A stretch of DNA of 64,000 nucleotides from positions 120,129,223 to 120,193,222 of the forward strand of contig OY757025.1 in NCBI GenBank assembly GCA_963580285.1, read 5' to 3'. Made by a program: the position numbers and the translations under genes. Shown in pieces: positions 1 through 64,000 of this stretch. This DNA is from Lucinisca nassula. Its lineage: Eukaryota > Mollusca > Bivalvia > Lucinida > Lucinidae. A model generated the notes under the pieces. The model made no database searches. It was given only the letters and a program-made list of their open reading frames with translations, and was not told the origin of the DNA. How positions within the stretch are numbered: the stretch's first letter is position 1; every line of letters starts with the position of its first letter.

Positions 1-240
1 TTTTAACATGCGATTGGTTTTCCCGACATACGTGTATTGCATTTTACAATTTGCAGCATGTCAGGTTATCACACTTATCAAATCCATAGACTTACTTGTC
101 AAATCGGACAAGTTAACTACTAAAAAAACGTCTACCGTTTACAGACGAAGAAACGGTAGACCTGTGTTGCAGATACGTGTAGGATACGCCTTAACGAAGG
201 GACTGTTTATTGAGCTTTCTGTTTCATAAGTTTTTGATAG

Positions 241-922
241 TCATCATGTAAACAGTCTGTGAAATGAACACCTCATTAAGTAGAAGTGAAGGCAATGATC
301 AGGAATCGATACAATTAACCCACACCTCCCATCAGAGACCCCAAAGGGAATGAAACACAAACATAAAACAACAGACCCTAATGGAAAGACCAACAGCGGA
401 AAGCCAAAAGGACAGTTTCCACAAAATGGCAATAGGCTATCCAAAATAACATAATATAACGGACACAAACACCCAAATACAAACCATAACAAAAATAAAT
501 CGCGACTGTGCCGCCTTGGAAACGGTCAACGGAAACGAAATCTATTTTACGTAGCCACAATCCTCGCCCTTACTTCCGTCGCGATTAAGACAAATACTTG
601 GTTCAGTCCCCATGAAGGCCTCCTAACTCATCATTGCAACACCCACTTTATATAGAGAAAACTGGGGTTTCCGAGAGTATATATAATTTGTCTTATGACT
701 GCTCCAAGACATAGGTTGATGGTACTGGTTCTAACGAGCCCCAACAACCTATGCTCCAAGAAATAGTCTGTTTGTACTCGTTCAAACTGACTCAATGGGG
801 CGGTTCTAAATTATGTTTGCAGTATAAATTAGAAAAATATCAAATATCTTTGTTAGAAAAGTAGCTATTTTTGGAGATGTGAAAAATGCACTCAGAAGTA
901 CGGATGTGTTAGAGTAATGTAA
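241..922 (+). repeat. Decayed MITE-A split by a PLE tail
   Basis: The MITE-A start (241-277, 'gtctgtgaaatgaacacc') and the rest (633-922, 'cccactttatatagagaaaactgggg' through 'ggagatgtgaaaaatgcac') are separated by a PLE 3' tail in minus orientation (about 279-632). The internal hairpin near 735-810 is degraded. The order of events is MITE first, then PLE. Confidence 0.6.
279..632 (-). mobile_element. 5'-truncated PLE 3' tail
   Basis: Starts with the reverse complement of the fixed family end (tagaagtgaaggcaatgatc) and runs to 'catgaaggcctcctaactcat'. It is noncoding. All copies share this 3' end and differ in 5' truncation, as expected for target-primed reverse transcription. It belongs to the subfamily with '...gatcattgccttcacttct'. 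Confidence 0.75.
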
Positions 923-1210
923 TGTTTTGTTAGCTCTATTTCTACATGCACATGCAGTTTGTTGGCTGTGTTCAATAATACTAACCCTTCCTGGAAATCT
1001 TCATTTGTAGTCTAAAGATAAAATCACCTTTCTTCCTTATTCATTTATATTTTGAGCGTGACAGATCCGTCCTGAAGAGAACATTCACTTCTAAAAGTCT
1101 CTTCTGTATCTACAGTGTTGGCAAGGATTTATGCCTCTCGGTGAAATACTTTCTACTAACCGTTTCAAGGCGGGATTTTATCATGATTTATTATGGTTAT
1201 AGTTCCTCTT

Positions 1211-1573
1211 TACATAGAGGATCTTACATGAGTGCTCATGTATTATTGAGTTTATTAAACGAGTTGAGGAAAAGGGATAAAATGCGAGGCTTTGCCGAGC
1301 ATTTTATCCATTTTCCTCAACGAGTTTAATAAATTCAATAATACATGAGCACGAATGCAAGATTCTATTTATCATATGACATTTAAAATGGGTTTTATTC
1401 ACGATTGCTTACAAAAATGTAAACATTCCGCCATTAGTAAACGCGACGTCGTTAAGGACGTTGTACATGTAACGTTACGGGACGTATCTACGTAATTTGC
1501 ATATTTTAATCCGTTAGTGGATTATCGAAAATATTACATGGCGTTATTACACTCTCAGACGCGACGTCATATG
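1211..1573 (+). mobile_element. MITE-B copy with long palindrome
   Basis: Contains an inverted repeat centred near 1287: 'gagttgaggaaaagggataa' is complemented by the later 'ttatccattttcctcaacg', with further pairing out to 'catgagtgctcatgtat'. The right half is unpaired AT-rich sequence ending 'ctctcagacgcgacgtcat'. The same architecture recurs at 22635-23002 (-) and 62581-62913 (+). It is noncoding. Confidence 0.75.
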
Positions 1574-1584
1574 TATTGTTTTTT

Positions 1585-1780
1585 ATTTTGGATATTCGTT
1601 TGGCCATTTTGTGGGAAAGAATCTGTCATTTTGGCTCTCCGCCTTTGACATTTTCATTATACTTAAGTTATTTTAGGTTCAAGTTCTTTCCCTTTGATGT
1701 CATCATTTCCTTCACTTCTATGTTGGATGGGAGGTGTGAGATAACTGTAGCGATTCCTGATTAATGCCTTCAATTCTCAC
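1585..1780 (+). mobile_element. PLE tail fragment
   Basis: Sense fragment of the PLE 3' region ('tggccattttgtgggaaag', 'gattcctgat') with substitutions; it is one of the older copies. Confidence 0.6.
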
Positions 1781-2232
1781 GATAACTTTATTTCATTTCA
1801 CAGCAGCTGCTATTTAATGTCATAAAGTAGCAATGGACGGTCTCCAGCAACTTCATCATAATGATGCTTATATTTTAGTACCTTTGTGGTCATTAAGCAC
1901 ATTAAATTATTTTTGGCATTGATTCTCGTACATTACAAATTTAATTCATTGATTGTTTTGGATTTAATTCAGTGATTCTTTTGAATTTAATTCATTGATT
2001 GTTTTGGATTTAACGACTCGTCAACCATTGTGGGTCATTTTATGTCGTCTCCAAGAGAAAGGGAGAATAGAGATAGTAGAGTGAATAGTGGAGATGAAAG
2101 TGAGGGACAGTGGAGAAAGAGGAAACTGAATGGAAATGTAGAGACAGAAGAATTAAGTGCACCTCCACTACCATTACCTGCTGCAAGGACAGCAGGTATT
2201 GTCCGATTGTAAGCCAATAACAATTGGACGCA
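1781..2232. other. No gene seen; purine-rich repeat inside
   Basis: 2020-2165 is a purine-rich repeat (gggtcattttatgtcgtctc, then agagaaagggagaa) that recurs inverted at about 22320-22440. 1920-2010 has three imperfect 'gattgttttggatttaa' units. No exon is supported. Confidence 0.5.
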
Positions 2233-2510
2233 CATTACGATAACGCGTCCATACGACAAAATGAATTTTTCACATCTCCAAAATGGCTTCTTTTCTGATG
2301 AAAATCCTTCATATTTTTCTTATAAATTCTCAAAAGATAGGGTGTGGGTGCTCGTTAGAACCGCCTCATTGAGGCGGTTCTAACGAGTATCCACTGCCTA
2401 TGTCTTGGAGCAGAATTAAGAAAAATAATTAATACCCAAGTAAACCCCAGTTTTCTTTATATAAAGAGGGGTTTAGGGGGTCTTCATTTCACGGACTTGT
2501 TCACGTGATG
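2233..2510 (-). mobile_element. MITE-A copy
   Basis: Ends 'cattacgataacgcgtcc' and 'ttgttcacgtgatg' form degenerate inverted termini. Inside is a long hairpin centred near 2371 (ctcgttagaaccgcctca complemented by tgaggcggttctaacgag) and a second hairpin made of 'aaaccccag' and 'ggggttt' arms. Confidence 0.8.
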
Positions 2511-2785
2511 ACAAGCGAGGCAATGCAACATCACCTTTGCCTCATCCAACAACGCCGTACACATGACAGAGCGTGGGCAATTTACCATACTTCAACATTG
2601 GTTATTGAAATTCTCAACATCAATTGAAAAACTCGCTCTAAGCCCAAATTATATCGGGAAAAGTGCGTTTCACGGGGCCATTCATACTTTTCCTTATTTT
2701 ATTAAAATGTATGATGCGGTTCGCAAAAGCACGCACAGTCTATATTTGATCTAGAAATAAGAAATAAGAAAGTTTAGTAAACCGC

Positions 2786-3697
2786 GTAAAGTAGAAGTAA
2801 AACAAAGATCAGGAATCGATACAATTAACTTACTCCACCCATTAAAGACACCAAAGGGAATGAAATACAAACATTAAGCGACCAGACCACAATGGAAACC
2901 TAAACAAAGGAAGGCCATAAGGACAGTTACTTTCCCACAAAATGGCCATATGGCCATCCAAAATTAAAAGACACAAGTGATACACATAGTAAGTAACAAA
3001 CAACAACATAAATAAATCGCAACAGAAGAACCGCCTTGGAACGGTCAGTGGAAAGATTTCCACTGGGGGGGGGGGGCTTAAATCGATTTTACGTGGCCAC
3101 AATTCTCGCCCTTACTTCCGCCGCGATTTAGACAAGTAATTTGTTCAGTCCGCATGAAGGCCTCCTAACTCATCAGTGCAACATCTCCGTGAACACAAAT
3201 AATCAAAGAACCACAGAGGTGAGCCAACGGTGAGGACTCGACAGCAAGAAACCACTGAAATGCTGGAGCAAAAGAAAACCAACAGTTAGACTCCGATGGG
3301 CCCGACCAGAGACAGAGCATCAGGCACCAACCAACATTACCTTGAATTAGATCTCTCTAATTCTCAATAAGCCTTTACGTTGGTACCGTCATAGAATCTG
3401 AGGCCTGACCCACCGGCGTGCAATTAAAGAGGGAAGCAAAGTTGCCAACCGTGATTGGGTTAACTACCATGCATGCAGTCTGTCGTATAGTATCCATGTT
3501 GTACCCAATCTTTTTATATCGAAGAATGAGTTTACGAAAGTGGGTGCTGAAGTCATTGCGGTTATATATTTTTCTGAATTTATATACTAAGTCACCATAA
3601 AATTCGGGTTCCGATAGACCTTGTTGCAGAAGAGATTTAAGTCCAATATTGAATTTTGAAATTAAATCAGAATGGCGTCTATAAAATTTTGAAAAGG
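2786..3697 (-). mobile_element. 5'-truncated PLE with C-terminal coding end
   Basis: Minus-strand PLE copy. The 3' tail is at 2786-3358, with a 10-G run at 3067-3076. Beyond it are about 113 codons (3375-3697) of the conserved C-terminal region after the RT: SKFYRRHSDLISKF, GLSEPEFYGDLVYKF and NPITVGNFASLFNCTPVG. It is an intact reading frame fragment and serves here as the reference for the hypermutated copy at 53.6 kb. It abuts a ribozyme unit at 3698. Confidence 0.8.
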
Positions 3698-3850
3698 CTC
3701 CCCGTACATCAACCATAGTGCAGTTTATATTTTACTTTTGGTCCTTTGAGATCAGCGTGAATATTCTGAGAAATCAGAAATAAATTATAGGTTTAGACTC
3801 ATATTCTAGATCGGTTTTTAATAATTTGGACCCCATTTCGATTTATATCA

Positions 3851-4172
3851 GTCTTTGCGAGGATTGTGGCCACGTAAAATCGATTTAAGCCCCCAGTGGA
3901 AATCTTCCACTGACCGTTCCAAGGCGGCTCTTCTGTGGCGATTTATTTATGTTGTTGTTTGTTACTTACTGTGTGTATCACTTGTGTCTTTTGGTTTTGG
4001 ATGGCCATATGGCCATTTTGTGGGAAAGTAACTGTCCTTATGGCCTTCCTTTGTGTAGGTTTCCATTATGGCCTGGTCGCTTAATGTTTGTATTTCTTTC
4101 CCTTTGGTGTCTTTTATGGGTGGAGTAAGTTAATTGTATCAATTCCTGATCTTTGTTTTACTTCTACTTTGA
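3851..4172 (+). mobile_element. PLE tail inserted in ribozyme unit 1
   Basis: About 320 bp starting 'gcgaggattgtggccacg' and ending 'gttttacttctacttt'. Flanks 'cagtcttt' and 'gaatcgactg' are contiguous in unit 2, so this is a clean insertion. 'cttt' is at both borders (short duplication or microhomology). Confidence 0.8.
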
Positions 4173-4242
4173 ATCGACTGCTTATTCGAAATTCGTAAAA
4201 TTGCAGTATGTTTCCTCTGGCTTTCTTTGCCGGATCATTACA

Positions 4243-4288
4243 GGGTCACTGATGAGGCTTTATTAGCCGAAACTACATAGTATGACCC
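4243..4288 (+). ncRNA. Hammerhead ribozyme (PLE type)
   Basis: Core ctgatga and cgaaac are intact. Stem I is gggtca with tgaccc. Stem II is ggc/gcc closing a tttatta loop. Stem III is the minimal palindrome-like ctacatag followed by ta, giving a predicted cleavage after the NUH triplet GTA. Very short stem III is known for PLE and retrozyme hammerheads, which may act as dimers. Confidence 0.8.
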
Positions 4289-4345
4289 ATTTTCTTTCTT
4301 ATGAATGTTTTCATTGCTCCTAAAGGAACTCTTTTTTTATTTTTA

Positions 4346-4735
4346 TTTGCCTTCACTGCAGCTGGTGTTGTGCCGTGTGGCGGCCGTAAAACGTCTCCCC
4401 GTACATCAACCATAGTGCAGTTTATATTTTACTTTTGGTCCTTTGAGATCAGCATGAATATTCTGAGAAATCAGAAATAAATTATCGGTTTAGACTCATA
4501 TTCTAGACAGGTTTTTAATTATTTGGACCCCATTTTGATTTTTATCAGTCTTTGAATCGACTGCCTATTCGAAATTCGTAAATTTGCAGTATGTTTCCTC
4601 TGGCTTTCTTTGCCGGATCATTACAGGGTCACTGATGAGGCTTTATTAGCCGAAACTACGTAGTATGACCCATCTTCTTTCTTATGAATGTTTTCATTGC
4701 TCCTAAAGGAACTCATTTTTGATTTTTATTTGCGT
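4346..4735 (+). repeat. Ribozyme unit 2
   Basis: Full-length unit of about 390 bp beginning 'gccttcactgcagctggtg' and ending 'aaggaactcatttttgattt'. It lies directly head-to-tail with unit 1. It is noncoding. Confidence 0.8.
4626..4671 (+). ncRNA. Hammerhead ribozyme (PLE type)
   Basis: Same fold as 4243-4288, with all core positions consensus. Stem III is ctacgtag, a perfect self-complement with no loop. The predicted cut lies after GTA, just before tgaccc. Confidence 0.82.
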
Positions 4736-5760
4736 AGTTTATGGTACCGATAACCCTGATTAAGAAGTTTAGCCGTTAATAATTTATTACGAGTGTTGAA
4801 GTCAGTTACATGACAACACACTCTAACATCGAATTAATTGCGAAATATAAACGCCATAGGATGGCACACGAGGAACGTCACCATCCAAAAAAGAAAATTT
4901 ACAATCTCAAAATCAAAGTCATCGCGTTAATCATAAATTTTGCATGAAACAAACCCATCTACAATAGATAGATGTAAATCCAAAAACGGGGCCTCGGTAT
5001 CATAAGAATTTGCTTTATTTAACTGAAGTTCTGGGGGGTAAATCTGACTGATCAAACCATCGAAATAGGTATTATCAATATTTAATAAATCATCTAAATA
5101 TCTAGAAGTGGAGCTAAAAGCTTCAATAATTTCAGATTGGTTATCAATGGAAAGCGACAACATGAAAAGTAGAGGTAAAACAAAGATCAGGAATCGCTAC
5201 AATTAACTTACTCCACCCATCAAAGACACCAAAGGGAAAGAAACACAAACTTTAAGCGACCAGACCATAATGGAAACCTAAACAAAGGAAGGCCATAAGG
5301 ACAGTTACTTTCCCACAAAATGGCCATATGGCCATCCAAAATAAAAAGACACAAGTGATACACACAGTAAGTAACAAACAACACCATAAATAAACCGCCA
5401 CAGAAGAACCGCCTTGGAACGGTCAGTGGAATGATTTCCACTGGGGGGGCTTAAATCGATTTTACGGGGCCACAATCCTCGCCCTTACTTCAGTCGCGAT
5501 TTAAACAAATAATTTGTCCAGTCCGCATGAAGGCCTCCTAACTCATCAGTGCAACATCTCCGTAAACACAAAAAATCAAAGAACCACAGAGGTGAGACAA
5601 CGGTGAGGACTCGACAGCAAGAAACCACTGAAATGCTGGAGCAAAAGAAAACCAACAGTTAGACTCCGATGGGAAGTCTCTTTCATAACAATACAAGAAT
5701 AGATCAGCCACAAGAGGTGCGCAATTCGTACCCATCGGATTGCCCACAATTTGTCTAATA
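4736..5760 (-). pseudogene. PLE reverse transcriptase fragment with nested tail
   Basis: RT palm pieces on the minus strand: GNPMGTNCAPLVADLFLYCY at 5667-5747, then SRYLDDLLNIDN and TEAPFLDLHLSIVDG at 4927-5163. The two pieces are separated by a second PLE tail (5164-5666), also minus, with a junction inside 'YERDF'. Stops follow 'CKIYD'. The YLDD catalytic motif is kept, but the copy is dead. It serves as reference for the 53.2-kb copy. Confidence 0.8.
5164..5666 (-). mobile_element. PLE tail nested in RT fragment
   Basis: Runs from 'tagaggtaaaacaaagatc' to 'ccaacagttagactccgatg'. The RT reading frame is continuous across its borders, so it landed in an older PLE copy of the same orientation. 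Confidence 0.75.
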
Positions 5761-5992
5761 AAGGCTGGTTTTCTTTGCCAGTGTTAAATGAAACAGCTTA
5801 TGTCTCTCCTGGAAATGTGCTATTCTGCTCTTACACTGTTTTTGCACAAAGCATACGTTATATTGTTTGTTTTTATGAACAGTCAAGATGATTTTAGCCC
5901 AAAAGAAATAAAAAATGATATGAATTTTATGAAAAAGCCTTGTAATTTTGGTAGTTATCTGGAGATTTAATACACAGTTTCTATTGTTGTAG

Positions 5993-6174
5993 GCTCAACA
6001 AGAGGCAAAATACCAGGAGATCCGAGATTTTGTCGATGCTCACCCGTTTTTCTGCACCATGAATGCCAAGTTTAAGCGTTTACTAGAAATGAGTCTCAGG
6101 AAAGAAACATACATTTTTGACACTAATATCGTCAAACAAGGAGATCCTGTTGTTGGACTGCATTTTATATTAAG
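5993..6174 (+). CDS. CNBD2-like protein, exon (first recognised)
   Basis: Internal exon bounded by a pyrimidine tract plus AG (5991-5992) and GT (6175-6176). It is 182 nt and enters in phase 0 on present evidence. It encodes a helical lead (KYQEIRDFVDAHPFF) and the start of a cyclic nucleotide-binding (CNB) beta-roll: KRLLEMSL, then IVKQGDPVVGLHFIL, which fits the family pattern 'V.QGD....fyIl.G'. The protein should be cytosolic; CNBD2 is known as a sperm cAMP-binding protein in mammals. The N-terminus must lie upstream: I found no convincing exon in 1-5990, which is repeat-filled. The family assignment rests on this motif and on the later exons, not on a search. A MITE begins 21 bp after the exon end. 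Confidence 0.8.
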
Positions 6175-6195
6175 GTAATATTTTCTGCAATACAT

Positions 6196-6476
6196 TCATC
6201 ACATGAACAAGTCCGTGAAATGAAGACCCCCCTAAACCCCACTATATATAGAGAAAACTGGGGTTTACGGGGGTCTTCATTATTTTTCTTATTTCTGCTC
6301 CAATACATAGGTTGTGGGTACTCGTTAGAACCGCCTCAATGAGACGGTTCTAACGAGCACACACAACCTATGTTAAGAGCAGTTATAAGAGAAACATGAC
6401 AGATTTTCATCAGAAAAGTAGCCATTTTGGAGATGTGAAAAATGCACTATGTCGTACGGGTGTGTTCACGTAATGA
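6196..6476 (+). mobile_element. MITE-A copy, 21 bp after an exon
   Basis: Termini 'tcatcacatgaacaag' and 'gtgttcacgtaatga' are inverted. The internal hairpins are aaaccccactatata/..actggggttt and tcgttagaaccgcctca/tgagacggttctaacga. It lies directly downstream of the donor at 6175. Confidence 0.85.
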
Positions 6477-7045
6477 CTGTTTTGCTATAAAGCTTTAAAT
6501 GTTAATCATTTCTATCTCTGGCATAGCATTGCAAACCAATGCATCAACATGTATTACTTCATCCCTGTACATGTATTTAGAATGTTGTTGTTTTTAGATG
6601 TGCACTAGATATATCTTTCGAGTTTTGTTCTAACAGAATTGTAGGAGAATAGAAGGGGAGTCCCGTTTTATGTTCAGATAATATGATTTATTCCCTAACG
6701 CACATTTTCGAAAGGGCCTCTATTTTCAGCCAGAAATTACAGATTTTATGTCAACACCCTAGTATATATATACACCTACAGATATGCCATAAAACAGTAT
6801 CGAAAGTGAATCTATTGAATTTGTATTTATTCTTGCATGCACCATGTTAGAGAAACAAGGATAAATTAAATATGCTTTTTTTTTCTTATTTCTTCATGAA
6901 AACTCTGTTGTGGGTATGCGTTTTTTGAATCGCCTTATTTCAACGTGTAACCACAACTCATATACTGAAGAGGATTGGGACACTTTGTCCCTTAAGTATC
7001 CTCTTAATGTCTGGAAACACGAATTCTAGAGTATTTCGGAGAAGT
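6477..7045. other. Intron sequence, nothing recognised
   Basis: AT-rich sequence with no exon signal and no repeat matched elsewhere in the window. Confidence 0.5.
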
Positions 7046-7345
7046 TTGTTTGTTTGTTTGATTTGAGGTTTAACGTCCCCGTCAGCACTGATAAGGTCAT
7101 TTTGGAGACGTTGCTTCCAATTTTGTGGGACTTTTACCCGACATTGAGATGAAATGACATCTCAAGCCCTGTCGCCCAATGAAACCAATAGGGTTTATAA
7201 GTATGGACGGTCCGCCTCGCACCGCGGTTCCTGGACAGGCTTAGATCCTCTAAGCGGTTTACCAGTACTAGTGATCGGGCCAGATTCAGCTCTGCGTGGA
7301 AGCATCATGCAGCCCATCTTTTTCTTCAAGCCCCTATGGGTGGGC
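7046..7345 (-). mobile_element. SINE-like repeat with gacgttaaac tail
   Basis: The reverse complement ends 'gacgttaaacctcaaatc' plus (aaac)n. The body contains 'tcccacaaaattggaagc' and 'ccagtactcg'-type blocks shared with 9979-10262 (-), 48057-48363 (+) and 61128-61357 (+). No tRNA head is obvious in this copy. Confidence 0.65.
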
Positions 7346-7393
7346 GGTATTTCTGAGAAGTGGAAGTGGTTAGCAGAAATCTTTAGAATTAGG

Positions 7394-7559
7394 GGATAAC
7401 GGTACTGAAAATTGTTATTTGGGGAGGTAAATCGGAGGTTTTACGGTCGGAAATTTCGTTTTATGGCGACGCGTTAGCGGAGCCGTAAAACGTAATTTGC
7501 GAGCGTTAACCCGACGATTTACGTCCCCCAAATGACAATTTTCAATGCAGTTATTCCCA
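7394..7559. mobile_element. Palindromic MITE
   Basis: Arms 'gaaaattgttatttgggg' and 'ccccaaatgacaattttc', with inner arms 'ttttacgg' and 'ccgtaaaa', form an imperfect hairpin of about 160 bp. A partial relative lies at 47868-47950. Confidence 0.6.
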
Positions 7560-7955
7560 TTCTAATCCACTTATTCGGTTGTTAAGCTAAAAATTGTACT
7601 ATTTTCCCCAAGGCGGCAAGCGCGGTGAGCTGCGTAAAACCAAATGTCAACCAATGAAAAGCGACGTTTCGTGATGACGTCGGGTTTCCGACAGTATATC
7701 GCAGAATATACTGTCGCACATTTTTTACGTTTTTTTTTGTATTGGAGTTTTACGGCCCAGTCAACACTATTTAGGTCATTTTTGAGCCGGTCAGTTTACC
7801 TATCAACACTTTCCTGGGCAGGCTTATACGTAAGCGGTTAACCAGTACAGTGCACATTCTTTCGCCAGAAACTGACAACTGCCCTTCTTGAATCAGCGGA
7901 AGGGAGATAATGACCGTAGAAAAGATTTCATGATCAATCTCCACGAAAGAATGTT

Positions 7956-8034
7956 GCCGACCCCGGCGGGAGTCGAACCCGCGTCCTCCTGATCACCAGT
8001 CAGACGCGCATCCGACTGAGCCACTGAGGCCGGC
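7956..8034 (-). repeat. tRNA-like sequence (SINE head or tRNA pseudogene)
   Basis: The minus strand has A box TGGCTCAGTCGG, an anticodon arm with loop ctggtga (GGT, Thr-like) and B box GGTTCGACTCC. The acceptor stem is poor in tRNA register. The ends pair through a longer perfect outer stem (aatgttgccg / cggcaacatt). It is probably not a functional tRNA. Confidence 0.6.
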
Positions 8035-8127
8035 AACATTTTTTTTTTTTACGTTATCCAATCAGACGTCTCGTTACATACGCAAGTGCATTAGAATGCT
8101 AATTCGCCTTTGTTTCTGTTTCCACAG

Positions 8128-8238
8128 TGGAGGAGCCCAGGTGACTATAGAGCCCAAGAAACACAAACAACAATATCTTGATCTGTGGCCTTTCGAAGCC
8201 GGGGTAGACGCTCTGTCTCTTGAGTTTGAGCATCTGAG
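8128..8238 (+). CDS. CNBD2-like protein, exon (second recognised)
   Basis: 111-nt exon after a strong acceptor (tttctgtttccacag) and before donor gtaagc. Joined to 5993-6174 the split codon reads Ser, giving HFILSGGAQVTIEPKKHK, the expected next CNB strand ('IL.G...v...'). It continues with QQYLDLWPFEAGVDALSLEFEHL, which is not part of a standard CNB fold and starts a long insertion. It enters and leaves with two bases of a split codon (phase-compatible with its neighbours). A MITE-A copy begins at 8245, six bases into the following intron, so the donor is squeezed against the transposon end. Confidence 0.8.
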
Positions 8239-8244
8239 GTAAGC

Positions 8245-8525
8245 CATTACGCAAAAAAGCCTATACAAATACATTGCCACCTTTATCGCCAAAAAAATGA
8301 AAATTTTATGATGAAAAATAGTGATATTTTTCTTATTCCTGCTCAAAATATAGATTATTGGTACTCGTTAGAACCGCCTCACAGAGGCGGTTCTAACGAG
8401 TACCCACAATCTATATTTTAGAGCAGAAATAAGAAAAATAAGGTATACCCCCCGGAAACCCCAGTTTTACTATATAAAAGTGGGGTTCAAGGGGGTCAAA
8501 AGTATATAGGCATGTTTTCGTGATG
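8245..8525 (-). mobile_element. MITE-A copy, 6 bp after exon donor
   Basis: Starts 'cattacgcaaaaaagcctat' and ends 'ataggcatgttttcgtgatg' (inverted termini). The long hairpin is centred near 8379 (ttagaaccgcctc / gaggcggttctaa), flanked by 'tttcttattcctgctcaaaa' and its complement. Complete copy, subfamily with '..aaaacacgcctata' ends. Confidence 0.85.
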
Positions 8526-8786
8526 ATAGCTCCTTGTGAGGACGAGTAATAAGGAGTATGTACGGACGATTTTTCTTCTTTTTTTTTTTTTACATAAAAT
8601 CATAAATTGTAGGTACATGTGAAAATTGTCTCATCGAGACATGTTTCGAACCGGCATTTATGATAATTATTCCATAACTGTCCATATTGCTGATCCTTAT
8701 CTGGGGTTATGTGAACGTGATTAATCTCACTAGAACATTCTTGGTGTATATATGTGTTTTAAGTTGTGACGTCACATAAAATACGT

Positions 8787-9014
8787 TTTAACCCATTTAG
8801 TACCGGAAACCCCAAAACGGGTACCCTGGCAAACAGTGCAGGCCCAGATCAGACGCCGCAGAACGCGGCGTCTGATCAGGGCCTACACTGTTTGCAAAAA
8901 TTTCAGTCATTTTCCAAATACATTTTGATGAAAACACAACCTGACACCCCTTAATTTTGAAATGGACTCCTGCTATATATAAGGAGGAAGATTCCATTTG
9001 GTACAAAAAGGGTA
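8787..9014 (+). mobile_element. MITE with DPDQTP-type spurious peptide
   Basis: Ends 'tttaacccatttagtacc' and 'ggtacaaaaagggtaaa' are degenerate inverted termini. Inside is a strong hairpin (gatcagacgccgc / gcggcgtctgatc, with outer gcaaacagtg / cactgtttgc). Both strands translate to an ANS.GPDQTP..AASD.GLHCL peptide. I remember such peptides from bivalve gene models; they are MITE artefacts, not proteins. Confidence 0.75.
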
Positions 9015-9269
9015 AAGAGAAAGGAGAGGATTCTCAAATCATGTGGGCTATGTCACCAGAAAACTTGTTTCCTAGCAACAAAGGTACCGATTAGTCTGCG
9101 CATGCGCAGATCATCACATTTGTTTTTGCTGTTTGGATGGTACAATACTGCAAATTTAAATATCAAGCATTCCAAGACTCTCGCTATTCTGTGTAGCTGA
9201 GTAGGCCAGTTTGTGTCTGACTTGTCCCAAAACTCTTATATCGTTTCTCGGAACGGAATGCAAATGATA

Positions 9270-9520
9270 CTTTTACAGCTGGTGTCTGGGAATGTGTGGC
9301 GGCCGTAAAAAGTCTCATCATACTGTAGTTTATATTTTCTTGTCCTTTGGGATCATTGATTCCATTGTGGAATTTTGAAAATACTTGAGGGTCACTGATG
9401 AGGCCTAATTGGGTGAAACTAGCTAGTCTGGCCCAGAAAACATGTACACTTCATATTTTCCAGTTCTGTGGTGTATTCCTTGCTTCCAAAGGATAACCTT
9501 TTTATAGAACCTATTTTAAA
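9270..9520 (+). repeat. Ribozyme unit, second family
   Basis: Unit starting near 'agctggtgtctgggaatg', with a hammerhead at 9389-9434 and ending 'tccaaaggataacctttttatag'. The layout parallels the PLE-linked unit but the sequence is clearly distinct. Confidence 0.65.
9389..9434 (+). ncRNA. Hammerhead ribozyme, degenerate
   Basis: Stem I gggtca/tggccc (one G-U pair), ctgatga intact, stem III ctagctag, cut after GTC. The second core strand is tgaaac rather than cgaaac and stem II is weakened, so activity is doubtful. Confidence 0.6.
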
Positions 9521-9978
9521 AGTCAACCACAGGTCTTAGAGAGAATATGAACAATACAGACCTATGCCCAGGACAAGCGACATTCATGACAACTCATGAT
9601 TGATCCTAACAGAACGAAATAAAACAGATGTATATCCTGACTACAACATGTTTCAAATATTACTGAAAGTAAATTCAGCGCTTCCTTCTTCCATTCAATG
9701 TGAACACTTTCTACAATGGAAGAAATAAAAATCATTGAACATCAGCTAGAACAAAGGTCTCAACGCTTTGCGAATCAAAGCACTGACAATACCGGTAGTC
9801 GATTCCCAGCAGGCACTCAACGTTGTGTCAACGTTTTGTGCCTGCAGGGTTGCCTCTTAATCTGGGTTGGCATTTGGTCCTGAACGCAGATTGTTTCTTT
9901 GAACCTTAATTGCCGTGCTTTTAAATAAATGGCGAAGATATTTTGCTTTGACTGATCTGGACCAGCGATAGACACGTG
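9521..9978. other. Intron sequence, nothing recognised
   Basis: No exon, repeat or RNA signal supported. Confidence 0.4.
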
Positions 9979-10262
9979 TTTGTTTGTTTGTTTGTTTGAG
10001 GTTAAACGTCCCCGTCAACACTGTAAAGATCATTTTGGAGACGTTGATTCCAGTTTTGAGGGACTTTTACTCGACATTGAGGTGAAATGACATCTCAAGC
10101 CCTGCCCTCCAATGAAACCAATATGGTTTATAATGATGGACTCCCATCGCTTTGCCTGGGCAGGCTTAGATCCTCTAAGCGGTTTACCAGTACTCGTGTG
10201 CGGGTCGGTTTCAGCTCTGCGTGGAAGCATCATGCAGCTCATATATTTCTTCAAGACACGTG
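9979..10262 (-). mobile_element. SINE-like repeat with gacgttaaac tail
   Basis: Opens with (gttt)n and 'gaggttaaacgtcccc', the inverse of the tail seen at 48.3 kb. Colinear with 7046-7345. Confidence 0.65.
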
Positions 10263-11149
10263 TACAATAGCAGACGGGAAGCTTCTGGAATATTAGCAGC
10301 TTTAGATCGATGGATAGGACTAAGTCAATGTTACTGATAAATTTTTCACTGACAGCGATAACCTGGATAAAACGCCGCATCAGCGTTTTCATTGTTAGTT
10401 TAGTAACGATACTTCCATGAAATATTATTCACATTCACCACGGATCGGTTTGTTGTAACTATGCCTGCTCAAAATTTGAGGTACAGGTATTTATCCCGCG
10501 ATAATGGGTCTAATACTTCCAACAAAAGGAGTTGTACAACAGTTGCACATGATCATTGTGAAAAGTGCAATCTGGCTAGCTTTTGAATATTTTTGTATTG
10601 ATTTTCATAAAGGAAATATAGACTAAGGTAAGGCTTTTTAATTCGTTTTAGCCTTTCTTCTGTAGTTGTTTATTTTGAATCTTGTCATGAAACCTTGATA
10701 TTCAAGACTTCTTACATTATAGAGAAGTTTCATTGCTCTCGCGGTTTCAGACCTTGCTATTTCTATCTTGTAGTGTCTCAGTATTTTTGTCCGAAACGCT
10801 CCTTCTACTCATTTCACAACAGTTATTGTAAGCTATTATGGAAGTATTAGATGTTTAAAGAACCTCCATAATGACAGATTTTAATCTAAGTAATCCAAAG
10901 TCTTGGAAAGCAAAATAACTAAATATGACGTGTCATGTCGTTATAAGTTATAAACATACAACAGAGATAAAACGGATAATTTCAATGCGATTTTATGGAA
11001 AACATATACGCCTATACTGTGAAAATACAATAGAGGTAAGATAGATACTTTCAATGCGATGTAATGGAAAACATATACGCATATACTGTGAATAGATAAC
11101 TTAATGTCTTATATGCCTTACGTCTTTGAGTTTTTGCATCACTTATATT
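10263..11149. other. Intron sequence with a short tandem duplication
   Basis: No gene. 10970-11020 and 11030-11090 are two diverged copies of a unit containing 'atggaaaacatatacgc' and 'tatactgtgaa'. Confidence 0.5.
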
Positions 11150-11335
11150 ATTTTTATTGGGATAGCCAGTTGGCCATTTTGTGGGAAATGAAACCGTCCT
11201 TTTGCCTTTCAGCTATCGCTGTTTCATTTAGGGTCTGTTGTTTCATGTTTGTGTTTCTTTCCCTTTGGTGTATTTGATGGGAACTGTAGGTTAATTGTAT
11301 CGATTCCTGATCATTGCCTTCACTTCTATTTTAAT
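11150..11335 (+). mobile_element. PLE tail fragment
   Basis: Sense copy starting at 'tattgggatagccagttggc' and ending at the family 3' end 'cattgccttcacttctattt'. Confidence 0.7.
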
Positions 11336-11429
11336 GTGCACCTCAGTATGAAAACAATCCTATTCAAACGCATTGTTAAACTAACACCCAAAAAAGAATA
11401 TTTTCAAATGAAACCGTCTACTATTTCGC

Positions 11430-11545
11430 ATATTTCTGCTCGAAACATAGGATCTGGGTACTCGTTAGAACCTCCTCGATGAGGCGTCGAGGTGGTTCGA
11501 TTGAGTAGCCGCAACCTATATTTTTGAGCAGAAACACCTCTTTCA
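11430..11545 (+). repeat. MITE-A fragment
   Basis: Only the central hairpin with the 'tttctgctcgaaacatagg' / 'cctatatttttgagcagaaa' arms is left; the loop region is rearranged. Confidence 0.6.
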
Positions 11546-11595
11546 ATTCAGTTGTACATTATAAAACTAGGGTATTTGACAGTTTCAGCGTAAAG

Positions 11596-11957
11596 GCTTG
11601 TGGCGGCCGTAAAACGTCTCCCCGTACATCAACCATAGTGCAGTTTATATTTTACTTTTGGTCCTTTGAGATCAGCGTGAATATTCTGAGAAATCAGAAA
11701 TAAATTATTGGTTTAGACTCATATTCTAGACAGGTTTTTAATTATTTGGACCCCATTTTGATTTTTATCAGTCTTTGTATCGACTGCCTATTCGAAATTC
11801 GCTAAATTGCAGTATGTTTCCTCTGGCTTTCCTTGCCGGATCATTACATGGTCACTGATGAGGCTTTATTAGCCGAAACTACGTAGTATGACCAATCTTC
11901 TTTCTTATGAATGTTTTCATTGCTCTTAAAGGAACTCATTTTTTGATTTTTATTATG
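11596..11957 (+). repeat. Ribozyme unit 3
   Basis: Unit from 'ttgtggcggccgtaaaacg' to 'aactcattttttgattttta', followed directly by a PLE tail. It contains the covarying hammerhead at 11849-11894. Confidence 0.75.
11849..11894 (+). ncRNA. Hammerhead ribozyme with compensatory stem I
   Basis: Stem I is tggtca/tgaccA instead of gggtca/tgaccC: both partners of the outer pair changed (G-C to T-A). All core bases and stem III ctacgtag are intact. This pair change supports selection for, or shared inheritance of, the folded RNA. Confidence 0.82.
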
Positions 11958-12560
11958 TTGTTTGGTACCTGATGCTCTGTCTCTGGTCAGGCCCATCGGA
12001 GTCTAACTGTTGCTTTTCTTTTGCTCCAGCATTTCAGTGGTTTCTTGCTGTCGAGTCCTCACCGTTGTTTCATCTCTGTGGTTGTTTGTTTTTTGTGTTC
12101 ACGGAGATGTTGCACTGATGAGTTAGGAAGCCTTCATGCGGATTGAACAAATTGTTTGTCTTAATCGCGATGGAAGTAAGGGCGAGGATTGTGGCCGAGT
12201 GGAGTCCTTTTGAGCCTCATCCCCACCCCCACCCCCACCCCACCCCCCCCCCCCCCCCCCCATGGAATTCGTTTCTGCTGACCGTTCCAAGGCCGTTCTT
12301 CTGTCGCGGTTTATTTTTGATATGGTTTTTCTTTGGGTGTTTGTGTCGCTTATATTATTTTATTTTGGATAGCCTACGTATTGGCCATTCCGCGGGAAAG
12401 TAACTGTCCTTTTGGCTTTCCGCCATTGATGTTTCCATTAGGGTCTGTTGTTTCATGTTTGTGTTTCTTTCTCCTCTGTGCCTCTGATAGGAGCTGTGGA
12501 TAAATTTTATCGATTCCTGATCATTGCCTCCAGTTCTATTTTAAGCGTGTCAAAGTTTAT
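11958..12560 (+). mobile_element. PLE tail with expanded C tract
   Basis: Sense tail from 'tgttgtttggtacctgatg' to 'cattgcctccagttctat'. At the position where other copies read aagcccccagtgg it has about 40 bases of (cccca)n and C20 (12221-12260). Confidence 0.8.
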
Positions 12561-12939
12561 AGGCGTGTTACCGTCTTCAGTATAAAAGAAGTAAAGGCAA
12601 TGGTCAGGAATCGATACATGTACCCTATAAAAGTCCCATATTTTTACATTTATCAGACTTCATGCTTCAAATGAATCAAAGGCTTGAGAAGTCTCAAATG
12701 CGGAGAATTACAGGGTATCTGATCTGGATCTACACTATTTGCGAGTGTCCAACATTTGTATGTGAAGAAACACCACTGTATCGTTTAACATATAACATTT
12801 GAAATAATTATCTGATTTTCGTCTAAGATGTCTATCTGACAAAACAGTTGCAGGAATGATTCTGGGCCGTTACATGTATTTCTGCTTCTTACATACATGA
12901 ACACCGATAGTAGACGCATTTTTTTACAGCTCAAACACG
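12561..12939. other. Intron sequence, nothing recognised
   Basis: No supported feature apart from a 30-bp inverted remnant of the PLE 3' end near 12588-12617. Confidence 0.4.
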
Positions 12940-13123
12940 GAGGTGTTCCAGATGATGTTTTTATATCTGCTTCAAACATCGATTGTAGGTGTTCATTAGA
13001 ACTATATCAATGAAGAAGTTCTAACGAGAACCCACAATCCTTGTTTTAGAAGAGAAATAAGAGGAATAAAGTATGCCCTGCAAACCCTATTTTTCTCTGA
13101 AAAAGGTGGGTATATAGGGGTGT
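12940..13123 (-). repeat. Decayed MITE-A
   Basis: Hairpin 'gttcattagaactatatcaatgaagaagttctaacgag' flanked by 'tatctgcttcaaacatcgatt' and its inverse; the left terminus is lost. Confidence 0.6.
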
Positions 13124-13439
13124 CATTACGATAACACACCCGTGCGCAGTAGTGCATTTTTTTTTCAAATCTCCAGAATGGCTACTTTTGGGTTTAAAAT
13201 CCGTGATATTTTTCTGACTTATACTGCAAACATAAGTTTTGGGTGCTCGTTAGAACTGCCTCATTAAGGCGGTTCTAACGAGTACCCACAATTTGTTTTG
13301 GGTACTTGTTAGAACAACCTATGTCTTGGAGCAGAAAAGAGAATAATGTATACCCCCGTAAACCCCAGTTTTCTCCATAGAAAGTGGGTTTTAGAGGGAT
13401 TTTCATTTCACGGACTTGTTCGCGAGGTGTTAATAACAT
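13124..13439 (-). mobile_element. MITE-A copy adjoining the previous one
   Basis: Starts 'cattacgataacacacccg' and ends 'ggacttgttcgcgaggtg'. The right hairpin arm is partly duplicated (13263-13320). Confidence 0.75.
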
Positions 13440-14499
13440 AGGCTTGTTTACCTTATGGGTCTTAAAATGTTGGCTATTTAATTCAAACCACAAGAATGAT
13501 GCTGGATTACATGTTTATACAGCAATTGTGAGTTGCCACATTTAATCAGATTATCGGGTCATTCACACTAATAAAGAATGCAGAAATTGTACTTTCTCTT
13601 TCAGCAGACATAATACAGCTGTGTTGATTTTATCAATGTTTTCATGACCTACAATCTTAAATTAGGCAGGAACTACATTTTGAGCCGAGTATTTCAGTCA
13701 TTCTGAGGCATTTGACAAAAGCGACAGCTATTATGCTTCTTAAAAACCACTTAGTAGATGGTGGATGAGAAGGGTCATCGAGCGATGACTTAAGTCTGAC
13801 GACTTCACTTCGTGAATTCACCGACTAAAATGAGATAAGCAATTTACAATAGTATGTATTGACAATTATGATGTTTTTTCCAGCTTTTGGTGGGTCGAAA
13901 ATACCGACCAAACAAACTCTTAAAAGTTCTATTTATTACTACATTTAATATGTACCTGCTTTTATTCTCATGTAATATATTTTTGTCAGTGAAAAACAGA
14001 GGTAAGCTATAACGCTCAAAGACATATATGTAGTCTCACACCCATTAATTTTTTAAAGTAAAAGAAACATGTTATATACTGTTCTGTTCATTTGTTACAT
14101 GTTTCTTAAATGCGATGAAAATATTCATAGCTTTCTTACGTACACCTTGAAAAATTCTTATTGCACGCTTTATTTTGGTCTACACGTAGTTCTTATTTTT
14201 TTCTTTTTTAGTTTCTCCACACAATAAGCACATAGTATACGAACACGGCACAAAACACACCTGTAGCTTACTCGACCTTAGAGAGAGGGCTTAATTTTGA
14301 ATTGAAATAATACAAACGGTCACTCGATTTGAATACAAAAAAAAATGATCTTAGTGAAAACCGAAAACTACGCGTGTTTTTTTCAAGCAAAGAATAATAT
14401 AACGATTTTCGATCAGACTATGTCATTTTACGGACACAAAAGAAAGCAGTACATCACTTGATGTGCTGTTTAATGCTACAATACAGTTTCGGTCAGTAA
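13440..14499. other. Intron sequence, nothing recognised
   Basis: AT-rich. No exon, RNA gene or shared repeat seen. Confidence 0.5.
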
Positions 14500-14740
14500 A
14501 ATAGAAGTGAAGGCAATGATCAGGAATCGATAAATTATCCCACAGCTCCCACCAGAGATACCAAAGGGAAAGAAACGCAAACATGAAACAACAAACCCTA
14601 ATGGAAACATCAATAGCTGAAAGCCAAAAGGACAGTGACTTTCCCACAAAATGGCCAACTGGCTATCCAAAACCAAATAATATAAGCGATACAAACACTC
14701 AAAGACAAACAATAATAAGTCTGATCACTGCCTTCAATTT
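14500..14740 (-). mobile_element. PLE tail fragment
   Basis: Minus-strand tail from 'aatagaagtgaaggcaatg' to 'aacactcaaagacaaac'. Confidence 0.7.
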
Positions 14741-15119
14741 AATTTTATTCAAAGGTATTGATGGAATTTACATTTGACTACAATAAGGTACGGGGGATTT
14801 ACTGCCACCATGAAACGACTCTTGACACGAGTTGCAGTGAAGCTAAAATATTGGCTTTCAGGAAAAAAAAAAAAACACTAATTATAACCCTCATTTAAAA
14901 TTTCAAAAAGTTATAAGAAAACTCCAGAGAGAGCGACAGTCACAGGACGTAGTCCACTCTTAGCACCGGCAGGAAGAGATAAATACATAATGAACGTGAA
15001 CAACAACAAACGCTTCACAAATGGAACAATCAAACCTCTCCTCTTTATACGGGGTGATTCGACAGCTGGAAAGCATTTGACAAGCAAGCACATAGAGAAT
15101 ACCACGTTCGTGTCATATT
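14741..15119. other. Intron sequence, nothing recognised
   Basis: Includes an A12 run near 14864. No supported feature. Confidence 0.4.
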
Positions 15120-15245
15120 ATATCGAGTTCATCAGGCACGGCTTGGAGAACGCTTGTTGAATCGCGAGGCTTGCAGAGCGATTCTACACGCGTTCTCGTA
15201 GCCGAGCGTTATCGGAGCCGAACCTGATAAACTTTATATCAAATA
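15120..15245. mobile_element. Small palindromic MITE
   Basis: Imperfect inverted ends 'tatatcgagttcatcaggc' and 'cctgataaactttatatc', with inner 'cgcttgttgaatcgcgag' and the complementary 'gattctacacgcg'-type arms. Confidence 0.6.
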
Positions 15246-15411
15246 ACACAAATTTATTATTCTGTTCATCAGTTTATCCCGTTGTTTACTCTTAAACTGG
15301 CAATGTTAAAGTTATTTTTCCAAGTTTTTTAATTACATATAACATGTTTTGTCCAGCTTTTCCAGTAGTCTTGTTAATTCATTAAGGTGTAATGCCATGT
15401 TCACCTGATGA

Positions 15412-15482
15412 AAAAGAAGTGAAGGTAATGATCAGGAATCGATACAATTAACCCACAGCTCCCATCAGAGACTCCAAAGGGA
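15412..15482 (-). repeat. PLE tail 3' end fragment
   Basis: Only the last 70 bp of the family (aagaagtgaaggtaatgatc...) remain. Confidence 0.6.
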
Positions 15483-15859
15483 AGTTCACATGTCCTGAGA
15501 TAGCATATCTTTATCAGGTCAATATGGTGCAATGCAATAATAAATGGGTACCTGATAAAATAAAGTATAAAGAAACAACGAAAGAACAACACGAGCACCA
15601 CCACCTTAAGACCTTGAATATGCTCCTGAGGCCATAATAAATGCAGGTACAGAATATAAGCTGGACTATGATCGAGTATGGGAAGATGTTATACCACAGC
15701 CACACGGCACTAAGCAACAGATGCCTCAAAGTGAAACGAAGCTTTTATAATTGCACCTGGAAACAAAGAATGCACACACAAGAATAAACACCAAGAATCA
15801 AGCTTTATGGGCTCAGATTTGCTAGATTCAGGAAATTAGGCAATTAGATCTTTTTCAGG

Positions 15860-16062
15860 TTCTTCTGGTGCGGTTTATTTTTGTGGATAGCCAATTTGCC
15901 ATTTTGTTGGAAAGTAACTGTCTTTTTGGCTTACCGCTATTGATGTTTCCATTAGGGTCTTGTTGTTTCATGTTTGCGTTTTTTTCCCTTTGGTGTCTCT
16001 GATTGGAGCAGTGGGTTAATCGTATGGATTCCTGAAGAGTGCCTTCACTTCTATCTTGAATG
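15860..16062 (+). mobile_element. PLE tail fragment
   Basis: Sense copy from 'tctggtgcggtttattttt' to 'gccttcacttctat'. Confidence 0.7.
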
Positions 16063-16127
16063 TGCTTAGTGATTCTGTGCTACCGCCACCGCATGACGTT
16101 TCACACCCACTGCAGTGAAAGGGTGGA

Positions 16128-16246
16128 TACCAAAAATATTCGCGTGTGCTGAAAACATCCGAATTTTCACGAATGCTTTTCGCACTCGTGGAAGTTCGGA
16201 TGTTTTCAGCACACGAGCTGACATATTTTTGGTGTCCGCTGAAATA
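16128..16246. mobile_element. Palindromic MITE
   Basis: Arms 'gtgtgctgaaaacatccgaa' and 'ttcggatgttttcagcacac' pair perfectly over 20 bp. Outer 'ccaaaaatat' and 'atatttttgg' extend the stem; the loop is about 30 bp. Confidence 0.75.
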
Positions 16247-16639
16247 AATTAGATTTTCTTTTTCTTATATTGCAGAACGCAATTTATAGAATAACAAAAA
16301 AGTAACAAGTTTTGCCAGCTCGCTGCAATGAGACGATATAAATGGTATCAGTCACTAGTGAAATGATACGAAATCATTTCAACAGTGTTGGAAATCAATA
16401 TTATTTGTATATGTATTGATTTTACTGATGATTATTTTAAAGCTGTATAGACATTGGAAATATTCTTCAAAACGCGCGTACTTTTTAAAGCAATACAGTC
16501 TCAATTGTGCATCCACTGCTTTAAGTGCATTAATGAATGACAACTTAAATCATGTGTTTATGCAGTTTCCCGCAATGCTGGAGAGAGATTCTGGTGCTTT
16601 TACAGTTCGATGACACATCTGTGCTCTCAAGAACTAGTA
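16247..16639. other. Intron sequence, nothing recognised
   Basis: No exon or shared repeat supported. Confidence 0.4.
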
Positions 16640-16835
16640 TTTTTCAGATGAAACTGTTTTATATTTTTTCTTTTTTCTAGCCCACATATAAATTGCCTAA
16701 GCTCATTGGAACCGCCTCAATGAGACGGTTCTATAGAGTACCAACAACATGTGTTTTGAGCAAAAATTAGGGAAATAATGTATACCCCCGCAAACCCAAC
16801 TTTTCTCTTTGTAAGATGGGAGAAGGAATGGTTTT
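16640..16835 (+). repeat. Decayed MITE-A
   Basis: Central hairpin 'gctcattggaaccgcctcaatgagacggttct' and the 'acccccgcaaacccaac' arm remain; the termini are lost. Confidence 0.6.
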
Positions 16836-17435
16836 GATTGCAAAGACAAGTTAACATGAAGATCTGTCTGTACTGTTTTCACATCCGCAAAAATATAATG
16901 ACATCACCTGCCACTTTATACAATTGTGCGATCAATCTTGTCTCTACATTTCTCTTTATTTATTTTTCGTAATTCTGCTGAACATAAATTATGAGTAATG
17001 TACTCATTAGAAATGCCTTATTTAGGTCGTTCGAACGAATACTAATCAACTAAGCTTTCAAAATAGAAATAGTATCCTTACTCTTGTAAAGTCCAAGTCC
17101 CGAGGTTATAAAACATTTTTGTGCTCATTTCAGCTTAGCATGAAATTGGTAATGCCCATAACTATTGAAATACAAACAAATCAGGTAATGTGTCTGCTTA
17201 GATCAGCACATTAAGACGTTTACCGTGTTCATAAATTTTAAAATGACAATACTTGTTGGCATTTTTAAAATTAATGAGCAGGATAAATTTCATGCCCAAG
17301 TGAGTTCAGAATGTAGAACGTTTTATAACATCGGGGCCAGTTTTCTTACATACACTGGCGTCTTCTATGGTACTCACTTCATGAACGTGCTAGCGTCGTC
17401 AAAATAACCGTTAACACTATTATTTTTCGCTTATG
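16836..17435. other. Intron sequence with a very old MITE-A relic
   Basis: 16965-17060 retains 'aattctgctgaacataaatt' and 'cattagaaatgcc'. Nothing else is supported. Confidence 0.4.
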
Positions 17436-17808
17436 TGCCTGCAGCCTTTATGCGGACTGAACAAATTATTTGTCTTAATCAAGACGGAATGAAGGGCAAG
17501 GATTGTGACCACGTAAAATCGATTTATGCCCCCCCCCCCCACCAAGTCGAATTCGTTTCCGCTAACCGTTCCAAGGCAGTTCTTCTCTCGCGGTTTATTT
17601 TTGGGTGTTTGTGTCGCTTATATTATTTTATTTTAGATAGCCAATTGGCCATTTTGTGGAAAGTAACTGTCCTTATGGCTTTCCGCTATTGATGTTTCCA
17701 TTAGGGTCTGTTGTTTCATGTTTGTGTTTCTCTCCCTTTGGTGTCTCTGATGGGAGCTGTGGGTTAATTGTATCGATTCCTGATCATTGCCTCCACTTCT
17801 ATTTTCAG
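17436..17808 (+). mobile_element. PLE tail with C tract
   Basis: Sense tail from 'cctttatgcggactgaac' to 'cattgcctccacttctat', with an 11-12 C run at 17530. Confidence 0.8.
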
Positions 17809-17849
17809 ACTCAATGACGGCTACTGCACAACTATTTGTTAAAAGAGGG

Positions 17850-18290
17850 CTGAGGCCTGATGCTATGTCTGTCGCTGGGCCCATCGTGGTTTAACTAATG
17901 GTTTTTCTTAAGCTCTGGCCAACAGTGTAAATGGGATCGGCTAGCACGGTCATCTTTGCTTCATCTCAGTGTTTGGATTTGATTTATGTCTCTGTGATGA
18001 TGCATTGAGTTAGGAAATTATTGTGCAAACCGAATATTTAATGTCTATTGTTGGGAACAACACCCTAACCTATGTCTAAGATTCGGCCGGTAAAATACCT
18101 TAAAGCCCCCCCCCCCCCCCACCCCACCAGTGGCATATGCTGCTGACCGTTCTAAGGCGGTAGTGTTTTGGTGTTGGTCTTTTGTTGTTATTTTGTTGTA
18201 TGTCTGCGAATTTGTTGTGAGTAGTTGTTTAGTGTTTTCTAATGGTCTGATCTGAAGAGAGGGCTGATTGTTCCATTTCATAAACCCTCG
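17850..18290 (+). repeat. Diverged PLE tail
   Basis: Older relative: 'aggcctgatgctatgtctg', 'gatgatgcattgagttagg', then a C14 run at 18107 and 'gctgaccgttctaaggcgg'. Confidence 0.6.
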
Positions 18291-18664
18291 TATTTTCTCT
18301 TGTTTTGTGTATGTTACTTCTTCCTCTTTGTGTCTAGAGTTGGCTGTGTCTTATGATTGTGGCGTTCCATGGATGTTTCTTTCTTTAAAACATTTACTCC
18401 TCGAGACGCCCGCTGCAAAAGATTTCTTTTGAAAACATTGTTACAATGTGCAAAATGTCATGGAAGCGCTTTGAGCATGATAAATACATTATTTTGGTTC
18501 TTGATAGGGGATATGGTGTCACATCCCCCATCACTCCCCAGAGCGATATTTGCCCGAACCGTAGACGGGAGACATGGGATCATATTCTCCGTCTGAAAGC
18601 TAGGGACAGGTGGAGAAAGTGATACCATTTCCCCCGTCAAATATCAAAATAACTTGTTTTCCAG
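18291..18664. other. Intron upstream of third exon
   Basis: Contains the acceptor tract for 18665. No shared repeat recognised. Confidence 0.4.
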
Positions 18665-18859
18665 GGCGCTTCGTCGAACCGCTATTCTCCGAAAGTATGA
18701 GGACCCAGCTGTTTGGGAAACTATGCCAGAGGACCTTATGATCAAAAGAAATGAAGGTTATGCAGCTATAGAGAAACACATGCAGGAGAAGAGGATTAGT
18801 CTATGCACTGTGCAGGCTAAAGAGGTTCTAGGGGATGTTGAAACCTTGCTTGGGCTAAG
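18665..18859 (+). CDS. CNBD2-like protein, exon (third recognised)
   Basis: 195-nt exon with acceptor ttgttttccag and donor gtattt. It is separated from the previous exon by a 10.4-kb intron full of repeats. It encodes RRTAILRKYEDPAVWETMPEDL, a charged helical stretch, and ends in AKEVLGDVETLLGL. That end occupies the place of the CNB phosphate-binding cassette, normally 'fGE.all'. The insertion between the beta-strands of exon 2 and this cassette is therefore about 90-95 residues. Human CNBD2, as I remember it, also has a long insertion in its second CNB domain. Phases fit both neighbours, but a small missed exon in the big intron is not excluded. Confidence 0.8.
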
Positions 18860-18879
18860 GTATTTGCTTTTCTAACATA

Positions 18880-19340
18880 GACATACTTTATTTCAGTAAT
18901 CAAGGCCATCGGCCCATGATACACAACATATATACAAAATGTTAGTGACAGGCAATCATATGAAAATACCACATCAAACTGTTCTACGTATACCACAAAG
19001 CATTGTAAGTTATGCATTATTCAAGAAAGTACTTCTTAATGCAAACGCATGTTTTAAATATTTTGCTACCCCCATTATACTATCCAAGTCATTTGCGGCC
19101 ATTATAACATAAAACATATTTAAAATCTTGTTTCGAATCCAAGATGGTTTAAATATCATTGTCTCTATTTCTATTTTAAAATATGTATTTCGTATTTCAT
19201 CATATGCTCTACATTCAAAGAAAAAGTGGTATTCGTGCTCTATAATATGTATATCTGTTTTAACCTTATAAAGGTAAAGAGTTTCAAAAGCACTTGGAAA
19301 ACCTCGGATGAACATATGCAATATGCGAAGTTTCTAAATA
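18880..19340 (-). pseudogene. 3' end of a non-LTR (LINE) reverse transcriptase
   Basis: The minus-strand frame (19010-19321) encodes IIEHEYHFFFECRAYDEIRN, matching the 'ED..HFL..CP.Y...R' motif downstream of RT in CR1/L2/Jockey-like LINEs. It is followed by the typical 3' terminus 'gggccgatggccttgatta' and 'ctgaaataaagtatg'. The 5' part is absent, so this is a 5'-truncated insertion just downstream of exon three. Confidence 0.7.
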
Positions 19341-19393
19341 GTGTGAGCTGAATATTCACTATGGGCTGTCTGATGGGGCAGACATGTCGTGTA

Positions 19394-19667
19394 TCATCAC
19401 GAAAACAGCCTATATAAATTTGACCCCCTTAAACCCCACTTGTATATAGTAAAACTGGTGTTTGCAGGGGTATAAGCTATTTTTTATGTCTGCTCAAAAC
19501 ATAGATTGTGGGACTCGTTAGAACCGCCTCGCCGAGGCGGTTCTTACGAATATCCACAACCTATGTTTTGAGCAGAAATAAGAAAAATATCGAAATTTTT
19601 CATCCAAAAATTTGATTTTTGGGTGGTAAAATTTACAATGTATTTGTATAGGCGGGTTTTTGTGATG
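19394..19667 (+). mobile_element. MITE-A copy
   Basis: Termini 'atcatcacgaaaacagcc' and 'ggcgggtttttgtgatgt'. Hairpin ttagaaccgcctcgc / gaggcggttcttacg. Confidence 0.8.
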
Positions 19668-19744
19668 TATAATTTGCCTGGACGCGGAGAAAGTTTAGAT
19701 CTCATTTTGCTCCATTTTTATTTTTTTACCTCGCTCTCTATATC

Positions 19745-19890
19745 TGTCTTTAAGCATATCGCGATACAGGAGAACGACCTTCCTTCCGTTCAACCATTTT
19801 TATATTATAACGTCGCGTCTGAGAATGTATTAACGCCGTGTATTAAATTTGGTAATCCACTAGTGGATTAAATATGCAATAATTTGCATC
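19745..19890 (-). repeat. MITE-B fragment
   Basis: Holds 'aacgtcgcgtctgagaatg', 'taacgccgtgtattaaatt' and 'tagtggattaaatatgc', the inverse of the right half of MITE-B. Confidence 0.6.
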
Positions 19891-20382
19891 AACCCTAGCG
19901 TCAACCTTTATGTTCAAGTTCAACTCTCAACAACTACAGTCAACGGCATGTCATAGTCTTCGGTGGAATCATTAAACTTCTATTGCTCGAACACCGATGG
20001 CTCCTTAACCATGACTGAGTCCAACCAGTTTCTGAGATTTCACAGAAGTTTTTCAGTTAAGCAATAATAATAGCTGTTGTTTCGAATACGTTTTGGAATC
20101 CCTAGAAAAATCCAGATATAAAATTAGGGATATTTTAGGGCGTTGTTTGCTCTTGATATATCTTGATGGCGATTGATGTGTGCACTCATTACAAGCGTCT
20201 ACGTGAGGCAATTCGAACGAGAACACACATCATACATTTGTGTTGAAAAACACTGAAAAGATATCACAAAAATAATCCCAAATTGCTTTCATGCCATTTC
20301 CCCTCAGTGGTTTGAATTACTCTCAGCCAAACACTTGTTCATGGTCCTAAATTGGTTCGAGTCTTTGGAGATCGACTATAAT
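19891..20382. other. Intron sequence, nothing recognised
   Basis: No supported feature. Confidence 0.4.
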
Positions 20383-20483
20383 TTTGAGCAGAAATAAGAA
20401 AAATATCGTAATTTTTCATCTTAAAATCTTCATTTTTTCGGCGAAAAGGTGACAATGTATTTGTATAGGTGTGTTTACGTAAT
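20383..20483 (-). repeat. MITE-A half copy
   Basis: Only the terminal half: 'ttgagcagaaataagaaaaat ... gtatttgtataggtgtgt'. Confidence 0.65.
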
Positions 20484-20539
20484 GGGTTCTGAAAGATGGA
20501 TAGACGTGTTATGATCACCATCCAAAACTTAAGGGTAAT

Positions 20540-20760
20540 GTGTACACCTTCAGGAGAGGCAACTCCTGCAAAAGTGTTTTTGTCTCCTATGTCAATAGGG
20601 GTCAATTTTTAAAGGAAAGAATTTGCTCCTCAGGAGCAAATTCTTTCCTTTAAGAGCTGACCCCTTTTTCCTGTGGGACAGAGCTTATAGAAAAGGGAAC
20701 AGGAAGTCCCAAAAGTTATCTCCCTTTGAACAAAGGCGGAAGAATTTGCTAGGTGTTCCC
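20540..20760. mobile_element. Palindromic MITE
   Basis: Centre near 20632: 'aaaggaaagaatttgctcct' against its complement 'aggagcaaattctttccttt', a perfect 20-bp stem. Outer 'aggggtca' and 'tgacccct' also pair. Confidence 0.75.
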
Positions 20761-20885
20761 ATTCCCCTTAACACCAGCAGAGTCTTCGGTTACCTGCGCT
20801 CAGTGATTACTAGGACCATTTTGTCAGATTGTAGCAATTATTGTTAGTCCTAGGCAAAACCTGTGATATATTAAAGCTTCTTGAG

Positions 20886-21420
20886 GGCAATAAAGTAGAG
20901 GTAAAACAAAGATCAGGAATCGATACAATTAACTTACTCCACAAATCAAAGACACCAAAGGGAAAGAAACACAAACATGAAGCGACCAGACCATAATGGA
21001 AACCTAAACAAAGGAAGGCCATAAGGACAGATACTTTCCCACAAAATGGCCAAATGGCCATCCAAAATAAAAAGACACAAGTGATACACATAGAGTAACA
21101 AACAACAACATAAATAAACCGCCACAGAAGAACCGCCTTGGGACGGTCAGTGGAAAGAATTCCACTGTGGGGGCTTCAATTGATTTTACATGGCCATAAT
21201 CCTCGCCCTTACCTCTGTCGTGGTATACACTAATTTTGTTTAGTCCGCATGAAGGCTTCCTAACTCATCAGTGTAACATCTCCGAGAACATACAAATCAA
21301 ACAACTACAGAGATGAAATAAGGTTGCGGACTCGACAGCATACAACAACAGAATTGCTGGAGCAAAAGAAAGCCAACAGTTAGACTCCGAGGGGCCCGAC
21401 CAAAGACGGAGCAGCTCAGA
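20886..21420 (-). mobile_element. PLE tail
   Basis: Minus tail from 'aaagtagaggtaaaacaaag' to 'cgaccaaagacggagcag'. Confidence 0.75.
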
Positions 21421-21600
21421 TCAGACTGCGTAGTTGTGCAGGTTGATTAGAGTTTTGGCTGATCTATCATGGAATGAAGCACACAGCTTTGTATCGGCGA
21501 TGTGCCATAATGTTCCCTAAAGACCTTCTTTTCTGTCAGTCTGTAATCTCTGACTTCGTGTTATCTTTTCTTTTACTATTGTATTTGTTTGGTATTACAG

Positions 21601-21950
21601 CACCTACATGCAGAGTGTCCGATGTACCGCAAATACGGAGTGTTTTATTCTGGACACCAAAAACTTCGAGCGTTTGATTGGCAAAAAGAACAACGTGCAG
21701 ACGACCAACATCATGCGAGCTTACGTCATAGCCAAACTCAGTACCCGGATGAACATGCGGCATGCAGACTTGATACCTTTACTTGGATATTTACATCAAA
21801 AGTTGACTGAACAAACGTTACCGCCAACGCAAAAGGTTGAACCTTTTAAAACAGCGAAATCATTGCCGAACATTAACGAGGAAGTGCAGCATTTGCTACA
21901 ATATTTCAGAGACGGGAAGGATGTTATGTTGATTAAACCAAGTGTTCCAG
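21601..21950 (+). CDS. CNBD2-like protein, exon (fourth recognised)
   Basis: 350-nt exon after tttggtattacag and before gtaggg. It completes the CNB domain: TYMQSVRCTANTECFILD is the last beta-strands ('..sv.a.....fvld') and TKNFERLIGKKN is the C helix. The Arg that usually follows the cassette to bind cyclic phosphate is absent (YMQSVR instead of 'xRTAxV'), so canonical cAMP/cGMP binding is doubtful. The rest (MRAYVIAKLSTRMN, LIPLLGYLHQKL) is helical and amphipathic. The exon leaves in phase 1 and joins 23020 to give Gly. Confidence 0.85.
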
Positions 21951-22309
21951 GTAGGGTCGAGTTTATTAGTCGAGAGAGTTTAAAGACAACATATATATTT
22001 TCAACTTTTAGAAAGTTATGCAACAAAGTTAAACAACACAAACACTAATTGGATATATTGTTGTTATCTCAAATAGTTTCAGTAACTTTTACTTTCCTTA
22101 TTGCCTTTTTCTAAAACATGTGATTATTTTTCAATGAATTAAGAATTTCATGTTGTGTACTTGTAAAAATAGAGGGTGGTCGGGTGAAGCAAAGATGAGG
22201 TTTATGTTGCGTCACTGGTGTTTCCATCTGATATTGGCTAACACCTGGATAAGGCCTTCTGTCCTTGAAGCAAGTAATGGTAGAAGGGGAATATAGTTAT
22301 GATTTTTTT

Positions 22310-22445
22310 ATTTCTACACTTCCAGTCATTTTCCTCTTTCTGCTCTGCCCCCCCCCCCCACTTTCATCTCCTCTGTTATATCTTCCATCTCCTTTCTCCC
22401 TTTCTCTTGCAGATGATACAAAATGACCCACAGTGGGCTTTTCGC
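22310..22445 (-). repeat. Pyrimidine-rich repeat, inverse of 2020-2165
   Basis: Shared blocks 'ctccctttctcttgcag' and 'aaaatgacccacagtgg'; carries a C12 run. Confidence 0.6.
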
Positions 22446-22574
22446 TATTGGTGTTCCCATTAGGATATAGTATATGTTGTTTCATGTTTGTGTTTCTTTC
22501 CCTTTGGTGTCTCTGATTGGAGCTGTGGGTTAATTGTATAGATTCCTGATCATTGCCTCAACTTCTATTTTACA
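22440..22574 (+). repeat. PLE tail 3' end fragment
   Basis: Sense copy of the last 130 bp, ending 'cattgcctcaacttctatt'. Confidence 0.65.
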
Positions 22575-22634
22575 TAATGATTTGATTTATGCAAAATAAA
22601 CTATTCAGGAAAGAATATGTTATTCATATATTAT

Positions 22635-23002
22635 CATATGACATCGTGTCTTAGAATGAAATAACGCCATTTAGATAATTAGGCCATTCTCTAGTGGATT
22701 AAATATGCAAATTAGATACATAAACCCCTAAACGTTATACGTATGGCGTCCTTAACGACAACGCGTTACTAATAGTGGAATATTGACATGTTTGTAAAAC
22801 AAATGTGAATAAAACCATTTTTAAATGCCAAATGATAAACAGAATCTTGCGTCCGTGCTCATGTATAATTGACTGTATTAAACGAGTTGAGCAAAAGGGA
22901 TAAAATGCGAAGCTTTGCTCGGCAAAACCTCGCAGTTTATCCCTTTTCCTCAACTCGTTTAATAAATTCAATAATATTGAAGCACTCATGTAAGATCCTC
23001 TA
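22635..23002 (-). mobile_element. MITE-B copy next to an exon
   Basis: Inverse of 1211-1573: 'gtcttagaatgaaataacgcc' through the palindrome (acgagttgagcaaaaggg / cccttttcctcaactcgt) to 'cactcatgtaagatcctc'. Its edge lies about 17 bp before the acceptor of 23020. Confidence 0.8.
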
Positions 23003-23019
23003 TTTATTTCGTTCTTCAG

Positions 23020-24082
23020 GACTGGTTTATTACAAGGAATTGATGCATCAGAAAGCACGCGACAGAGCTTTACAGCGGAAATCAAGTAGAACTGGAGACA
23101 GCATCAAATTAGGTTCAGTTTATAAAACAAGAGCCAAACGAAATCCTCGGAGCATGCTACAAATCAGAGAATCACTTAGACAAATGATGGAGAATGAGCT
23201 TATAGAAATGGAAAACAAGAAAATGCAAAAGAAGCTGAAGTCTAGACATCCGTCTGAACCAAACACAGGTAGAACGTCTCAAAGTGGACCTACTTCACGG
23301 GTTATGGCTTCACCAGGTCTAAATGAAGCCAAAATGCCAGACGAAAACAAAGCTGTGAAAAACACCAAACCAAGTTTATCACAAATAGCAAATGGTACAT
23401 CCCCAAAACGGGTATACATCAATTATTCTCCAAATACGAACGATTCAAGTGTGGAAAGCGAAAAGACAGTGCAACAGCCTGTGCTTGTAACAGAAGTAGC
23501 AAAAGACTTGATAGACAACCAGCAAGTTTTACCAGCAATTAGAGAAGAGAAAACACAGGAAGAAATAGTATTGGATAAACCTAACTTTGTGCCAAATATA
23601 AACGGTCATATTGAACCTACAGATAAAAATAAAAACATTGTTGGAGAAAGATCAAGTGATTCCAGTTTTAAGGATGAAATTCCAGCTAAGATTGAGAGAC
23701 CCTCTGAATTTAAAATCAATTTGTCTCAAGATAAAGGGCATCTTGTCACACCTAAATCTAAGAAACGAAAATCTCCTGTACAAAATTCGATATCGCCAAA
23801 ACCAAACTCGAAGTCGCCGAAACCAAAATCAATTTCACCAAACCCAAATTCAAACAATCACATTCATGAGGCCACTCAGTTCAAAGCAAATGTTCCGAAA
23901 CTACCTGCAATAAATATCGAGCAAGATGCTGTTGAAAAACCTGACATCTACAGAAGAATTTCATCAGACAGTTCTTATATGAAAGAGGAAGTAGTCCTAG
24001 AGAATCAGATGCCAAAAGATCAAACAGTTTCGGAAAACTGGCAGACAGCTATGAAGTTCGTGAATGAAAGAATTCAAAATAG
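23020..24082 (+). CDS. CNBD2-like protein, large exon (fifth recognised)
   Basis: 1063-nt exon after acceptor atttcgttcttcag and before donor gttcgt. It opens with GLVYYKELMHQKARDRALQRK. A basic coiled-coil-like helix follows (LRQMMENELIEMENKKMQKKLK). About 230 residues of low-complexity, Ser/Lys/Pro/Asn-rich disordered sequence come next, including a short degenerate SPKPNSKSPKPKS-type repeat around 23790-23850. The open frame starts further upstream at 22869, but that part lies inside a MITE-B copy and is not coding. The MITE end is about 17 bp before the exon, so the branch point probably lies in transposon sequence. Confidence 0.85.
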
Positions 24083-24263
24083 GTTCGTTGTTTTGGCATT
24101 CTAATCAATATACTGTGCTTCGATGTTTTTTTAATCATTTATAAAGTCACCCATATCACAATTTCGTCATAATCGTCACCGTTTCCACAGACAACGCCAT
24201 AGTCATTCGTATGTTCCTTCCTAGTTTAAATCATTTTTGCTCACCTTTATAAAGTACTGGAAA

Positions 24264-24540
24264 TCATTACGATTACACACCCTTGTGATATATTGCCCTA
24301 TTTTATATCCCCAAGTAGTTGCTTTTCGGGTGAAATTTGTGACATTTTTCTTATTTATGCTCCGAACATAGGTTGTAGGTGTTCGTTAGAACCACTTCAT
24401 TGATGCGGTTCTAACGAGTACCCACAACCTATGTCTTGGAGCAGAAATAAGCAAAACAAGGTACAGTTTTTAAACCCCTGTTTTCTCTACATAAAACGGG
24501 ATTAAGAGGGGTGTTCATTACATGATTTGTTAACCTGATG
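24264..24540 (-). mobile_element. MITE-A copy
   Basis: Starts 'tcattacgattacacaccc' and ends 'gatttgttaacctgatg'. Hairpin around 24395. Confidence 0.8.
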
Positions 24541-24879
24541 TATTGCCTCACCCATACGAACGTTGGCGTCGCATTTGATTACAGTTTATCTGCAAACCCT
24601 TATTAGGGCCCCGCACTGAATGTGTGGGTGCCCTATAGTAATCACTCTGTCCGTCCGTCTGTCTGTCTGTCTGTCTGTCCGTCCGTCTGTCCGTCCACAA
24701 ATTTCTGATAGCGCTGCCGGGGCCCTGGTCAGTTTCACTGACAGCTCTAGTTTGTTATATTTTACAAATCTATTTTCAAATCAACTAAACAACACAAAAA
24801 TGTATTTTTTTTTTTTTTGTTACTTTATTTCCGAAGATTCGTTGCTCATATTTGACTTTTAGAAGTTTATAATTTTATC
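24541..24879. repeat. Repeat with (gtct/gtcc)n microsatellite
   Basis: 'ccgcactgaatgtgtgggtg' followed by about 50 bases of gtcc/gtct units (24650-24700). It resembles a widespread molluscan repeat; no gene. Confidence 0.55.
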
Positions 24880-25150
24880 CATCACGATAACAGGTCCGTT
24901 AAACAAAGACCCCTCTAAACCCCACTTTTTATAGAGAAACGCGGGTTTTACGGGGGTATACATTATCTGCCTTATTTTTGCTCAAAAACATAGATTTGGG
25001 TACTCGTTAGAACCGCCTCGTTGAGGCGGTTCTAACGAGCACTCACAATCTATGTAGATTGTGGATACTCGTTAGAACCGCCTCATTGAGGCGGTTCTAA
25101 TGAGCATTCACAATCTATGTTAAAAGCAGAAATAACAAAGATGTTATCAT
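24880..25150 (+). mobile_element. MITE-A copy with duplicated hairpin
   Basis: Left terminus 'catcacgataacaggtcc'. The 'ttagaaccgcctcgttgaggcggttctaa' hairpin occurs twice in tandem (about 25007-25040 and 25068-25101); the right terminus is lost. Confidence 0.75.
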
Positions 25151-25229
25151 TTTTACCCAAAACGTATTACTTCTGACACCATGTTGGACGCCATAATTTC
25201 ACACGGACATGTGTATTACTTCCCCTGGT

Positions 25230-25430
25230 TAGACATGTTCTTTAAAAGTGTTATCCTTTGGAAGCAAGGAATACTCCACAGAACTGACAAGTATGGTTAT
25301 ACATGTCTCCCGGGCCAGACTAGCTAGTTAAGGCCAATAAGGCCATCTCAGTGACCCTCAGATATTTCGAAATTCATCGACAGAATCAATGATCGCAAAA
25401 GATAAGAAAATTTAAACCAGACTGTGTTGA
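25230..25430 (-). repeat. Ribozyme unit, second family, decayed
   Basis: Inverse of 9270-9520 ('atcctttggaagcaaggaat', 'gggccagactagctagtt'). Confidence 0.6.
25312..25357 (-). ncRNA. Hammerhead relic
   Basis: Stem I and ctagctag are present, but the core reads ctgagatg and cttaac, so it is inactive. Confidence 0.5.
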
Positions 25431-25766
25431 AAATGTTTATCTGCAGGCCCTGAGTTCAAATCACGTCTGAGGATTTTTTCTAGATAAAAACTCGTAAACA
25501 GTTATTCTGCCGTTCAACATTTTATAATTGTTTCGAAAAACTTGAAGACATAAATTTCATTTTTTTAACACGCACTAGCTTAAAACAGGATTTCTTGTTA
25601 ATTTTCTTCTTAGGGGTACCTTTTGGTTCTTTTTTTCAAATGTTGCGGTTGAAAGAAGTTTGTAATTAAGCTTTAATACCTGTTTCCGTTTATATAGCCA
25701 CGTCGGTAATCATTTTTAAAGAAATGGAAAGTACTTCCTTGTCATAATGTTACTTCATTACGTACC
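25431..25766. other. Intron sequence, nothing recognised
   Basis: No supported feature. Confidence 0.4.
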
Positions 25767-26462
25767 GGCCCCGATAGCTCAGTTGGTAGAATGTCCGCTC
25801 CGGGAACGGGAGGTCACGGGTTCGATCCCGGGCCGCGACATACCACAGTCGTTAAAAATGGTACTAGCTGCTCCTCCCTTGGCAAATTAGAAGTAAAACA
25901 AAGATCAGGAATCGATAAAATTAACTTACTCCACCCATCAAAGACACCAAAGGGAAAGAAATACAAACATTAAGCGACCAGACCATAATGGAAACCTAAA
26001 CAAAGGAAGGCCATAAGGACAGTTACTTTCCAACAAAATGGCCATATGGCCTGCCAAAATTAAAAGGCACAAGTGATACACACAGTAAGTAACAAACAAC
26101 AACATAAATAAATCGCCACAGAAGAACCGCCTTGGAACGGTCAGAAGAAAGATTTCCACTTGGGGGCTTAAATCGATTTTACGTGGCCACAATCCTCGCC
26201 CTTACTTCCGCCGCGATTTAGACAAATAATTTGTTCAGTCCGCACTCAGATTTACGAGGTAGAGCTAGGACTGGTCGACCCAGTGCCAGGATAATGTGAC
26301 TGGGTGTGGTATCATGTAATGTGTCTAGGACTTGATACTTCAGTGAGTCAGCACGATAATAGTGAGCATTGAGCTCCCTGTCGCAACCAGACACCGTCGA
26401 GATATGACTGAAAAATTGTTGAAAGCGACGTTAAACCCGAATTCACACACACACACACACTT
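25767..26462 (+). mobile_element. tRNA-derived SINE split by a PLE tail
   Basis: The head has A box tagctcagttgg (25775-25786) and B box ggttcgatcc (25819-25828). The body resumes at 26245 ('ctcagatttacgaggtagag') and ends 'cgacgttaaacccgaattc' plus (ca)n. The uninterrupted copy at 61894-62212 shows that 25886-26244 is an insertion. Confidence 0.8.
25886..26244 (-). mobile_element. PLE tail nested in the SINE
   Basis: 'tagaagtaaaacaaagatc' to 'atttgttcagtccgca'. The border 'gca' is shared with the SINE target. Confidence 0.8.
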
Positions 26463-26506
26463 CATTACGTCGGCCTACGTCAGAAATTTACTTATCGCAA
26501 GTACAT

Positions 26507-27005
26507 AAAATAGAAGTGAAGGCAATTAAGGGAAATAAACACACACATGAAACAACTAGACCCTAATTGAAACATCAACAGCGGAAAGCCAAAAGGACAG
26601 TTACTTTCCCAGAAAATGGCATAACGGCTATCCAAAACAAATAATATAAGTGGTACACACACTCAAAGACAAGCCAAACTAAAAATAAACGGCGACAGAA
26701 GAACCGTCATGGAATGGTCAGTGAAACGAATTCCACTGAGGTCGGGGCTTAAATCGATTTAACGTGGCCACAATACTCGCCCTTACTTCCGTCGCGATTT
26801 AGACAAATAATTTTGTGCAGTCCGCATGAAGGCCTCCTAACTCATCAGTGCAACATCTCCGTGAACACAAAAATCAAACGACCACAGAGATGAAACAACG
26901 GCGAGGACTCGACAGCAAGAAACCACTGAAATGCTGGAGCAAAAGAAACCAACAGTTAGACTCCAATGGGCCCAACCAGAGACAGAGAATCAGGCACCAA
27001 CCAGC
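26507..27005 (-). mobile_element. PLE tail
   Basis: Minus tail, with 30 bp near the 3' end deleted ('aatagaagtgaaggcaatta|aggga'). It runs to 'gagaatcaggcaccaaccag'. Confidence 0.75.
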
Positions 27006-27037
27006 ATTACATAAAATAAGGTTCTCTCTAATTCTCA

Positions 27038-27780
27038 GTAAAATAGAAGAGGAGGCAATGATCAGGAATCGATACAATCAACCCACAGCTCCTATCAGAG
27101 ACACAAGGGGAAAGACACACAAACATGGAACAACAGACCTCAATAGAAACACCAACAGCAATAAGCCAAAAGGACAGTCACTTTCCCACAAAATAGCCAA
27201 CATGGTATCCAAAACAAAACAACATAAGCGACACAAACACCCAAAGACAAACCATAACAAAAATAAATCGCGACAGAACAACCGCCTAGGAACGGTCGTC
27301 GGAAACGAACTCCACTAGGGGGCCCAAATCGACCCCACGTGACCACAATCCCCTTCCCCACCTCCGTCGCGATTTAGACAAACAACCCGCCCAGCCCGCA
27401 TGAAGGCCCCAACCCACCAGCGCAACTTTTCCGTGAACACATATAATCAAACAACCACAGAGATGAAACACCGGTGAGGACTCGACAGCAAGAAACCACT
27501 GAAACGCTGGAGCAAAAGAAAACCAACAGTTAGACTCCGATGGGACCGACCAGAGACACAGCACCAGGCACCAACCAACATCACCTTGAATCAGATCTCG
27601 CTAATTCTCAATAAGCCCCCACGCCGGAACCGCCACAGACCTTTACGCTGGAACCGGCATAAGCCTTTACGCTGGAACCGTCATAGAATCTGAGGCCTGA
27701 CCCACATGCGTGCAAATAAAGAGTGAATCAAACTTGTCAACCGTTATTGGGTTAACTACCATGCATGCAGTCTGTCGTTT
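27038..27780 (-). mobile_element. PLE tail plus C-terminal end, hypermutated
   Basis: Minus copy. 27295-27420 and 27601-27640 are rich in T-to-C differences on the + strand (gattttacg to gaccccacg, ataatttgttcagtcc to acaacccgcccagccc), which is A-to-G on the element strand. 'gcctttacgctggaaccg' is partly triplicated at 27615-27690. Confidence 0.8.
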
Positions 27781-27783
27781 TAT

Positions 27784-27920
27784 ATGAGGTGGTTCTAACG
27801 AGTACCCTTAATCTATATTTTCAGCAGAAATAAGAAATATATCACAATTTTTCATCTTAAAAATTTCTATATTCGGCGGTACAGTTTACAATGCATTTGT
27901 ATAGGCGTGTTTTCGTAATG
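27784..27920 (-). repeat. MITE-A half copy
   Basis: From 'gaggtggttctaacgag' to 'ataggcgtgttttcgtaatg'. Confidence 0.7.
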
Positions 27921-28015
27921 GCACTTCAGTTATTACATGCTGTCGAGTCCTCATTTTTAAGTTCTCGGAGATGTTGCACTGTGCGAGTTAGAAATTCTTC
28001 ACGCGGCATACTGAA

Positions 28016-28260
28016 CAAATGGGCCCCGTCAAGCGATTTTGGTACTTATCCCCTATGCGAGCAGCAAAGGTTCAGGCGAGCCTGCGCATTCGCGCAGTCT
28101 CGCCAGAACCTTCGCTGCTCGCTCATACAAGCAGTTAATCAAGAGGAACCTTCAGACAGAAAGCCATATCCCTGGACCCTTTGAATGGCTGGGCATGCGC
28201 AGTTAAAATTTGTCATGACGGAATGCTCGAAGACCCAAAATCGCTTGGCGGGGCTCAAAT
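28016..28260 (+). mobile_element. GC-rich palindromic MITE
   Basis: Inverted ends 'cgtcaagcgattttgg' and 'ccaaaatcgcttggcgg'. The inner stem is 'gcgaggttct'-like: 'ggcgagcctgcgcat' with 'gcgcagtctcgcc' and 'aaggttc' with 'gaacctt'. A second copy is at 60852-61090. Confidence 0.75.
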
Positions 28261-28264
28261 TATT

Positions 28265-28566
28265 TGTGTAAATAAACCACGACAGCACTAAGGGCGAGCG
28301 AGGGATGTTAGCACGTAAATCTGTTTAAGCCCACCCACCCCAACCAGTAAAATCTTCTACTGACAATTCCCCAGGCAGTGCCTGTGTTGTGGTAAATATA
28401 TTATATGGCCATTTTGTGGGAAAGTAACTGTCCTTATGGCCTTCCTTTGTTTAGGTTTCCATTATGGTCTGGTCGCTTAATGTTTGTATTTCTTTCCCTT
28501 TGGTGTCTTTTATGGGTGGAGTAAGTTAATTGTATCAATTCCTGATCTTTGTTTTACTTCTACTTT
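28265..28566 (+). mobile_element. PLE tail
   Basis: Sense tail from 'taaataaaccacgacagca' to 'ttgttttacttctacttt'; the 5' part is diverged. Confidence 0.7.
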
Positions 28567-29141
28567 GTCTTTGTGTGTATGTACTGGTTGTATATTTTAT
28601 TTTGGGTAGCCGTTTGGCCATTTGGGAGGAAAGAAACTGTCATTTCGGCTTTCCTCTGGTCAATTGGAAAAGAAATCGAAATATGTTCTACGGAACTGTT
28701 GCTTTGCGTGTTTTTTTCTTGGTGTAACGGATGTAATGTATAAGGTCATTATATCGTAAATAACTCAAATACGTTTGAGACGATGATAACCTACTGACGG
28801 GGCACTTCATAGTGTATGTGCTTATGGATGTGTATAATTATGATTATGTATTTAATTTTCATTAATGGTACCTGTTGCGCCTTGATCACCTCTTGTGTGA
28901 AGAGGGAGCTGGTTGCTGTGCTCTTTGGGGTTCGTTTTGTCCGTTTTTGTTTTTTGTGTGTTTCCTTACTGTTAGTTACTCTATCTCTTTGTGCCATTTG
29001 TAGGCTGTAATCTTTGATTGTGGCTTTTCCTGGACATCTGTTTCTATATCTTTTAAAACATGGCGCAAGGTCTTGAAGCATAATAGGGATCACTTCAGGT
29101 ATCTCCACAATCTACTATTACATAAAGGTATGTTGTGTGTG
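28567..29141. other. Intron sequence; (gt)n before the LTR
   Basis: No gene. The first 180 bp contain a degraded PLE-tail-like stretch; a short gt run ends at the LTR border. Confidence 0.4.
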
Positions 29142-29257
29142 TGTCACAGGGTTGGAAAAAGAACATGACTCGACCGGGACTCGAACCCAGGGTCTTTCGC
29201 ATACCGTGCGAACACTCTACCGACTGAGCTACCGAGCCACACGGTCGACCCGTTACA
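29142..29257 (-). repeat. 116-bp LTR carrying a tRNA-like Pol III unit
   Basis: On the minus strand it begins TGTAACGGGTCGACC and ends ACCCTGTGACA. Inside is a tRNA-like fold: 7-bp acceptor (GGCTCGG/TCGAGTC), A box TAGCTCAGTCGG, anticodon arm TTCGC-acggtat-GCGAA (GGT, but C33), B box GGTTCGAGTCC, then TTTTT 10 nt downstream. A purine tract (GGCAGGGAGAAAA) lies directly 5' of it, as expected for the PPT of a 3' LTR. Confidence 0.75.
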
Positions 29258-29270
29258 TTTTCTCCCTGCC

Positions 29271-30240
29271 TAATTAGATTCTTCCCGAATCTCTCCTTAT
29301 CAGATTCGTCCCAATCCTTCAAGATTTTCTGACATTCTGTCTCCTCAAGAGCAATCTGTCTCTTGGTGGGTTTATGTCCAGAGGCAAGAATGGTCTTCAC
29401 TCTGTTCAACGTGCCGTCAATGGTTTGTTCAGCACGCCAGTCAACTTGACTGAAATCTGAACCAGAGTCAGAGCCAACCTCTTCACGAGTGAGGTCAAAA
29501 TGCTGTGCAACCAATACGCATTCAACTGCTGGCGCCTCCTCTGGAGGGGTTAATACCGCCTGGCAGATGGCCTTAATAGCGTCATTAAACAGGACCCCTT
29601 TATCAGTAGATGGTAATCTACTGAGGGCATCGGCATCTTGGTTTTTCTTGCCGGACCTGTAAATGAGCTTGAAATTGTAACTGGACAGTGCGGCTAGCCA
29701 ACGATGGCCTTTGGCATCTAGCTTAGCCGTTGTTAGAACATACGTCAATGGATTGTTGTCTGTTCTAACAGTGAATTTATTTCCATACAAGTAATCATGG
29801 AATTTATCACACACTGCCGATTTCAAGGCCAAATATTCAAGGTTATGTGCAGGGTAATTGCACTCACTGGCTCTAAGACCTCTGCTAGCATAGGCTATGA
29901 CACGTTCTATACCATCTTGTTCTTGGTATAGAACAGCACCTAGCCCATCACCACTAGCATCGATGTCCAAAATGAATTCTCTGCTATAGTCTGAATATGC
30001 CAAGACCGGTGGTGATGTAAGCTTTTCGATTATTGTATCGAAAGCTGTTTGTTGATCAGGCCCCCATGACCAAGGAACTGCAGACTTAGATCGCTTGGCT
30101 TTCTTGGTTGTTGGGTGTCCTACTAACAGGTCATTGAGAGGCTTCGCAATTTGGAGTAATTACAGACAAAGCGCCTGTAATAACCCGCAAAACCGAGAAA
30201 ACTACGCAATTCCTGTATATTGGAAGGGACAGTCTATTTT
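29271..30240 (-). pseudogene. Ty3/gypsy RT C-terminus and RNase H
   Basis: From the right: RT thumb/connection (NIQELRSFLGFAGYYRRFV), then TSPPVLAYSDYSREFILDID. RNase H follows with all expected acidic residues: D in DIDASGDGLG, E in NLEYLALKS, D in VRTDNNPLTY and D in NQDADALSRLP. The frame runs past RNase H into the PPT and 116-bp LTR without an integrase. The RT palm is missing at 30240, where an opposite-strand integrase begins. Confidence 0.85.
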
Positions 30241-31949
30241 TCAATGACGAGGTACTTTACCGTCGTCATTCTTTACATGGCACCTCTGTAAACCAGCTTG
30301 TATTGCCTGATGTTTTCCGGGAGATAGCACTTACTGGTCTGCATGGTGAGGCCGGTCATCAAGGCAGAGACCGCACTATGTCCCTGGTAAAATCTCGGTT
30401 TTACTGGCCTGGGATGGATGGTGACATTGAAAAGAAAGTCCGAAACTGTCCAAGATGCATCCGAAGAAAGTCTCGAGAGCGGGCTCCAGCAAAACTTGTG
30501 ACTGTAGAGTCCACTTATCCCATGGACTTGGTATGCATGGATTTTCTGTCTCTTGAGACATCAGCGGGTGGTTACGAAAACATCTTGGTAATTACAGACC
30601 ATTTCACCCGCTATGCTCAGGCCATACCAACCAAGAACCAAACGGCCAAGACAACAGCCAAAGTTCTCTTCGAAAACTTCATCTGTCACTATGGGTTTCC
30701 ATCCCGTTTACATAGTGACCAGGGCCGCAATTTTGAGAGCCAGGTTATTAAAGAGCTGTGTTCCATTGCTAACGTTGACAAAGTAGAAGTAAAACAAAGA
30801 TCAGGAATTGATACAATTAACTTACTCCACCCATAAAAGACACCAAAGGGAAAGAAATACAAACATTAAGCGACCAGACCATAATGGAAACCTAAACAAA
30901 GGAAGGCCATAAGGACAGTTACTTTCCCACAAAATGGCCATATGGCCATCCAAAACCAAAAGACACAAGTGATACACACAGTAAGTAACAAACAACAACA
31001 TAAATAAATCGCCACAGAAGAGCCGCCTTGGAACGGTCAGTGGAAGTCTACACCCTACCATCCCATGGGTAATGGAATGCCTGTGCGCTTTAACCAGACT
31101 CTGCTCAATAGGTTGGGTACTTTGGAGGACGACCAGAAGTCTAACTGGAAGTCCTACGTTGCGCCCTTGGTTCACGCCTACAACTCAAACCCGTCATGAG
31201 ACCACTCGATTTTCCCGGCATTATTTAATGTTTGGGCGACACCCTAGACTGGCGGTTGATGCCTTTCTAGGCATAAATCCAGAGGGTAGGCATGCAAACC
31301 AGACAAAGTTTGCAGCCGATCTGAAAAAGAGGCTCGACTTTGCCTATAAGACAGCCACCAAGGAGGCCCGTCGCCAGGGCAGAAGGCATAAGGAAACTTA
31401 TGACCTCAAAGCTCGGGATGCCCAGCTTTTGCCCGGTGACCGTGTACTGGTGCGCAACGTCGGACTGAGGGGAAAGTGCAAGCTGGCAGATAAATGGGAG
31501 AAAGATGTATATTTGGTTGTTGAACAGCCAAATCCAGAGGTTCCTGTGTACGTTGTCAAACGTGAACATGGGAGGAGCATCCGAAGGATGCTGCACAGGA
31601 ATCTCCTTCTTCCATTCATGGCCCTTCCAGCATCCAAACAACGCTCCTTGGATACAGATATATCACAAAATAGCAGTTCCCAACCGTCACCGGTTGAGGG
31701 TACAACTGCCGGTGATATCAATGTTCCAAGTTCCAAGTGGAGCGGCAGGTAGTGCAGCCTCACCTGCACCAGACTCTGCAGTTCCAGATAGTGCAAACAT
31801 GCTGGATGCACCGGTATCCCCTAGTGTGGTGATACCCCCAGATAGATCGTCATTGAATCCTTTGGCGAAATCCTTCAGTCCTGCTCCGGGGTCTCAATCA
31901 GAATTGCGACCTCAAACACGTCCGACAAGGCATAGGCAGAAACCAAGGT
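30232..31949 (+). pseudogene. Ty3/gypsy integrase, interrupted
   Basis: Begins NDEVLYRRHSLHGTSVNQLV. The zinc domain includes GHQGRDRTM and NCPRC. The core has D in CMDFLSLE and D in LHSDQGRNF. After the insertion it reads YHPMGNGMPVRFNQ, where the catalytic Glu (normally MPERFNQ) is Val. A stop (31198) and frameshift follow, then the C-terminal domain LLPGDRVLVRN...KWEKDVYLVVEQ, ending TGA at 31951. It is non-functional by insertion, stop and catalytic loss. Confidence 0.85.
30783..31047 (-). mobile_element. PLE tail nested in integrase
   Basis: 'tagaagtaaaacaaagatc' to 'gccttggaacggtcagtgg'. The integrase frame resumes at 'tctacaccctaccatcc'. 'aagt' at both borders suggests a short target duplication. 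Confidence 0.8.
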
Positions 31950-32054
31950 GACAGGCAGGAGGGGACTGGTTATTTTAAATTTTCGAATATTTTAAACTGA
32001 ATTAACAGCTGACATGGTTTCCTGGTTTCCTGTGCGTGTATTTTATTTTTTTAA

Positions 32055-32097
32055 ATTGAAATGTCGAGACGACATTTGTAACAGAGGGGGAGAGGAG
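32055..32097 (+). promoter_or_regulatory. Hairpin and polypurine tract of the integrase element
   Basis: aaatgtcg-aga-cgacattt hairpin, then agagggggagaggag directly before a TG (TGTGTGGCAG). This is the expected PPT/3' LTR border. Confidence 0.6.
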
Positions 32098-33077
32098 TGT
32101 GTGGCAGTAACGCTAAAACGTATTCTGGAGAGAGGCTTATAAAATGTAAATTCAGCTAAAGGGGCAGCTGAGTTGCAGTCGAGTGGCGAAGCATTGCTTG
32201 TCATGGCGTCTCTAGAGAGCCTGTGTGTTGTTAGAGTGCCGTTGGCGGGTGGTGCGCTGGCCTGCAATTCTGGTGACCCATTGTTTTTAAAAATTTCGTC
32301 TTCTGCTGAGTTGCAGTTGGTTGATGGTGCATGATTTGACATGGCGTCTCTAGAGAGCCTGTGTGTTGTTAGAGTGCCGTTGATACGTGGTGCACTTGAC
32401 TGCAAACTGGAAAGAAAGTTCTAAAAATTAAAATTTTTGCCTTGTCATGATTTCGTGCTTGCTAGGGGCATGGGTTGGTTACAACCTGGGTGAGGGGCAC
32501 TATCCCAATCAGACCGTGACCGCTTCGTGCTTCTGGCCTGCGCTTTTGTGAAGAGGTGAATTGTTTTCATTAAGAATTTAATAGTTCTGTTATTTCACCT
32601 CTCTCCAGTCCAGCGCGTAAATAATTTTTGTTTCGTATGAAACTTCAGTTGTGTTTTTAGGATAAGGGCACTAAGTAATTTTAGCCTGTTTTTAAAGTTT
32701 AGCAGTTTCAGTCTAGACCAAAAAGGAGTGTCTCTTATGAACGCGCAACCAATAAATGTTTTTTTTTCTTCTAAGTTCTGTATATAAAGTTTTATATTTT
32801 TGCGTTGTGCATACCGTGCAGCGTATATGGCAGCGCATTTTGATAAGGGTTTACCTGGTAAAGTGTTAGATATGTTAACTTCACTAGCTCGACAAACATT
32901 GGAAGCAATAGCTTCGGCTCCTATTTTATTACCAGATTGATATCTCTAAACATAATATACATCTGGTAAATTTATATAAATAAATGAAAATGTGTAGTTA
33001 AATTATTTTTAAACTCATGCAAGTAATTTGTTGAGTAAGTTAAATGTCGGGACGACATTTCCCGAAGAGGGGGAGAA
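32098..33077 (+). repeat. Probable 3' LTR/UTR region
   Basis: Begins TGTGTGGCAGTAACGC after the PPT. It contains a 138-bp direct duplication (32204-32256 and 32342-32394, 'ggcgtctctagagagcctg'). A second hairpin-PPT (aaatgtcg-gga-cgacattt, agagggggagaa) lies at 33041-33077 before another TG. The true LTR end is not resolved. Confidence 0.45.
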
Positions 33078-33586
33078 TGTCAAAGAGTGAAATTATGGAA
33101 ACTGGAGGAGCGCTTGCGCTTAGGACTTTCTAGTCTTTTCCAGTTATTTCCCCCATTCACAGTTATTTTTTATACATCATATACTCATATATTTCATCTT
33201 TCATTAAGCATTAAGCATTCCTAAGTAGCGTATATCAATTTCCGGTGTCCTTATGTAAGTCTCGCGCGCTTTTCACTTCACTGATTAACACCGCATGCGC
33301 ACATTCTTACCTCAGTCTTTGTCAGTCTTTCTTTGTCCCTGGCGAAGGTAGGTATCACGACCACCTGGCGGACACCATTTATATATTGTTCCTTATTACT
33401 AAGGATGTTTATATAATATTTATTCAGGTATGCGTTTACTTTATTTCATTTTCATGTTGAACATTTGTAAATTATCATAATTGTCATTATTTCATGAATA
33501 TTCGTATCTTGCCATTTCGATCTCTCGACCTCGGAGTCAGTCTTTCTTTGTCCCTGGCGAAGGTAGGTCTCACGACCACCTGACGG
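33078..33586 (+). repeat. LTR-like sequence with 215-bp tandem duplication
   Basis: Starts TGTCAAAGAG after a PPT. The block 'gtcagtctttctttgtccct ... atatttattcag' occurs at 33321-33438. It occurs again from 33536, where the 9.4-kb element splits it (33536-33586 plus 43026-43087). Confidence 0.6.
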
Positions 33587-36110
33587 TGTTACATGTGGGT
33601 TTACGGCGTCCCGCAAACCCCCATGCTGGCAAGACAACCGAGCGTGATCTCTGACAGGTGTACGGGCAGCTGTGGGGTAAGGCACAAGAAAGATGTTAAA
33701 TGAATGACATGAATTATTTACAGTATCTACATACAACACTCACTAACACAAAACATCACAATTTGTTGCTTCTGTAGCCAACTCACGACGTCCGCTCCGA
33801 AGGCAAAACACTGTTCTGTGCTCGGAACGGGTGACGTGAATACCTACAGAAGCAAACAACAAAAACAACAACAAAAACAAAAAAAAAGAATCAACACAAA
33901 ACGCGACTGGCCAGTTTATGACTTAGGGTGAATTCCCCACTCGCGTGACACTTCCTCTCGCGAACTAGTAAAACTAGTCTATCAACATAGTTGATAATCC
34001 TAGGATTAGCGATCACGTTTGCTGATCAAATGTTTAGTGATCGTCCAAATAAGGTAAGTTGACCTCTTCCATGATCACATTTGTTTTCAACGAACAATGA
34101 TTTAGAAGAATCTGCTTCTATCCTGGTAGGCGCTGATTACGGCGGTCTGTCCGCCCTTGCTGGACCCTAACGCCTAGCGTCGTACCAGTACCTGCTGCTA
34201 TGAAGCAGGGAGCAGCAGGTCACACATTGTTATGCCTGCAAATTACGATAACGGGACTAGAAACGAGTCACAAAACATACATGCTATATCATGATCCCCC
34301 TCCCGGAGAAGTAAGAATATGTTCATGCATATACCGTTATTGCGCATGCGCCGACCAGACATACAGGCTGATTAGTGCATGCAACGAATAACCGTACAGC
34401 AGAACTCAACTTGACTGTGCATCAAATTATCAGCACCCAGCGCTTGACACAATAATACTCAAAGTTCATGTTTCCTTACTGAGCACTACAGAAATCAATT
34501 AATGCTCACTACTACTGAGCATGATACTCATCAAATTTGTGCTCACTACATTATCACAAGTAAGAGGCAATTGAACAGACCACGCCTTTGCGCTACCTGG
34601 TCAGCCGCCAATTACAGGAAACATAACAATCTCTATTTCATATCCTTCTCCGCGACACGGCTCACAAATATAGCTATTCACAAATTCAATACATTAATAA
34701 CAGATAGAAACTACAACAGAAGATTTTCATCTATAATCCCCAACATTTGTTAGTGTCTCATATGGGCCAACACTGTTTGCCGTAAATTCTCTCTATTTGG
34801 TAGGCACCCCGTCACAACCGTCCTCGCGACGCCGATGACGCAGCTGACGTCATCCCCGCCGCTCAGGCCGTTATGACGTGTGGCGACCAAATACTCCCAC
34901 TTATCATCATCACGTTCTTTATATGTACATACATGCACAAACTGAGTTATCAGACAAAAACGGCATCATTACAAAATGAACTCGTAATTCTTCTTGAACA
35001 AAATTATTTCTAATCAACGTGAACATGCTTGTAAAATAAAATTCATTACGGTTCATCATCACGGATAACCCAACAGGCTCTTGTAAGAGTTTGCCCTGAT
35101 GATGAAGATGTGGTTAAACCCGTCTTAAGTTTACGTCCCCTCTACACCTAATATCATATTGGGACGGAACCACGGTTTTCTAACCACAGCTAGTCACAAG
35201 TCATAGATCAAACAAGTGACCCGGCGTTTATTAATTACATTCTACAAAAGGGGTCTAAAAGCCTAAATGAATCTAGAATGAGCGGGTGTCCAAACTTTAC
35301 GTCTCACCAACATCTAGGGTCAGCATGAGACAGGACCTCACTTAGAAAGACTCATTCTACTACTGGAGAAGCCTGGGATCAATTCTGCGACGTCTAGCTG
35401 GCAAAGCTAGTAGCCTAATCACTACAGGCCACAACAGTAAATTCAGAATAGGCTTCAGAAAGTTGGGGTATACTAGAAGTAAACCCCTCCAAAACCTACA
35501 AGCATGTTCATACAAAAATAATACTATACATAGATTTAACATACCTTTCAATATACTTTCTATTTCCCCGTCACAATGTTGTGTTCTCTCTTACAACTTG
35601 ACCTGCTGCTAAAGTGTCCGCCCTTTTCAGGGTTTATATATCTATGAATACTACCGGAAAATCATGCCTACTCGTATTACCTTGCTTTGTTCGTGGGGAA
35701 GTGGAGATACCGGCCACAAACAAAGCCAGATAGCAAAAATCGAGTAGACAATGGATTTGCGTTCAAATAGTATATTTCCCATAGGAAAAATTGATGAAAC
35801 GACCCTATAATCAATGACATGACTCCTGTCAAAACGAACACCCACACAACACGTGACGGGAATAAAAATCATATATGGCACAATTTGGCGGTTGGCGATT
35901 TTTAGCGGCCCCCTGTATTGTAAAAACAGCTCTCTATAAACCACTCATGCATACATCGTATGATATGTGCATGACTTGTTCATGGAGCCGCATAGTTTGC
36001 GTACCATATTTCACCTAAAATATTTCACTCGCACCGCCCTACCATATATCTACTAAAATAATTTAGATGTGCATAAGCACCAGAGAGGTTTCCTATTCCA
36101 TCTCGTAACA
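33587..36110 (-). repeat. 3' LTR (left)
   Basis: 2524 bp. Reads TGTTACGAGATGG...CACATGTAACA on the minus strand. Lacks 28 bp present in the other LTR, apparently a deletion between two TTTTAG repeats (near 35900). Confidence 0.9.
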
Positions 36111-36135
36111 AAGGTTTCCCCTTTTGGAGAAAAAA
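36111..36135 (-). promoter_or_regulatory. Polypurine tract
   Basis: Minus strand ccaaaaggggaaacctt immediately precedes the LTR TGTTACG; likely plus-strand primer. Confidence 0.65.
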
Positions 36136-36275
36136 CAATCAGAAATGTTTTTTCTTTGTGTATAGAGATGGAATAGGATGAACCTATCTAAACAAGACAG
36201 CTATTTACACAACAACCGTGCGAAGAATTACCTACTAAGGTAGTCTGCCCCCAAATTTTCTTAAGTAGAATTTAG

Positions 36276-39200
36276 CTAGTAAGCCAAGGCGGTTTGCCCC
36301 AGAATTTTCCTGTTCCCGACATTCTGTTGTTTATTAGAAAACGGATATCGTTTTAATCTCACTGGAGGTGGCCTTTCTGGCTTAACAGATTTAATTGATT
36401 TCACAGGTTCTGACATAAATGTGGTACATATAATTTGGTCTGTCTGACATGTCAGTCCTGCAAGGCGCTGTTCTCTCAGCCCTTCTGTCTCCTCACTCTC
36501 CTCTGACGTTAGTGTGTGTGGGACGCTAACGTCGCCGTCACTTTCCTGTTGCTCTGCAGTTTCAAAACTGCTGTCTTCAAATGAAGACACGTCGACGTCA
36601 TTTCTGTCATGACTGTCTGTCGACATAATAGGTTTAGAGATCAGACAATGAGACGTCACAGTCTGACGCTCAACATATTGCTTCAGTATATTAGCATGAT
36701 ATGTGTTAACATTTCCATTGACGTCAATTTTATAATCCATTCTGTTCACTACCTCAACCACTTCATAAGGACCTTTCCATTGAAGCAATAATTTATTACT
36801 GTCTGTCGGTAGTAACAACAGTACTTTGTCGCCGACGTCAAATTTACGCGACCTCGCGCCTTTATCATAATAAGCTTTCTGCTTAATCTGAACCTTCTTT
36901 AAATTATCACGCGCTAATTTGCATGTCTGCTCTAACCGTTCCCTAAGCTCAATAACGTATTGATACGTCGAAAGAACTTGCTCATCGCGTACCTCTTCAG
37001 CCCATAAATCTCTTAATATTGCCATTGGACCTCTGACGTTACGTCCATATAACAACTCAAAAGGGGAGTATCCTAAAGACTCTTGTGGGACTTCCCTTAC
37101 CGCAAATAATAAAGCTGGAAGATATTTATCCCAATCTTTTGGACGTTCAGCACACATGCGACGTAACATCTGCTTTAACGTAGCGTGGAAACGCTCTATC
37201 AGTCCGTTGCAAATTGGGTGTCTCGGACTACACGTTAACTGTTGAAGAGAAAGAAGTCTGCTGACTTCCTTCATTACCTCAGCAGTAAACTGTGATCCAC
37301 AATCAGTCAACATTTCATCAGGAATGCCAACCCTACTAAACATTTCAATAAGCGCTTCCGCGACACGTTCCGTCTCAATACTCGGTAAAGCTATCGCCTC
37401 TGGATACCTTGTCGCATAATCTATCATGGTTAAAATATACCGAGATTTCCTATCAGATCGAGGCTCAATTGGACCAACTATGTCCACTGCCACCCTCTTA
37501 AATGGCGTATCAATCAATGGCATTTTTCCTAGAGGTACTTTAGTGACCCGACCTTTCTGAATAGTTCTCTGACAAATATCACAAGATTTACAAAATCTAG
37601 CGACATCACCGCAAATACCGGGCCAGTAAAACTCAGTTACAACTCTATCCAATGTCTTCCTAATACCCATATGTCCAGACATAAGCGTTTCATGAGCCAG
37701 TTTCAACACCTTTCCTCGGAAACTTTGAGGGACCACAAGTTGGAAAGAGACTTTGTTACCCTTGGTGAACTCCCTATATGCCAACCCTTTTTTCTCAATA
37801 AACCTAGTTTCACCTCGGTTTAAACCACGACTCACAGTCTTGTTCCCAGATACAACCCTTTTCCTGATGTTTTCCAAAGTTGGATCATCAACCTGAGCTT
37901 GCTTGAAAGCCTCCTTGTCATCGTTAATGATCTGATCGGGAACCTTAAGTTTTCTGTAAGGCTTCTCATCCTGCCTAGTTTGAGACCTAGTTACAGCCGC
38001 AGCTGAGAAATGAGACATATCAGGAAGTTTTGATCCATCAATGTTACCGATAACCAAATCGTACAACGTATCATCCATACACAAAGCTTCAGTTTTCCCA
38101 GTGAAAAAAGGACAATCAATGTCAATCATTGCCAAAGGATACCTTTGTGTGGATTCATCAATCAACGTAACATTTGATTCCTTTCCTATTAACTGACTAT
38201 CCGAAACCAAACTTCTCCGAACGACACAGCCTGTACACCCAGTATCTCTTAATACAACCACCTTTTTATTATTAACCAAACCTTGTGCCGTCGGTAACCT
38301 TGCCTTTAAGAAGTAACAGACACCTTCCCTAGTTTCCTTACTAAACTCCTCCCTATCCGAAATCAAAGGATCACCAACCTTATTTTCAAAAATACTTCCA
38401 ATCTCATCACCTTTCCTAGTTACTTCTGTCTGACAAAAACTAACTTGGTGTGCTGCGCCACGTGGTGTGGTATTATTTTTACCGCGTCCGCGAAAAGACC
38501 CTCTGAAATTACCACGACCACGTGTATAACCACGACCTACATTCTGCGTATTCTCATTCTTAACCTGAGAACCTTGAGTCTCTACGCGCGTGTTAAAATT
38601 TTCTTTAACACCGCTATCCCCCACTCCAGTTGCTCCTACCTCTGCGCTATACAATTGTTTCCTGTCGGGGTTCTTAAAACATTTAATTGTTAAATGCCCC
38701 TTACCGCATATGCTACACTTGATATCCGGTCTACCACTCGGTTTGTTCGAGTCAACTTTGTCCTGTTTACCCTGCGCTGCGCCTCTATTATCGCGTTGCC
38801 CCTTATTAATGCAACTATATACGCCCCCGCGCGCTTCTGCAAACAAATCTGCCTCCCTAGCCATTTCATCTAAATTACCAAACTGTTTTGGCTTCAGATG
38901 TACATACAGTTCTCTATTACATGACTCCAGGAACTGATCCCTTGCCATGAAATCACAGACAGCCGGAAAAGATTTTTCTATCTTTGCCATATTAAGCCAT
39001 TTTTCTAAATAACTTCTCAGTCTACTACTGAACTGTATGAACGTTTCTGACTTCTCGGGCCTACTATAACGAAACTGTTTCCTAAATCCGCGCTCTGTCA
39101 TGTCAAAATTCTTTAATAAAGCGTCCTTTAACTTTTCATAATCCGCCGCATCCTCATTTGACAACCGGTCATATACATCAAGTGCGCGCCCTTTGAGCAA

Positions 39201-39758
39201 TGCACTTAAATACGCGGCCCAAACACTCTTATCCCATTTATTAGCCGTAGCATATTTCTCAAACCTAGATAAATAACTATCCATTTTATCTTTACCCTCT
39301 TCAAAATAAGGTAACTTAGGATCCCGGGCATGCGCCACCTTCTCAGCTTTTTGGTTTTCAAATTCTAGCTCGAGCTTCGCTCTCTGCATTTCTAACTGAT
39401 TCCTTAATTCTTGGTGCTGTAGCTCAAACCCATGTTTTATTTTTTCTAAATGGGCCTCACTAATCTCTTTTACCTCCCTTTCAGTCTTAATGCGTGCCAT
39501 TTCAAGTTCCTTATTAACATTCAACATAGCTAGTTCATGTGCCCTTTCCTTTTCTTTTTCTGCCCTTTCCTTTTCTTTTTCTGCCCTTTCCTTTTCTTTT
39601 TCTTCAGACCTTAACCTTTCTAAATCCCTTTGCTCTTGCCTTTCTGCCCGCTCAATATCCTGCTGCTCTTTAACAAAACCTTGTAACTCCTTCCCCTCAT
39701 AACCTAAGTCCTTTCCCATTTGCATTAAACGCTCCATTATTGATAACGTAAATCTCAC
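36276..39758 (-). CDS. Gag-protease-integrase polyprotein
   Basis: 1160 codons, uninterrupted. Residues about 30-150 are a charged coiled coil with a thrice-repeated EKEKERA unit. 150-310 is a capsid-like region. About 348-361 is a CCHC knuckle (CSICGKGHLTIKC). 390-430 is an RGG-like stretch (RGYTRGRGNFRGSFRGRG). VVVLRDTGCTG near 500-510 is the retropepsin DTG. The integrase has an HHCC domain at about 689-729, catalytic D759, D819 and E854 (D,D-35-E) and a chromo-like C-terminus near 970-1015. The tail after about 1100 (PPPVRLKRYPF) may be the edge of a lost RT. Confidence 0.9.
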   Translation of the reverse strand: MRFTLSIMERLMQMGKDLGYEGKELQGFVKEQQDIERAERQEQRDLERLRSEEKEKERAEKEKERAEKEKERAHELAMLNVNKELEMARIKTEREVKEISEAHLEKIKHGFELQHQELRNQLEMQRAKLELEFENQKAEKVAHARDPKLPYFEEGKDKMDSYLSRFEKYATANKWDKSVWAAYLSALLKGRALDVYDRLSNEDAADYEKLKDALLKNFDMTERGFRKQFRYSRPEKSETFIQFSSRLRSYLEKWLNMAKIEKSFPAVCDFMARDQFLESCNRELYVHLKPKQFGNLDEMAREADLFAEARGGVYSCINKGQRDNRGAAQGKQDKVDSNKPSGRPDIKCSICGKGHLTIKCFKNPDRKQLYSAEVGATGVGDSGVKENFNTRVETQGSQVKNENTQNVGRGYTRGRGNFRGSFRGRGKNNTTPRGAAHQVSFCQTEVTRKGDEIGSIFENKVGDPLISDREEFSKETREGVCYFLKARLPTAQGLVNNKKVVVLRDTGCTGCVVRRSLVSDSQLIGKESNVTLIDESTQRYPLAMIDIDCPFFTGKTEALCMDDTLYDLVIGNIDGSKLPDMSHFSAAAVTRSQTRQDEKPYRKLKVPDQIINDDKEAFKQAQVDDPTLENIRKRVVSGNKTVSRGLNRGETRFIEKKGLAYREFTKGNKVSFQLVVPQSFRGKVLKLAHETLMSGHMGIRKTLDRVVTEFYWPGICGDVARFCKSCDICQRTIQKGRVTKVPLGKMPLIDTPFKRVAVDIVGPIEPRSDRKSRYILTMIDYATRYPEAIALPSIETERVAEALIEMFSRVGIPDEMLTDCGSQFTAEVMKEVSRLLSLQQLTCSPRHPICNGLIERFHATLKQMLRRMCAERPKDWDKYLPALLFAVREVPQESLGYSPFELLYGRNVRGPMAILRDLWAEEVRDEQVLSTYQYVIELRERLEQTCKLARDNLKKVQIKQKAYYDKGARSRKFDVGDKVLLLLPTDSNKLLLQWKGPYEVVEVVNRMDYKIDVNGNVNTYHANILKQYVERQTVTSHCLISKPIMSTDSHDRNDVDVSSFEDSSFETAEQQESDGDVSVPHTLTSEESEETEGLREQRLAGLTCQTDQIICTTFMSEPVKSIKSVKPERPPPVRLKRYPFSNKQQNVGNRKILGQTALAY

Positions 39759-40439
39759 GTTACTATCAAAACCACTATAAACTGATCAGTTATGATCAGC
39801 GATGATTGAATGGGCTTAACTAAAACGTTAAGATATGTGTTATACGCGTTAATCTAACTAAAACGTTAGTTATTAAAGCACACGCGATTTGAAATGTCAA
39901 ATGCTTTCAGCAAAGTATGACGTTGCGTACTGGTAGTCTAATATGACGTCATAAACTGACGACGTTTACAGTAAAATGCTACAATCCGAAGTTTCATCAC
40001 ATTACAAAACTCCGATCATAACAAGTCACCATTAATGTTTCTATTACGTCATACCTAACCTCAAGCCACAGCGTAAATATTAACGCTAACGTTATGTCAA
40101 CGTCAGTAAATTGTTAACGTCACTACGTCAGAACCATGTGTGGGTAAGATCAATTAGTAGCTCCAATTTAACTTAGTAGAATGTCAGGTAACACAATTAA
40201 GTGGGGTCTACTTAAATTTTTCGTTACCAAGAAAAAGTGGGGTTTGCCTTGCCTTCCTGCTCAGAAATTATCGACTTGTCAGTATCCATTCAGTTGAATA
40301 CATGGGTTTCGCACTTCATCAACGCAGGAAGGAAGATTTAAGTTAATTTCTAAATGTGGCTGTCAATACATTTTTTTTTTTTTTTTTAAAGTTGATGATT
40401 CAGAGTATCAATGTGCTGTTCCACAGCCGGGAACACCAG
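39759..40439 (-). other. 5' leader of the LTR element
   Basis: Noncoding leader between PBS and the polyprotein start. Includes a T18 run at 40371. No splice or ORF signal recognised. Confidence 0.5.
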
Positions 40440-40473
40440 CCAGAGATCAAATCCTCACTTCACTGACACCAAA
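40440..40473 (-). promoter_or_regulatory. Primer binding site
   Basis: Directly after the 5' LTR the minus strand reads TTTGGTGTCAGTGAAGTGAG. TGGTGTCAG..AAGTG matches the complement of a tRNA-Leu 3' end except for two extra bases (TG). Confidence 0.6.
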
Positions 40474-43025
40474 TGTTACATGTGGGTTTACGGCGTCCCG
40501 CAAACCCCCATGCTGACAAGACAACCGAGCGTGATCTCTGACAGGTGTACGGGCAGCTGTGGGGTAAGGCACAAGAAAGATGTTAAATGAATGACATGAA
40601 TTATTTACAGTATCTACATACAACACTCACTAACACAAAACATCACAATTTGTTGCTTCTGTAGCCAACTCACGACGTCCGCTCCGAAGGCAAAACACTG
40701 TTCTGTGCTCGGAACGGGTGACGTGAATACCTACAGAAGCAAACAACAAAAACAACAACAAAAACAAAAAAAAAGAATCAACACAAAACGCGACTGGCCA
40801 GTTTATGACTTAGGGTGAATTCCCCACTCGCGTGACACTTCCTCTCGCGAACTAGTAAAACTAGTCTATCAACATAGTTGATAATCCTAGGATTAGCGAT
40901 CACGTTTGCTGATCAAATGTTTAGTGATCGTCCAAATAAGGTAAGTTGACCTCTTCCATGATCACATTTGTTTTCAACGAACAATGATTTAGAAGAATCT
41001 GCTTCTATCCTGGTAGGCGCTGATTACGGCGGTCTGTCCGCCCTTGCTGGACCCTAACGCCTAGCGTCGTACCAGTACCTGCTGCTATGAAGCAGGGAGC
41101 AGCAGGTCACACATTGTTATGCCTGCAAATTACGATAACGGGACTAGAAACGAGTCACAAAACATACATGCTATATCATGATCCCCCTCCCGGAGAAGTA
41201 AGAATATGTTCATGCATATACCGTTATTGCGCATGCGCCGACCAGACATACAGGCTGATTAGTGCATGCAACGAATAACCGTACAGCAGAACTCAACTTG
41301 ACTGTGCATCAAATTATCAGCACCCAGCGCTTGACACAATAATACTCAAAGTTCATGTTTCCTTACTGAGCACTACAGAAATCAATTAATGCTCACTACT
41401 ACTGAGCATGATACTCATCAAATTTGTGCTCACTACATTATCACAAGTAAGAGGCAATTGAACAGACCACGCCTTTGCGCTACCTGGTCAGCCGCCAATT
41501 ACAGGAAACATAACAATCTCTATTTCATATCCTTCTCCGCGACACGGCTCACAAATATAGCTATTCACAAATTCAATACATTAATAACAGATAGAAACTA
41601 CAACAGAAGATTTTCATCTATAATCCCCAACATTTGTTAGTGTCTCATATGGGCCAACACTGTTTGCCGTAAATTCTCTCTATTTGGTAGGCACCCCGTC
41701 ACAACCGTCCTCGCGACGCCGATGACGCAGCTGACGTCATCCCCGCCGCTCAGGCCGTTATGACGTGTGGCGACCAAATACTCCCACTTATCATCATCAC
41801 GTTCTTTATATGTACATACATGCACAAACTGAGTTATCAGACAAAAACGGCATCATTACAAAATGAACTCGTAATTCTTCTTGAACAAAATTATTTCTAA
41901 TCAACGTGAACATGCTTGTAAAATAAAATTCATTACGGTTCATCATCACGGATAACCCAACAGGCTCTTGTAAGAGTTTGCCCTGATGATGAAGATGTGG
42001 TTAAACCCGTCTTAAGTTTACGTCCCCTCTACACCTAATATCATATTGGGACGGAACCACGGTTTTCTAACCACAGCTAGTCACAAGTCATAGATCAAAC
42101 AAGTGACCCGGCGTTTATTAATTACATTCTACAAAAGGGGTCTAAAAGCCTAAATGAATCTAGAATGAGCGGGTGTCCAAACTTTACGTCTCACCAACAT
42201 CTAGGGTCAGCATGAGACAGGACCTCACTTAGAAAGACTCATTCTACTACTGGAGAAGCCTGGGATCAATTCTGCGACGTCTAGCTGGCAAAGCTAGTAG
42301 CCTAATCACTACAGGCCACAACAGTAAATTCAGAATAGGCTTCAGAAAGTTGGGGTATACTAGAAGTAAACCCCTCCAAAACCTACAAGCATGTTCATAC
42401 AAAAATAATACTATACATAGATTTAACATACCTTTCAATATACTTTCTATTTCCCCGTCACAATGTTGTGTTCTCTCTTACAACTTGACCTGCTGCTAAA
42501 GTGTCCGCCCTTTTCAGGGTTTATATATCTATGAATACTACCGGAAAATCATGCCTACTCGTATTACCTTGCTTTGTTCGTGGGGAAGTGGAGATACCGG
42601 CCACAAACAAAGCCAGATAGCAAAAATCGAGTAGACAATGGATTTGCGTTCAAATAGTATATTTCCCATAGGAAAAATTGATGAAACGACCCTATAATCA
42701 ATGACACGACTCCTGTCAAAACGAACACCCACACAACACGTGACGGGAATAAAAATCATATATGGCACAATTTGGCGGTTGGCGATTTTTAGGCAAATTC
42801 TATAGGACTCGGCCTTTTAGCGGCCCCCTGTATTGTAAAAACAGCTCTCTATAAACCACTCATGCATACATCGTATGATATGTGCATGACTTGTTCATGG
42901 AGCCGCATAGTTTGCGTACCATATTTCACCTAAAATATTTCACTCGCACCGCCCTACCATATATCTACTAAAATAATTTAGATGTGCATAAGCACCAGAG
43001 AGGTTTCCTATTCCATCTCGTAACA
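40474..43025 (-). repeat. 5' LTR (right)
   Basis: 2552 bp, nearly identical to the left LTR; differences seen include the 28-bp block at about 42792-42819 and single bases (for example g/a near 40517, t/c near 42707). Confidence 0.9.
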
Positions 43026-43089
43026 GACGGACACCATTTATATATTGTTCCTTATTACTAAGGATGTTTAAATAATATTTATTCAGATG

Positions 43090-44087
43090 ACGAGGTCGAG
43101 AGGGAGAAGGTTTTGAGAACACCAAAAACATGGAAACACCCAACTTAGTTGTCGTTCGTTGAACCCCGAACCCCCTCGAGAAAGCAGGAGAAGTTTTAAC
43201 GTCGTTACAACATCAACGTCGTCTATCATCATATACATTATTCCATGCAGACGAAATATTTGCGTCCGATGCAACATTATCCCAGAGTGAACCAATAATA
43301 TTTGTACCAACTATCAGAGGAACTTGGCCAGAGTATCTGGTAGTCGGCACAATTAGAACTGGAACAATCAAAGGGACATGTTCTACTTCAGGAATTTTTA
43401 TCTCTGCCTCAATGTATCCCAAATAAGGTATTTTTAACCACTTGCTCCACTTATATTCAAATTAAAATCAGACATATCTTTCAGCTCAGGCCTTGGGTCC
43501 ATTTGTTGATAAAAGTCATCACAAACTGTTGTAATCATGGACCCAGAGTCAATAAGGGCTAAACACGTCTGACCATTTATTAAAATCGCTGATTCATTTG
43601 TTGATCCAACCATACGTGAAAATAAAGTTGGATCATTTACGGAGCTATCAGAGTTCACAGTGGAGTCCTTATTTTGCTCCGCAATAAAGACCCCTTCTAG
43701 TTTGACGTGTTCAAACTAGAGTCAGTTTGTGTATCAGCACTTTTGAAATTGTGCTGATCAGCCCCTTGTTGTTGAAATTGGCCTCTGCCAAACGAGCCTC
43801 CACCACTATGGTAAGAGCCACCTCTTCTCCTTGGAAAAGAAGAGCCCCTACCACGAGGAAAAGAACCCCGCTGGGCAGAGAACCCACGTTGAGAGAAGGA
43901 ACATCGTTGGGCAGTAGGGGTAGGTGGTATACCTTGACTAGGTGAAAGAGTGGATGGGCCCGGCGAGTTAGAAGCAAGGCATGCCTCACTAAATTTCTTC
44001 TCAAGCCCATCCATCCTACCTCTAAGCAGTTTCATTTGATCGGCAATTTTGTCTAACTTTTGACCAGTATTGTGAAAAGAAGACTGT
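43090..44087 (-). pseudogene. Gypsy-type gag C-terminus and protease fragment
   Basis: From the right: LQSSFHNTGQKLDKIADQMK, a gag tail rich in RG (QRGSFPRGRGSSFPRRRGG). Then aspartic protease SAILINGQTCLALIDSGSM with the DSG active site, and TRYSGQVPLIVGTNIIG downstream. The frame breaks near 43430. It may belong with the RT-RNase H at 29.3-30.2 kb as one element split by later insertions; this is inference. Confidence 0.75.
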
Positions 44088-44200
44088 AACCGGTCGACCG
44101 TGTGGCTCGGTAGCTCAGTCGGTAGAGTGTTCGCACGGTATGCGAAAGGCCCTGGGTTCGAGTCCCGGTCGAGTCATGTTCTTTTTCTAACCCTGCTACA
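44085..44200 (+). repeat. 116-bp LTR with tRNA-like unit, + copy
   Basis: tgtaaccggtcgacc ... accctgctaca, with A box tagctcagtcgg, B box ggttcgagtcc and ttttt. Followed by tttggcgcccacg, which resembles the start of a Lys-type primer binding site. Confidence 0.75.
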
Positions 44201-44227
44201 TTTGGCGCCCACGTAAATAACCCACAT

Positions 44228-44331
44228 GGGAAAAAGAACATGACTCGACCGGGACTCGAACCCAGGGCCTTTCGCATACCGTGCGAACACTCTACCAACT
44301 GAGCTACCGAGCCACACGGTCGACCTGCTAC
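44228..44331 (-). repeat. tRNA-like LTR, - copy
   Basis: Nearly identical inverse of the previous copy, about 27 bp away, so 44085-44331 can form a very long hairpin. A purine tract (gcagggggaaaa) lies 5' of it on the minus strand. Confidence 0.75.
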
Positions 44332-44482
44332 ATTTTCCCCCTGCTTAAATAGATTCGTCCCGAATCTCTTCTCATGAAATTCGTCCCGAATCTCTAAGTC
44401 CTATCCAGTCCGGCTGCGAGACTTATTTTCATACTATTTGATGCTCTCAGACGCGGTGCTGGCCCCCACACTAGCCACCAAA
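44332..44482 (-). other. Internal region of a miniature LTR element (TRIM-like)
   Basis: 151 bp between two same-direction 116-bp LTRs. It has a PBS-like start (tttggtggctagtgtggg) and a PPT-like end. It shares 'gagattcgggacgaatct' with the end of the RT-RNase H element. Confidence 0.6.
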
Positions 44483-44598
44483 TGTCACAGGGTTGGAAAA
44501 AGAACATGACTCGACCGGGACTCGAACTCAGGGTCTTTCGCATACCGTGCGAACACTCTACCAACTGAGCTACCGAGCCACACGGTCGACCTGCTACA
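44483..44598 (-). repeat. 116-bp LTR with tRNA-like unit, - copy
   Basis: Same length and termini as 29142-29257 (tgtcacagggttgg on +). Would be the 5' LTR of the miniature element. Confidence 0.75.
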
Positions 44599-44660
44599 TG
44601 TACTCATTAGAATCGCCTCAGTGAGGTGATTCTAAGGAGTACACACAACATACTTTTATG
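44599..44660 (+). repeat. MITE-A hairpin remnant
   Basis: 'tcattagaatcgcctcagtgaggtgattcta' only. Confidence 0.55.
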
Positions 44661-44879
44661 TTTGCGATTCTAATGTGTACTTATAGCGTACCTTTACCTT
44701 TTAAAGTTAAAATCAGGATATCCGAATGTATGGACATTATTTAATAAATTCTCTAGGGACTCAAGAGTGCGTTCGAAGTAACCCAAGTAAACGGGACATG
44801 CGTGTTCGAATTATTGAAAATTTGCTGCACACACATTTTCAAGTGCACATACTTATCATTATTTTTATTTTATTTTCAG

Positions 44880-45045
44880 ACTGCTGAACACAAGCATTGA
44901 AAATCCTGATAGCACGTATCGCGACTATGAAACTGGTGAAGGTTCCATGAAGCTACTCGAAAGCAGGATCCAAGCCTTCCATATCAAATACGGAGAAGGG
45001 CACAAAACTAAGAACCTTCCACGCCTAAGGCGATACAAACTTGAC
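44880..45045 (+). CDS. CNBD2-like protein, exon (sixth recognised)
   Basis: 166-nt exon after tttattttattttcag and before gtaaga. It lies 20.8 kb beyond exon five, with the nested LTR elements in that intron. In phase it reads RLLNTSIENPDSTYRDYETG, then SMKLLESRIQAFHIKYGEGH and LPRLRRYKLD. Codon phase closes to 0 at its end, matching the last exon. This conserved-looking charged segment has no domain I can name. Confidence 0.8.
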
Positions 45046-45121
45046 GTAAGAGCAATAAACATATAACGTGAACCACATGAAAATTCAACAAGAACCAGCG
45101 GAATGAAATGAAAATATAAAT

Positions 45122-45372
45122 CAAAGTGAAGGCAATGATCAGAAATCGAACCAATTAACCCACGCCTCCCGTCAGAGACACCAAAGAGAAAGAAACCCAA
45201 ACATGAAATAACTAGACCCTGATGGAAACATCAATAGTGGAAAGCCAAATTGGCAGTTCCTTTCCCAAACAAAGGCCCATTTCGCTAGCCAAAACAAAAA
45301 GTTATAAGCTATGCACACATTCAAAAACAAGCTATAACAAAATTCCGCGACAGTGGGTAAAACGGTCAGTGA
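45122..45372 (-). mobile_element. PLE tail
   Basis: Minus tail, diverged, 76 bp into the intron after exon six. Confidence 0.65.
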
Positions 45373-45474
45373 AATGTAAAGCATGTCACAAACACACAAG
45401 AATGAAAATCAGTAATGGAGATTACGTAAACAACATGAAAATCCAACAATAACAAGCCGAATGAAACTATAAAT

Positions 45475-45690
45475 AGAAGTGAAGGCAATGATCAGGAATC
45501 GACACAACCCACACCTTCGATCAGAGACACCAAAGGGAAAGAAACACAAACATGAAATGGAAACATCAATAGCAGAAAGGCAAAAGGACAGTTCCTTTCC
45601 CACAAAACGCTAATTTAACAAAATAAACGGCGACAAAAGAATCGCCTTGGAACGGTCAGTGAAATGTAAAGCATGTCACACACCCACAAG
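45475..45690 (-). mobile_element. PLE tail
   Basis: Minus tail with an internal deletion. 'gtcagtgaaatgtaaagcatg' also follows the preceding tail (45365-45385), so the pair is part of a local duplication. Confidence 0.65.
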
Positions 45691-45775
45691 AATAAAAATC
45701 AATAATGGAGCTTTTTGGAACTGATGCATTTGCTAGTTAAGGCCTCAGTAGTGACAGTGGCTATCCGCCTGTGAC

Positions 45776-45940
45776 GTTTTCACTTTGGTGATGTTGATGG
45801 GCCGGACTAGCTAGTTTTGACCAATTAGAACTCAGCAATGACTCAGAAATAATTTCCAAATTCCACAATGAAATTATCGGTTCCAAAGGACTAAAATATA
45901 TAATGCACCCTTTGATCATGAACTGTGAGACTTTTACGAC
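45776..45940 (-). repeat. Ribozyme unit relic, second family
   Basis: 'gggccggactagctagtttt' and 'actcagcaatgactcag' mark a decayed hammerhead. Confidence 0.45.
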
Positions 45941-46315
45941 CACCCCATTCCGTTTTCACGAACTGCATCAAAGTTTGATATGTCGTGGGATGGGAAATAC
46001 CTAGGAAACATGGTATTCCCAACTGAACCGGAAATTGCAGAATGCAACAAGTTTTTACTCAAAAATAATAACACCGGATAACATGTGCATGTATTGGGTA
46101 TTTTTACCATTTCTTTTAGAAAGAGACATACTTTATTACTCTACGATTTCTGCAGTATACATCAAGTTCCAACTTTAACGGTTTCTATTGTAAAAAAAAA
46201 TACACTGTTTGTTAAATCCTTACTAATTCCAAGTTCATTTGCTTCTCTTGCACTGTATCCAGTTAACTGAAATTTAATTACTATGTCGATTTTTAAAATT
46301 TGTCATTTGGTATAT

Positions 46316-46553
46316 CATCACGAAAACACGCCTATATAATTTTGACCCCCTTGAACCCCACTTTTATGTAGTAAAACTGGGGTTTACAGGGGTAAATCTC
46401 ATTTTTCTTATTTCTGATCTAAAATATAGATTGTGGGTACTTGTAAGAACCGCCTCGATGAGGCGGTTCTAACGAGTACCAGCAATTTATATTTTGAGCA
46501 GAAATGAGGAATATATCACAAATTTTCATCTTACAATTTTCGTTTTCTCAATG
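46316..46553 (+). mobile_element. MITE-A copy
   Basis: Left end 'atcatcacgaaaacacgcc'. Hairpin near 46450; the right end is truncated at a ribozyme unit. Confidence 0.75.
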
Positions 46554-46637
46554 GTAAATATGTTCTATAAAAGGGTTATCCTTTGGAAGCAAAGAATACA
46601 TTAAAGAACCAAAATATATGGAGTGTACATGTTTTCA

Positions 46638-46683
46638 GGGCCAGACTAACTAGTTTCGGCCAATTAGGCCTCATCAGTGACCC
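46638..46683 (-). ncRNA. Hammerhead ribozyme (second family)
   Basis: Minus strand: gggtca-ctgatgag, gcctaattggc stem II, cgaaac, stem III ctagttag, cut after GTC, stem I partner tggccc. Core intact. Confidence 0.75.
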
Positions 46684-46897
46684 TCAGATATTTACAAAAT
46701 TCCACTATGGAATCAATGATCCCAAAGGACAAGAAAATATAATCTACACTATGATGTAGGGCAGGGAGACGTTTTACCGCCTCCACACATTCCCACACAC
46801 CAGCTGTAGTGAAGTTAAATATGTTCTATAAAAGGGTTATCCGTTGGAAGTAAGGAATACACCACAGAACCAAAAATATGGAGTGTACATGTTTTCT

Positions 46898-46943
46898 GGG
46901 CCAAACTAGCTAGTTTCGGCCAATCAGGCCTCATCAGTGACCC
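46898..46943 (-). ncRNA. Hammerhead ribozyme (second family)
   Basis: As above with stem III ctagctag and cleavage triplet GTT. Core intact. Confidence 0.72.
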
Positions 46944-46963
46944 TCAGATCTACAATGTACAAA

Positions 46964-47400
46964 ATAAAAGTAAAACAAAGATCAGGAATCGATACAATTA
47001 ACTTACTCCACCCATCAAAGACACCAAAGGGAAAGAAACACAAACATTAAGCGACCAGACCATAATTGAAACCTGAACAAAGGAAGGCCACAAGAACAGT
47101 TACTTTCTCTCAAAATGGCCATCCAAAATAAAAAGACACAAGTGATACACACAGTAAGTAACAAACAACAACATAAATAAACCGCCACAGAAGAACCGCC
47201 TTGGAACGGTCAGTGGAAAGATTTCCACTGGGGGGCTTAAATCGATTTTACGTGGCCACAATCCTCGACCTTACTTCCGTCGCGATTTAGACAAATAATT
47301 TGCACAGTCTGCATGAAGGCCTCCTAACTCATCAGTGCAACAGCTCCGTGAACACACGTAATCAAAGAACAATAGAGTTGAGACTACGGTGAGGACTCGA
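46964..47400 (-). mobile_element. PLE tail before last exon
   Basis: Minus tail ending 'gagactacggtgaggactcg', 60 bp upstream of the exon. Confidence 0.75.
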
Positions 47401-47403
47401 CTA

Positions 47404-47441
47404 GTCTACAATGCATTTGTATAGACTAGTTTTCGTAATGT
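47404..47441 (-). repeat. MITE-A terminus fragment
   Basis: 'aatgcatttgtatagacta' and 'gttttcgtaatg' end 19 bp before the last exon. Confidence 0.65.
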
Positions 47442-47460
47442 GATTGGTTCTTTCTTTAAG

Positions 47461-47727
47461 GCACTTGAAGATAAAGCAGGAGAGAAACCTAAGCCTGGAG
47501 GAAAAGTGTGGATCAAGAAACGGCTGTGTAAATTCGCTGATACTGAATACATGGTGAAGGATCATAGTCATGTTCATTACCATATGGTAGACAATATACC
47601 GGAATTTGAAAACGTGAGAAAAACTAAAGCCGTTATGCAAAGACTACTGGAAGGCCGTAGTTATAAAGATGATTCGGAATTTTTTCAAGACAATAAACCG
47701 AAGACGGTAGAAGTAAAGGATGCATAA
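47461..47727 (+). CDS. CNBD2-like protein, last exon with stop
   Basis: Terminal exon after acceptor ttctttctttaag, in phase 0. It encodes ALEDKAGEKPKPGGKVWIKK, then TEYMVKDHSHVHYHMVDNIP and RLLEGRSYKDDSEFF, and stops with TAA at 47725-47727. The seven exons total 2334 nt, an exact multiple of three with no internal stop, which strongly supports the model. MITE-A fragments sit on both sides: one ends 19 bp before the acceptor and one begins 10 bp after the stop, so the 3' UTR is mostly transposon. AATAAA at 48017-48022 is a candidate polyadenylation signal, unproven. Confidence 0.85.
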   Translation, partial: ALEDKAGEKPKPGGKVWIKKRLCKFADTEYMVKDHSHVHYHMVDNIPEFENVRKTKAVMQRLLEGRSYKDDSEFFQDNKPKTVEVKDA

Positions 47728-47737
47728 GACGTTGAAG

Positions 47738-47880
47738 TCATTACGCAAACACGCCTATACAAATACATTGCCACCTTTATCGCCAAAAAAATGAAAATTT
47801 TATGATGAAAATTTGTGATATTTTTCTTATTTCTGCTCAAATATAGATTTTGGGTACTCGTTAGAACCGCTGACGCGACG
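47738..47880 (-). repeat. MITE-A half copy in 3' UTR
   Basis: Begins 'tcattacgcaaacacgcc' 10 bp after the stop codon and breaks off in the hairpin at 'ttagaaccgc'. Confidence 0.75.
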
Positions 47881-48056
47881 CCGTAAAATGAAATTTCCGA
47901 CCGTAAAACCGCCGATTTACCTCCATAAATGAAAACTTTTAACATAGCTATCCTATAACTCTTAATGAAAAAATACCCTTGCAATGTTGTCCTTCATAAC
48001 TGACATAAATATGTGAAATAAAAGGAGCTTATTGTAGTGCTTACTACAAGGGTTTG

Positions 48057-48363
48057 TTTTGGCCCCCGCCCATCGGGACTTGAAGAAATAGATTGGGCTG
48101 CATGATGCTTCCACGCAGCGCTGAACCCAACCGTACACGAGTACTGGTAAACCACTTAGAAGTTCGAAGCATGCCCAGGAAAAGTGATGCGAGTTGGACC
48201 GTCCATGCATAAAAACTCTTTTCGTTTAATTGGACGGCAGGGCTTGAGAAGTCATTTCATCTCAATGTCGGGTAAAAGTCCCACAAAATTGGAAGCAACG
48301 TCTCCAAAATGACCTATACAGTGTTGAGTGGGACGTTAAACCTCAAATCAAACAAACAAACAA
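48057..48363 (+). mobile_element. SINE-like repeat
   Basis: Ends 'gacgttaaacctcaaatc' plus (aaac)3. Colinear with 7046-7345. Confidence 0.65.
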
Positions 48364-49295
48364 GGATGTGTTAACCGTTAGAGACTCTTCGAGCTTTGAA
48401 TTTAGACACGGTCATTTCATGTCAATGGGGTTTTATAGACGTCATTCTGATTTGGTTTCAAAATTCAGTGTTGGACTTAAAACTCTTCTGCAACAAGGCC
48501 TATCGGAACCCGAATTCTATGGTGACTTAGTATATAAATTTAGAAAAAAACATGCCTGTAATGACTTTAGTGCCCAATTTCGTAAAATCGTTAGTCGATA
48601 TATAAAGATTGGGTACAACATATATGTTATAAATCAGACTACATGCATAGTGGTTAACCCAATCACGGTTGGCAACTTTGCTTCCCTCTTTGGTTGCACA
48701 CCGGTGGGTCGGGCCTAGGATTATATGACGGTTCCAGCGTAAAAACATAAATGGAATTTTATTTAAGTATTCTGTATGTTGTTGACGCCTGATGCTCCGT
48801 CTTTCGTCGGGCCCTTCGTATTCTAACTGTTGGTTTTCTTTTGCTCCAGCAATTCTGTTGTTGTATGCTGTCAAGTCCTTAACTTTGTTTCATCTCTGTA
48901 GTTTTTTTATTCGTATGAGTTAGGAAGCCTTCATGTGGACTAAACTTAATTAGTGTATACCGCAACAGAGGTAAGGGCGAGGATTATGGCCATGTAAAAT
49001 CGATTTAAGCCCCCCAGTGGAATTCTTTCCACTGACCGTTCCAATGCGGTACTTCTGTGGCGGTTTATTTATGTTCTTGTTTGGTACTTACTGTGTGTAT
49101 CATTTGTGTATTTTTATTTTGGATGACCATTTGGCCATTTTGTGGGAAAGTAACTGTCCTAATGGCCTTCCTTTGTTCAGGTTTCAATTATGGTCTGGTC
49201 GCTTAATGTTTGTGTTTCTTTCCCTTTGGTGTCTTTGATGGGTGGAGAAAGTTAATTGGATCGATTCCTGATCTTTGTTTTAATTCTATTTTTCT
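48364..49295 (+). mobile_element. PLE copy with C-terminal coding end and tail
   Basis: GFYRRHSDLVSKFSVGLKTL through NPITVGNFASLFGCTPVGR (48430-48718), then the full 3' tail to 'tttgttttaattctattt'. Used as an unedited reference for 53.6 kb. Confidence 0.8.
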
Positions 49296-49431
49296 CAGCA
49301 AATGAATCCTAAGCATACTGACAAAAGGTGTAGATCCTGATAAGAAGCATTCAAATCAGGAATTTTATTATTTGTATAGATATTATGTCCAGGATAAAAA
49401 AGTTGATAATTAAAGGATTCCTGGAATTTGA

Positions 49432-49995
49432 AAACTTTGCTTTGCTTCCCTCTTTAATTGCACGCCAGTGGGCCTCAGATTCTATGACGGTTCCTGCGTA
49501 AATGCTTGCTTAGAATTAAAGAGAATCTAATTTTATGTAATGTTGGTTGGTGCCTGGTGCTCTTTCTCTGGTTGGGCCCATCGGAGTCTAACGGTTGGTT
49601 TTCTTTTGCTCCAGCATTTGAGTGTTTTCTTGCTGTCGAGTCCTCTCTATTGTTTCATCTGTGTGGTTGATTGATTTTTGTGTTCACGGAGTTGTTGCAC
49701 TGATGAGTTGGGAGGCCTCCATGCGGGCTGGGAGGATTGTTTGTCTGGATCGCGGCAGAGGACGGGGCGGGGATTCTCTTTGGTTTGTCTTTGAATCTTT
49801 GTTTTGCTTATATTATTTTGTTTCGGATAGCCAAATTGGCCATTTTGTAGCAAAGTTACTGTCCTTTTGTCTTTCCGGTATTGATCTTATAATAAGGGTC
49901 TGTCGTTTCATGTTTGGGTTTCGTTCCCTTTGATGTCTCTGATGGGAATGTTGGTTAATTGTATCGATTCCTGATCATTGCCTTCACTTCTATTT
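49432..49995 (+). mobile_element. PLE tail, hypermutated patch
   Basis: Sense tail. 49700-49775 differs from other copies mostly by A-to-G (gactgaacaaatta to gggctgggaggattg). Confidence 0.75.
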
Positions 49996-50027
49996 TATCA
50001 TAAATATGTTCTATTATAATGTTATTA

Positions 50028-50160
50028 ATCAGGTAATTTCGTATTGGCCCAGGTACAGGTCCGAGGTCTGCTGTATTGGCACGAGGCCGAAGGCCGAGGC
50101 CAATACAGCTGACCGAGGACCTGTATCTGGACCAGTACGAAATTACTTGATTAATTACAA
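50028..50160. mobile_element. Palindromic MITE
   Basis: 'taatcaggtaatttcgta' pairs with 'tacgaaattacttgatta'. Inner 'acaggtcc'/'ggacctgt' and 'gctgtattggc'/'gccaatacagc' complete a long imperfect stem. Confidence 0.75.
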
Positions 50161-50247
50161 TTTTATTAATTGACGCAATTAAAAACATGATTTATGATTT
50201 TTAATATTGGTTGACCTTGTGTAATATAGGATAATCAATTAATAAAA

Positions 50248-50425
50248 AAGGGTTATCCTTTGGAAGCAAGGAATACACCTCAAAACTGGAAAATATGGAG
50301 TGTATATGTTTTCTGGGCCCAGACCCGCTAGTTCCGGCTAATTAGGCCTCATACGTGACCCTCAAGATATTTTCAAAATTCCACAATGGAATCAATGTTC
50401 CCAAAATACAAGAAAATACAAACAA
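50248..50425 (-). repeat. Second-family ribozyme unit, decayed
   Basis: The hammerhead at 50315-50361 has a mutated core (tcatacgtgaccc, ttccggc). Confidence 0.55.
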
Positions 50426-50705
50426 TTTGCCTTCACTGCAGCTGGTGTTGTGCCGTATGGCGGCCGTAAAACGTCTCCCCGTACATCAACCAAAGTGCAG
50501 TGTATATTTTACTTTTGGTCCTTTGAGATCAGCGTGAATATTCTGAGAAATCAGAAATAAATTATTCTTTTAGACTCATATTCTAGACAGGTTTTTAATT
50601 ATTTGGACCCCATTTTGATTTATATCAGTCTTCGAATCGACTGCCTATTCGAAATTCGTAAAATTGCAGTATGTTTCCTCTGGTTTTCTTTGCTGGATCA
50701 TTACA

Positions 50706-50751
50706 GGGTCACTGATGAGGCTTTATTAGCCGAAACTACGTAGTATGACCC
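50706..50751 (+). ncRNA. Hammerhead ribozyme (PLE type)
   Basis: Consensus core, stem I gggtca/tgaccc, stem III ctacgtag, cut after GTA. Confidence 0.82.
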
Positions 50752-51086
50752 ATCTTCTTTCTTATGAATGTTTTCATTGCTCTTAAAGGAACTCATTTTT
50801 TATTTATTTGCCTTCACTGCAACTGGTGTTGTGCCGTGTGGCGGCCGTAAAACGTCTCCCCGTATATCAACCATAGTGCAGTTTATATTTTACTTTTGGT
50901 CCTTTGAGATCAGCGTGAATATTCTGAGAAATCAGAAATAAATTATTGGTTTAGACTCACATTCTAGACAGGTTTTTAATTATTTGGACCCCATTTTGAT
51001 TTATATCCGTCTTTGAATCGACTGCCTATTCGAAATTCGAAAAATTGCAGTATGTTTCCTCTGGTTTTCTTTGCCGGATCATTACA

Positions 51087-51132
51087 GGGTCACTGATGAG
51101 GCTTTATTAGCCGCAACTACGTAGTATGACCC
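51087..51132 (+). ncRNA. Hammerhead ribozyme, core mutated
   Basis: cgcaac replaces cgaaac; expected to be inactive although both stems are kept. Confidence 0.65.
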
Positions 51133-51470
51133 ATCTTCTTTCTTATGAATGTTTTCATTGCTCTTAAAGGAACCCATTTTTTATTTTTATATGCCTTCAC
51201 GGCAGCTGGTGTTGTGCCGTGTGGCGGCCGTAAAACGTTTCCCCGTACACCAACCATAGTGCAGTTTATATTTTACTTTTGGTCCTTTGAGATCAGCGTG
51301 AATATTCTGAGAAATCAGAAATAAATTATTGGTTTAGACTCATATTCTAGACAGGTTTTTTAATTATTTGGACCCCATTTTGATTTATATCAGTCTTTGA
51401 ATCGACTGCCTATTCGAAATTCGTAAAATTGCAGTATGTTTCCTCTGGTTTTCTTTGCCGGATCATTACA

Positions 51471-51490
51471 GGGTCACTGATGAGGCTTTA
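51471..51490 (+). ncRNA. Hammerhead 5' half, split by the PLE
   Basis: gggtcactgatgaggcttta is followed by the PLE. The 3' half (ttagccgatactacgtagta, tgaccc) lies at about 54920-54950. Confidence 0.7.
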
Positions 51491-51607
51491 ATGTCGACAC
51501 TCCTGGAATGTCGAAAACGCAGAACTAGATCTCACGGCACCAGGAAAAATGGTAACTTTAAACGTAAATCACGTGCGTTTAAACGAAACAAAACTAGACT
51601 GAAGTGA
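51491..51607 (+). CDS. Short basic ORF upstream of RT
   Basis: 38 codons starting MSTLLECRKRRTRSHG, very rich in Arg and Lys, ending TGA. It may be the remnant of the N-terminal part of the RT protein or a chance frame. Confidence 0.3.
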   Translation: MSTLLECRKRRTRSHGTRKNGNFKRKSRAFKRNKTRLK

Positions 51608-51643
51608 CTGTCAATTATATTATTAAATCATGGACGCCACTCT

Positions 51644-53950
51644 ATGCTTTCATTTTTAAGTTCATTACCCGTTTCTGTTTTACGTCTTCTGGACACCGAG
51701 GCGAATAAATTCTACGATAGTTCTCATCAGTTATATGATGCGGCTCTCTTAACTAGAGGCTATACTCAGCATACTCTCCGTCCTTACATTGATTCTGAAA
51801 TTAATCATAAACGCCATTTCTTCAAAATATCCTTCATTAATAAGGGTATGGATTTTATAGATTTGCCCAGTATCTTCCGTGAGAGATCGGTGCTTTCTTC
51901 CATTCCTGCTTATTTTCAAAATACTGAAACACCTATAATTTGCTATAAATATAACAAACCTGTTAGATCTATCATTTTTAATTTCAATAAACTTGTTTCA
52001 GATCTTGATATTGATACCAATACTCCTGATTCATGTGATTGTAAAAACTCAAAGTATTGCTATCCTGCTGCTGGTCATGTGATTACTGGCAATTTGAAAA
52101 TTATTCCTGATTCTAGGATAAGGAATATAATTTCTAAAGGACCGAAATATCGGTTTCCTTCTAAAATTGATTTCAGTAAATGTAGAGATGAAATCGCTGC
52201 TTCCTTGAATGAATTCGGTAATCGATGGTGTAAGCGAGAGTATGTTGAGCATAAAGCCCTTAAGGACTGGAAACTTAGCATTTTAAAACTAGTGAATAAA
52301 CGCATTTCTTTCTATTCTCAAAATACTAACTTATTACCTCCTAAGCCCAAAACGTCTTTACGTCATCTTAAACTAGGTATTCAAGAATTTCATAAGAAGT
52401 TTGTTTTGGCCCCTGCAGACAAGGCCGCTAACAACGTCGTCGTTGTGTGACGGCTCCACTATTTTAACACGCTTAAGCAGGAGCTTGGTGGTACTAAGGC
52501 CTATGAACTTCAGCCTTTAGCTGAAGAGAGAGCTATAGTAGATAAACATGTTTGTCTTTCAGCCACCAAGTTTGCTGTGTGTGTTAACGAAGGCCAAGAC
52601 AAGCTTCCTACGCTATACTGGTTACCAAAACTTCATAAAAAACCTTACAAAGCACGGTTTATTGCAAATTCTAGCTCTTGCACTACCACTGAACTTTCTA
52701 AATTATTAACTTCCTGTCTTACTGCTATTAAAACGCATGTAATTAAATATTGTGATAAAGTCTTTGAAAGATCAGGAAGAAATCTGTTTTGGTCTATAAA
52801 AAATTCGAATGAGGTTTTAAATAAATTGAAATCTAGACATTTTCGTGCTTCTAGTCTGTCTACTTACGATTTTTCCACTCTTTACACTACACTTCCTCAT
52901 AATCTTATAAAAGAAAAGCTTAATGATTTAATTGAATGGGCTTTTCACAGAGAAGATTCTCTCCATCTTGCATGTAATGTCAGAAATGCATTTTTCTCTT
53001 CTAAAGAGCATAAGAATTATACACTTTGGTCATGTCAGAAAGTGTGTGATGCCCTCACCTTTCTACTTGACAATATTTATATTAGATTCGGTACTAATTT
53101 ATTTAGACAAATTGTTGGTATTCCGATGGGTACTAATTGCGCACCTCTTGTGGCTGATCTGTTCTTGTATTGTTATGAAAGAGACTTCATTTTGTCGCTT
53201 TCCATTGATAACCAATCTGAAATTATTGAAGCTTTTAGCTCTACTTCTAGATATTTAGATGATTTATTAAATATTGATAATACCTATTTTGATGGTTTGA
53301 TCAGTCGGATTTGCCCCCTAGAGCTTCAGTTGAATAGGGCAAATTCTTCTGATACCGGGGCCCCGTTTTTGGATTTACGTCTGTCTGTTGTGGATGGATT
53401 TGTTTCGTGCGGGATTTGTGGTGGACGCGATGACTTTGATTTTGAGATTGTAGGTTTTCCTTTTTTGGCTGGTGATGTTCCTCGTGCGCCGTCCTGTGGC
53501 GTTTATGTTTCGCAATTGGTTCGGTTTGCTGGAGTGTGTGGTCGTGTGGCTGACTTCAACACTCGTAATAAATTATTAACGGCTAGACTCCTTGGTCGGG
53601 GTTATCGGTACCATGGACTTCGCAAAGCCTTTTAAAAATTTTGTGGGCGCCGTTCTGGTTTGGTTTCGGAATTCAATGTTGGGCTTGGGTCTCTTCTGCG
53701 GCGGGGTCTGTCGGAACCCGAATCTTGTGGTTACTTAGTGTGTGGGTTCGGAAAAATGTGTGGCCGCGGTGACTTCGGCGCCCAATTTCGTGGGGTCGTT
53801 CTTCGATGTAAAAAGATTGGGTACAACATGGATATTATACGACAGACTGCATGCATGGTGGTTAACCCAATCACGGTTGGCAACTTTGCTTCCCTCTTTA
53901 ATTGCACGCCGGTGGGTCAGGCCTCAGATTCTATGACGGCTCCAACGTGA
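51644..53950 (+). pseudogene. PLE reverse transcriptase, two nonsense codons
   Basis: One frame throughout. N-terminal region (CDCKNSKYCYPAAGHVITGN) to 52447. TGA at 52448-52450. RT: YWLPKLHKKPYKARFIANSS (motif typical of PLE, 'LPK.HK'), STYDFSTLYTTLPH (motif A), GIPMGTNCAPLVADLFLYCY (motif B), SRYLDDLLNIDN (motif C). TAA at 53633-53635 (other copies have Ser, tca). The C-terminal domain ends NPITVGNFASLFNCTPVGQA. From about 53290 the sequence carries a dense A-to-G excess that changes many codons (Lys to Gly, Tyr to Cys, Gln to Arg). Confidence 0.85.
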
Positions 53951-54513
53951 AGGCTTGTTGAAAATTAGAGAGATAATGTTGGTTGGTGCCTGGTGCTCTG
54001 TCTCTGGTCGGGCTCATCGGGGTCTGGCTGTTGGTTTTCTTTTGCTCCGGCGTTTCGGTGGTTTCTTGTTGTCGAGTCCTCACCGTTGTCTCACCTCTGT
54101 GGTTCTTTGATTTTTGTATTCACGGAGATGTTGCACTGATGAGTTAGGAGGCCTTCATGCGGACTGAACAAATTATTTGTCTAAATCGCGACAGAAGTAA
54201 GGGCGAGGATTGTGGCCACGTAAAATCGATTTAAGCCCCCCGGTGGAAATCTTCCACTGACCGTTCCAAGGCGGCTCTTCTGTGGCGATTTATTTATGTT
54301 GTTGTTTGTTACTTACTGTGTGTATCACTTGTGACTTTTGGTTTTGGATGGCCATATGGCCATTTTGTGGGAAAGTAACTGTCCTTATGGCCTTCCTTTG
54401 TTTAGGTTTCCATTATGGTCTGGTTGCTTAATGTTTGTATTTTTTTCCCTTAGGTGTCTTTTATGGGTGGAGTAAGTTAATTGTATCAATTCCTGATCTT
54501 TGTTTTACTTCTA

Positions 54514-54917
54514 CTTTAGATGTTGCACTGATGAGTTAGGCGGCCTTCATGCGGACTGAACAAATTATTTGTCTAAATCGCGACGAAAGTAAGGGCGAGG
54601 ATTGTGGCAACGTAAAATCGATTTAAGCCCCCCCCCCCCCCCCAGTGGAAATCTTCCACTGACCGTTCCAAGGTGGCTCTTCTGTGGCGATTTATTTACG
54701 TTGTTGTTTGTTACTTACTGTGTGTATCACTTGTGTCTTTTAATTTTGGATGGCCATATGGCCATTTTGTGGGAAAGTAACTGTCCTTATGGCCTTCCTT
54801 TGTTTAGGTTTCCATTATGGTCTGGTCGCTTAATGTTTGTATTTCTTTCCCTTTGGTGTCTTTTATGGGTGGAGTAAGTTAATTGTATCAATTTCTGATC
54901 TTTGTTTTACTTCTACT
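54514..54917 (+). mobile_element. Second PLE tail, head-to-tail
   Basis: Starts at 'agatgttgcactgatgagt' directly after the first tail end; C15 run at 54630-54644. Confidence 0.8.
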
Positions 54918-54985
54918 TTATTAGCCGATACTACGTAGTATGACCCATCTTCTTTCTTATGAATGTTTTCATTGCTCTTAAAGGA

Positions 54986-55354
54986 AAGTAGAAGTAAAAC
55001 AAAGATCAGGAATTGATACAATTAACTTACTCCACCCATAAAAGACACCAAAGGGAAAGAAATATAAACATTAAGCGACCAGACCATAATGGAAACCTAA
55101 ACAAAGGAAGGCCATAAGTACAGTTACTTTCCCACAAAATGGTCATATGGCCATCCAAAACCAAAAGACACAAGTGATACACACAGTAAGTAACAAACAA
55201 CAACATAAATAAATCGCCACAGAAGAGCTGCCTTGGAACGGTCAGTGGAAGATTTCCACTTGGGGGCTTAAATCGATTTTACGTGGCCACAATCCTCGCC
55301 CTTACTTCCGTCGCGATTTAGACAAATAATTTGTTCAGTCCGCATGAAGGCCTC
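54986..55354 (-). mobile_element. PLE tail nested in ribozyme unit
   Basis: Minus tail between 'cattgctcttaaaggaa' and 'aaggaactctttttt'; 'aagga' is duplicated at the borders. Confidence 0.8.
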
Positions 55355-55516
55355 CTAAGGAACTCTTTTTTTATTTTTACGCTATGAAGTAGGACAGGGA
55401 GATTTGGCACTCTGGGTAAAAAGTAAGCAGTCGACAATTGAAAATATTCTATTATTTGCCTTTGGATTCAGATTTTGACATTTCGTGCAAGGAGACAATT
55501 TGAATTTAATGTCAAA

Positions 55517-56830
55517 ATAGAATTGGAGGCAATGATCAGGAATCGATACATTTAACCCACACCTCCAATCAGAGACACTAAAGAAAAAGAAACACAAGCA
55601 CGAAGCAACAGACCCCGATGGAAACACCAACAGCTGAAAGACAAAGCATAGTTACTTTCCCCCAAAATGGCAAATAGGCTATCAAAATTAAAATAATATA
55701 AGCGACACAAACACCCAAAGACAAGCCATAACAAAAATAAACCGCTTTAGAAGAACCGCCTTGAAACGGCCAGCGGAATCGAATTCCACTACGGGGCTTA
55801 AATCGATTTAAACGTGGCCACAATCCTCGCCCTTACTTCGGTCGCGATTAAGACAAATAATTTGAATAGTCCGCATGAAGGCCGCCAAACTCATGAGTGC
55901 AGTATCTCCGTGAACACAAAAACCAAACAATCACAGAGATGAAACAACGGTGAGGACTCGACAGCAAGAAACCACTGAAATGCTTGAGCAAAAGAAAACC
56001 AACAGTTAGACTCAGATGGACCCGACCAGAGACAGAGCATCAGGTACCAACCAACATAAGCTTTTACGTTGGAACCGTCATATAATCTGAGGCCTGATCC
56101 ACTGTCGTGCAATTAAAGAGGGAAGCAAAGTTGTCAACCGTGATTGGGTTAACAACCATGCATGCAGTCTGTCTTATAACATTTATGTTGTATCCAATCT
56201 TTTTATATCGAAGAATGATTTTACAAAGTTGGGTGCTGAATTCATTGCGGTTATATATTTTTCTGAATTTATATACTAAGTCACCGTAAAATTCGGGTTC
56301 TGATAGACCTTGTTGCAGAAGAGATTTAAGTCCAATATTGAATTTTGAAACTAAATCAGAATGACGTCTATAATATTTTGAAAAGGCTTTTCGTAGTTAT
56401 GGTACCGATAACCCTGATTAAGAAGTTTAGCCGTTAACAATTTATTACGAGTATTGAAGTCAATTACATGACTACACACTCTAGCAAATCGAATTAATTG
56501 CGAAATATAAACGCCATAGAATGGCGCACGAGGAACATCACCAGTCAAATACGGAAAATTTACAATCTCAAAATCAAAATCGTCGCGTTTATCATACATT
56601 TTGCAAGAAACAAACCCATCTACAATAGAAAGATGTAAATACAAAAACGGGGCCTAGGTATCAGGAGAATTTGCTTTATTCACCTGAAGTTCTGGTGGGT
56701 GGGATTTGACTAATCAAACCATCGAGATAGGTATTATCAATATTTAATAAATCATCCAAATATCTAGAAGTGGAGCTAACAGCCTCCTTACAGGGTAATT
56801 AAGAAAAATGCCATTAATTTGTCGTCTGCT
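55517..56830 (-). pseudogene. PLE copy with tail and decayed RT end
   Basis: Tail 55517-56060, then the C-terminal region (56100-56390) and RT relics: LHLSIVDGFVSCKMYDKRDD and DFNTRNKLLTAKLLNQGYRY near 56420-56640, with the YLDD region around 56750. Several stops and shifts. Confidence 0.75.
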
Positions 56831-57161
56831 GATTTAGCCAAGACATTGGTTAGGATTAATGAAAGCTCGCAACATGACTATAAAAGTAAAAGCATTATAG
56901 CCCATGTCATTTATGTGTCATGTGACAATGGTCCTGTTAAGGTTTAGGACTTATTTATTGGCTGCGAATGGTCTCGCCATTTCAAAGTGCGCCATGACAT
57001 TATTTTGTTGGACTTGATTTCCGTTCTTGATCTCAGGACTCTTGAGCTACAACGTGTTAACAGAATCTCTCATTACAAGACTAATGCTTCCGGGTCTTAT
57101 GCATAAAGGCGCAGGCTGAAAATGGTCTACCCTTACACGAATTTCTACTGGTACTCTTCTG
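56831..57161. other. Intergenic sequence, nothing recognised
   Basis: No supported feature downstream of the host gene. Confidence 0.4.
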
Positions 57162-57439
57162 TCATCACGAGAGCAAGACTGTGAAATGAACACCCCCTTA
57201 AACCCCACTTTATTCGGAGAAAACTGGGGTTTACGGAGGTATACATTATTTTCTTATTTTGGCTCCAAATCATAGGTTGTGGGTACTCGTTAGAACCGCC
57301 TCAATGAGGCGGTTATATCGAGCATCCTCAGCCTATGTTTGCTGTATTTATAAGAAAAATATCACGGATTTTCATCAGAAAAAATGGCCATTTTGGAGGT
57401 GTAAAAATGAAATATGTTGCACGGTGTGTTATCGTTATG
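57162..57439 (+). mobile_element. MITE-A copy
   Basis: Termini 'tcatcacgagagcaagac' and 'gtgtgttatcgttatg'. Hairpin near 57300. Confidence 0.8.
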
Positions 57440-57913
57440 TGCGATATTTTACTTCTCTATTCAACATTATGAATAAAAAAATTGTGAGTGTAGATTCTAA
57501 GACCTTTCTGATGACTCAAATAGTCCTGTTGCACATTCTTGTGTGCTCTCTAGAGACTCGCTTATATTAGACGGTTCTAACGAATGGGCACAATTTAATG
57601 CGAGCAGAAAATTGATTATAATGTTCACCCCTAAAACCCCCTCATGTGTCATGCTGTTCACGGCATGGGTTTGTTAGTGTAATGTCATGTGGTGTTGCAT
57701 GTTAGGTGATATTTATTATTTAAAAATACTAAACTCTAAATTGCAATTGTTTTCTTAAATCTAACAGTATTATTGTTATTTTTTCACACATTTATGCCAT
57801 TTATAGATTCTTTAATAAAGAAATTTAGTAATACTATATCCTTTTCTTTCTTCTACCTATCACTTTTACAGAACGTGAACAATATCTTTACAGATAAGGG
57901 CACTGGTTTATAA
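57440..57913. other. Intergenic sequence, MITE-A remnants only
   Basis: 57560-57680 keeps 'gacggttctaacgaa' and 'cacccctaaaacccc'. Nothing else. Confidence 0.4.
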
Positions 57914-58341
57914 CATCATGTTAACAAGTCTATGAAATGAACCCCTCATTTTATAGAGAAACTGGAACTTACAGGGGTTACATTATATTTCTTATTCCTG
58001 CTCCAAGAAATAGATCTTGGTGTTCCTTAGAACCGCCTTAATGAAGCGGTTCTGACGAGCACCCACAACCTATTTTCATCACGTGAACAAGTTCGTGAAA
58101 TGAAGACCCTCCTAAATCCCAGTTCATATAGAGAAAACTCGGGGTTATGGGGTTTACATTAATTTTCTTATTTCTGCACCAAGCCATAGGTTGTGGGTAC
58201 TCGTTAGTGAGGCGGTTCTAACAAGCACCCATAACCTATGTTTGAAGTAAATCACAAAAATATGACAGAGATTTTCATCAGAAAAATAGCCATTTTAGAG
58301 ATGTTAAATGCACTATGTAGCTCGGGTGAGTTATCATAATG
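57914..58341 (+). mobile_element. Two MITE-A copies in tandem
   Basis: A truncated copy (57914-58076) runs into a second (58077-58341) that starts 'tcatcacgtgaacaagttc' and ends 'gagttatcataatg'. The second has lost one hairpin arm. Confidence 0.7.
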
Positions 58342-58469
58342 GGCATATACATGTATATAAGAAATTTGAGAAGATTGCCCTTTTAGTGGTGTTTGAAGAT
58401 AATCAGGAAGGCTAATTAGGTACAATCTCATCAGGATTTACATTATTTGTATAGCTTTTTGCGCAGGTA

Positions 58470-58802
58470 TGAGAGACACTGATGATGCCTTATTGGCCGA
58501 AACTACCTAGTCTGGCCCAGATAACATGTACACACCATATTTTCCAGTTTTATGGTGTATCCCTAGCTTCCAAAGGATAACCCCTTTCTAGAACATAATT
58601 AAAAGTGATAGTGTGGGTTTATTTTCTAGTATTTTTAATCATCGATTCCATTGCGGAATTTTGAAAAATGTTCGAGGGTCACTGACGAGGCCTAAACGGC
58701 CGAAGCTACGCTAGTCTGGCCCAGAACAAACGTCTACACTCCACAGTTTTCAGTTCTGTCTTGTGGCCCTTGCTTCAAAAGCATTACCTTTCTCTGGAAC
58801 AT
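58470..58802 (+). repeat. Two second-family ribozyme units
   Basis: Tandem, diverged units with hammerheads at 58473-58518 (ctgatga and cgaaac kept, stem I weak) and 58676-58722 (ctgacgag, cgaagc: mutated). Confidence 0.6.
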
Positions 58803-58803
58803 A

Positions 58804-60333
58804 CACTGCTCAAAACAATTAAAGGAGCAAACACATATTTCCTCATAGTATAAAGATGTTGGCTAATGATAATGAAACAACGATTCAGAAAGATGAATAA
58901 CTTTATCTGTAGCATGTTAATGGCAAACATTGGCAAGCAGTCCACAAATCACGGCCAGTAACTTGTTAAGGGAGAATTAGTATAACTGTTTGAGAAATCG
59001 CCATCTTTACGTCAGATTAGTTTAAATCTCATAGACATGAGCAAATCAGTCACTTTTTCCTGTCAGTAATGTGTATGACCACCTCGAGCCTGGCATCGCC
59101 GAGGCATGCTACGAACCACATTTTGCACAGTTTGTAAAGCTAGTTTTTCCCACTAATGTCTGAGGATATTTGATTCCCACCCCTTCTAAGGATGTTTGTG
59201 AGTTATTGAAGTCATTGGTGGATGATCGCCCCGTGAGATACGTCTGTAAAGAATGTGCTACACATGTTCTATAGGGTTTAAGTCAGGAGAACGTGCCGGC
59301 CAGTCCGTTTCGTTGCACACTTTAGCAGTATGGGTGCGCGTACTATCCTGCATCAGAATGAAATTGTCACCGGTAGTCCTAGCGTAAGGCCTAACAATAG
59401 GATCTAGAATTTCATCTCGATAGCGTAATGCAATCAATGTATCTCCGTTCAGCACTCACAATTCGCTCGGCCTTCGAAGAAATTCCACCCCATACCATCA
59501 CTAATCTCAATCCATATTTGTCTGTTTCCATAATGCTGCAGTCTTCGTATCGTTCTCCAGATCGTCTCCAGACTCGAACACGTCGATCACATGCACTCAG
59601 GTGAAATTTGCTTTCATCCGTGAACAGAACTGTATGCCAGTCATGCAATCGCCAGTTCTGATGTTCTTGGGCAAACTTATATCGCGGTGCACGATGTTGC
59701 CTGGTGAGAATAGGCCCTCTTGCCGGAAGTCTGGCCCTCAGATCACCTTCATGTAACATGTTACGTATTGTTTGATCGGATATCCTTTGACCAATTGCAT
59801 GATGGAAATCGATTTGTAGCCTTCTTGCCGTGTACTGCCCATTCCATAGCCCTAGATTTCGAAGATAATGATCTGCCCTTTGTGACGTCATGCGGTGTCG
59901 GCCTTGTCCTTCTCGTCTAGTAAACTCGCCCGTTTCTTGGTTGCGTCTCACTAGCCTTGCAACAATACTTCTCGATACATCAAAGTGCTCAGCAACGATC
60001 CTTTGGGTGTACCCACTTTCGAGCAAAGCGCTATCCTGAGCGACATCAACTTCTAAGTACCGCCTAACACCAGGTGAAGTCACTATGACGCCCAAAATAA
60101 CGTAAAATCGAAGTATTGAACAGATCGCCCCATACCGAATTTCAGCCGTTTTGTTGGGTAGCCATGCTGTAGCTCACATTCATGCTTTGCACGTGAACCT
60201 TGCTTCTTGACGTTTACATGAACATTGTTAAGAGATGTCGCTTTAAAATAGTGCCTTTCCTTGTGTTTGAAAACTGCCAAGCGTTGATGTTATACAGGTT
60301 TTAATTTTGCTCCTTTAATTGTTTTGAGCAGTG
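58804..60333 (-). mobile_element. Tc1/mariner-type transposon
   Basis: 1530 bp with perfect 28-bp terminal inverted repeats (58804-58831 and 60306-60333, cactgctcaaaacaattaaa...) flanked by TA on both sides, the Tc1 target duplication. The size is typical of Tc1 elements. Confidence 0.92.
59060..60095 (-). pseudogene. Tc1-like transposase, frameshifted
   Basis: The N-terminal frame (59412-60095) has helix-turn-helix regions (SGYTQRIVAEHFDVSRSIVA; TARRLQIDFHHAIGQRISDQ) and the first catalytic Asp in FTDESKFHL. A shift near 59440 moves to a second frame with LMQDSTRTHTAKV (second Asp) and DWPARSPDLNPIEHV (third acidic residue), then a stop. About a dozen residues between the last two motifs are missing. 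It is inactive. Confidence 0.9.
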
Positions 60334-60335
60334 TA

Positions 60336-60851
60336 TTTTAATCTAGCTCTGGTCATAGACAGAAACTTTCCAAAACAATTAGGCGTAAAAAATAGCTGTG
60401 TTTCTACTTACATGCTATAAAACATTGGTAGGTAGTCAGGAGAAACTTCTAGAATTATTTTATTGTTTCGCCGAAAAAAAACAGGGTCGGGCCTATAATT
60501 TCTATGTGTTTTTTTTTTTTTTTTTTTTTGTACATGTTTGTTTATAAAATTGTCGTGCATATCATAAGTCATTTTAGAAGCTCAAAAAGGTAAGCATTGT
60601 ATTTTGGACGTTACTAAATGCCAAAAACTACAAAAGAAAATTAAAACGCGAAATTACGCACCATAGGAAAATGCAAAGACACCACTGGGTAGGATCGGAA
60701 ATTTAAAATGGTAGGATCGGTGTTTTAATTTTTATTTTGTTCTTTCATTGGTCAAATAGCAGAATCGGGGCGGGGGGTGGTCTGAAGCAGTGTCGGTCGG
60801 GTTAGCGGAAACAGTTATTTTTTAAGCCTTATATTAGGGACGACATTAGGT
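60336..60851. other. Intergenic sequence
   Basis: Only a T22 run (60509-60530) stands out. Confidence 0.4.
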
Positions 60852-61090
60852 GGGCCGGGTCAAGCGATTTTGGTACTTATCGCCTATGCGAGCAGCGAAG
60901 GTTCAGGCGAGCCTGCGCATCCGCGCAGTCTCGCCAGAACCTTCGCTGCTCGCTTATACAAACAGTGAATCAAGAGGAACCTTCAGACAGAAAGCCATAT
61001 CCCTGGCCCCTCTGAATGGCTGGGCATGCGCATTTAAAACTTGTCATGACGGAATGCTCGAAGACCCAAATTCGCTTGGCGGGGCTCAGG
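60852..61090 (+). mobile_element. GC-rich palindromic MITE, second copy
   Basis: Very similar to 28016-28260, same inverted ends (gtcaagcgattttgg / ccaaattcgcttggc) and inner hairpin. Confidence 0.75.
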
Positions 61091-61127
61091 TAAAAACGCC
61101 CATCGTCGTAAGAAATAGAAGTGAATG

Positions 61128-61357
61128 CAATGGTCAGGTCGAGTACTGGTAAACCGCTTATAGGAACAATGCCGGCCCAGGCAAATGGATGTGAGTCAGA
61201 CCGTCCAATGCATATGAGCCATTTGGTTTGACTTGCCGACAGGGCTTGAGATGTCATTTCATTTCAATATTGGGTAAAAGTCCCACAAATTGGAAGTAAC
61301 GTCTCCAAAATGACCTACATAGTATTGACGGGGACGTTGAACCTCAATCAAACAAAC
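61128..61357 (+). mobile_element. SINE-like repeat
   Basis: From 'atggtcaggtcgagtactgg' to 'gacgttgaacctcaatcaaa'. Confidence 0.6.
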
Positions 61358-61360
61358 ACA

Positions 61361-61845
61361 CAAAAATCAGGAATCGATACTTTGGTGTCTCTGATGGGAG
61401 CTGTGGGCTAATTGTATCGATTCCTGATCATGTCTCTACTTCTATTTTTCATCTCCAATCAGAGACACCAAACACGAAAATGACATAACTAACTAGAAGT
61501 GACGACAATAATCATGAATCCATACAATTACCCCACATCTCCAATCAGAGGCACCAAACACGACTAGAAATAACTAACTAGAAGTGACGATAATAATCCG
61601 GAATCGATACAATTACCCCACATCTCCAATCAGAGGTACCTAACTCGAACATGAAATAACTAACTAGAAGTGACGACAATAATCCGGAATCGATACAATT
61701 ACCCCACATCTCCGATCAGAGTCACCAAACACGAACATGAAATAACTACGTAGAAGTGACGACAATAATCATGAATCCAGACAATTACCCCACATCTCCG
61801 ATCAGAGGCACAAGAGAGAACGAACACCGACGAACATGAAATAGG
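61361..61845 (-). repeat. 86-bp tandem array from a PLE tail end
   Basis: Units start 'agaagtgacga' at 61495, 61580, 61666 and 61752 (period 85-86). Each matches the terminal part of the PLE tail (aatccggaatcgatacaatt, catctccgatcagag). Confidence 0.8.
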
Positions 61846-61848
61846 GGA

Positions 61849-62290
61849 TCTTATATGAGTGCTCATGTAGTATTGAATTTACTAAACGAGTTGTTGACCG
61901 GCCCCGATAGCTCAGTTGGTAGAGTGTCCGCTCCGGGGAACGGGAGGTCACGGGTTCGATCCCTGGCCGCGACATACCAAAGTCGTTAAAAATGGTACTA
62001 GCTGCTCCTCGCTTGGCACTCAGATTTACGGGGTAGAGCTAGGACTGGTCGACCCAGTGTCAGGATAATGTGACTGGGTGTGGTTTCATTAAATGTGTCT
62101 GGGACAGCATATTTCAGTGAGGTGAGCATTGAGCTCCCTGTCGCAACCAGACACCGTCGTGATATGACTGAAAAATTGTTGAAAGCGACGTTAAACCCGA
62201 ATTCACACACACACTAAACGAGTTGAGGAAAAGGGATAAAATGCGAGGCTTTGTCGAGCATTTTGTCCCTATTCTAAAACGAGTTAAATA
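61849..62290 (+). mobile_element. MITE-B copy split by a SINE
   Basis: 61849-61893 and 62213-62290 join into the usual MITE-B palindrome. Confidence 0.75.
61894..62212 (+). mobile_element. Complete tRNA-derived SINE
   Basis: Head with tagctcagttgg and ggttcgatccc, body 'aggactggtcgacccagtg', tail 'gcgacgttaaacccgaattc' plus (ac)n. The 13-bp target duplication actaaacgagttg (61881-61893, 62213-62225) proves insertion. Confidence 0.88.
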
Positions 62291-62489
62291 AATTGCTAAC
62301 ATAGTCTATACTAATTTATTTTAGTTCGATTGCGATGAAAGCTACAAGCTTATTGAATCGCTCTCGAACACACATTCCGGGTGTTTTCACGCGCGCGCGA
62401 GAGAGAGGCAGTGGCTTTTACACCACTGCTACCCATTTACACCTGGGTGGAGTGGGTCAGTGTCATTACGTGTCTTGTCCAAGAACACA

Positions 62490-62566
62490 CCTCGATACCG
62501 GTGGCGGATTCGAACGCACAACCTTTCGATCGTAGGTCGAACGCGCTAACCACTGCGCTATCGAGG
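62490..62566 (-). repeat. tRNA-like sequence
   Basis: Minus strand: 8-bp end pairing cctcgata/tatcgagg, A box tagcgcagtgg, anticodon arm ttcga-cctacga-tcgaa (TAC), B box cgttcgaatcc. The T stem is imperfect; probably a SINE head. Confidence 0.5.
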
Positions 62567-62580
62567 CTGACAAATTGCTA

Positions 62581-62913
62581 ACATAGAGGAGCTTACATGA
62601 GTGTTCATGTATGATTGAATCGATTAAACGAGTTGAGGAAAAGGGATAAAATGCGAGGCTGTGCCGAGCATTTTATCGCTTTCCTCAACGAGTTTAATAA
62701 AACTAATAATACTTGAGCACGAATGCAAGATTCTATTTAACATATGACATTTCAAACACATTTTATTCAATAAAAAATGTTAATATTACACCTTACCGAC
62801 GTCGTACGTGTATCGTTACGGGACGTATCTGCCTAATTCGCAAATTTAATACACTAGCGGATTATCGAAAATATTGCATGGCGTTATTACACTCTCAGAC
62901 GCGGCGTGATATG
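62581..62913 (+). mobile_element. MITE-B copy
   Basis: Same palindrome and right half as 1211-1573. Confidence 0.8.
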
Positions 62914-63028
62914 CTAAATAAATAAACCCTTATGAAACATCACAAGCGGAAAGCGAAAAGGACAGTTACTTTCCAACATCATGGCGTAATAGCTATCCAA
63001 AGTATGCACCGGTGTCTATCTTGAAGTA

Positions 63029-63342
63029 CATCACGAAAACACGCCTATATAATTTTGACCCCCTTGAACCCCACTTTTGTATAGTAAAACTGGGGTTCCG
63101 GGGGTATACCTTATTTTTCATATTTCTGCTCTAAAATATAGATTGTGTGTACCCGTTAGAACCGCCTCGATGAGGCGGTTCTAACGAGTGCCAACAATCT
63201 ATATTTGAGGCGGTTCTAACGAGTGCCCATAATCTATATTTGGAGCAGAAATAAGAAAAATATCACAATTTTTCATCATAAAATTTTCATTTTTTCGGCG
63301 ATAAAGGTGGCAATGTATTTGTATAGGCGTGTTTGCGTAATG
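63029..63342 (+). mobile_element. MITE-A copy, complete
   Basis: Termini 'catcacgaaaacacgccta' and 'taggcgtgtttgcgtaatg'. The right hairpin arm is duplicated (63150-63235). Confidence 0.85.
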
Positions 63343-63374
63343 AATATCCGAATCTTTTATTTCACGGGCTTGTC

Positions 63375-63450
63375 TGGTTTCCTTTGGTGTCTCTGATGGG
63401 AGCTGTGGGTTAATTGTACCGATTCCTGATCATTGTCTCCACTTCTACTT
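63375..63450 (+). repeat. PLE tail 3' end fragment
   Basis: 'cctttggtgtctctgatgg' to 'cattgtctccacttct'. Confidence 0.65.
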
Positions 63451-64000
63451 GTCACTTCTGCTTCATCAGTCGTTCCCAAATAGGCATCACTGTCGCTCTG
63501 ATCATCACTTTGCTACTCTACTCAAGAAGTCACTTGAATGAGCCATGCCGGGTAAAATCTGTTTTGCCATTCACGAACAAGAACAACCTCAAACAAACAA
63601 ACAAACAAACAAACAATTCCTCTAGTATACATACCTATAATTTCAAGACTGTTGCTAGTCTGTGTTTGTTATGCCCCCAACTTTGATAACAAGTTGAAAA
63701 AAGTGGGGGCATATTGCTTCTAAATTGTCTGTTCGTTCGTTTGTTCGTTCGCCACGCTTTCTTGTGCATTGCATCACTTAAGAACCATGTATGCCAGTGT
63801 TTTGAAATTACGTATATGGATTCCTCATGAACACAAAGTTGACCAATAATTTTGTTCTTATCTGAATTATCTCCCGTTTTTGAGTCATTTCCCATTTAAT
63901 TAGAAAACACAGGAATCTCGTTAGCAAGATATCTGAAAAAGTATTTGAGCTAGAGCCTTGAAATAGGGTGTACTGATTTTGACTGAGAAGTAGATCACCT
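63451..64000. other. Intergenic repeats, (aaac)n and (gttc)n
   Basis: (caaa)n at 63592-63616. 63670-63760 is 'tgcccccaactttgataac' with its inverse 'aaaaagtgggggcat' followed by gttc units. No gene. Confidence 0.45.

Follow-up and report, generated by a model that had tools for sequence, protein, structure and literature searches.

Fossil DNA editing of retroelements is already known for cytidine deaminases. Adenine-specific mutation linked to reverse transcription occurs in diversity-generating retroelements (DGRs), whose reverse transcriptases (RTs) produce all three substitutions at A, and A-to-G hypermutated retroviruses, such as variants of avian leukosis virus, carry clusters of A>G changes in DNA after reverse transcription. 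Naiad-type Penelope-like elements (PLEs), as Craig and colleagues reportedly described in 2021, have an N-terminal endonuclease and selenocysteine-like UGA codons; A>G hypermutation has not, to our knowledge, been reported for these elements. On the side of the enzymes, mollusk ADAR1 is reported to have TA, AA, and CA as strong targets, GA as a weak one, and no strong 3' preference (PMC6651903), and G is reported to be depleted 5' of edited sites in human and Xenopus (PMC2873906).

The PLE copies analyzed here, in a window of 64,000 nucleotides from the bivalve Lucinisca nassula and elsewhere in its genome, can be set against each of these systems. Unlike the avian leukosis virus variants, which are sporadic isolates, the PLE is a non-LTR element present in many separate copies across the genome, and its hypermutated region has a fixed edge. 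Unlike DGRs, it shows only A>G, together with an ADAR-like neighbor order. Possible points of likeness to Naiad-type PLEs are the telomerase RTs that are the best fold matches of the modeled RT, and a putative GIY-YIG-like motif upstream in frame along with several in-frame UGAs. As in the action of mollusk ADAR1 on herpesvirus transcripts (PMC6651903), the changes are A>G only, clustered, with T, A, or C favored over G on the 5' side and little 3' preference; unlike in that case, the changes sit in the DNA of a retroelement, where they would be a lasting record of RNAs since reverse-transcribed. The closest parallel in DNA is the APOBEC3 "DNA editing" of retroelements, which (PMC2873906) is likewise a clustered, strand-specific, and permanent hypermutation of one type by a host deaminase. 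There the change is opposite, G>A and not A>G, and the direction seen in the PLE therefore points to an adenosine deaminase acting on RNA before reverse transcription and not to a cytidine deaminase acting on cDNA after it.

The focal copy, F, occupies 51498..54518 on the plus strand, with an RT frame from 51644, a 3' part, and a terminal repeat, and on its 5' side it abuts other repeats at about 51490. When changes over 53186-54518 are polarized on the window copies other than F and two further edited ones (G and K, below), G replaces A at 85 of 308 A sites, C replaces T at 7 of 482 T sites (Fisher p about 3e-30), and all changes other than A>G number 34 when pooled. The A>G excess over other window PLE copies that the preliminary description had claimed is confirmed and is larger than claimed; the cluster is real. 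Pairwise, A>G accounts for 36 of the 50 differences between F and the copy at 5166-4729 (minus strand), for 54 of 80 with that at 3699-2787 (minus), for 58 of 155 with that at 48431-49292 (plus), and for 105 of 237 with that at 56786-55514 (minus). The finer claims stand as well. About 39 A>G against about six other changes had been counted in some 190 bp from 53630, and our position list for 53630-53820 holds 39 against 4; the excess had been placed from near 53290, with a return in the tail at 54005-54065, and the first A>G of F is at 53307, with 6 A>G in that part of the tail. Upstream, at 51.6-53.2 kb, where no excess had been claimed, F differs at 10 of 1769 sites, once by A>G, in a comparison (51490-53285) with the majority of 39 fetched genome copies at sites with at least five copies and 80% agreement. 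The main A>G zone, 53307..53808 on the plus strand, lies 3' of the YLDD motif, still in RT coding sequence, and contains 72 A>G sites. A small second patch at 53993..54057 (plus strand) contains 7, and parts of it are also edited in genomic copies L028/L039 and L029.

Two other copies in the window are edited. Copy G (27039..27785, minus strand) has A>G at 39 of 124 sites versus T>C at 9 of 263, most densely at 27300-27421, and copy K (49440..49775, plus strand) has 18 of 62 versus 1 of 115, most densely at 49710-49770. Copies B2 (2787..3699, minus) and B1 (4729..5166, minus) are unedited and served for comparison, as did copy C (48431..49292, plus), in which A>G at 14 of 175 A sites is not far above G>A (13), T>A (12), and C>T (12). 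Copy D (55514..56786, minus; A>G 15/277, T>C 19/461), which lies about 1 kb from F in the opposite orientation, is not hyper-edited. In a self-comparison of the window, the only pairs in which one transition type reached 15 changes and half of the total were PLE pairs, and these involve F and copy G; the excess in K is seen when its changes are polarized. The window also holds a long frame with integrase core and H2C2 domains (36276-39758), of the LTR-retrotransposon type, flanked by a 2.3-kb direct repeat that is 99.9% identical (33587-35905 and 40474-42792); the repeats are probably the two LTRs of that frame, in a young insertion. A further frame at 59412-60095 carries a Tc3-type transposase helix-turn-helix.

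Two sets of copies were drawn from the 2.93-Gb genome that contains the window. For the first, the query was the edited part of F; 40 of 9323 candidates were scored, 41 matches were listed, and 39 copies were fetched, the two not taken being F and a partial match. These were selected by similarity to the edited part of F, which biases the extent and frequency of editing among them. At the 88 sites with G in F and A elsewhere, they carry 4-49 G each, most in a mosaic of their own. Four pairs of near-neighbor copies share their edits wholly or largely (L043/L044, 61/67; L028/L039, 64/66; L017/L021, 26/26; L011/L020, 76/98), are likely duplications, and were reduced to one each, giving 36 non-duplicate copies including F. 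Among the 36, 25 have at least 20 edits in 53090-53815; L031, L032, L034, and L046 are barely edited (4-9 of 214 A sites), in L046 without clustering. For the second set, the upstream RT part served as query; it gave 40 matches, of which 29 besides F were obtained as loci. Their choice by upstream likeness to F biases them toward an unedited upstream part and does not bias most of the edited zone, where they carry 0-4 A>G each at 107-214 A sites. Because these copies keep A with so few exceptions, A is ancestral and F is derived. It was F that changed and not the reference copies, as had been proposed, and G is not the ancestral base.

Substitution counts across genomic copies, which the preliminary description had suggested as a check, single out A>G as the sole raised type, arranged in tracts. 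In the 36 copies, A>G occupies 1889 of the 20,673 A cells and T>C 52 of the 27,461 T cells, while G>A and C>T have counts of 58 of 14,289 and 63 of 14,168; per 1000 cells these are rates of 91, 1.9, 4.1, and 4.5, to be compared with 1.2 for A>C and 2.6 for A>T. A column was taken as ancestrally A when it had at least 30% A and at least 90% A plus G, a rule that leans to A and is independently backed by the 29 upstream-selected copies. The excess is confined to the sense strand of the element, with no comparable excess of T>C, which is about 50 times rarer per site; equal rates of the two had been named as an outcome that would speak against editing. The derived copies show no APOBEC-type excess of G>A or C>T (4.1 and 4.5 versus 91 for A>G), nor the DGR-type change of A to any base, A>C and A>T being near background.

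The edits are run-clustered (runs-test mean z -6.7 over the 36 copies). With a tract defined as at least four edits and never two consecutive unedited A, there are 169 tracts of median length 20 bp, in which 88% of A is converted, a figure that follows in part from the definition. Conversion in tracts depends on the 5' base in the order T (0.95), A (0.88), C (0.77), and G (0.61; chi-square p about 1e-26), which is an ADAR-like order; a check of neighbor preference against that of ADAR had been proposed. Over the whole hot zone the order is unchanged and weaker (0.231, 0.210, 0.178, and 0.114), the depletion of 5' G is only about twofold (0.114 versus 0.231 for 5' T), and the 3' base of the edited A has little effect. 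Correlation between edits decays over about 50 bp. A search for an 11-nt periodicity gave no stable period, the bootstrap favoring about 6 nt in 233 of 300 draws.

The position of the edits within the element is also not uniform. Because the query was the edited part of F itself, the recount was limited to A sites at which F keeps A, which the search does not favor as G. At these sites G makes up 16% (79/486) in 53700-53799, 6% (15/245) in 53800-53819, 1.1% (8/697) in 53820-53899, and 2.2% (17/769) in 53900-53989, then 5.8% (49/852) in 54190-54299, 9.0% (64/708) in 54300-54463, and 1.1% (4/379) in 54464-54518. Of 35 copies, 21 are informative about the edge near 53815 (at least three edits nearby, with 5'-G sites excluded), and every one of them has the higher rate to its left. 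On these two grounds, both hot zones are sharp on the right and fade leftward. Between them, adjoining the edge, lies a cold zone in which A is rarely edited (53816..53989, plus strand; 4 A>G in F itself), and the second, weaker hot zone (54190..54463, plus strand), which has few edits in F, is seen in other copies. The leftward extent differs among edited copies that reach far upstream: F, L011, L017, and L045, for example, have 0-5 A>G in 51500-53000 and dense tracts in 53000-53815; in 52400-53000, 28 edits are counted in L009 and 31 in L028; and L044 is edited across the whole RT frame.

The edge near 53815 probably marks the end of an RNA duplex. An alternative that concerns the edge only, and that is compatible with ADAR editing, is that the cold zone holds a signal that must be intact for an RNA to be used as a template, such that RNAs edited there leave no copies. 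It would account for a cold zone lying between two hot zones in the same copies (L010, L016, and L028 have 22, 23, and 25 edits in 54190-54463 versus 1, 0, and 1 of 46 in 53820-53989). However, L029 and L027 were inserted despite 11 and 6 cold-zone edits of 46, and the step-like form of the edge fits a duplex end as well or better, so that this alternative seems to us somewhat unlikely, although it deserves to be weighed.

If the edge is a duplex end, what was the partner strand? Several candidates can be put aside. First, the predicted fold of one unedited sense copy bears no relation to edit frequency (rho 0.08, p 0.26), and intramolecular folding is rejected on this ground as the source of double-stranded RNA. 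Second, opposite-strand pieces longer than 150 bp adjoin 8 of 68 copies within the fetched flanks, and neighboring inverted copies are rejected as the partner, none of the flanking pieces ending at 53815. Third, a hairpin transcript spanning F and D is rejected as the edited molecule because D has no A>G excess on the plus strand of the window (T>C in its own sense, 19/461). The terminal repeats that face each other at 54536-55358 form a long inverted repeat of about 90% identity, and a read-through RNA across them would form a long hairpin. Most simply, the partner would be an antisense RNA with its start near 53815-53820 and a leftward course, to which we give slightly less than an even chance. 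Counting against one long perfect duplex, the tracts are short and dense, blockier than such a duplex would be expected to leave. A TATA-like word (TATAATAT) can be read from the minus strand at 53832..53839, and an antisense RNA starting at the edge would have it about 20-30 bp upstream; this is a guess only and proves nothing.

We estimate at roughly 85% the probability that F is the product of ADAR hyper-editing of sense PLE RNA before reverse transcription. On this account, sense-strand PLE RNA would be partly double-stranded, host ADAR would convert many of the duplex adenosines to inosine, the RT of the element would read inosine as G, and the edited copy, once inserted in the germ line, would persist as sense-strand A>G. 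Many other copies would have been hyper-edited independently by the same route, and a duplex with a defined end would account for both the sharp 3' edge near 53815 and the gradual 5' decay. The enzyme, its action before reverse transcription, and the antisense partner are what we infer; the direction, strand, ancestral A, tracts, neighbor preference, low site sharing, edge, and ADAR-family exons are direct observations. The last of these are PF02137 exons on C9, C12, C15, C16, and C130 of the genome, one of which is closest to human ADAR2. ADAR followed by reverse transcription, the explanation offered by the preliminary description, thus gains support from the A>G-only direction on the sense strand, the tracts, the T>A>C>G order, ancestral A, the copy-specific patterns, and these exons. 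Three features go beyond that description: editing is recurrent in the family, it has a sharp end near 53815, and related elements show a counterpart at the protein level.

The direction, strand, neighbor order, and low sharing between copies make another cause unlikely. One candidate is a mutagenic RT that is error-prone at template A, as in DGRs, and places C opposite A in bursts without any deaminase, and indeed the changes are adenine-specific, on the sense strand only, and in bursts. But A>G alone is raised, the 5'-neighbor order is that of ADAR, copies sampled regardless of editing in this zone are mostly unedited, and a general fault of the RT would not be expected to respect a fixed edge at 53815; we regard this origin as quite improbable. 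Equally improbable, in our judgment, is a mosaic produced by gene conversion among older edited copies, and not by one editing event per copy. Short tracts that alternate with unedited stretches are what it would leave, yet copies have few edited sites in common (over 465 pairs of copies with at least 10 edits, the overlap has a median of 0.13 and a maximum of 0.41), the patterns being mostly copy-specific, and the donor must itself have been edited beforehand. Finally, the opposite polarity, in which G is ancestral and an APOBEC-like cytidine deaminase mutated the other copies G>A on cDNA, has nothing in its favor beyond bare A/G variation and can be dismissed, given A at nearly all sites in the 29 upstream-selected copies and the A-coded residues retained by aligned homologues.

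Hyper-edited copies are a minority, about 1% in a 35-base piece of the element, with a wide error. A pattern for this piece with R at every A has 19,664 matches in the genome; among the 100 listed, one or more G occur in 8, and a single place is hyper-edited (L042 of the edited-part set). Six copies were fetched from that list, three of them chosen for one or two G; one aligned over 54153-54517 only, and of the five readable over the hot zone none is hyper-edited. It is from the one in 100 listed places and the none in five copies that the edited share appears small. Copies L060, L061, L065, and L070 on C12 are PLE units head to tail, about 4155 bp apart, which shows that PLE tandem arrays exist.

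The retrotransposon family is young. A model of its protein, built on the read-through RT frame of the unedited copy L062 with 24 sequences, has moderate confidence (pLDDT 64), and in Foldseek each of the 9 chains that it matches at an E of 0.001 or lower belongs to a telomerase RT (best E 2.6e-6), with low TM-scores of 0.17-0.32; a match to telomerase RT, weak here, is as expected of Penelope-like RTs. Pfam and NCBIfam named no RT in the PLE protein, and a PDB sequence search with it gave no match. Full-length copies have, upstream of the RT and in frame, a GIY-YIG-like stretch, IYLIT*RAANCNMQYVGQT, recognized by eye at a place with no Pfam family, and the in-frame stops read through in this upstream part are all TGA. 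The TGA at 52448 is present in 48 of 49 covering copies (68 aligned), where homologues have Cys or Trp, and the stop at 51605 is aligned with Cys in P0023 and with Asp in P0009 and P0057, all by eye. Around these TGAs and those in the upstream part of L054, L061, and L068, the RT/endonuclease-like frame is otherwise open. The in-frame TGA codons may perhaps encode selenocysteine; a search for a SECIS element in 53900-55400 gave no match at E up to 5. The view of the 52448 TGA as an ADAR recoding site is without support, the sole copy with TGG, L044, being hyper-edited over the whole RT frame. Two homologue groups, P0024/P0026/P0034 and P0027, begin just after this codon. At 54135-54200 and the matching place in G and K there is a CTGATGAG-type word recalling the hammerhead ribozyme core, changed to CTGGTGGG in copy G; Rfam gave no hammerhead match at 54135-54200.

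A similar process may have acted on related elements. A homologue search found 901 proteins, of which the best 120 were listed; with the query these make 121, of which 14 are reference parents and 107 were compared. Among the homologues listed, 13 of the 107 show A>G-type recoding, for which we required 12 or more residue changes of the A>G type, outnumbering those of the G>A type by more than four to one, and their parents (P0002, P0026, P0036, P0044, and P0071) are 75-81% identical to the PLE protein. At the level of protein sequence, this suggests that hyper-editing extends beyond this PLE family. Two of the homologous proteins carry the names of bins of Thiodiazotropha, which are symbionts of lucinid clams; a scan of genome contigs for relatives of the element found none. 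By title and opening of the abstract, the papers surveyed gave no report of A>G fossils in PLEs, from which we do not claim that none is in print.

A clear and recurrent adenosine-deaminase counterpart to the known cytidine-deaminase fossils would show ADAR meeting germ-line retroelement RNA before reverse transcription and leaving heritable damage. Each edited copy would stand for a single RNA molecule, which allows duplex regions and essential cis regions to be mapped from DNA alone, and the family, in which perhaps 1% of about 20,000 copies are hyper-edited in a given piece, is a resource for such mapping. More tentatively, and taken together at somewhat short of even odds, germ-line ADAR would be a mutational brake on Naiad-type retroelements, an adenosine-side counterpart of APOBEC3; an internal antisense start at about 53815 would give the element an RNA that is double-stranded across the RT core; some new insertions would be hyper-edited from birth, and the genome would keep perhaps some hundreds of these; and related elements in other animals would undergo the same process. 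If so, the ends of the duplexes and the preference of ADAR would be readable from the hyper-edited copies that were kept. The A>G scars described here suggest that, through RNA editing, a host can put a mutational brake on retrotransposons of this kind.
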